From positions 1 to 24,642 of IMG/VR virus record IMGVR_UViG_3300011113_000065: 24,642 bases of DNA; one strand, 5' to 3'. The DNA comes from a virus. The notes beneath the pieces were generated by a model. That model searched no databases, was not told where the DNA came from, and saw only the letters and a program-made list of their open reading frames with translations. The position numbers and the translations under genes were made by a program. Below, piece by piece: positions 1 to 24,642 of this stretch; position 1 is the first letter of the stretch, and every line of letters begins with the position of its first letter.

Positions 1-1168
1 TGTAGCCGTACAGAACGTCGATACGGCAGGGCATACGGTCGTTGTTGATGTCGTACTGACGAACAACGCGCAGGCTGATGCCGTTATGGACAGCGCGAGC
101 GGCCATGTCCACGCCTTGGGGCAGGAGCAGGTCGGCGGTAGCGAAGGTGATGGCGTCCTTGTGGTACACCAAGTTCTGAGCGTACTGGCTCGAAGCGGCG
201 CCCACGAACACAACAGCCTTGCTGTTTTGCGGCAGAACGTCCACGGTAGCCAGAGCATGGTTGGCCGAGTACATCGGAGACACGGTGATGGTGCCAGCGC
301 CAGAGCCGTTCAGGGTCACGTCAGCAGCAGCGACGAACTGGAACAGCGAGCCGGTGGACTCACGAGTCTGCGGGTTCACGGCAAAGCAGTCAGCCACGGT
401 AAACACGTCGCCTTGCTTGACGGTGGCGTTGGCGCCAGCGCCGGTGATGGCGATGGAGGTAGCGCCTTCAGCGGTCACAGCAGCCGAGGTCGAGCCGCCG
501 GTAGCGGTACGCGAGCCAGTGGTGAACTGCTTGATCGACTGAGACATGTTGATCTCGTCGAAGCCCAACACACCCATACCCATCATGCCGTTCTTGAACT
601 GCTTGCTGATGGTGTCGGTCGGGTTGAACAGGCCTTTCATGCCTTCAACCAGACCAGCGTTGGCAGCCGGGTTGACGGTGGCGTAGCGCGGCGACATCAC
701 AGCAGCGTTCTCGTTGAGTTTCTGCTGGGCTTGCAGCAGAACCAGCGAGGTTGCGGGCGTGGTGCCAGGGGTGCCAACAGTGTTGCCGATACCCTTGTAT
801 GCGTTGGCAACGTCAGCGTCGATGCTGGAGGCCAACTGGCTAATACGAGGCTTCAGAACACGCTCTGCGAAGTCGTCCAACTGCATGGTCAGTTCGGCAG
901 AGGTGAAGTTCACGCCGATGTGTTTCTGCGAAGAAACAGTCAGGGTGGTGAACTGCTCGTTGTCGTCCTGAACTTGCAGGGCAGCGCCATCAGTCACCAG
1001 AGCGCGGTCGGGCAGACGGATACGCAGGGTCGAACCGATCTTGGCACCTTCAACAGCGAAGCTGTCGTCGTACTGGCGGTTCACGTTGCGGGTGATCACG
1101 AGGTTGTTCTCCAGAATTTCCAGAGACTTCCGGGTGATCATGTCAATGGTAAGAATGCTATTAGCCAT
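1..1168 (-). CDS. Major capsid (coat) protein, P22 gp5-like, 3' end cut off
   Basis: This gene encodes the main shell protein of the head. The visible 389 residues start MANSILTIDMITRKSLEIL and run off the window edge without a stop. P22 gp5 is 430 residues, so roughly 40 are probably missing. The layout fits the gp5 family (HK97 fold with an inserted beta domain): an early segment with FAVEGAKIGSTLRIR, a helical part around LDDFAERVLKPRISQLASS, and a later beta-rich insert containing KQGDVFTVADCFAVN, comparable to the KRGDKISFAGV segment of P22. The start at 1168 is preceded by an AAAGGAC ribosome site and lies 19 bp after the scaffold stop, so the two are probably co-expressed. Family assignment is by eye and fairly sure. 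Confidence 0.88.
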   Translation of the reverse strand, partial: MANSILTIDMITRKSLEILENNLVITRNVNRQYDDSFAVEGAKIGSTLRIRLPDRALVTDGAALQVQDDNEQFTTLTVSSQKHIGVNFTSAELTMQLDDFAERVLKPRISQLASSIDADVANAYKGIGNTVGTPGTTPATSLVLLQAQQKLNENAAVMSPRYATVNPAANAGLVEGMKGLFNPTDTISKQFKNGMMGMGVLGFDEINMSQSIKQFTTGSRTATGGSTSAAVTAEGATSIAITGAGANATVKQGDVFTVADCFAVNPQTRESTGSLFQFVAAADVTLNGSGAGTITVSPMYSANHALATVDVLPQNSKAVVFVGAASSQYAQNLVYHKDAITFATADLLLPQGVDMAARAVHNGISLRVVRQYDINNDRMPCRIDVLYGY

Positions 1169-1187
1169 TTCGGCGGTCCTTTCAAAG

Positions 1188-1979
1188 TTAGCGGTTCATT
1201 TGCGCTTGCAGCTTCTTCATCTGCCGGGCACGTTCAGCTTCAATCCACTCCGAGGTACTCATGGCCTTCGTCGAGCGAGGGTCAGTCGTGTCGTAGGACG
1301 GGCTTCCGCTGGTTCGTGCAGTCACAGGCGAAATCGGTGCAGGTGCAGACGTAGTTGGTTTCGTGGGAGGACTTGCGGCCAGTTTGGCCTCGATCTTCCC
1401 GATCTCACGGGCCTGCAAAAGAGGTGACAGACGGGAAATGCGATCAGCTTCCTTCGGGTTCGTCCCCAGCCAATAGGCAAGGTCTGGACCCATGTCGGAC
1501 GCCTTGATTGTCTCAGCCATCACATCGGTGACTCGAAGCTGCGGGTTGTAGGCGACTTGCTCGAAGTCGTCATACTTGGCCCTGGCTTCTTCCTCACGCT
1601 CGTGGTAAGCCTCCTCAATCGCAGCCTGCTGCTTCTGGAACTCACGCTGGGCGAGCAGTTCTTCGGCCTTTCTGACCGCCAGCGCTTCCGCGTAGGCATC
1701 AGGGGACTCGAACTGGTCGATGGGCGGGACTTCCGTCTTCATCACCTGTTGGGTGACTTTGGCCTGCTGCTCACGTTCCCATTTGCGCTGCTCTCTGGCA
1801 AGGCGCTTGCTGATCATCGCGTCGATCTCAGCCTGGGTGAATTTCTTCTCCTCGGGCGTCTGCTCGGGTTGACTCTCAGCTACTTCCGGCGCGTTTTGTG
1901 CATTCTCCGGGGTGGCCGTCACCTCGGGTGCTGGCGCGGATTCAACTTCCGCTAAGGCTTCTTGGACTTGTTCAGTCAT
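1188..1979 (-). CDS. Capsid scaffolding protein
   Basis: This is a 263-residue acidic, low-complexity protein of the scaffold type, located directly before the coat gene as in P22 (gp8, 303 residues). The N-terminal 50 residues are rich in E, P, A and Q. Residues about 50-140 are charged and predicted helical (KRLAREQRKWEREQQAKV; EEAYHEREEEARAKYDDF). A Pro/Ser/Thr linker follows, and the protein ends in a basic helix (EWIEAERARQMKKLQAQMNR), which matches the coat-binding C-terminus known for P22 scaffold. It should drive procapsid assembly around the portal and leave before or during packaging. The Shine-Dalgarno is weak (GAGTAACC), and a promoter candidate lies upstream at 2028-2054. The role rests on composition and position more than on conserved residues. 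Confidence 0.85.
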   Translation of the reverse strand: MTEQVQEALAEVESAPAPEVTATPENAQNAPEVAESQPEQTPEEKKFTQAEIDAMISKRLAREQRKWEREQQAKVTQQVMKTEVPPIDQFESPDAYAEALAVRKAEELLAQREFQKQQAAIEEAYHEREEEARAKYDDFEQVAYNPQLRVTDVMAETIKASDMGPDLAYWLGTNPKEADRISRLSPLLQAREIGKIEAKLAASPPTKPTTSAPAPISPVTARTSGSPSYDTTDPRSTKAMSTSEWIEAERARQMKKLQAQMNR

Positions 1980-2027
1980 AGGTTACTCGTTAGAGCGCCC
2001 GGTCTGCTGGGCCGGTACAGTTCTCAG

Positions 2028-2054
2028 ATTATGCGCTAAGAAGGCGCTTGTCAA
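2028..2054 (-). promoter_or_regulatory. Candidate leftward promoter for scaffold and coat
   Basis: On the minus strand a perfect TTGACA (2054-2049) is followed after 15 bp by CATAAT (2033-2028). The spacing is shorter than the usual 17, so this is a candidate only. It sits in one of the few real gaps of the leftward operon (77 bp) and would give a leader of about 40 nt before the scaffold ATG. A dedicated promoter would make sense because coat and scaffold are needed in hundreds of copies, far more than the fibres encoded just upstream. Confidence 0.4.
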
Positions 2055-2056
2055 GA

Positions 2057-3334
2057 TTAAACCGACTCGTACTGCACAGTAAATCTCAGCGAGTCGGCGT
2101 TTCCCCAAGTAAACGGCACAGTGCTCGCCACGTTTCCCCCGGCGGCGTTTGCGGATACAACCGCGTAAGTTTGGCTTTGCAGTGCTATAGCCGATCCAAC
2201 GTACAAGTTAACACCCGAGTCACTCATTATTGCGGAACCCAGATAGTTTGTTTGAGCCGTTGAAGGCAAAGCAAACCGCCAGTCACCAGTGCCGGTAGTT
2301 GAAGTCGAACCCAGCGCCAATTCAACAGTTACAACTATTGTTCTTCCGTTGCGAATGTACGAACCAGTCAAAGACCCATTACCCAACGCAGGGGCAGTTC
2401 CGCTGCTTGTCCAAGTTGGCGTGTACAAAGTGGGTTTGCTGAAGATGAAATTGTCAACATCCCCGACAGTGCCGGTAAGGTTGTCAACCACAGTCACGTT
2501 CGTAAGTTGAGCCGTGTGGATGCTGGACTCTCTGACAAGGGCGTTTAGCGTAAAAGTCGTTCCGGCTTGCATGAAAACGTTGGGGCCAAAGCCAACGTTG
2601 GAGATCGAGGTTACGCCGTCGCCAATCGTCACGTTACCTGTAATTGTGCAATTGTCAACTTGGGCAAAACCTTTGGGGATGTTCAGGCTGCCGTTGATGC
2701 GGCAATTTGCGACATACATCGCACCCGTATTCATGTTGATCGCGCCAACTTGGGACGCCGTTACGCTGCCGCTGGTGCGCCTAAGCAGAATACCGCCAAC
2801 AGAAGTTGATGTGGTAATGCCAACAATCTGATTGTAGTTTGTGTCGGCAGAAGTGTTGCCAAGACAGATGGCGTAACCAGCAGCGTCATCGGAATAGTAA
2901 ATGTCTGATGTGCCTAAAATGCGAGTTCCATTCCCCTCGGCCAGCAAAGCAAAACCGTTTTTCGTCCAAATGGAGCAATTTGTAAAAACACAGTTGTCGC
3001 CAGTGGTTTTGACACAATCGCCAGTGAACGCTACATTTCCATCAAATTTGATGCCCTCAAACATTACGCCTCGGCCAGAAGCAGTAAGCAACACACCGTT
3101 TGCGTTTTTTCTAATGACAACGTTTCCTGATCCATAAAACCGTTGACCGGCTGTCGATTGGGTCAAGTTGCTTGCAAGATATGTTCCTTCGGGAAAAACA
3201 ACAGATTTGCCGGTATCAATAGCAAGCTGAATAGCCGCCGAGCTATTGGTTGCGCCAGTGTTATCCGCGCCGTAGTCAAGCACATTGACTAGTGCGCCGT
3301 CAATCATTGAATACGTTACTTTAGTCAAAGACAT
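2057..3334 (-). CDS. Tail spike/fibre with pectate-lyase-like beta-helix
   Basis: This 425-residue protein is probably a receptor-binding spike or side fibre. Residues about 15-55 carry the usual entry into a phage beta-helix (VNVLDYGADNTGATNSSAA, then VVFPEGTYLAS). Residues 60-270 are short beta-strand repeats rich in N, G, T and V, typical of a right-handed parallel beta-helix. From about residue 300 there is a separate beta domain (YTPTWTSSGTAPALGNGSL ... RNGRTIVVTVELAL) that resembles the C-terminal half of the neighbouring fibre. Many such spikes cleave host polysaccharide, but no catalytic residues can be assigned here. An AAGGAACG ribosome site precedes the ATG. Base composition is lower in GC than the terminase and portal genes, suggesting a transferred module. 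Confidence 0.78.
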   Translation of the reverse strand: MSLTKVTYSMIDGALVNVLDYGADNTGATNSSAAIQLAIDTGKSVVFPEGTYLASNLTQSTAGQRFYGSGNVVIRKNANGVLLTASGRGVMFEGIKFDGNVAFTGDCVKTTGDNCVFTNCSIWTKNGFALLAEGNGTRILGTSDIYYSDDAAGYAICLGNTSADTNYNQIVGITTSTSVGGILLRRTSGSVTASQVGAINMNTGAMYVANCRINGSLNIPKGFAQVDNCTITGNVTIGDGVTSISNVGFGPNVFMQAGTTFTLNALVRESSIHTAQLTNVTVVDNLTGTVGDVDNFIFSKPTLYTPTWTSSGTAPALGNGSLTGSYIRNGRTIVVTVELALGSTSTTGTGDWRFALPSTAQTNYLGSAIMSDSGVNLYVGSAIALQSQTYAVVSANAAGGNVASTVPFTWGNADSLRFTVQYESV

Positions 3335-3343
3335 GAGCGTTCC

Positions 3344-3967
3344 TTACACAAAATAAGTCATGCTAAACCGTAGATCAGATGTATTTGTAAAACTGGTGTT
3401 AGTGACTGACGCTCGACCTGTAGCGCCCTGTGTACTCAAATATAAAATATTTCCAGCAATCACAAAATATAAAGGCATTGTCAACCCTAAAAATCCATCA
3501 GAAGCATCAACAATTTGAGCTGGGTAGTTAGTGCCGCCGCTAAAAGGCACTCCGGTCACTGTTACGTTGCCGGTGCTTGAGCCTTTATTGGTCAAAAGAA
3601 TGCGGCCCGTAAGAGTTATTTGCCGACCGGCGCGGGTGTACAAACCTTCTCGCACCGAGTATGTTATGCCGGTGGAACCGCCCCCAAACAAAAGAGCAGG
3701 CGTCCAAGTTCCTTCTTCGTACCAGTTCAGCAACTGGCTCGTCATGCCCGCTGCGGGGGTGTTAGCGGTGAAGTTGACGCCTTTGGCTGCGGTGCCTTGG
3801 ACAAAGTTGTCTGAAAACGTGCCTCCGGCAGACGCAACTGCGCGGCCAGCGGTCAAATTGGCAACGCTGACCTTAACCGTTGAGCCAGACTGCACGATTG
3901 GCAGCACTTCGGTGCCTGCCAACGGAGTGCTTGCGCCAGTAAGTTGAGAAATTTTGAGGTCAGCCAT
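3344..3967 (-). CDS. Tail fibre protein
   Basis: This 207-residue protein opens with MADLKISQLTGASTPLAGTE followed by VLPIVQSGSTVKVS, a start seen in many phage fibre proteins whose N-terminus attaches to the particle. A middle segment (TAAKGVNFTANTPAAGM) leads to a beta-rich C-terminal domain beginning EEGTWTPALLFGGGSTG, with LYTRAGRQITLTGRILL and a terminal RFSMTYFV. The same domain plan ends the beta-helix protein next door (YTPTWTSS ... RNGRTIVVTVELA ... LRFTVQYESV), so the two are probably paralogous at their tips. It is short for a stand-alone receptor-binding fibre. It lies 9 bp from each neighbour and has an AAGGATTC ribosome site. Confidence 0.75.
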   Translation of the reverse strand: MADLKISQLTGASTPLAGTEVLPIVQSGSTVKVSVANLTAGRAVASAGGTFSDNFVQGTAAKGVNFTANTPAAGMTSQLLNWYEEGTWTPALLFGGGSTGITYSVREGLYTRAGRQITLTGRILLTNKGSSTGNVTVTGVPFSGGTNYPAQIVDASDGFLGLTMPLYFVIAGNILYLSTQGATGRASVTNTSFTNTSDLRFSMTYFV

Positions 3968-3976
3968 GATGAATCC

Positions 3977-4477
3977 TTAGACGTAGTTGACTTCGATTGA
4001 CGAAGTAACCGGGGGCGCTTGTGAGAACGTGACAACAACACCAGCGATGCTGTAGGTGTTTTTTTGCTGGTACACGCCGTTAATGTATATGTTGGTTGCG
4101 TTTTCGCCCGCAGGTGCGCTTGCCAACGTAAACGCAACCGTAGACCCATTGCCCGTAAAGTTGGCAATGATCGCCGTTGCATTAAAGCTGCTGCCTACGT
4201 TGTCATAGGTGGCAAGCAACACCTCGGCGCTGGTCTTGAGGACAAACTTGTACAGCCGCAGCGCGTTCCAAATCTCGCCCCCAGGTACGCGGCCAGCCGA
4301 ATCCAACACAATCGGATTAGTGTGCGCGGTGTTGCCTGTGCTTGACGTGTACGTAGCCAGCGGTGTTAATGTGCCAGCCTCGTAAGTGTAAATTTTGCCG
4401 CCAGCCAACGGAACGCCGTTGTTGTCAAAAAACTGAGCGCCGACGCCGCCGAAAATTGAAAGCGATACCGTAGGCAT
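3977..4477 (-). CDS. Head/tail-attachment (anchor) domain protein of the spike type
   Basis: Residues 1-90 of this 166-residue protein (GGVGAQFFDNNGVPLAGGKI, then YTYEAGTLTPLATYTSS, NPIVLDSAGRVPGGEIW, YKFVLKT) match the plan of N-terminal anchor domains that dock tailspikes on podovirus particles, comparable to the P22 spike head-binding domain (GKVYIGEPDTDP ... INAAGKIVYNG). Residues 105-166 form a second small beta domain (FTGNGSTVAFTLASAPAGE ... IYINGVYQQKNTYSI) common in phage fibres. The protein stops there, so anchor and receptor-binding parts seem to be split over separate genes. AAAGGAAT precedes the ATG. The protein could alternatively be a short spike in its own right. Confidence 0.7.
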   Translation of the reverse strand: MPTVSLSIFGGVGAQFFDNNGVPLAGGKIYTYEAGTLTPLATYTSSTGNTAHTNPIVLDSAGRVPGGEIWNALRLYKFVLKTSAEVLLATYDNVGSSFNATAIIANFTGNGSTVAFTLASAPAGENATNIYINGVYQQKNTYSIAGVVVTFSQAPPVTSSIEVNYV

Positions 4478-4489
4478 GTGTTTATTCCT

Positions 4490-4954
4490 TTATGCGTGAC
4501 GCGCAAACTTACCGTGGTACTTAGTTCTTGCTTCAATTGCTACAAGATCAGCAAGTTCAAGATCATCAAAATACCCAAAGTGTTTTAACACACGATCTAC
4601 GCTAAGTTTAACTTGCCATTTTTTGGTTTTTTTGTGCCAACTTACGCCTTTGCAACCAGACGTGTTTGTTGGCCGCAGACTTGCGTTCCACAAATTTTGC
4701 GACGGGCTTGCGGGCCTCAAATTTTCCAACTTGTTGTTTACCCTGTTGTTGTCCACATGGTCAATAAATTTAGGCAAATAGCCATGAAACATGAGGTAAA
4801 CAATTCTGTGAATAAGATAATTTTTGTTTTTAAACCCCATAACTTTGTACCCGCCACGATTGACGCAGCCGCCAACTTTTGCACCAGAATTTTTCCAGTA
4901 CAAATCGCCGTCTTTGTAATCAAACGCGGAACAAACGTCAGCTTGGGTAATCAT
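4490..4954 (-). CDS. HNH endonuclease with AP2-like DNA-binding domain (homing type)
   Basis: This 154-residue protein is probably a free-standing homing endonuclease. The HNH core is clear: YLIHRIVYLMFHGYLP (H49 R50) and then FIDHVDNNRVNNKLENLRPA (residues 63-82, with D65 H66 as the metal and general-base pair). Residues 98-150 match the AP2-like domain often fused to these enzymes (TSGCKGVSWHKKTKKWQVKL, then HFGYFDDLELADLVAIEAR). Such genes copy themselves into allelic sites and are not needed for particle assembly. It sits in the middle of the tail module, 3 bp after the 54-residue gene and 12 bp before the anchor gene. Its codon and base use is AT-richer than the portal or terminase, fitting recent arrival. 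The ribosome site is poor (GGAATG). Confidence 0.9.
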   Translation of the reverse strand: MITQADVCSAFDYKDGDLYWKNSGAKVGGCVNRGGYKVMGFKNKNYLIHRIVYLMFHGYLPKFIDHVDNNRVNNKLENLRPASPSQNLWNASLRPTNTSGCKGVSWHKKTKKWQVKLSVDRVLKHFGYFDDLELADLVAIEARTKYHGKFARHA

Positions 4955-4957
4955 ACG

Positions 4958-5122
4958 TCATTCCAACAAAATCAGGCCATTATCCTCTTGAATGAGGTTG
5001 TCGCCGTTTTCGCAAAGAAGGTTGCTTTGGGCTTGCTCACTAGCGCGGCCCGAAAACAACGAAACAATGCCACCAAGGCCAATGGCAACTGCGTTGCGAA
5101 GATCAGGGCCGAAGAAGCTCAT
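4958..5122 (-). CDS. Small protein of 54 residues, possible membrane segment
   Basis: This short gene starts inside the stop codon of the upstream gene (ATGA overlap at 5122-5119), a strong sign of translational coupling. It begins MSFFGPDLRNAVAIGLGGIV and ends with NGDNLIQEDNGLILLE. Residues 10-24 are hydrophobic and could form a short membrane or packing helix. The D-N-L-x-x-E-D-x-x-L-I-L-L-E ending is, from memory, a recurring C-terminal motif in small tail-associated proteins of aquatic phages. I cannot name a function. It ends 3 bp before the HNH start, so the HNH gene may have been inserted directly behind it. Confidence 0.6.
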   Translation of the reverse strand: MSFFGPDLRNAVAIGLGGIVSLFSGRASEQAQSNLLCENGDNLIQEDNGLILLE

Positions 5123-5427
5123 TGCTTGTTGATGGGTTTGCAGTACGCAGTGCCATCGGTGCTACCGATTCGCAGCACACTGACGCGCCAGGGGGCGCCG
5201 GTCGTGTTGAGCGGCACCACAAACGGGATCGGGGTAAAAGGAGGAATCGGAGTGCTGGCGCTGGTAGCCGTGGCCCCAACGCCCACCTCGACGTAGCAGG
5301 CTTGATCGCACCAGACCAACACGCCCTGCGGGCCGGGTGCCCAGGCCGTCGTGTTGCCAGCGGTAGCACCTGCCGTTGCGGAATAAGCGGGAAAATCCGC
5401 TTTGCTCATCGGGTTAAGCAGTTCCAT
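5119..5427 (-). CDS. Small hypothetical virion-type protein
   Basis: This 102-residue protein starts MELLNPMSKADFPAYSATAG and is rich in A, T, P and G, with a predicted all-beta core (VLVWCDQACYVEVGVGATAT; PIPFVVPLNTTGAPWRVSVL). That composition is typical of small decoration or head-to-tail proteins, and the position just after portal and the helical protein would fit, but I do not recognise a family. A good ribosome site (AAGGAGCC) precedes the ATG. Its stop codon overlaps the start of the 54-residue gene. Confidence 0.65.
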   Translation of the reverse strand: MELLNPMSKADFPAYSATAGATAGNTTAWAPGPQGVLVWCDQACYVEVGVGATATSASTPIPPFTPIPFVVPLNTTGAPWRVSVLRIGSTDGTAYCKPINKQ

Positions 5428-5436
5428 GTTGGCTCC

Positions 5437-5799
5437 TTATGCCAAGAATTTCAGTTTGTAGAGTGTACTGAGGTACTGCCCCACGATTTCATCAATGATA
5501 TTTTGCAACGGGGTGTCGGACTTGTCCACTACGTCGTAGCGCATCTTCTCGATGTCGGCCAGCGAGTCCTCAAGAAACTCAATCACGTTGCTGGTCTTCT
5601 TGGCGCTCATCAAACTGATGGGGCCGATCAGACCGTGCCTGCCCTGGTAGGCTTCGGCAAACTTGTCGGCCAACTCGACGATGTTGTCGTAGAACTCGTT
5701 GAGCGCCATGTGTTTGGAAAAGCTGCGCGTGTTCAGGTGGACCGAGTGGGTGACATCTCGGGCCAGAAACAGTGTGCCTACAAAATCACAGCATTTCAT
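5437..5799 (-). CDS. Dps/ferritin-like helical phage protein (DUF5856-like)
   Basis: This 120-residue, mostly helical protein carries HSVHLNTRSFSKHMALNEFY followed by DNIVELADKFAEAYQG. The order H-x-N ... L-x-E-F-Y-D ... L-A-D-x-x-A-E resembles the helix A/B region of Dps proteins, where H-W-N ... H-E-x-x-D ... D-x-x-A-E forms the ferroxidase site. Here the segment between the second and third acidic positions is shorter and one His position is Asn, so iron oxidation is doubtful. A closing helix (TPLQNIIDEIVGQYLSTLYK) fits a four-helix bundle. From memory this matches DUF5856, found in aquatic phages. The role is unknown. It overlaps the portal end by 14 bp and has a GAGG ribosome site. Confidence 0.65.
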   Translation of the reverse strand: MKCCDFVGTLFLARDVTHSVHLNTRSFSKHMALNEFYDNIVELADKFAEAYQGRHGLIGPISLMSAKKTSNVIEFLEDSLADIEKMRYDVVDKSDTPLQNIIDEIVGQYLSTLYKLKFLA

Positions 5800-7975
5800 T
5801 TGGTGCCTCGTTCATCTGGGGTGGCATCTCAGGCTGCATCTCAGGCATCTCGCGGGCCTCGCTTGGCGACACCAACTCGTTGCTTTCCATCGCCGCAGCC
5901 ACCACGCCCATCGCAATGTCTTGAATTTGCTGCTCGGTCATGCCAGCCTGAACCGCAGCGATCCGCTTGGTTTCAGCATTGTAAGCGTCAACGTCAGCCT
6001 TGAACTCCTTGATCTGGAGATCGCGGGCTTCCATCGACTGCTGCACGTTCTGGAGCATCCCGGCCATCTGCTGCATCTCGGCGTTCATCGCCTCGATCTG
6101 TTGCTTGGCCGCAGCCAGCGCCGGGTTGTCCTCGTCATCGCCGATGATGGCCGGGTCGATGACCTTGGCAAAGCGCTGCGCCATCTCTTGGGCACCCGGC
6201 CAGTCCATGTTCTTGATGAACAGGTCGCCTGCGACTTTCCACAAGTCCGGGTTGCCTTGCAGCAACTGAGCCATCGCCTCCAACGACTCCTGACGCTTGG
6301 TCTGAAAGCCTGGGCCGGTGATGACGCGCACATCGTACTTGCCGACGCCGGGGTTGTAGACCTTCTCGATTACGATGCCCTGCTCGTTGCGGATCTTCTT
6401 GACCGGCTCCTGCTGCATCGGGTTGATCTTGACCATGCCCGACTCGCCGTCTTCTTGGATGATTCTGGCGATGCGCTCGGTGTCGTAAATCTTCGGGATC
6501 AGATCGACCAACTGGCGCCCGACGTAGCGGATCATGCGGCCAAAGTTGTCCACGTAGTGGTAGGTGCCGGTGTCCGACTCCTTTTGCCGAGCCAGGATGG
6601 CTTTGCCGCTGCGCTCGTTGGACGTTTGACCCAGCGAGGCGTTGTACTGCCCGGTGACGCTCTTGATGTCGTCAGCAGCGCCCATTTTGGCCTGAATCAG
6701 ACCAGTTTGGGGCAGGGGCGGGGCAGCCCGCTGGGGCAGCGGCAAAACGGCGCCAGCGCCGTCTGTAACGTCTGGGTTGACCTCCAGATACGGCCAGTTC
6801 TGGGTGTTTGCAGTCTTCCACTGCATCTCGTAACCCTCGAACTGCCCGCCGTAGCCGATGAACGGCGCCTTGGGGGCCAGCGCCAGCATCTCAGCTTCCT
6901 GGCTTGTCCAGTAGTTGTACATGCGCTGCGCGTCTTTGGCGTTACGCACAAGGCCGCTGACGTACAGACGACCCTCAACCTCGAACTCGTTGCCCACGCA
7001 GCGGATCACCGGGATGTGCGAGCCGGCCCAGTCGGCCCGCTCCAGCACCTCGTAGCCGTTGATCTTGAGCCACTTGACCTTCTTGCGGTCAGACTGACGC
7101 GAGCGCAGGGGCTTGCCAAACTGCATCCGCAGCATCTTGTCCTCGGGCGATCCTTGGAACGCGGTCAGGTTGCCGGGGTACAGGTTCAGCGTTTCTTTGG
7201 TGTGGTCGATGTAGAAGTACTCGGCGATCCGCACCGTGTTCTCGTTCATCCACTGACTGAAGCCCTGGTCGCCAACGCCCAACGTCTGCAAGGTGCTCAG
7301 AGGCGAGGCGTTGGGGAACTGGCGTTCGTACTCGTCACGCGGGATGTCCTCGGTGATGAAGCACCAGCGGGCGTCCGAGCCGCACGGGTCTTGGATCAGC
7401 GGGTCCATGTAGACGCTGAAACTGTTCCTGATGCGCCCGATCTTGATGTCCTGATTGAACGTGTCTGCGTCGCAGTACTCGGTCAGGATACGGACGTAAC
7501 CCTCGCCGTAGGCGACTTGGTTCTCGCAGGCGGTGTCGTAGGCTACGTCGGCGTCGGAGATGTACTCGATGTGCCGAATGACGCCGTTGAAAATTTCTGC
7601 CACCTCGACGTCGGCCTTGTCATCAACCGGGATGACCTTGGGCTGCGGGCGGTTCAGGCGCTGCTCGTTGGTGACCTGATGAACGTGCTGGGGCAGCTTG
7701 TTGATGGTCAGGCACGGGCGAGCATTGATCGTCTGGCCCTGCACCGCGCCACGGGTAGCCAGCACATCGGCGGGCCATTGCCAGTGGTTGTCGGGCGAGC
7801 CAGCGTAGAACCGCAAGTCGTCAAGTTCGTCTTCACGCGACTCCGACAGCGCGGAGATCGCCATATCCAGGCGGCTGCGAGCGGTCGAAAGGACATCGGC
7901 GTCGCTCTTGTCCTTGGCCGAGCCGCCCTCGCTGACTGCGCCAGCGGCAACAACGCCTGAATAGTCTTGCGGCAT
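5786..7975 (-). CDS. Portal protein, P22 gp1-like
   Basis: This 729-residue protein is nearly identical in length to P22 portal (725). It should form the dodecameric ring at the packaging vertex through which DNA enters and leaves and to which the tail attaches. Family-typical stretches are the N-terminal region (STARSRLDMAISALSESRED, then LRFYAGSPDNHWQW), LTINKLPQHVHQVTNEQRLN at about residues 90-110, the core around FSVYMDPLIQDPCGSDARWC, and SVTGQYNASLGQTSNERSGK in the C-terminal half. The last 150 residues are charged and helical (AAKQQIEAMNAEMQQMAGML), as expected for the barrel, and end in a Met/Pro/Glu-rich tail. It follows a tiny gene by 3 bp and has no strong Shine-Dalgarno, suggesting coupling. 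The opposite strand is open over nearly the whole gene, but that is a codon-bias shadow. Confidence 0.93.
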   Translation of the reverse strand: MPQDYSGVVAAGAVSEGGSAKDKSDADVLSTARSRLDMAISALSESREDELDDLRFYAGSPDNHWQWPADVLATRGAVQGQTINARPCLTINKLPQHVHQVTNEQRLNRPQPKVIPVDDKADVEVAEIFNGVIRHIEYISDADVAYDTACENQVAYGEGYVRILTEYCDADTFNQDIKIGRIRNSFSVYMDPLIQDPCGSDARWCFITEDIPRDEYERQFPNASPLSTLQTLGVGDQGFSQWMNENTVRIAEYFYIDHTKETLNLYPGNLTAFQGSPEDKMLRMQFGKPLRSRQSDRKKVKWLKINGYEVLERADWAGSHIPVIRCVGNEFEVEGRLYVSGLVRNAKDAQRMYNYWTSQEAEMLALAPKAPFIGYGGQFEGYEMQWKTANTQNWPYLEVNPDVTDGAGAVLPLPQRAAPPLPQTGLIQAKMGAADDIKSVTGQYNASLGQTSNERSGKAILARQKESDTGTYHYVDNFGRMIRYVGRQLVDLIPKIYDTERIARIIQEDGESGMVKINPMQQEPVKKIRNEQGIVIEKVYNPGVGKYDVRVITGPGFQTKRQESLEAMAQLLQGNPDLWKVAGDLFIKNMDWPGAQEMAQRFAKVIDPAIIGDDEDNPALAAAKQQIEAMNAEMQQMAGMLQNVQQSMEARDLQIKEFKADVDAYNAETKRIAAVQAGMTEQQIQDIAMGVVAAAMESNELVSPSEAREMPEMQPEMPPQMNEAPNEML

Positions 7976-7978
7976 GGC

Positions 7979-8164
7979 TTATTTGATTTTGCTCAGAACC
8001 TTGGCAACCGTCGCCTTGACGTTGGTGCCGCTGGGGATGCTACCGTGGCAGCCCATACCCGGCATCTTGGAGTATGTCTCTTTGTTGCGGTCGGGCATAC
8101 CGCCACCGGACATCTTCGGCTCGCGGGCGTTGAGTTTGCTGATGGGCTCGAGGTGTTTGCTCAT
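7979..8164 (-). CDS. Tiny hypothetical protein between terminase and portal
   Basis: This 61-residue protein begins MSKHLEPISKLNAREPKMSG and is rich in K, S, G and M, with no clear globular core until a short C-terminal helix (VKATVAKVLSKIK). The ATG overlaps the stop of the upstream tiny gene (ATGA at 8164-8161), and the stop is 3 bp before the portal start. It is one of four small basic proteins encoded between terL and portal. No function recognised; a DNA- or procapsid-associated accessory role is only a guess. Confidence 0.65.
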   Translation of the reverse strand: MSKHLEPISKLNAREPKMSGGGMPDRNKETYSKMPGMGCHGSIPSGTNVKATVAKVLSKIK

Positions 8165-8310
8165 TTTTTGCCTTTCGACGCGGGTTTGGCCGCTGCACGT
8201 TTTACAGCGTAGGCAATTGCCACCGCTTGTTTAATTGGCTTGGTCTTGGCTTCCGTCGCAACATTTTTGCGGAAGGCTTCTTTGCTGGGGGACTTGACGA
8301 GTGGCATCAT
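8161..8310 (-). CDS. Tiny basic helical protein (49 residues)
   Basis: This short gene encodes MMPLVKSPSKEAFRKNVATE followed by AKTKPIKQAVAIAYAVKRAA and a Lys-rich tail. It may start at either of two consecutive ATGs (8310 or 8307). The first overlaps the stop of the upstream gene, and its own stop overlaps the next start, so it is locked into the coupled run. Small proteins with the pattern K-S-x-S-K-E-A-F-x-K-N-V and K-Q-A-V-A-I-A-Y are, from memory, common next to terminase and portal genes in environmental phages. The high positive charge suggests contact with DNA or RNA, but nothing is proven. Confidence 0.7.
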   Translation of the reverse strand: MMPLVKSPSKEAFRKNVATEAKTKPIKQAVAIAYAVKRAAAKPASKGKK

Positions 8311-8468
8311 TTGCCTTTCTTGGCTGTCTTGGCCGACTGCACGAAGTCTTGTTTGGTCGGCGCACCTTTGGTGCCGGGTTTTCGCATCTTCTCGCCCGAG
8401 CCTTCTTTGATGCGCTCGCGCTTGGCGTGGATTGCAGCATACAAGCCTGGGCTACCGGGTTTTTTCAT
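8307..8468 (-). CDS. Tiny basic hypothetical protein (53 residues)
   Basis: The protein starts MKKPGSPGLYAAIHAKRERI and continues with KEGSGEKMRKPGTKGAPT. I chose the ATG at 8468 because it has a GGAAGTG ribosome site 8 nt away and begins 1 bp after the stop of the preceding gene. The longer reading from 8534 would overlap that gene heavily and adds residues unlike the family. The K-P-G-S-P-G-L-Y-x-x-I-H-x-K-R-x-R-I pattern is a recurring small-protein motif in aquatic phages, usually in the same terminase/portal neighbourhood. Function unknown. Confidence 0.7.
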   Translation of the reverse strand: MKKPGSPGLYAAIHAKRERIKEGSGEKMRKPGTKGAPTKQDFVQSAKTAKKGK

Positions 8469-8469
8469 G

Positions 8470-8730
8470 TTAGCACTTCCAGCGTTTGAGGGATGCTTTG
8501 GCCCGCTCGGCGTCGCCCTTGGCGTTCTTGACAACGCCCTCCATGCGGGCGCAGAACGAGGCTTTGCGGCCAGCGTCGGCCTTGGTCTTGGGGTTCGGAG
8601 CAGGGGGCTTGAGGTTGGAGCCGGTGGCGGCGTTGTACTTCTCGCGGCCTTTGGCAGTCAGGCCCGCGCCCTTGCTGACGGGCAGCTTCTCGCCCCGTCC
8701 AACGCTTAGAGACACGCCTTTTTTCGCCAT
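8470..8730 (-). CDS. Small basic protein, DUF6321-like
   Basis: This 86-residue protein contains SVGRGEKLPVSKGAGLTAKG, then KYNAATGSNLKPP and the ending SFCARMEGVVKNAKGDAERA followed by KASLKRWKC. From memory this pattern (S-V-x-R-G-E-K-L-P-V-S-K-G-A-G-L-T-x-K-G and the terminal K-A-S-L-K-R-W-x-C) is DUF6321. Two Cys (in SFCAR and the very C-terminus) could form a disulfide or a metal site. It abuts the terL stop with no gap. Its place between terminase and portal suggests an accessory packaging or particle role, unproven. Confidence 0.75.
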   Translation of the reverse strand: MAKKGVSLSVGRGEKLPVSKGAGLTAKGREKYNAATGSNLKPPAPNPKTKADAGRKASFCARMEGVVKNAKGDAERAKASLKRWKC

Positions 8731-10272
8731 TTAAGCCCCCATCCAAGAGGTTGAAATGCCCTGCATCCCCATTGGACGACGGACATCGGTACGCGAATTG
8801 TACTCCCGATGGGCCACGGGGAACGCAAAAGTGACGGCCAGGGCGTCTGCCGCGTCGGGCGATGACAGTCCACGAGCCTTCATTTCCTTTTTCCCCTCTA
8901 GGTAGATGGTCCCAGCCGAGTTGGGCTTCTTCATGGGGCCGGTCAGGTCAGTTTTTAGCTGTCTGTCCTGGGGAAGTGCCGCCGTTTTCAGCCATTCCCG
9001 CATCGCGCCCCACATTTCGGCCCGCTTGTTGCCCCACATTACCGGGTTCTTGGCCTTCCAGCCAAAGTTGACCCCACGGACTTTGTACCGCTGCTCGGTC
9101 AATCTGTCAAGTATCCCGTACCCAAGCCCGCCCTCGTCGATGACGGTCAGGGTCGGCTTGAACTCCTCGATCATGTCGATGATGTTACCCACTGTGGTCA
9201 TGGTGTCGTCGCCCTTGAACCGCCGTATCGCCACGATGTCACGCCCCTGGCGCACCACCATGACGGTCGAGTCCATGCCGCCCCTGGCTGGGTCGATACC
9301 CAAGACGATGGGTGCTGTCATGTCCTTGTGCTTGGGCCGCTTCATGGCGTCATCGACCACCGAGGGCATGATAAACTGGTCATCGCCGCTCTTGGGAAAG
9401 TCGCCGTAGACCTCAACCCGCGCCTCGTCGCTGTCCTCACCGTACTCAGCGATGATCTGCTCATAGATCGACTTGTCGGTGCCCTCAACGGTCCTGGCGT
9501 CGATCTTTTTACTTCTCCAAAAGTCCCGCTTACTGCCGTCCACCGCCTCGTAGAAGTACCCGGTGTTGCGCCGACCGTTGGAGAACGCGAGCCAGTACCG
9601 ATCCAAGATGTTCTCGGTAAAGAAGCCCGCCGCCACGGACCAGATCGAATCAGGGATACCGCTGGCCTCGTCGAAGATCACCATCATGCCGTCCATGTTG
9701 TGGACACCAGCGTAGGCGTCTGGGTTCTCCTCGGACCAGAGCTTACCCTCGGCGCCCCAGTACCGGGTGCCCTTCTTGAGATCACGCTCGACGAGGTCGG
9801 TCAGCCACGCAGCGGGGGCCAGCTTGGTGGCCGACGGCTCCCACCAGTGGGCGTTGATGCTCATGGTGGCCCACTTAGTCAACTCACCCCAGGTGACCGT
9901 CCTCAACTGTGTCTCGCTGTTGGCCGACACCACGACAGACGATCCGATCCGAGTTGACAGCATCCACAGGATCAGCCACGACACCAGGGCAGACTTGCCC
10001 ACACCCCGGCCAGACGACACTGCGTGGCGCATGGCGTCGATCATCTCCTGCCCGCTCATGCGTCCCCGGTTGATCTTGATGAAGTCGGCAATCTCGCGCA
10101 GCACCTCGCGCTGCCACTTACGCGGTCCCTTGAACCGTTCGAGGGGTGTGTTCTTCTGCCCCCAGGGGAACGCGAACAGGACAAATGTCTCCGGGTTGTC
10201 TGCGATCTGCGGGGACCACAACTGCGTCATGAGCAGTTGCTCCTCCTCCGGGCTGTACCTGAGTCGCTGCAT
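8731..10272 (-). CDS. terL: Terminase large subunit (packaging ATPase/nuclease)
   Basis: TerL powers DNA translocation into the procapsid and cuts the concatemer. The 513 residues compare with 499 for P22 gp2. Walker A is GRGVGKSA (residues 88-95) and Walker B MMVIFDEASG (196-205, D201 E202). The RNase H-fold nuclease has its acidic positions in VLGIDPARGGMDS (D327), TVIDEGGLGYG (D379 E380) and SPDAADALAV near 471-480. The start was taken at the ATG at 10272, whose A is the last base of the terS stop (TGATG); a GTG one codon upstream is also possible. It is translationally coupled to terS. No part is missing. Confidence 0.95.
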   Translation of the reverse strand: MQRLRYSPEEEQLLMTQLWSPQIADNPETFVLFAFPWGQKNTPLERFKGPRKWQREVLREIADFIKINRGRMSGQEMIDAMRHAVSSGRGVGKSALVSWLILWMLSTRIGSSVVVSANSETQLRTVTWGELTKWATMSINAHWWEPSATKLAPAAWLTDLVERDLKKGTRYWGAEGKLWSEENPDAYAGVHNMDGMMVIFDEASGIPDSIWSVAAGFFTENILDRYWLAFSNGRRNTGYFYEAVDGSKRDFWRSKKIDARTVEGTDKSIYEQIIAEYGEDSDEARVEVYGDFPKSGDDQFIMPSVVDDAMKRPKHKDMTAPIVLGIDPARGGMDSTVMVVRQGRDIVAIRRFKGDDTMTTVGNIIDMIEEFKPTLTVIDEGGLGYGILDRLTEQRYKVRGVNFGWKAKNPVMWGNKRAEMWGAMREWLKTAALPQDRQLKTDLTGPMKKPNSAGTIYLEGKKEMKARGLSSPDAADALAVTFAFPVAHREYNSRTDVRRPMGMQGISTSWMGA

Positions 10273-10826
10273 CACTGCTCCAGTTGTTTGGGTTCGACAT
10301 CCACCACTTCAGCCTCAACGATCCGCATCTGGGCCTGGGCCAACGCCTCAGTGATCGAGATAGACCCTGCCACCTCGACCTGCTTGACCTCACCGTAGCG
10401 CTTCTTGTTCCACGCGCCCATGAGCCACTTGCGAGTGTCAATCTTGAGCTTGGATCGCTGCACATCCTCGATGCTGTCCTCGGCATCGGCAATCTCAAGG
10501 ATCTCGCCTGCAATGAACTCGGTTCTCGATTCTTGCGCTTCCTTGAACCGCTCATGGCGCATCGGATCACGCTTGATCCAACGCAGGAAGTCCTCGTAGG
10601 ACACGATGCGGTAGTCATCTTCGAGAAGGTCACGCAGGCTGCGACCCCGGTAGACCTGTTCGATGACTCGCTCGAACATCTGCTCGTACTGGGTGTGCAG
10701 CAACTCCCGCGACTCCTGGGGGAGCTTCGGTGGCTTGGGGTCGGGCACGGACAGCCAGCTTGGCAGTTCGATTGATTGTTCACTGGCGACAGCCGTGCCT
10801 ACGGATTGAGGGATGCCTTGTTCCAT
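10272..10826 (-). CDS. terS: Terminase small subunit
   Basis: This 184-residue protein lies directly before terL and has the plan of a terminase small subunit: a helical DNA-recognition region (QVYRGRSLRDLLEDDYRIVS, then YEDFLRWIKRDPMRHERFKE), a central helical oligomerisation part (RTEFIAGEILEIADAEDSIE) and the widespread RKWLMGAWNKKRYGEVKQVE segment before an acidic tail. It recognises the packaging site and feeds DNA to TerL. It is the first gene of the leftward structural operon. No Shine-Dalgarno is visible before the ATG and the promoter -10 is only about 11 bp upstream, so the message may be almost leaderless. Confidence 0.88.
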   Translation of the reverse strand: MEQGIPQSVGTAVASEQSIELPSWLSVPDPKPPKLPQESRELLHTQYEQMFERVIEQVYRGRSLRDLLEDDYRIVSYEDFLRWIKRDPMRHERFKEAQESRTEFIAGEILEIADAEDSIEDVQRSKLKIDTRKWLMGAWNKKRYGEVKQVEVAGSISITEALAQAQMRIVEAEVVDVEPKQLEQ

Positions 10827-10836
10827 AGTGCATGGG

Positions 10837-10866
10837 AGTGTATTGGGCTTTTGGGATTCGTGTCAA
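10837..10866 (-). promoter_or_regulatory. Leftward promoter for packaging and head genes
   Basis: On the minus strand TTGACA (10866-10861) and TACACT (10842-10837) are separated by 18 bp, a good sigma70-type match. The expected start point, about 10830, is only 3-5 nt before the terS ATG at 10826, and there is no ribosome site in between. An AACCC-N3-GGGTT palindrome is centred at 10885, just upstream of the -35, where an activator or repressor could act. Confidence 0.6.
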
Positions 10867-10901
10867 TGGGGATTATTGAACCCGCTGGGTTAGTGGTGTC
10901 T

Positions 10902-10930
10902 GGGATTTTTGAAAAAATAAAAAAATTGTT
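10902..10930. other. AT-rich tract beside the palindrome array
   Basis: A run made almost only of A and T (including GAAAAAATAAAAAAATTG at 10911-10928) lies between the first palindrome and the very GC-rich array. Such a sharp AT block next to repeated protein-binding sites is a common layout of replication origins, where it serves as the unwinding region. It could equally be an upstream (UP-like) element or intrinsic bend. Confidence 0.4.
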
Positions 10931-11010
10931 CGCGGTGCCTCCCGGCCCAGCACCCCGGGTCGCTCGGCCCCCGCCCGCCCCCTCCCCCGCTGGACCCCGG
11001 CCAAATCGGC

Positions 11011-11080
11011 ACCCGGCGACCCAGCGGGGCGGGGCACCCGGCACCCGGCGACCCAGCGGGGCGGGGCACCCGGCATCCGG
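11011..11080. repeat. Tandem 32-bp direct repeat, two full copies and a partial third
   Basis: The 32 bases at 11011-11042 recur exactly at 11043-11074. Each begins ACCCGGCG and carries one ACCCAGCGGGG near-palindrome. A degenerate third start (ATCCGG) follows from 11075. This block forms the left part of the larger array. Confidence 0.85.
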
Positions 11081-11081
11081 C

Positions 11082-11189
11082 ACCCAGCGGGTCAGGGGAT
11101 CGCGGGGCACCCAGCGGGTTACAGTGGGTCAATTGACCCGGTGGGTCAGGGATTCAGGGGAAACCCAGCGGGTCAGGGGATCGCGGGGC
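11082..11189. repeat. Four tandem 27-bp repeat units
   Basis: Units start at 11082, 11109, 11136 and 11163, each headed by ACCC-N3-GGGT. The first and fourth are identical over all 27 bases; the middle two keep the head and vary after it. Regular phasing of heads (about 2.6 helical turns) is like iterons or a cooperative operator array. Confidence 0.85.
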
Positions 11190-11455
11190 TAGATTGACCC
11201 ACTGGGGCGGGAAACCCCCGATTTAGACCGATTCAGGGCGACCCCGTGGGTTTTTTGGGGCGTTTGTGACATTTGCGCCTTTCGCGCAGGCGACCCCCCG
11301 ATTTTACGACTTTTTGAAACAGCACTTATTTTCTGGAATCCTTGAAACCGACCCCCTGAGATAAAAGGAACAATTGTCACCACTGACCAACGGCTAACCC
11401 AGCGGGTCAGGAAAGCATTACCCCCTGGGTTTAGTGGGTTATTTAATCGCAGGGG

Positions 11456-11484
11456 TTGACAGGGCAAACCCAGTGGGTTACATT
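11456..11484 (+). promoter_or_regulatory. Strong rightward promoter for the small-gene operon
   Basis: TTGACA at 11456-11461 and TACATT at 11479-11484 are separated by exactly 17 bp, the best promoter match in the window. The expected start is near 11491, giving a leader of about 33 nt before the first ATG at 11524. The spacer is filled by an operator-like palindrome (next entry). Confidence 0.7.
11467..11479. promoter_or_regulatory. Operator-like palindrome inside the promoter spacer
   Basis: AACCCAGTGGGTT is a 13-bp palindrome apart from its central base. It occupies the space between -35 and -10 and touches the first T of the -10. A protein bound here would block RNA polymerase, the classic position of a phage repressor. 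It is one member of the dozen-strong array to its left. Confidence 0.6.
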
Positions 11485-11493
11485 TACCTCACC

Positions 11494-11516
11494 GTAACCC
11501 GTAACCCTGAAAGGAC
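11494..11516 (+). repeat. Leader repeat, copy 1 (with ribosome site)
   Basis: This 23-nt stretch begins GTAACCCGTAACCC and ends in the ribosome site GAAAGGAC. It recurs exactly at 11748-11770 and 11908-11930, in each case just before a small gene. It supplies the Shine-Dalgarno for the gene at 11524. Confidence 0.85.
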
Positions 11517-11523
11517 CGCAATC

Positions 11524-11712
11524 ATGAACAAGTCAGAAACCCGCGAAATCAGCAAGCTTACCCAGTACCGCGCCCTTGGTGCCGATAGCGGGATGCTCGC
11601 CCGCTCATTGTCTGCTCTGATCCGTGCCGCTCGCACTGCCCGCAGTGCCGATGCGATCCGCGCAGTGGCGCAGGACTGGGGCGTAACCGATCATCCTGAA
11701 TTCATTTGCTGA
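11524..11712 (+). CDS. Small hypothetical helical protein
   Basis: This 62-residue protein is the first product of the rightward early-type operon. It begins MNKSETREISKLTQYRALGA and continues with SALIRAARTARSADAIRAVA, which reads as two or three helices. AAAGGACC lies 8 nt before the ATG. The opening N-K-S-E-T resembles that of the gene at 11937 (T-K-S-E-T), so leader and first codons may have been duplicated together. The SALIRAAR-type helix occurs in small early proteins of other phages, but I know no function. Confidence 0.7.
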   Translation: MNKSETREISKLTQYRALGADSGMLARSLSALIRAARTARSADAIRAVAQDWGVTDHPEFIC

Positions 11713-11724
11713 TTCTGTAACCCA

Positions 11725-11742
11725 GCGGGGCGCAAGCCCCGC
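11725..11742 (+). terminator. GC-rich hairpin without U-tract
   Basis: GCGGGGC-GCAA-GCCCCGC forms a 7-bp stem with a GNRA-type tetraloop 12 nt after the stop of the first small gene. No run of T follows, so it is a weak candidate for termination and may instead stabilise or punctuate the message. Its left arm overlaps the thirteenth ACCC-N3-GGG element (11720-11730). Confidence 0.4.
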
Positions 11743-11743
11743 A

Positions 11744-11774
11744 CTCTGTAACCCGTAACCCTGAAAGGACTAGA
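11744..11774 (+). repeat. Leader repeat, copy 2 (31 nt)
   Basis: These 31 bases, from CTCTGTAACCC to GGACTAGA, are identical to 11904-11934 and include the 23-nt core also found at 11494. They provide the GAAAGGAC ribosome site for the gene at 11777. Confidence 0.9.
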
Positions 11775-11776
11775 TC

Positions 11777-11911
11777 ATGAACCGCCATTCTCAGTACTAC
11801 TTCGATCTGAACCGCCGTAACCCCCCGCCCCCTGAATGGGCCATTGTGGGCGGGGCAGTGGTCGCCACTGTCGCCCTTTGGTGCCTGATCGCTTTTCTGT
11901 TTTCTCTGTAA
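11777..11911 (+). CDS. Small single-pass membrane protein (44 residues)
   Basis: The gene encodes MNRHSQYYFDLNRRNPPPPE followed by WAIVGGAVVATVALWCLIAF and LFSL. A polar N-terminal part of about 20 residues with three Arg precedes one clear membrane helix (residues 21-42), so the N-terminus is probably cytoplasmic. The ribosome site GAAAGGAC lies in the duplicated leader, and the stop codon is itself part of the next leader copy. Tiny membrane proteins in early phage operons often act in superinfection exclusion or host takeover; that role is only a possibility here. Confidence 0.65.
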   Translation: MNRHSQYYFDLNRRNPPPPEWAIVGGAVVATVALWCLIAFLFSL

Positions 11912-11934
11912 CCCGTAACCCTGAAAGGACTAGA
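11904..11934 (+). repeat. Leader repeat, copy 3 (31 nt)
   Basis: Exact copy of 11744-11774, overlapping the last codons and stop of the membrane-protein gene and supplying the ribosome site for the GTG-started gene at 11937. Confidence 0.9.
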
Positions 11935-11936
11935 CC

Positions 11937-12242
11937 GTGACTAAATCCGAAACCCCCTCAATCCTTGGCGCCCTTGTAGACCGGCTCGCCGAGATCAAGG
12001 CTCAGACTGCGGATCTGACCGCTGAGAGCGAGACAATCAAAGAATTTTTGATTTCTTCGGGGATGCCCGCGATTGAGGGCACTGCTCACCGGGCCGCTGT
12101 TTCCCTGCTCGCGGGGCGCGAGCGGGTAGATTGGGAAACCATAGCCCGCCGGTTCGAGCCGTCCCGCCAATTGATCGCTGCTCACACCACTGTCGGCGAG
12201 CCTTACCATGTCGTCCGGGTGTCTGCCCGCAAGGGGGTCTGA
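11937..12242 (+). CDS. Hypothetical early protein, coiled-coil plus small domain
   Basis: This 101-residue protein starts with GTG, 6 nt after the duplicated GAAAGGAC leader. Residues 8-42 form an amphipathic helix or coiled coil (GALVDRLAEIKAQTADLTAE, then SETIKEFLISSG). A compact second part follows, with AIEGTAHRAAVSLLAGRERV and RQLIAAHTTVGEPYHVVRVS. This two-part plan, with a closing x-x-A-H-T-T ... V-R-V-x-A-R-K, recurs in small phage proteins of unknown function and resembles recombination-associated accessory proteins. I give no function. Confidence 0.7.
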   Translation: MTKSETPSILGALVDRLAEIKAQTADLTAESETIKEFLISSGMPAIEGTAHRAAVSLLAGRERVDWETIARRFEPSRQLIAAHTTVGEPYHVVRVSARKGV

Positions 12243-12244
12243 TC

Positions 12245-12499
12245 ATGGACATGATGCAAGTAGCCCTCGCCGTTTTCAATGATCAAAGCACCGAAGCGGC
12301 CCGATCAATAGCCCTCAAACACTTCGCAAATGGGGCCGAATGGGACGGGGCAGTGCAAACCCTTTTGCCCACAGTGTTTGCCGAATTGAAAAAGCCCATT
12401 TATGAGGGGGTCGCATTCGATGATACGGCATGGACTGCCGCGGCCCATGTGCTTGATCTACAAGTGCAATACGCTATCGATTGCAAGGGGGTCGCATGA
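12245..12499 (+). CDS. Small hypothetical protein
   Basis: This 84-residue acidic, mostly helical protein starts MDMMQVALAVFNDQSTEAAR and contains FANGAEWDGAVQTLLPTVFA and AAHVLDLQVQYAIDCKGVA. I chose the ATG at 12245 because a GGGGG ribosome site lies just before it and the start is 2 bp after the previous stop. The longer reading from 12131 would overlap the previous gene. The end overlaps the next ATG (ATGA). No family recognised. Confidence 0.6.
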   Translation: MDMMQVALAVFNDQSTEAARSIALKHFANGAEWDGAVQTLLPTVFAELKKPIYEGVAFDDTAWTAAAHVLDLQVQYAIDCKGVA

Positions 12500-13172
12500 A
12501 ATACCACTTCATCCGCGAGAGCGGCAACCGAAAAACCGGCCCGATCCCCGTAACCTACTCTGAGCGGGGCACTTGCCCGCAATCGTGCCCGCATTACCGG
12601 GCAGACTGCTATGCCGAAGACTTTTACACCCGATTGAGTGGGATAAAGTGCCCCAGCGGGGCGGGCCGCTCGAAGCGCTTACCCGCTCGATTGTGGCACT
12701 GCCTGAGGGTCAACTGTGGCGCCACAATGTCGCCGGGGATCTGCCCGGGGCGGGGGAATCGGTTGATCCGGTTGCACTGGGCGAAATCGTCCGGGCTAAC
12801 TTGGGCCGCAGGGGGTTTACCTACACCCACAAGAAAAGCCCCGAGGCTATCGAGTGGGCGGGCCATGCTACCCGCTGGGGTTTCACTGTAAACCTAAGCG
12901 CTGATGACGCGGGCGAAGCCGATGCACTGGCCGAAACGGGCTTGCCGGTGGTCGCAATCGTGCCGATTGACTGCCCCGAGAAAACCGAAACCCCAGCGGG
13001 CCGGACCATCATCGTCTGCCCCGCTCAGACCCGTGAGGATGTTTCCTGCGCCACTTGTGGGCTTTGCGCCCGGGCCGATCGGCGCGTAATTATTGGGTTC
13101 CGTGCTCATGGAACCCGTGCCCGGGTTACCGATGCGAAAGCTCGCCGGGTGATTCCAATTGTGAAAGGCTGA
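12496..13172 (+). pseudogene. DUF7227-type cysteine-rich protein split by an apparent frameshift
   Basis: The first 48 codons from ATG 12496 read MKYHFIRESGNRKTGPIPVT and CPQSCPHYRADCYAEDFYTR. In this frame the product then turns into an unrelated sequence. The matching continuation lies in the -1 frame from about 12639: WDKVPQRGGPLEALTRSIVA, LWRHNVAGDLPG, RGFTYTHKKSPEAI, TVNLSADDAGEADALAE and CATCGLCARADRRVIIGF. Joined, they give about 225 residues with Cys clusters C-x3-C and C-x2-C-x2-C at the two ends, the plan I recall for DUF7227. One missing base near 12631-12642 would explain it. It could be a real null mutation, a sequencing error or recoding; I see no canonical slippery heptamer. 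The Cys clusters suggest a metal or Fe-S site, unproven. Confidence 0.65.
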
Positions 13173-13175
13173 ACT

Positions 13176-13358
13176 ATGACAACCGAAGAACTTGAGCGGG
13201 CCGCGTATGCCCGGGGCGATGTAACCACTGCGGGCCTATTGGCCCGGATCGCTGATCTACAGGCGGCATTGGGGCGGGCGACCGCTGAAATTGAGCAATT
13301 GAAAGATGAGGTGTATGCGGCCCGATATGAGCGGGCTTATCCGGGGGATCCCGATTGA
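13176..13358 (+). CDS. Small coiled-coil protein
   Basis: This 60-residue protein opens MTTEELERAAYARGDVTTAG and is followed by a heptad-like helix (LLARIADLQAALGRATAEIE, then QLKDEVYAARYERA), so it likely dimerises through a coiled coil. A GAAAGG ribosome site precedes the ATG 3 bp after the previous stop. Function unknown. Confidence 0.55.
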   Translation: MTTEELERAAYARGDVTTAGLLARIADLQAALGRATAEIEQLKDEVYAARYERAYPGDPD

Positions 13359-13441
13359 CCGCCTTGGCCCTGATCGTCGCCCTCATAGGGGGCGCGATCC
13401 GATTGATCCTGATTATTCTGTCCCTGCTGTTTCGAAAGTAA
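13355..13441 (+). CDS. Tiny hydrophobic protein (28 residues), TTG start
   Basis: Reading from a TTG that overlaps the previous stop (TTGA), the product is (M)TALALIVALIGGAIRLILI followed by ILSLLFRK, almost entirely one membrane helix with one mid-helix Arg and a basic end. The tight overlap and the terminator immediately after the stop support a real gene, but it is very short and the start is non-standard. If real it would insert in the host inner membrane. Confidence 0.4.
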   Translation: MTALALIVALIGGAIRLILIILSLLFRK

Positions 13442-13446
13442 CCCCC

Positions 13447-13476
13447 GCCCCCGGGTAGCCCCGGGGGCTTTCCTTT
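13447..13476 (+). terminator. Rho-independent terminator of the small-gene operon
   Basis: GCCCCCGGG (13447-13455), loop TAGC, CCCGGGGGC (13460-13468) form a perfect 9-bp stem followed by TTTCCTTT. It lies 6 nt after the stop of the 28-residue gene and 11 nt before the HTH gene start. The HTH gene would then depend on read-through or antitermination, or on a promoter I cannot see. Confidence 0.7.
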
Positions 13477-13486
13477 GGACCCTGAT

Positions 13487-13783
13487 ATGACCGACAAACA
13501 ATTCTCGATTGACCTGCAAGCCCTGATTGCCCGCCGGGGGCTATGTGAAACCCGGGCCGCTGGCTTGCTGGGGGTGCCCGTGTACACCCTCAGAAAATGG
13601 ACTGCGGGCCAACGGGCACCCAGTGCCGCCGCCGTCCGATTGCTGGGGGTACTAAGCGCCCTGGAAGCACTCGCCCCCGCCCTGCTCGAAGCGCTGGAAC
13701 CGGCGCCCCTGACCGCGCCGCCCGCGCCCCTGGCGCCGCCGCCCCGGCGCAAAGGGGGCAGGCCGCGCAAAAAGTCTGACTAA
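13487..13783 (+). CDS. Helix-turn-helix DNA-binding regulator with basic tail
   Basis: This 98-residue protein reads FSIDLQALIARRGLCETRAA then GLLGVPVYTLRKWTAGQRAP, a standard Cro/CI-type HTH (about residues 6-45: the A-A-x-L-L-G-V turn and recognition helix V-Y-T-L-R-K-W). A helical part follows (RLLGVLSALEALAPALLEAL), probably for dimerisation, then a Pro/Ala linker and a basic tail KGGRPRKK similar to an AT-hook. The ATG at 13487 was preferred to the TTG at 13475, which lies in the terminator U-tract. It is a candidate repressor for the palindrome array upstream of the operon, but no direct evidence links them. The stop codon is the first TAA of the iteron array. Confidence 0.78.
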   Translation: MTDKQFSIDLQALIARRGLCETRAAGLLGVPVYTLRKWTAGQRAPSAAAVRLLGVLSALEALAPALLEALEPAPLTAPPAPLAPPPRRKGGRPRKKSD

Positions 13784-13891
13784 GGCATCGAACCAGCCGT
13801 CAGGCCGGTTAAGGCTTTGAACCAGACAATGGGCTGACTAAGGCATCGAACCAGCCGTCAAGCCGGTTAAGGCTTTGAACCAGACGATGGG
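13776..13891. repeat. Four 16-bp iterons at exact 29-bp spacing (two 58-bp tandem units)
   Basis: TAAGGC(A/T)T(C/T)GAACCAG occurs at 13781, 13810, 13839 and 13868, each exactly 29 bp from the next. Copies alternate between the ATC and TTT versions, so the block is also a 58-bp tandem repeat (13776-13833 and 13834-13891) with two base differences. It lies between convergent genes, where no promoter is needed. The spacing sequences are not unique in the CRISPR sense, and no good terminator is formed. A binding array for a replication or partition-like protein is plausible. Confidence 0.85.
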
Positions 13892-13900
13892 CCAATTCGA

Positions 13901-16384
13901 TCAGTCCATTGTCTCGGGGTCATATCCCTTGACCAGCTTGCGCTCATACCCTTTGGCCGTGGCGTAGCGGTAGATGTAGTCGGCGTGGCGCTGCTTGGCC
14001 TTGATGACCTTCTCGCGGTGATCCCTGAACATGGTGGCGATGCTCGGGTTGATGGCCCACACCACGTGGTGCTTGGTCATCTTCTCCTCGACCTGCACTA
14101 CCCAGCCAGCCTTCTCCAAGGTGTACATGGCATCCAAGACCATCTGATCCTTCTGCCACTCGGTCTTGCCCTCCAGGCGCCTCCTGGCCGAGCGCTTCAG
14201 ACTCCGCAGATCGACCATCTGAGTCTCGCTGCTCACTTGGATGATGTAGTCGGTCATCCACTGGTCGAACGAGTCATCCAGCACCCCGGCAAGCTCGCCC
14301 AGGGCGTAGCGGAACGCGGGGATCACGTACCCCTTGATCAAAGCCACCACGCGATCCACGATGGCTACATCGACGGATGGGGAGAACGGGTTCTCGATCA
14401 GGTGCATCAGCAAGATCAGGCGCCCCGCTGTGCCCTCCAGCTTGCCGAAGGCGGTCATGTACTCGGATGAGGCATTGAGCAGCCTCTCGTCCTGCTTGGC
14501 ACTCTCGTACCATGCTTGGAACTCACGATAGGCTGTGTACGCTTCATGGGACAACCTGTACGTCTGCGGGGGCAGGGCATAGACAAGGCGCAGGGTGTTC
14601 TCCCATGACTGGGCGCTCGTCATGTATTCGGGCACCGGGTTACCCAGGCGCGTCTTGCTGCCCCGCAGGATCGCTGGTATAAACCTTTGCAACAGGCCAT
14701 CCGCTGCGAGAGAGGCTAAGTTTTGCTTGAAAACTTGGGGCTGGATGTTCCCGTAGATCGAAACGGCTAAGTTGTCGCAGTGGATCGCGCCAGCACCCAC
14801 GCGGTCCATCTCGTAACGCTCTGCCTCGTAGCTGACCACCCACGCTGACCGATCCTCGCCGCTGGTCTTGTCAGTCAACTTGCGAATCCATGAGTTCATC
14901 TCGTCGAGGTAGCACAGCAGGCCACGGGGACGGTCAGCAGCCGAGCGCACCAGCTTCTGACTGGTGATGTCTGATACGGTGATCTTCAGCGGCACGGGCT
15001 GCGCTGGCATCTCGGGCACGGCTGGGGGCTGGCCCCCGAGCAGGGCGTCGGGGCTGGCTGAGAAGTCTAAAAACGCCTTCTTGGCGCTGGCATAAGCCGC
15101 CTCCTTGCCCTCCCAGTCGAGCATCTCTTTTTGAAACCGTGGCCGGTCCTCGGCCTCGATGTCCTTGATCGGTGAGAGCATGGGGCGACTGCCCGGTGAC
15201 TTCTTGTCGGCTGGATCGCCCAGGGTCATGAGCCAGAGCACCGGGGGCACCCTGAACCCTGGCATCAGTTCGAGCCTGATCCGAGCGTCAACCACCCCGC
15301 AGACAGCGCTCAACCCAGCGAACAAAGGGACCAAAGGGTCGCAGCCCACGCTTTCGCTGATCTCGTTGGCACGGGTCTGCAAGACCGACGGCCACAGGCT
15401 CATGTCCATCTCGGGCGGCGGTGGCCGCAGCCCCTGCATGACATCGACCGGGGCCATCGGTGGGGTGTCTACCTTACTGAACAGGGCTGCCGCATCAGGC
15501 GTGGGCCGCTGCCACCCGTGCTGCTTGGCGATGTGGAACAGGGTGCCCAGCTTGACCGCTGTGGCCTTGTCGGTCTTAAAACTGAGCCACTGACCCGCGA
15601 TGCCGCGCTCGCCGGGGTACTTGGCTTGGGACTGGGCTGACCACTCGTTCCACAGGCTCAAGGCTGCGTCAAGCTGGTCTGTCTGGGTGCCTGCCCAGTG
15701 CAGGGCCATGCCCACGTTGACCCACTCCTCGCGTGAGCAGTCGGCAGGGATCGCCTCGACAGCCTGCCTGATCTCCTCCCATGACGCATCGACCACGCCG
15801 TCCGTAGTGATGGTGCGCTCCTTGTCCTGCGTGAGCAGGGACCGCCAGATGTCCAGCAGGCTCTGCGGTATCGTAGGCAGGCGCGTCCAGTGGCCCCGAC
15901 CAGCCCAGTGGTAGGGCTGCCGGGTGTCGGGGTGGATGCTCGGGGGCAGAACGTCCTGCACCGTCAACCCGTTGGCCGTGGCGCAGCGTAGCTCGTAGAC
16001 GGTTAGCCCGTCGATGATGACCTTCTTCGAGGGCAGGGACAAGCCGAACGGCATCTGGTAGAGCAGCTTACCGTGCCCAGGCCGACCGCTGTGGATGACC
16101 ACGGCATCGGGGGCGTCGTAGAGTGTCTGAACGTCAATGCCCTGGGCGATGGTGGCGTCCCAGTTGTCGATGTCAAAGGCCATCGTGCCGCTGTACGCAT
16201 GGGCAAGGCCGATACCGTAGGCCGCAGGCAGGTCGGCCTGGGTCTTCAGGGCGTTCTGTTTGAGGTTCCAGCCGGGGGTGCGCGGCCCCTTGGTGCCCGG
16301 TGGGATGGGTACAAGGCTCCAGCCATGTCGGATGTAGGCGTCAACTGATGCGGGGTGTGATTGCACGATGGCTGCACTTGTCAT
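13901..16384 (-). CDS. Primase-polymerase with PriCT and DUF3987 helicase-like region
   Basis: This is a large replication protein (827 residues from the chosen start). Residues 1-185 are an archaeo-eukaryotic primase/polymerase domain: GWSLVPIPPGTKGPRTPGW, the catalytic FDIDNW (D71, D73), HSGRPGHGKLLYQ (99-110) and ANGLTVQDVLPPSIHP. Residues about 200-290 match a PriCT-type domain (WVNVGMALHWAGTQTD; PGERGIAGQWLSFKTDKATA). From about 375 it fits DUF3987 (NEISESVGCDPLVPLFAGLS; LMTLGDPADKKSPGSRPMLS), a helicase-like region whose P-loop is not canonical. The ATG at 16384 starts the conserved part; the frame is open to 16552, including an ATG at 16420 abutting AGGAG. It should lay down primers for the polymerase encoded by the opposite operon. 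It is the only leftward gene between the two rightward blocks. Confidence 0.85.
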   Translation of the reverse strand: MTSAAIVQSHPASVDAYIRHGWSLVPIPPGTKGPRTPGWNLKQNALKTQADLPAAYGIGLAHAYSGTMAFDIDNWDATIAQGIDVQTLYDAPDAVVIHSGRPGHGKLLYQMPFGLSLPSKKVIIDGLTVYELRCATANGLTVQDVLPPSIHPDTRQPYHWAGRGHWTRLPTIPQSLLDIWRSLLTQDKERTITTDGVVDASWEEIRQAVEAIPADCSREEWVNVGMALHWAGTQTDQLDAALSLWNEWSAQSQAKYPGERGIAGQWLSFKTDKATAVKLGTLFHIAKQHGWQRPTPDAAALFSKVDTPPMAPVDVMQGLRPPPPEMDMSLWPSVLQTRANEISESVGCDPLVPLFAGLSAVCGVVDARIRLELMPGFRVPPVLWLMTLGDPADKKSPGSRPMLSPIKDIEAEDRPRFQKEMLDWEGKEAAYASAKKAFLDFSASPDALLGGQPPAVPEMPAQPVPLKITVSDITSQKLVRSAADRPRGLLCYLDEMNSWIRKLTDKTSGEDRSAWVVSYEAERYEMDRVGAGAIHCDNLAVSIYGNIQPQVFKQNLASLAADGLLQRFIPAILRGSKTRLGNPVPEYMTSAQSWENTLRLVYALPPQTYRLSHEAYTAYREFQAWYESAKQDERLLNASSEYMTAFGKLEGTAGRLILLMHLIENPFSPSVDVAIVDRVVALIKGYVIPAFRYALGELAGVLDDSFDQWMTDYIIQVSSETQMVDLRSLKRSARRRLEGKTEWQKDQMVLDAMYTLEKAGWVVQVEEKMTKHHVVWAINPSIATMFRDHREKVIKAKQRHADYIYRYATAKGYERKLVKGYDPETMD

Positions 16385-16438
16385 ACACTGACCCCGTTGG
16401 TGAATGCAGTTGCCAACCATCTCCTGTTGATAGCCTTG

Positions 16439-16471
16439 ACGCCCCGGCTGACCTCCGGGGCGTTTCTTTTT
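16439..16471 (+). terminator. Rho-independent terminator facing right
   Basis: ACGCCCCGG (16439-16447), a 7-nt loop and CCGGGGCGT (16455-16463) form a 9-bp stem followed by TTCTTTTT. In this direction it stops transcription coming from the left, which would be antisense to the primase gene, before it reaches the replication promoter. On the minus strand the same hairpin would sit in the primase 5' leader without a U-tract. Confidence 0.7.
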
Positions 16472-16513
16472 CTGCTCGTCATTGACTGCTCCAAAAATTT
16501 TTCGCTTGACCTG

Positions 16514-16543
16514 TTGCACATCGTACAGCACCTGTGATACGAT
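16514..16543 (+). promoter_or_regulatory. Rightward promoter of the replication operon
   Basis: TTGCAC (16514-16519) and TACGAT (16538-16543) are 18 bp apart, with an extended -10 TGA just before the hexamer. The expected start is near 16550, about 20 nt before the RHH gene, whose GAGGA ribosome site lies at 16559-16563. Confidence 0.6.
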
Positions 16544-16548
16544 TGCAA
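16520..16548 (-). promoter_or_regulatory. Leftward promoter of the primase gene, interlocked with the rightward one
   Basis: On the minus strand TTGCAA (16548-16543) and TACGAT (16525-16520) are 17 bp apart. The leftward -10 lies just inside the rightward -35, and the leftward -35 overlaps the end of the rightward -10. Transcription would begin near 16513 and give a leader of about 130 nt containing a strong hairpin before the primase ATG. Confidence 0.5.
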
Positions 16549-16571
16549 GCATCGAATGAGGAATTTATCCG

Positions 16572-16772
16572 ATGAGCACATCCAAATCTGTGTTTCTGAC
16601 CGTGCGAGTTGCGGCCAGTACACGCACCAAGTTTCACGCCAAGGCCAAGAAGTACGGGCAGCCGTCTACTGTCTTGCGTGAAATCATAGAGGCGTTTCTC
16701 GAAGACCGCCTTTCCATTGTCCCTCCCGTAAACCGTAAGGAAAATCTTTATGTCACTCGAAGCCAAAATTGA
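16572..16772 (+). CDS. Ribbon-helix-helix type DNA-binding protein
   Basis: This 66-residue basic protein reads MSTSKSVFLTVRVAASTRTK, then FHAKAKKYGQPSTVLREIIE and AFLEDRL. A short beta strand (S-V-F-L-T-V-R-V), helix, turn (G-Q-P-S) and second helix is the Arc/CopG plan, in which the paired strands read the DNA. As the first gene behind the interlocked promoters it could be an autoregulator of this operon, a common arrangement; this is inference. GAGGA stands 8 nt before the ATG. The C-terminal 20 residues overlap the next gene. Confidence 0.7.
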   Translation: MSTSKSVFLTVRVAASTRTKFHAKAKKYGQPSTVLREIIEAFLEDRLSIVPPVNRKENLYVTRSQN

Positions 16773-17151
16773 AACCCTGACCGCTGCTGTGGTCGCCCTG
16801 ACTGCCAAGCTGGAAGCTGGAGCAGCGCCAGCCGCCCCCGTGGTGATTGCAGCGCCTGCACCATCGGCACCGCAGACCTTTACCGCACCAGCCCCCGCAG
16901 CCCCGGCTCCCGTGATGCCCGCACCGCCCAGCTTCGTGGCTCCCGCACCCGTGGCCGCCGCTCCTGCTGGCGCACCGTTCAGTGACCCCAAGGGGCTGAT
17001 CGACTACGTGATGACCTCGTACAAGACCCTCGGCCCTCAGAAGGGTGCCCAGATTCAGACTGTGCTGACCAGCATGGGCTACGGCAACATCAACGATGTC
17101 AAGCCTGAGCACTACGGCGCCCTGTTCGCTGGTGTTGAGGCGCTGAAGTGA
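16750..17151 (+). CDS. Ala/Pro-rich linker protein with conserved C-terminal domain
   Basis: This 133-residue protein has three parts: an N-terminal coiled coil (MSLEAKIETLTAAVVALTAK), a long flexible linker of Ala and Pro (residues about 24-75), and a compact C-terminal domain (SDPKGLIDYVMTSYKTLGPQ, then KGAQIQTVLTSMGYGNINDV and HYGALFAGVEAL). The plan suggests a tether: an oligomeric base and a swinging domain. I recall similar C-terminal domains in proteins encoded beside replication genes of other phages but know no function. TAAGGAA precedes the ATG. The stop overlaps the GTG of the nuclease gene. Confidence 0.75.
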   Translation: MSLEAKIETLTAAVVALTAKLEAGAAPAAPVVIAAPAPSAPQTFTAPAPAAPAPVMPAPPSFVAPAPVAAAPAGAPFSDPKGLIDYVMTSYKTLGPQKGAQIQTVLTSMGYGNINDVKPEHYGALFAGVEALK

Positions 17152-18443
17152 GCGACCACGCCAAGCTGTCGCCCTCCAAGCGGCATCGCTGGGCCGTGTG
17201 CCCAGGCTCGATCCGCGAGGAGGCCAAGTACCCCGACGATGGGGGCGGTCCTGCCGCGATTGACGGCACCCACAGTCACACGCTGCTGGAGCACTGCATC
17301 AAGAACGGTCTGTCTGACCCGCTGGATCAGGTCGGTAAGAAGTTTGCGGACCACGAGGGTGAGTTTGTCGTTGACAAGGACCGCGCACATCGGGTCAAGC
17401 TGGCGATCAACTACATCATCGAGCGGTCAGTGGGCGGCATCTTCAAGGTCGTGTCTGAGCAGAAGGTAGACCCTGAGCACCTGCTGGGCCGCAAGGACTT
17501 GAGCGGCACGGTGGACTGCCAGATCATCGGGGATGACTGGATCGAGATCATCGACTACAAGGACGGCATGGGCGTGGTGAGCGCCGAGGGCAACGTGCAG
17601 CTTGAGCAGTACGCCTACGGGGTGCTGGCAGGCTACAAGCTGCCCATCAACGTGCCGTACCCGGTCAGCCGCGTGATCATGACCATCATCCAGCCCAAGC
17701 TGGGACTCAAGGGGATGCCGATCATCACCTCGCATGAGGTGAAAGTCAGTGACTTGTTGAGCAACCTGGGTACAATCGTGATGCAAGCCGCTGCCACTGA
17801 TCAACCAGATGCGCCGCTTGTGCCGGGTGACAGTCAATGTAAATTCTGCAAGGCCAAAGGCTCCTGCGCCGCCCTTGCCAGTAACGTAATGAAGGAGGTA
17901 GGAATCATGTTCCAGCCCGCAGTAATCAACCCGATGGATGTCGCGCAGCAAAGCGCTGACAAAGACCCCACGACGATGGATGACGCCCAGATCAAGCAGA
18001 TCATGGAGGCGGCACCGCTCATGCGTCAACTCCTCGAAGGTGTAGAAGCCGAAGCCCTGCGCCGCTTGCAGGCGGGCCAGTCGATCCCAGGTTTAAAGCT
18101 GGTCAATGGCCGTGGCTCCCGCACCTGGGCGCTGCCCGAGGAGCAGATGGCCGAGAAGCTGGTCAAGATGGGCATCCCCAAGACCGCGATCTACGAAACC
18201 AAACTCGTCACTCCCGCCAAGGCTGAAAAGCTGACCTGGGAGAAGCGCGACGGTACGCAGATGCAACTGTCAGACCGCCAACTCAAGACGATGGAGAAAG
18301 AGTACGTCGTCAAGATGGCTGGCAAGCTGACCGTCGTCCCCGAATCCGATGGCCGTCCGGCTGTCGTAACCAACGCTGCGCCGATGTTCAGCGCAGTCGA
18401 GGCAGCACCCGCTGCCGAAACCCTGCCCCCGTGGCTTTCTTAA
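17148..18443 (+). CDS. DUF2800 RecB-like nuclease with Cys cluster
   Basis: This 431-residue protein starts at a GTG overlapping the previous stop (GTGA). It begins SDHAKLSPSKRHRWAVCPGS, typical of DUF2800. PD-(D/E)XK nuclease residues are visible: H42/H44 in DGTHSHTLLEHC, D123 in LSGTVDCQI, D136 and K138 in EIIDYKDG, and the QLEQYAYG helix (Q151, Y155). Cys18 with C231, C234 and C240 (CKFCKAKGSC) gives the one-plus-three Cys pattern of the 4Fe-4S cluster in AddB and Cas4 nucleases. It likely trims DNA ends for recombination or replication together with the DUF2815 SSB, its usual partner. The C-terminal 180 residues are of unknown role. Confidence 0.85.
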   Translation: MSDHAKLSPSKRHRWAVCPGSIREEAKYPDDGGGPAAIDGTHSHTLLEHCIKNGLSDPLDQVGKKFADHEGEFVVDKDRAHRVKLAINYIIERSVGGIFKVVSEQKVDPEHLLGRKDLSGTVDCQIIGDDWIEIIDYKDGMGVVSAEGNVQLEQYAYGVLAGYKLPINVPYPVSRVIMTIIQPKLGLKGMPIITSHEVKVSDLLSNLGTIVMQAAATDQPDAPLVPGDSQCKFCKAKGSCAALASNVMKEVGIMFQPAVINPMDVAQQSADKDPTTMDDAQIKQIMEAAPLMRQLLEGVEAEALRRLQAGQSIPGLKLVNGRGSRTWALPEEQMAEKLVKMGIPKTAIYETKLVTPAKAEKLTWEKRDGTQMQLSDRQLKTMEKEYVVKMAGKLTVVPESDGRPAVVTNAAPMFSAVEAAPAAETLPPWLS

Positions 18444-18458
18444 ACTGGAGTAACCGTA

Positions 18459-19121
18459 ATGTCCGACATCATTTTTCTGAGTAACGTCCGTCTGTCTTTC
18501 CCGCACCTCGCGGAGCCACAGCGCCAAGTCAACGAGCAGACCGGCAAGGAGCGCATCAGCTACAACTGCGAGTTCATCATGGCTCAAGACCATGCTGGCT
18601 TTCAGCAGTTCATGCAGAAGTACGGCGCCCTGGCCGTCGAGAAGTGGAAGGAACACGCCAACACGGTCATGGGCATGATCCAAGGCGACCGCAAGACCCG
18701 CTGCTACGGTCGTGGCGAGGAGAAGGTCAACAAGAAGACCTTCCAGCCCTACGACGGCTACGCCGGGCATGTGTTCATCACCGCTGGCCGCGACTCGCAG
18801 CCGCAGATGATTCAGGCTGACGGCCAGCCTATCGACCCCGCCAACACGATGGCCTATCAGGCACTGGCTCGCAAGATGTACGGTGGCTGCCGGGTCAACG
18901 CTGCGGTCAAGCCCTGGCTGCAAGACAACAAGCATGGTCGCGGCATCCGCGCCGACCTGATCGCTGTCCAGTTCGCTGGCGACGACAAGCCGTTTGGTGA
19001 GGGCGCAGTCGATGCGTCGAACCTGTTCGGCGCTGTTGCCCAGGCGCCTGCTGGTATGTTCGGTGCTGCCCCTGCCGCAGCGCCAGCCATGCCGCTGCCG
19101 CCTTTCATGATGAGCCAGTAA
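18459..19121 (+). CDS. Single-stranded DNA-binding protein, DUF2815
   Basis: This 220-residue protein starts MSDIIFLSNVRLSFPHLAEP, with YNCEFIMAQDHAGFQQF, YDGYAGHVFITAGRDSQPQM and RKMYGGCRVNAAVKPWLQDN, then AVQFAGDDKPFGEG. This matches DUF2815, related to the T7 gp2.5 type of OB-fold SSB. Unlike many SSBs the last 40 residues are Ala/Pro/Met-rich and not acidic. It would coat single strands during replication and help the nuclease and helicase. GGAGTAACC precedes the ATG. A large hairpin follows the stop. Confidence 0.85.
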   Translation: MSDIIFLSNVRLSFPHLAEPQRQVNEQTGKERISYNCEFIMAQDHAGFQQFMQKYGALAVEKWKEHANTVMGMIQGDRKTRCYGRGEEKVNKKTFQPYDGYAGHVFITAGRDSQPQMIQADGQPIDPANTMAYQALARKMYGGCRVNAAVKPWLQDNKHGRGIRADLIAVQFAGDDKPFGEGAVDASNLFGAVAQAPAGMFGAAPAAAPAMPLPPFMMSQ

Positions 19122-19126
19122 GTTTC

Positions 19127-19203
19127 GGGGTCGGGCCTGCTGACGGGGCACCCGTAACCATCCGGGCAGGGCAACCAAAAGCCCCGTCCTCTCGCCTGAC
19201 CCC
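19127..19203 (+). other. Nested hairpin between SSB and polymerase genes
   Basis: The 101-bp gap can fold into three stacked stems: GGGGTCGGGC (19127-19136) with GCCTGACCCC (19194-19203), one pair being G-U; GACGGGGC (19142-19149) with GCCCCGTC (19181-19188); and CCCG (19151-19154) with CGGG (19163-19166). No U-tract follows, so it is not a normal terminator. It may set the ratio of SSB to polymerase by attenuation, processing or message protection. Confidence 0.6.
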
Positions 19204-19222
19204 ACCCCTTTGAGTAACCGTA

Positions 19223-21058
19223 ATGAGTAACGACTATGTGTACGACATCGAAACCTACCCCAACGTCTTCACGCTGGCGGTGGAGCATTCAGAAGCGCCG
19301 CTACGCTGGGCTTTTGAAATCAGCGACTGGCGCAACGACAGCCGTGAGATCGTCGCGTTTCTCCAGTATCTCAAGGATACGAATGCCCGCATGGTCGGGT
19401 TCAATAACCTGGGGTTCGACTACCCCGTCCTGCATACGCTGATCCGCATGGGCCGCTCAGACGCGCCCACGCTGTACCAGAAGGCGATGGCGATCATCGG
19501 CTCACAAGACGAGGGCGACAGCAAGTGGACACACCAAGTCAACCCGTCTGACCGCTTCGTCGAGCAGATCGACCTGTTCAAGATTCACCACTTCGACAAC
19601 AAGGCCCGCGCCACCAGCCTGAAGGTGCTGGAGTTCAACATGCGATCTGACAACATTGAAGACCTGCCGTTCCCGGTAGGCACCACGCTCACGCAGGAGC
19701 AGATCGAGGTGCTCAAGCGCTACAACGCCCACGATGTCGCACAGACCAAGGCGTTCTTCAAGCACACCTACGACATGCTCAAGTTCCGCGAGGAGTTGAC
19801 GTTCAAGTACGACCGTGACTTCATCAACCACAACGACACCAAAATCGGCAAGGACTACTTCGTCATGAAGCTGGAGGAGGCCGGTGTCTCCTGCTACGAC
19901 TACGGCTCAGGTGGCCGCACCCCCAGGCAGACCAAGCGCCCGACCATCGCACTCAAGGACGCCATCTTGCCTTGGATCGCGTTCGAGCAGCCCGAGTTCA
20001 ACCGGGTGCTGGACTGGCTCAAGGGTCAGGTCATTACCGAAACGAAAGGAGTCTTCAATGATCTCACTGCCACCATTGGCGGTTTCACTTTTGTGTTTGG
20101 CCTTGGTGGCATACATGGTTCAGTGGAGTCGGAGGTCATCGAGTCTGACGATGATTGCGTCATTGTTGATCTTGACGTTACTTCTTACTACCCTAATCTG
20201 GCGATAACGAACGGGTTCTACCCGGCGCACCTGGGCAAGACCTTCGTCACGATCTACAAGCACCTGTTCGAGCAGCGCAAGCAGTACCCCAAGAAGTCGG
20301 CTGAATCGGCCATGTTGAAGCTGGCGCTCAACGGCGTTTACGGTGACAGCAACAACCAGTTCAGCGTGTTCTACGATCCGCTGTTCACCATGAGCATCAC
20401 GCTCAACGGGCAACTGCTGCTGTGCCTGCTGGCCGAGGGGCTGATGCACATCCCCGGTCTGCGCCTGATCCAAATCAACACCGACGGTCTGACCGTGCGG
20501 GTGCCCAGGGCCAATAAGTGGCTGGTAGACATGGCCCGCGCAGCGTGGCAGACCCGCACCGGGCTGAACCTTGAGGAAGCCGTCTACAAGCGCGTCTTCA
20601 TTCGGGATGTCAACAACTACATCGGGCAGTACGAGGACGGTTCCGTCAAGCGCAAGGGCGCCTACGAGTGGAAGGCTGGCTGGCATCAGAACGCTGGCGG
20701 TCTTGTGATCCCCAAGGTGGCCGAGAAGGTGCTGGTCGAGGGTGCGCCGATCAGGCAGACAGTGGAGCAATGGCCTGACATCATGGACTTCATGCTTCGC
20801 GCCAAGGTGCCCAGGTCGAGCTACCTCCAGTGGGGCGAGGCTCGGGTGCAGAACATCACGCGCTACTACATCGCCAAGGGCGGCAAGCCCCTGTTCAAGT
20901 GGATGCCACCGCTCAAGGGCAAGCAGGAATGGCGCAAGATCGGCGTCGAGAGTGGCTGGGGTGTGCAGGTCTGCAACGACATCAAGGACGCCACGGCACC
21001 CGTGGATTTTGAATACTACGTCAGAGAAGTGGAGAAGTTATGTCTGGGTCTAGCCTGA
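19223..21058 (+). CDS. DNA polymerase, family B-like, with proofreading exonuclease
   Basis: This 611-residue enzyme carries all three exonuclease motifs: YDIETYPN (D8, E10), VGFNNLGFDYP (58-68) and RYNAHDVAQTK (Y167, D171). The polymerase motifs follow: A as DLDVTSYYPN (D318 of D-x-x-S-x-Y-P), B as KLALNGVYGD (366-375) and C as QINTDGLTV (D421). Motif C reads NTDG where cellular family B enzymes have DTDS, a variant I associate with some phage polymerases. The region between A and B is short. It should be the replicative polymerase, primed by the leftward primase. The ribosome site is GAGTAACC. The end overlaps the next gene by 19 bp. Confidence 0.88.
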   Translation: MSNDYVYDIETYPNVFTLAVEHSEAPLRWAFEISDWRNDSREIVAFLQYLKDTNARMVGFNNLGFDYPVLHTLIRMGRSDAPTLYQKAMAIIGSQDEGDSKWTHQVNPSDRFVEQIDLFKIHHFDNKARATSLKVLEFNMRSDNIEDLPFPVGTTLTQEQIEVLKRYNAHDVAQTKAFFKHTYDMLKFREELTFKYDRDFINHNDTKIGKDYFVMKLEEAGVSCYDYGSGGRTPRQTKRPTIALKDAILPWIAFEQPEFNRVLDWLKGQVITETKGVFNDLTATIGGFTFVFGLGGIHGSVESEVIESDDDCVIVDLDVTSYYPNLAITNGFYPAHLGKTFVTIYKHLFEQRKQYPKKSAESAMLKLALNGVYGDSNNQFSVFYDPLFTMSITLNGQLLLCLLAEGLMHIPGLRLIQINTDGLTVRVPRANKWLVDMARAAWQTRTGLNLEEAVYKRVFIRDVNNYIGQYEDGSVKRKGAYEWKAGWHQNAGGLVIPKVAEKVLVEGAPIRQTVEQWPDIMDFMLRAKVPRSSYLQWGEARVQNITRYYIAKGGKPLFKWMPPLKGKQEWRKIGVESGWGVQVCNDIKDATAPVDFEYYVREVEKLCLGLA

Positions 21059-21375
21059 GGGCAGTGCCTGCGAAATACTTTGCTGTCGGCCCATATCGCG
21101 CCGAGCAAGTTGGTCCGAACTGGTGGGGTGTCATGAACGTCAACGGTTTCAATTGCTTGACGTTCCCCGACAAACCCGGTGCCGTGGTGACTGGCGAGGG
21201 ACATGCCAAGCAGATTGCTGATGAATGGAACAACCACACTGGACCGTTTGAGTACCCACCAAGCACATATGTGCCGCCAGTGACCACGCGAATGACGGAT
21301 GCAGAGATGTCTGCGTACATTCGCAGCCGTGTGTACAACTTTAAGACAGGAAGTTTTGAAAATGAAAATACCTAA
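21040..21375 (+). CDS. Hypothetical protein in the replication operon
   Basis: This 111-residue protein begins MSGSSLRAVPAKYFAVGPYR and has an aromatic, beta-looking first half (VGPNWWGVMNVNGFNCLTFP), a short helix (GHAKQIADEWNNHTG), then a Pro-rich turn and a C-terminal helix (MTDAEMSAYIRSRVYNF). GGAGAAG stands just before the ATG inside the polymerase gene. It overlaps both neighbours and is clearly part of the operon. Family not recognised. Confidence 0.65.
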   Translation: MSGSSLRAVPAKYFAVGPYRAEQVGPNWWGVMNVNGFNCLTFPDKPGAVVTGEGHAKQIADEWNNHTGPFEYPPSTYVPPVTTRMTDAEMSAYIRSRVYNFKTGSFENENT

Positions 21376-21646
21376 CATGACAACCGAGGTAACTCCTGAA
21401 GAACTTGAGGAGTGGAACAGAATGACAGCACTGGACAAACAGGTTGACGGCAACCACTACAAAGACCTGCCGATTCAGCCAGTCGAGTACATCTACGCCA
21501 ACGCGCTGGGGTACTTCGAGGGCAACGTGGTCAAGTACGTGAGCCGCTGGCGCAAGAAAAACGGCATCGCCGATCTGGAGAAGGCCAAGCACTACATCGA
21601 GTTGCTGATTCAACTGGAGAACCGCAGTGCTCGAAAAACAGATTGA
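21362..21646 (+). CDS. DUF3310 protein
   Basis: This 94-residue protein contains DKQVDGNHYKDLPIQPVEYI, LGYFEGNVVKYVSRWRKKNG and DLEKAKHYIELLIQL, the typical sequence of DUF3310, found in many phage replication operons and sometimes annotated as a nucleotide kinase, though the activity is unclear. I chose the ATG at 21362 because AGGAAG lies 8 nt upstream; the frame is open back to 21299, but the extra residues do not fit the family. It overlaps the previous gene by 14 bp and the next by 20 bp. Confidence 0.85.
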   Translation: MKIPNMTTEVTPEELEEWNRMTALDKQVDGNHYKDLPIQPVEYIYANALGYFEGNVVKYVSRWRKKNGIADLEKAKHYIELLIQLENRSARKTD

Positions 21647-21911
21647 AGCCAAGGTCTGCGATTACGCCAAGGAGCGCGGGCTGCTGGTCTACAAGTTCAC
21701 CAGCCCCAATCGAATGGCTGTACCTGATCGAATGTTTGTGCGGCCCGATGGCAAGATATTCTTCATCGAGTTCAAGCGCGAGGGTCAGAAGCCCACGCCT
21801 GCCCAGGACCGTGAGCATGAGCGTCTGCGCGGTCACGGTGTTCAGGTGTTTGTGGTGGACAACGTGACCACGGGTCTGTGGGTTATTGACACGTTTGGAG
21901 TTTTGACATGA
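21627..21911 (+). CDS. VRR-NUC domain nuclease
   Basis: This 94-residue single-domain nuclease starts at a GTG inside the DUF3310 gene. It shows the VRR-NUC pattern: MLEKQIEAKVCDYAKERGLL, SPNRMAVPDRMFVRPDGKIF, FIEFKREGQKPTPAQDREHE (the metal-binding D of P-D-R and the E-x-K pair) and GVQVFVVDN. Stand-alone VRR-NUC proteins of phages cut branched DNA and are usually encoded beside an SNF2-type helicase, as here. No residue of the core seems missing. Confidence 0.88.
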   Translation: MLEKQIEAKVCDYAKERGLLVYKFTSPNRMAVPDRMFVRPDGKIFFIEFKREGQKPTPAQDREHERLRGHGVQVFVVDNVTTGLWVIDTFGVLT

Positions 21912-22078
21912 ATGCTGACTTGCTCTACGAAAAACTTAAAGACGCCATTGCAATGTTTGGATTAAGTTGGGACGAAAAACACCTCATTCGTGTTCGCATC
22001 TCTGGTAACACTCTCTGCTTTGAACACAGCGGTACAGAGATTCGCATGACTATTCCGGTGGTGTATGCTGACACCTGA
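21908..22078 (+). CDS. Small hypothetical protein between nuclease and helicase
   Basis: This 56-residue protein starts at an ATGA overlap with the nuclease stop and ends 14 bp inside the helicase gene. It reads MNADLLYEKLKDAIAMFGLS, then WDEKHLIRVRISGNTLCFEH and RMTIPVVYADT: one helix followed by a small beta sheet. Both overlaps support a real coupled gene. The codons are AT-richer than those of its neighbours. No family recognised. Confidence 0.65.
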   Translation: MNADLLYEKLKDAIAMFGLSWDEKHLIRVRISGNTLCFEHSGTEIRMTIPVVYADT

Positions 22079-23471
22079 CTTGCTCCACGGCTACCAGCAA
22101 AAGGCTGTCAACTTCCAATGCACCCATCCACACTCGATGCTGTGGCTGGACATGGGCCTGGGCAAGACCGTCATCACGCTGACCAGCCTCGCGCATCTGC
22201 TACGCACGGGCTTCCTGCGGGGCGTGATCATCGTCGCCCCGATCCGGGTCATCCGACTGGTGTGGCGCCAGGAGGCAGTGAAGTGGGAACAGACCAAGCA
22301 CCTGAAGTTCAGCATGGTCACGGGCACCAAGGATCAGCGCACCCGCGCCCTGCTGCGTCCTGCCGATGTGTACCTGATCAACTACGAGAACTTGGGCTGG
22401 CTGGCCGAGACACTCCAGACCTACTTTGTCAAGAAGGATCGCCCGCTGCCGTTCAACGGCATCATCTGGGACGAGATCAGCAAGATGAAAAACTCCAGCA
22501 CGAACCGGGTCAAGGCGTTTCGCAAGATCGCCGACAAGTTCGACTGGACAACGGGCTTGACCGGCACCCCTGCCAGCAACGGCTACAAAGACCTCCACGG
22601 CCAGTTTCTCGTAGTGGACAGGGGTGAGCGCCTGGGCACCAGCAAGACAGCTTTCCGCACCCGGTTCTACCGCAAGGTGGGACCGTACAAGGAGGTGCCC
22701 TACGAAGACACCGAGGACACCATCAAGAAGCTGATCGGTGACATCACGCTGGAGATGAGCGCCGAGGACTACAACCCGCTGCCTGACCTCATGGTCAACA
22801 ACATCGAGATCGAGATGCCCGACGACCTGCGGGCCAAGTACGACAAGATGGAGCGCGAGTTCTTCCTGCAACTCGACAGCGGCAAGGAGGTCGAGATGTT
22901 CAACCAAGCGTCGCTGACCAACAAGTGCCTCCAGTTCGCCAACGGTGCGATCTACCCGGTGGCCGGGATGCCGCTGTGGGAGCCGGTGCATGACTTGAAG
23001 CTGGAGGCGCTTGAAGACATTCTTGACGAGGCCCAGGGCAGCCCGGTGCTGTGCGCCTATGCCTACAGGTCAGACGCCCAGCGGATCATGGACAAGTTCA
23101 AGCACCTTGACCCGATCAACCTGACCGAGTGTAAGAGCGAGGTGTCGCTGACCAATGCGATGCACAGGTGGAAGACGGGCGACTGCGCCCTGATGATCGG
23201 CCACCCGGCCAGCATGGGCCACGGTATCGACGGGTTGCAGAAGAACGGTCACATCCTCGTCTGGTACGGGCTGAACTGGAGCCTGGACCTGTACGAGCAA
23301 TTCAACGCCCGAGTGCGCCGCCAGGGCCAAGGGGTGCCGGTGATCTGCCACCGCATCCTGATGCAAGACACGCTGGATCAGGCGCAGGCACTGGCCCTTG
23401 ATGACAAGGCCACAACACAGGCAGGGCTTCGCAACGCAGTCAAACAATACCGCTTGACAAAGGGCGCATGA
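22065..23471 (+). CDS. SNF2-type DNA helicase/translocase
   Basis: This 468-residue superfamily 2 protein has the SNF2 order: Q-motif HGYQQKAV (8-15), Walker A WLDMGLGKTVITL (27-39), motif Ia VIIVAPIRVIRLVW, motif II IIWDEISKMKN (D136, E137; DEIS in place of DEAH), motif III LTGTPASNGYKDLHGQ, then the second RecA domain with GHPASMGHGIDGLQ and the arginine-bearing EQFNARVRRQGQ. It moves on double-stranded DNA and likely works with the adjacent VRR-NUC nuclease and the SSB on branched intermediates. It is shorter than cellular SNF2 proteins, as usual for phages. It overlaps the small gene before it, and a promoter lies in its last codons. Confidence 0.92.
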   Translation: MLTPDLLHGYQQKAVNFQCTHPHSMLWLDMGLGKTVITLTSLAHLLRTGFLRGVIIVAPIRVIRLVWRQEAVKWEQTKHLKFSMVTGTKDQRTRALLRPADVYLINYENLGWLAETLQTYFVKKDRPLPFNGIIWDEISKMKNSSTNRVKAFRKIADKFDWTTGLTGTPASNGYKDLHGQFLVVDRGERLGTSKTAFRTRFYRKVGPYKEVPYEDTEDTIKKLIGDITLEMSAEDYNPLPDLMVNNIEIEMPDDLRAKYDKMEREFFLQLDSGKEVEMFNQASLTNKCLQFANGAIYPVAGMPLWEPVHDLKLEALEDILDEAQGSPVLCAYAYRSDAQRIMDKFKHLDPINLTECKSEVSLTNAMHRWKTGDCALMIGHPASMGHGIDGLQKNGHILVWYGLNWSLDLYEQFNARVRRQGQGVPVICHRILMQDTLDQAQALALDDKATTQAGLRNAVKQYRLTKGA

Positions 23472-23484
23472 CCTGTGGTACACT
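23454..23484 (+). promoter_or_regulatory. Candidate promoter for the downstream small genes
   Basis: TTGACA (23454-23459) and TACACT (23479-23484) are 19 bp apart; the long spacer is offset by an extended -10 (TGG directly before TACACT). It lies at the end of the helicase gene and would start near 23491, about 26 nt before the next ATG. Confidence 0.5.
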
Positions 23485-23516
23485 GTGTCACACCAACCAC
23501 CAAAGGAGTAACTGTA

Positions 23517-23726
23517 ATGCTGAAAGACACCATCGAGTTTGTGAAGTCACTGTACAAGGTGCCCAGTGCCGAGGCGCTGGCACTCAAGGAGTTGGAAGAC
23601 TCCAAGCGCAGGCTGCTGGAGGTGCAGAGCAGCCGTGAGTACGCTGACTCAATGTGCAAGTACTACGAGGCCAAGATTAAGCGCTTGAACGCCTATCTGC
23701 ACACCGCTACCGAGGTGAAGCCATGA
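23517..23726 (+). CDS. Small helical protein
   Basis: This 69-residue protein starts MLKDTIEFVKSLYKVPSAEA and is largely one or two long helices (LALKELEDSKRRLLEVQSSR, then YYEAKIKRLNAYLHTA). The ATG at 23517 was chosen over the open frame from 23475 because AAAGGAG stands 8 nt upstream and the 45-bp gap holds a promoter. The stop overlaps the next start. Coiled-coil accessory proteins like this are common in phages; function unknown. Confidence 0.7.
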   Translation: MLKDTIEFVKSLYKVPSAEALALKELEDSKRRLLEVQSSREYADSMCKYYEAKIKRLNAYLHTATEVKP

Positions 23727-23905
23727 TTGACCCCAAGACCAAGCGCATCACGGTGCCGGTGACCAAGGACATTGACTTGATCCGCGAGCGCATCAAGCGC
23801 GACACCGGCATCAACATGACTTACGTGCAGATTTTTAATTTCCTAATTCATTTTTATGTCGAACGGGCAAACGAGCCTAAAAGTAAATGGAGGTCGCTGG
23901 CATGA
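23723..23905 (+). CDS. Possible small RHH-like protein
   Basis: This 60-residue protein reads MIDPKTKRITVPVTKDIDLI, RERIKRDTGINMTYVQIFNF and LIHFYVERA. A strand (R-I-T-V-P-V), a helix, a turn (T-G-I-N-M-T) and a second helix resemble the ribbon-helix-helix plan, so it may bind DNA as a dimer. The second half is strikingly AT-rich against its surroundings (about 23820-23885). Both ends overlap neighbours by 4 bp (ATGA). Confidence 0.6.
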   Translation: MIDPKTKRITVPVTKDIDLIRERIKRDTGINMTYVQIFNFLIHFYVERANEPKSKWRSLA

Positions 23906-24141
23906 CTGACCGCGAACTGATGCAGCAGGCGCTGGAGGCGCTGGAACTTCACGCCAAGCAGTATCCGCACATGCAGAAAGGCTACACGGTGGATGCCATC
24001 GCCGCCCTGCGCGAGAGGCTGGCGCAGCCAGAGCGCATTCAACTAACCGCCCGTGACTTTGTGGTCACCGTTGGCGATATTGAAGATGCGGTGGGCACAC
24101 CGATGTACTGGGCTGAGTGGCCGAACAAGGAGCAGAAATGA
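23902..24141 (+). CDS. Small hypothetical protein, paralogue of the next gene
   Basis: This 79-residue protein starts MTDRELMQQALEALELHAKQ, then AIAALRERLAQPERIQ and a C-terminal beta part (DFVVTVGDIEDAVGTPMYWA). I chose the ATG at 23902 because GGAGG lies 8 nt upstream and the following gene begins with the same words (MTDRALLQQALDALE ... LRKRLAQP). The M-T-D-x-x-L-x-Q-Q-A-L helix followed by L-R-x-R-L-A-Q-P is, from memory, widespread in small proteins of environmental phages. Role unknown. Confidence 0.65.
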   Translation: MTDRELMQQALEALELHAKQYPHMQKGYTVDAIAALRERLAQPERIQLTARDFVVTVGDIEDAVGTPMYWAEWPNKEQK

Positions 24142-24642
24142 CTGACCGAGCTTTATTGCAACAGGCGCTGGATGCGCTGGAGTGGAACTTGCCGGTGATC
24201 GAGGACTATGGCGATCACGAACAACTTAATAGGCAACACCGAGCCATCATTGTTCTGCGCAAGAGGCTGGCGCAGCCAAACGAGTTTAACCCTGACTGGG
24301 ACGCGATGGCTGTGATGGTGGAGGAACAGCAGCGCATGGCGAAGCGCATAGCCGAGTTGGAGGGGCAGCCTGTGGCTTTGGAAACTGTCTACGAAACCAT
24401 CATTCAATGGGACGAGGGCGGTGGTAAGCGCAGCCGCCGTGAACTGGCGCGGAGAATCGCTGCCCTCTACGCCGCCCCACAGCCACAAATGCAACCCTGC
24501 GCCGGACGCAACTGTGGCAGCACCAACCCCAACCTGCACTCGGCTGAATGCTTCGAGGACTACGAGAAGGTGACTGGCATGAATCAGCGCAAGCCGCTGC
24601 CGCCTCAGTCACCGTGCGAGATGACGCAAGCCGAAGGCAAGA
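24138..24642 (+). CDS. Hypothetical protein, 3' end cut off; paralogous N-terminus and Cys-rich patch
   Basis: The gene starts at an ATGA overlap and stays open to the window edge (168 codons seen). Residues 1-50 repeat the preceding protein (MTDRALLQQALDALEWN ... VLRKRLAQPN). Residues 60-80 form a charged helix (VMVEEQQRMAKRIAELE). A later stretch, PCAGRNCGSTNPNLHSAECF, holds Cys and His in a small zinc-knuckle-like arrangement. The two neighbours probably arose by tandem duplication followed by growth of this one. Function unknown. Confidence 0.6.
   Translation, partial: MTDRALLQQALDALEWNLPVIEDYGDHEQLNRQHRAIIVLRKRLAQPNEFNPDWDAMAVMVEEQQRMAKRIAELEGQPVALETVYETIIQWDEGGGKRSRRELARRIAALYAAPQPQMQPCAGRNCGSTNPNLHSAECFEDYEKVTGMNQRKPLPPQSPCEMTQAEGK

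What the first reader, a model, noticed from the sequence alone, without database searches (positions are those of the whole stretch)
10879..11478. Dense array of ACCC-N3-GGGT palindromes in the divergent control region
At least twelve near-identical 11-mers lie in 600 bp with no gene, and four of them are exactly 27 bp apart (11082, 11109, 11136, 11163). The commonest core is ACCCAGCGGGT, but centres vary (GCT, GGT, AGT, CGT, CCT, ACT) while the ACCC/GGGT arms stay, which is what protein-binding sites under selection look like. One copy is next to the leftward promoter and one is inside the rightward promoter. I know no described phage operator with this sequence. It could be a multi-site repressor system, a replication origin or a packaging signal.
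Basis: partly seen in the sequence, partly recalled or inferred. Interest (0 to 1): 0.75.

Follow-up and report, generated by a model that had tools for sequence, protein, structure and literature searches.

The report
Phage early-late switch operator array
A cluster of short mirror-image DNA sites between the early and late genes of a widespread freshwater virus of bacteria is most likely where one small virus protein binds to shut off early genes and turn on late genes, and about 100 related viruses keep its promoter sites at fixed positions.

Summary
The window holds nine exact ACCC-N3-GGGT sites, all in 10880-11478 (0.38 expected in the whole window), plus three one-mismatch copies there. 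The array persists in relatives of this roughly 37-kb P22-like podophage clade, down to 51% TerS identity, and is rare elsewhere in their genomes.

Two placements suggest what it does. (1) At the rightward early promoter a site fills the gap between TTGACA and TAnnnT in 64 of 89 long loci; most of the rest overlap or abut -35. That fits repression by occlusion. (2) Upstream of the late terS promoter (extended -10, weak -35, near-leaderless) the site lies 41-44, 51-54 or 61-64 bp from the ATG in 98 of 111 nonredundant loci, and none lies at 45-50 or 55-60. The period is 10.5 bp, one DNA turn, so the bound protein must face RNA polymerase.

Best explanation: a lytic early-to-late switch run by the XRE-type HTH protein at 13487-13783, present in all 15 array genomes tested and resembling MqsA, whose operator is ACCT-N3-AGGT. 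Binding, repression and activation are inferred, not shown. Origin, packaging and terminus readings found no support. Known kind of logic; new regulator, operator and phage group.

The parts
10837..10842 (-). PL (late, terS) extended -10, TACACT, 10 nt before the terS ATG (10826)
10861..10866 (-). PL -35, TTGACA on the minus strand
10880..10890 (.). ACCCGCTGGGT: PL site, 53 bp from the terS ATG; predicted centre about -55/-56 from the start point
10906..10929 (.). conserved A/T tract upstream of the PL site (possible UP element or bend)
11019..11029 (.). ACCCAGCGGGG, one-mismatch site
11051..11061 (.). ACCCAGCGGGG, one-mismatch site
11082..11092 (.). ACCCAGCGGGT, middle cluster
11109..11119 (.). 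ACCCAGCGGGT, middle cluster
11136..11146 (.). ACCCGGTGGGT, middle cluster
11163..11173 (.). ACCCAGCGGGT, middle cluster
11197..11207 (.). ACCCACTGGGG, one-mismatch site
11241..11251 (.). ACCCCGTGGGT
11265..11291 (.). conserved TGTGACA...CCTTTCGCGCAGGC element in the middle of the control region, function unknown
11397..11407 (.). ACCCAGCGGGT
11420..11430 (.). ACCCCCTGGGT, companion site 48 bp upstream of the PR operator (47-48 and 58-61 bp are the common spacings in relatives)
11456..11461 (+). PR (early, rightward) -35, TTGACA
11468..11478 (.). ACCCAGTGGGT: PR operator, inside the 17-bp spacer and abutting the -10
11479..11484 (+). PR -10, TACATT
13487..13783 (+). XRE/MqsA-like HTH protein (98 aa), likely the array-binding regulator, in the rightward early operon
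16572..16772 (+). ribbon-helix-helix-like small protein, second candidate binder (present in all array genomes tested); fold assigned by eye, no Pfam hit

Best explanation
The array is the control centre of a lytic early-to-late transcription switch. A small, presumably dimeric XRE/MqsA-like HTH protein (13487-13783), encoded in the rightward early operon, binds the ACCC-N3-GGGT sites. At PR the bound site lies between -35 and -10 and blocks RNA polymerase, so the early operon and the regulator's own gene shut down as it accumulates. At PL the site lies upstream of a weak -35 on one fixed face of the helix, so the same protein touches RNA polymerase and switches on terS and the leftward late operon. 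The middle cluster probably raises local occupancy or joins the two promoters in one nucleoprotein complex. Shown here: the sites, their conservation, the operator position in PR and the 10.5-bp phasing at PL. Inferred: the identity of the binder, repression, activation and the role of the middle cluster.
For: Nine exact sites, all in this region. The array is kept upstream of terS across relatives, with few copies elsewhere. PR is TTGACA-N5/6-site-TAnnnT in 64 of 89 loci with at least 900 bp; by eye most of the rest have a site overlapping or abutting -35. PL site-to-ATG distances are 41-44 (31 loci), 51-54 (50) and 61-64 (17), vector strength 0.864 with its maximum at 10.5 bp. Measured to the -10 they are 26-28, 36-38 and 46-48, predicted centres near -45, -55 and -65. 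The other sites show little phase relative to the PL site (0.17), and the class changes at least 41 times on a TerS tree. PL has an extended -10 and a usually weak -35. The HTH gene is the only gene between the array and the primase found in nearly all loci long enough to show it, and is in 15 of 15 array genomes. Its best PDB profile match is MqsA (E 0.011) and 12 of 17 members hit the MqsA family model; MqsA binds ACCT-N3-AGGT using N97 and R101 (PMC5422877). MW202483 lacks both this HTH and this motif and carries a GTTTA-N2-TAAAC array in the same place.
Against: There are no binding or expression data. The RHH-like protein co-occurs with the array just as perfectly. Helical phasing also fits repression by contact with RNA polymerase (GalR type). 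The promoters are consensus matches only. The MqsA similarity is weak and below family cut-offs. The middle cluster and the conserved CCTTTCGCGCAGGC element are not explained. The TerS tree rests on a short protein, so the number of class changes is approximate, and loci are not fully independent.
Confidence: 0.6

Rival explanations
1. The same protein only represses: it occludes PR and, from the phased upstream site, holds PL off by contacting RNA polymerase or by looping to the middle cluster; late genes come on when it is removed or titrated by replicated DNA.
For: GalR-type contact repression and loop repression are also phase-dependent (own knowledge). Many sites per control region suit loops. 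About 28% of PL promoters have a good -35 (5-6 of 6). Distances of other sites to the PL site show a weak but sharp 10.5-bp signal (0.171).
Against: The PL -35 is usually weak with an extended -10, as at activator-dependent late promoters. The phages look lytic: no integrase is annotated in DSL-LC05 and no HTH relative was found in genome contigs. If the regulator is the early-made HTH, its accumulation would keep late genes off.
Confidence: 0.2
2. The array and switch are as described, but the binder is another phage protein, chiefly the RHH-like protein at 16572-16772.
For: It is present in 15 of 15 array genomes and absent from the array-less MW202483, exactly like the HTH. RHH proteins often bind arrays of short palindromes (own knowledge).
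Against: Its predicted DNA-contacting strand varies between phages (FLTVRV, FLNVRL, HMTLRV, YLSARV) while the motif does not. It lies beyond the primase, outside the PR operon. The HTH resembles proteins with 4-3-4 operators.
Confidence: 0.13
3. The array is the origin of replication, with the sites as iterons.
For: Repeats beside an A/T tract (10906-10929) and a conserved element CCTTTCGCGCAGGC could make an origin.
Against: The promoter-proximal sites are locked to promoter elements, not to each other. A separate conserved tandem array (TAAGGCWTCGAACYAACC, 29-42 bp period) sits beside the primase gene in at least 31 loci and is a better origin candidate. An origin could still coexist with the switch.
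Confidence: 0.05
4. The array is a packaging (pac/cos) signal or genome terminus next to terS.
For: It lies directly upstream of terS, and about a dozen contigs end 49-233 bp upstream of terS.
Against: The ends are scattered rather than at one point, and a 36,271-bp contig overlaps itself by about 127 bp there, as a circular assembly does. P22-like pac sites lie inside terS (own knowledge). Packaging does not explain operators inside PR or phasing at PL.
Confidence: 0.02

Closest known systems
phi29 p4/p6 early-late switch (A2c, A2b / A3)
   Same: Neighbouring early and late promoters on opposite strands; one early protein at several inverted repeats represses early promoters and activates a late promoter with a poor -35 (PMC3100819)
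   Different: p4 has a unique fold; four sites of the type CTTTTT-15-AAAATG with A-tracts, two of them over early -35 elements; needs p6. Here an XRE-type HTH, a compact 11-bp GC-rich site, usually 5-10 sites over about 600 bp, and the PR operator in the spacer
MqsA antitoxin and its operator
   Same: 4-3-4 palindrome with arms ACCT/AGGT against ACCC/GGGT; MqsA is the best PDB sequence-profile match to the HTH
   Different: No zinc-binding N-terminal domain in the 98-aa protein, no MqsR toxin found beside it; MqsA has one or two operators, not a promoter-spanning array
Restriction-modification C proteins (C.AhdI, C.Esp1396I)
   Same: Small XRE protein that activates from one operator and represses from another; structural neighbours of the model; C boxes are of the GACT-N3-AGTC type (own knowledge)
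   Different: Different arms, two adjacent operators only, linked to restriction-modification genes
Lambda CI operator/PRM logic
   Same: One phage HTH protein represses a divergent promoter and activates another by touching RNA polymerase (own knowledge)
   Different: Lysogeny switch with 17-bp operators; here a lytic-looking phage with 11-bp sites and no lysogeny genes seen

Membership tests
MqsA family antitoxin | C-terminal XRE-type HTH domain | tested here: met
   Best PDB profile match is the MqsA HTH (E 0.011); 12 of 17 members hit TIGR03830, best 1.8e-6, below its cut-off; fold match to 3fmy
MqsA family antitoxin | Zinc-binding N-terminal domain | tested here: not met
   The 98-aa protein begins at the HTH and has no CxxC motifs
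MqsA family antitoxin | MqsR toxin gene alongside | tested here: not met
   Neighbours are DUF7227, a short coiled-coil-like ORF and the primase; no toxin seen among them
MqsA family antitoxin | Operator ACCT-N3-AGGT | tested here: inconclusive
   Same geometry and outer three bases, but the inner base of each arm is C/G instead of T/A (against PMC5422877)
phi29 p4-type early-late switch | Sites of one protein at both an early and a late promoter, with the late -35 poor | tested here: met
phi29 p4-type early-late switch | p4 fold | tested here: not met
   The candidate is an XRE-type fold
phi29 p4-type early-late switch | Protein represses early and activates late transcription | not testable with these tools
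   needs reporter assays
Restriction-modification C protein | Linked restriction and modification genes | tested here: inconclusive
   None annotated in DSL-LC05 apart from an HNH endonuclease and a 'putative endonuclease'; not searched by profile
Replication origin (iterons) | Initiation of replication at the repeats | not testable with these tools
   A better-placed candidate array exists at 13776-13892
cos/pac or genome terminus | Fixed genome ends at one position | tested here: not met
   Contig ends are scattered and one contig is circularly overlapping

The most novel reading that the evidence does not exclude
A previously undescribed XRE/MqsA-like phage protein runs the whole early-late switch of a lytic, widespread freshwater podophage clade (proposed 'Luchaoviridae') from one array, activating late genes from sites near -45, -55 and -65 that have been exchanged many times in evolution but almost only by whole helical turns, giving about 100 natural promoter-spacing experiments.
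Probability: 0.45. Interest if true: 0.7.

Novelty: new variant of a known kind. Interest (0 to 1): 0.56.

Why it matters
It gives a testable transcription programme to an uncultured but widely sampled phage group whose regulation seems undescribed, and names a small protein and a simple 11-bp code behind it. The natural series of late promoters in which the upstream site has moved by whole helical turns is an unusually clean data set on how bacterial regulators contact RNA polymerase.

Tried and rejected
Genome terminus/cos: contig ends near the array are scattered and one near-complete contig overlaps itself, so they look like assembly breaks. Prophage: no HTH relative found in genome contigs, no integrase annotated in DSL-LC05. 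Another regulator, the MarR/TrmB-like WJZ48148, is in only 5 of 15 array genomes. MerR-type activation at PR: spacers are mostly the normal 16-17 bp. Coevolution of the arms with the recognition helix inside the clade: uninformative, because the motif stays the same even where helix residues change (G011 keeps T34 and K37; L335 has A34 but keeps K37). Distant HTH hits in two Akkermansia phages have no such array near them, and L336-L339, L340 and L343 are unrelated phages with no TerS, TerL or primase match. No paper in the library holds ACCCAGTGGGT together with 'phage'. Pfam gave no confident family for the HTH. Errors were a wrong start coordinate of mine; one search was a formatting error.

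Full report
WHAT IS THERE. The window is a 24.6 kb fragment of a podophage. To the left, on the minus strand, lie terS (Sf6-like), terL, a P22-like portal, a tail spike and a scaffold. To the right is a rightward set of small genes, then a primase-helicase on the minus strand, then exonuclease, ssDNA-binding protein, polymerase and helicase on the plus strand. The nearest named relative is Phage DSL-LC05 (OR003940; TerL 83% identical), exemplar of the proposed family 'Luchaoviridae' (PMC10611076, where the words 'promoter' and 'repressor' do not occur). Between terS and the first rightward gene are nine exact ACCC-N3-GGGT sites, all the exact copies in the window, and three with one mismatch.

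CONSERVATION. TerS homologues from IMG/VR keep 3-11 exact sites within 900 bp upstream of terS in nearly all loci with enough DNA, and mostly none elsewhere. Loci fetched by the HTH protein show the same. Fifteen near-complete genomes hold 1-8 exact sites each, mostly clustered in this region. L335, with TerS only 51% identical, keeps the array. The spacer is strictly three bases: 620 cases against at most 22 for any other spacer of 0-8. In 586 distinct contexts the first spacer base is A in 77% of half-sites, and among one-mismatch copies the two inner C/G bases almost never change. Exceptions: L042 and L071 have no site at the terS promoter, and a low-GC lineage (L047 group) has mainly one-mismatch copies.

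EARLY PROMOTER. In the window TTGACA (11456) and TACATT (11479) are 17 bp apart, and the site 11468-11478 fills the downstream part of that spacer. The layout TTGACA-N5/6-ACCCnnnGGGT-TAnnnT occurs in 64 of 89 nonredundant loci with at least 900 bp of upstream DNA. Reading the others by eye, most have a site that overlaps -35 (TTG[ACCC...) or runs into it (...GGGT]TGACA), and a few use the spacer with a poorer -35. A protein on such a site should block RNA polymerase. The ordinary 16-17 bp spacer speaks against MerR-type activation.

LATE PROMOTER. Upstream of terS is a conserved gTGnTAnnnT extended -10 that ends 9-10 nt from the ATG in about 108 of 111 loci, so the mRNA should be nearly leaderless. 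The -35 is mediocre: 44 of 110 match three or fewer of six bases. The nearest site ends 41-44 bp (31 loci), 51-54 bp (50) or 61-64 bp (17) before the ATG. A few are at 73, 75, 84, 94 and 96 (and one outlier at 9), and none at 45-50 or 55-60. Vector strength is 0.864 and is greatest at a period of 10.5 bp. Measured to the -10 the gaps are 26-28, 36-38 and 46-48 bp, putting site centres near -45, -55 and -65. Other sites show little phase relative to this one (0.17). At least 41 changes of spacing class are needed on a TerS tree (short protein, FastTree, so approximate). The spacing has therefore changed many times and almost always by whole helical turns, the signature of a protein that must face RNA polymerase.

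WHO BINDS. Small early genes come and go between phages, but the HTH gene (window 13487-13783) is found in nearly all loci that extend far enough and in 15 of 15 near-complete array genomes. Its model has five helices with an XRE-type HTH (mean pLDDT 85, tail disordered). Foldseek neighbours are HigA2, the C proteins C.AhdI and C.Esp1396I, MqsA and Aca2, all with E above 0.04. The best PDB profile match is MqsA, and the NCBIfam model hit by most members is the MqsA family, below its cut-off. MqsA binds ACCT-N3-AGGT, and its Asn97 and Arg101 matter for binding (PMC5422877; PMC4894380). Here each arm differs by one base, and K37 aligns with Arg101 in the profile alignment. K37 is invariant in 79 distinct HTH sequences (the scan pattern and filter favoured the GVP part, so invariance of G29, V30 and P31 is biased) and in two strongly diverged ones. 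The relative MW202483, without this motif, also lacks this HTH and carries another palindrome array, GTTTA-N2-TAAAC, at the same place. Weakness: the RHH-like protein at 16572 shows the same presence and absence. Its DNA-contacting strand is more variable, which is why I rank it second.

HOW IT WORKS. Early in infection PR fires and makes the small early proteins, HTH among them. As HTH builds up it fills the PR operator and stops its own operon. At PL it binds upstream on the right face and helps RNA polymerase use a promoter with a weak -35. This is the logic of phi29 p4, where one early protein represses A2b/A2c and activates A3, whose -35 is also poor (PMC3100819). Shown: positions, phasing, conservation. 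Inferred: binder, repression, activation, order of events. The middle cluster may build a nucleoprotein complex or raise local concentration; I have no direct evidence for it.

ALTERNATIVES. A pure repressor with contact or loop repression at PL remains possible. An origin is less likely, because a different conserved tandem array (TAAGGCWTCGAACYAACC, mostly 29-34 bp period) starts at the HTH stop codon and lies beside the primase in at least 31 loci. Packaging or genome termini are unlikely: contig ends are scattered and a near-complete contig overlaps itself.

NOVELTY. Divergent switches and operator arrays are known kinds. I found no described phage with this operator (one literature query), this regulator or this phase-stepped late promoter, so I call it a new variant of a known kind.

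Noticed in passing
window 13776-13892; the same place in L148-L223 downstream of the HTH gene: A second conserved tandem array (TAAGGCWTCGAACYAACC, mostly 29-34 bp period) starts at the HTH stop codon and lies beside the primase gene in at least 31 loci; candidate replication origin.
   Followed up: partly
window 11265-11291 and 47 of 91 relatives: Conserved TGTGACA...CCTTTCGCGCAGGC element, part of an inverted repeat in some relatives, in the middle of the control region; function unknown.
   Followed up: partly
window 11490-11526, 11744-11780, 11904-11940: A near-identical GTAACCCGTAACCCTGAAAGGA leader precedes three successive small early genes, and similar copies occur in many relatives: a reused 5' leader/ribosome-site cassette.
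   Followed up: partly
L086 13052-13425 (MW202483): A related phage without this HTH has a GTTTA-YG-TAAAC palindrome array at the same terS-divergent place, as if regulator and array were exchanged as a module.
   Followed up: partly
terS start, window 10826, and about 108 of 111 relatives: The late promoter -10 is only 9-10 nt from the terS ATG, predicting a near-leaderless first late gene.
   Followed up: partly
window 12481-13172: The DUF7227 gene is split over two reading frames (ORFs 12481-12891 and 12573-13172): frameshift, assembly error or programmed shift.
   Followed up: no
L155, L161, L166, L167, L173, L187, L203, about 1.1-2.7 kb after the HTH start: In a lower-GC lineage two extra exact sites exactly 571 bp apart lie in or near the primase gene; possibly coding coincidence.
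   Followed up: no
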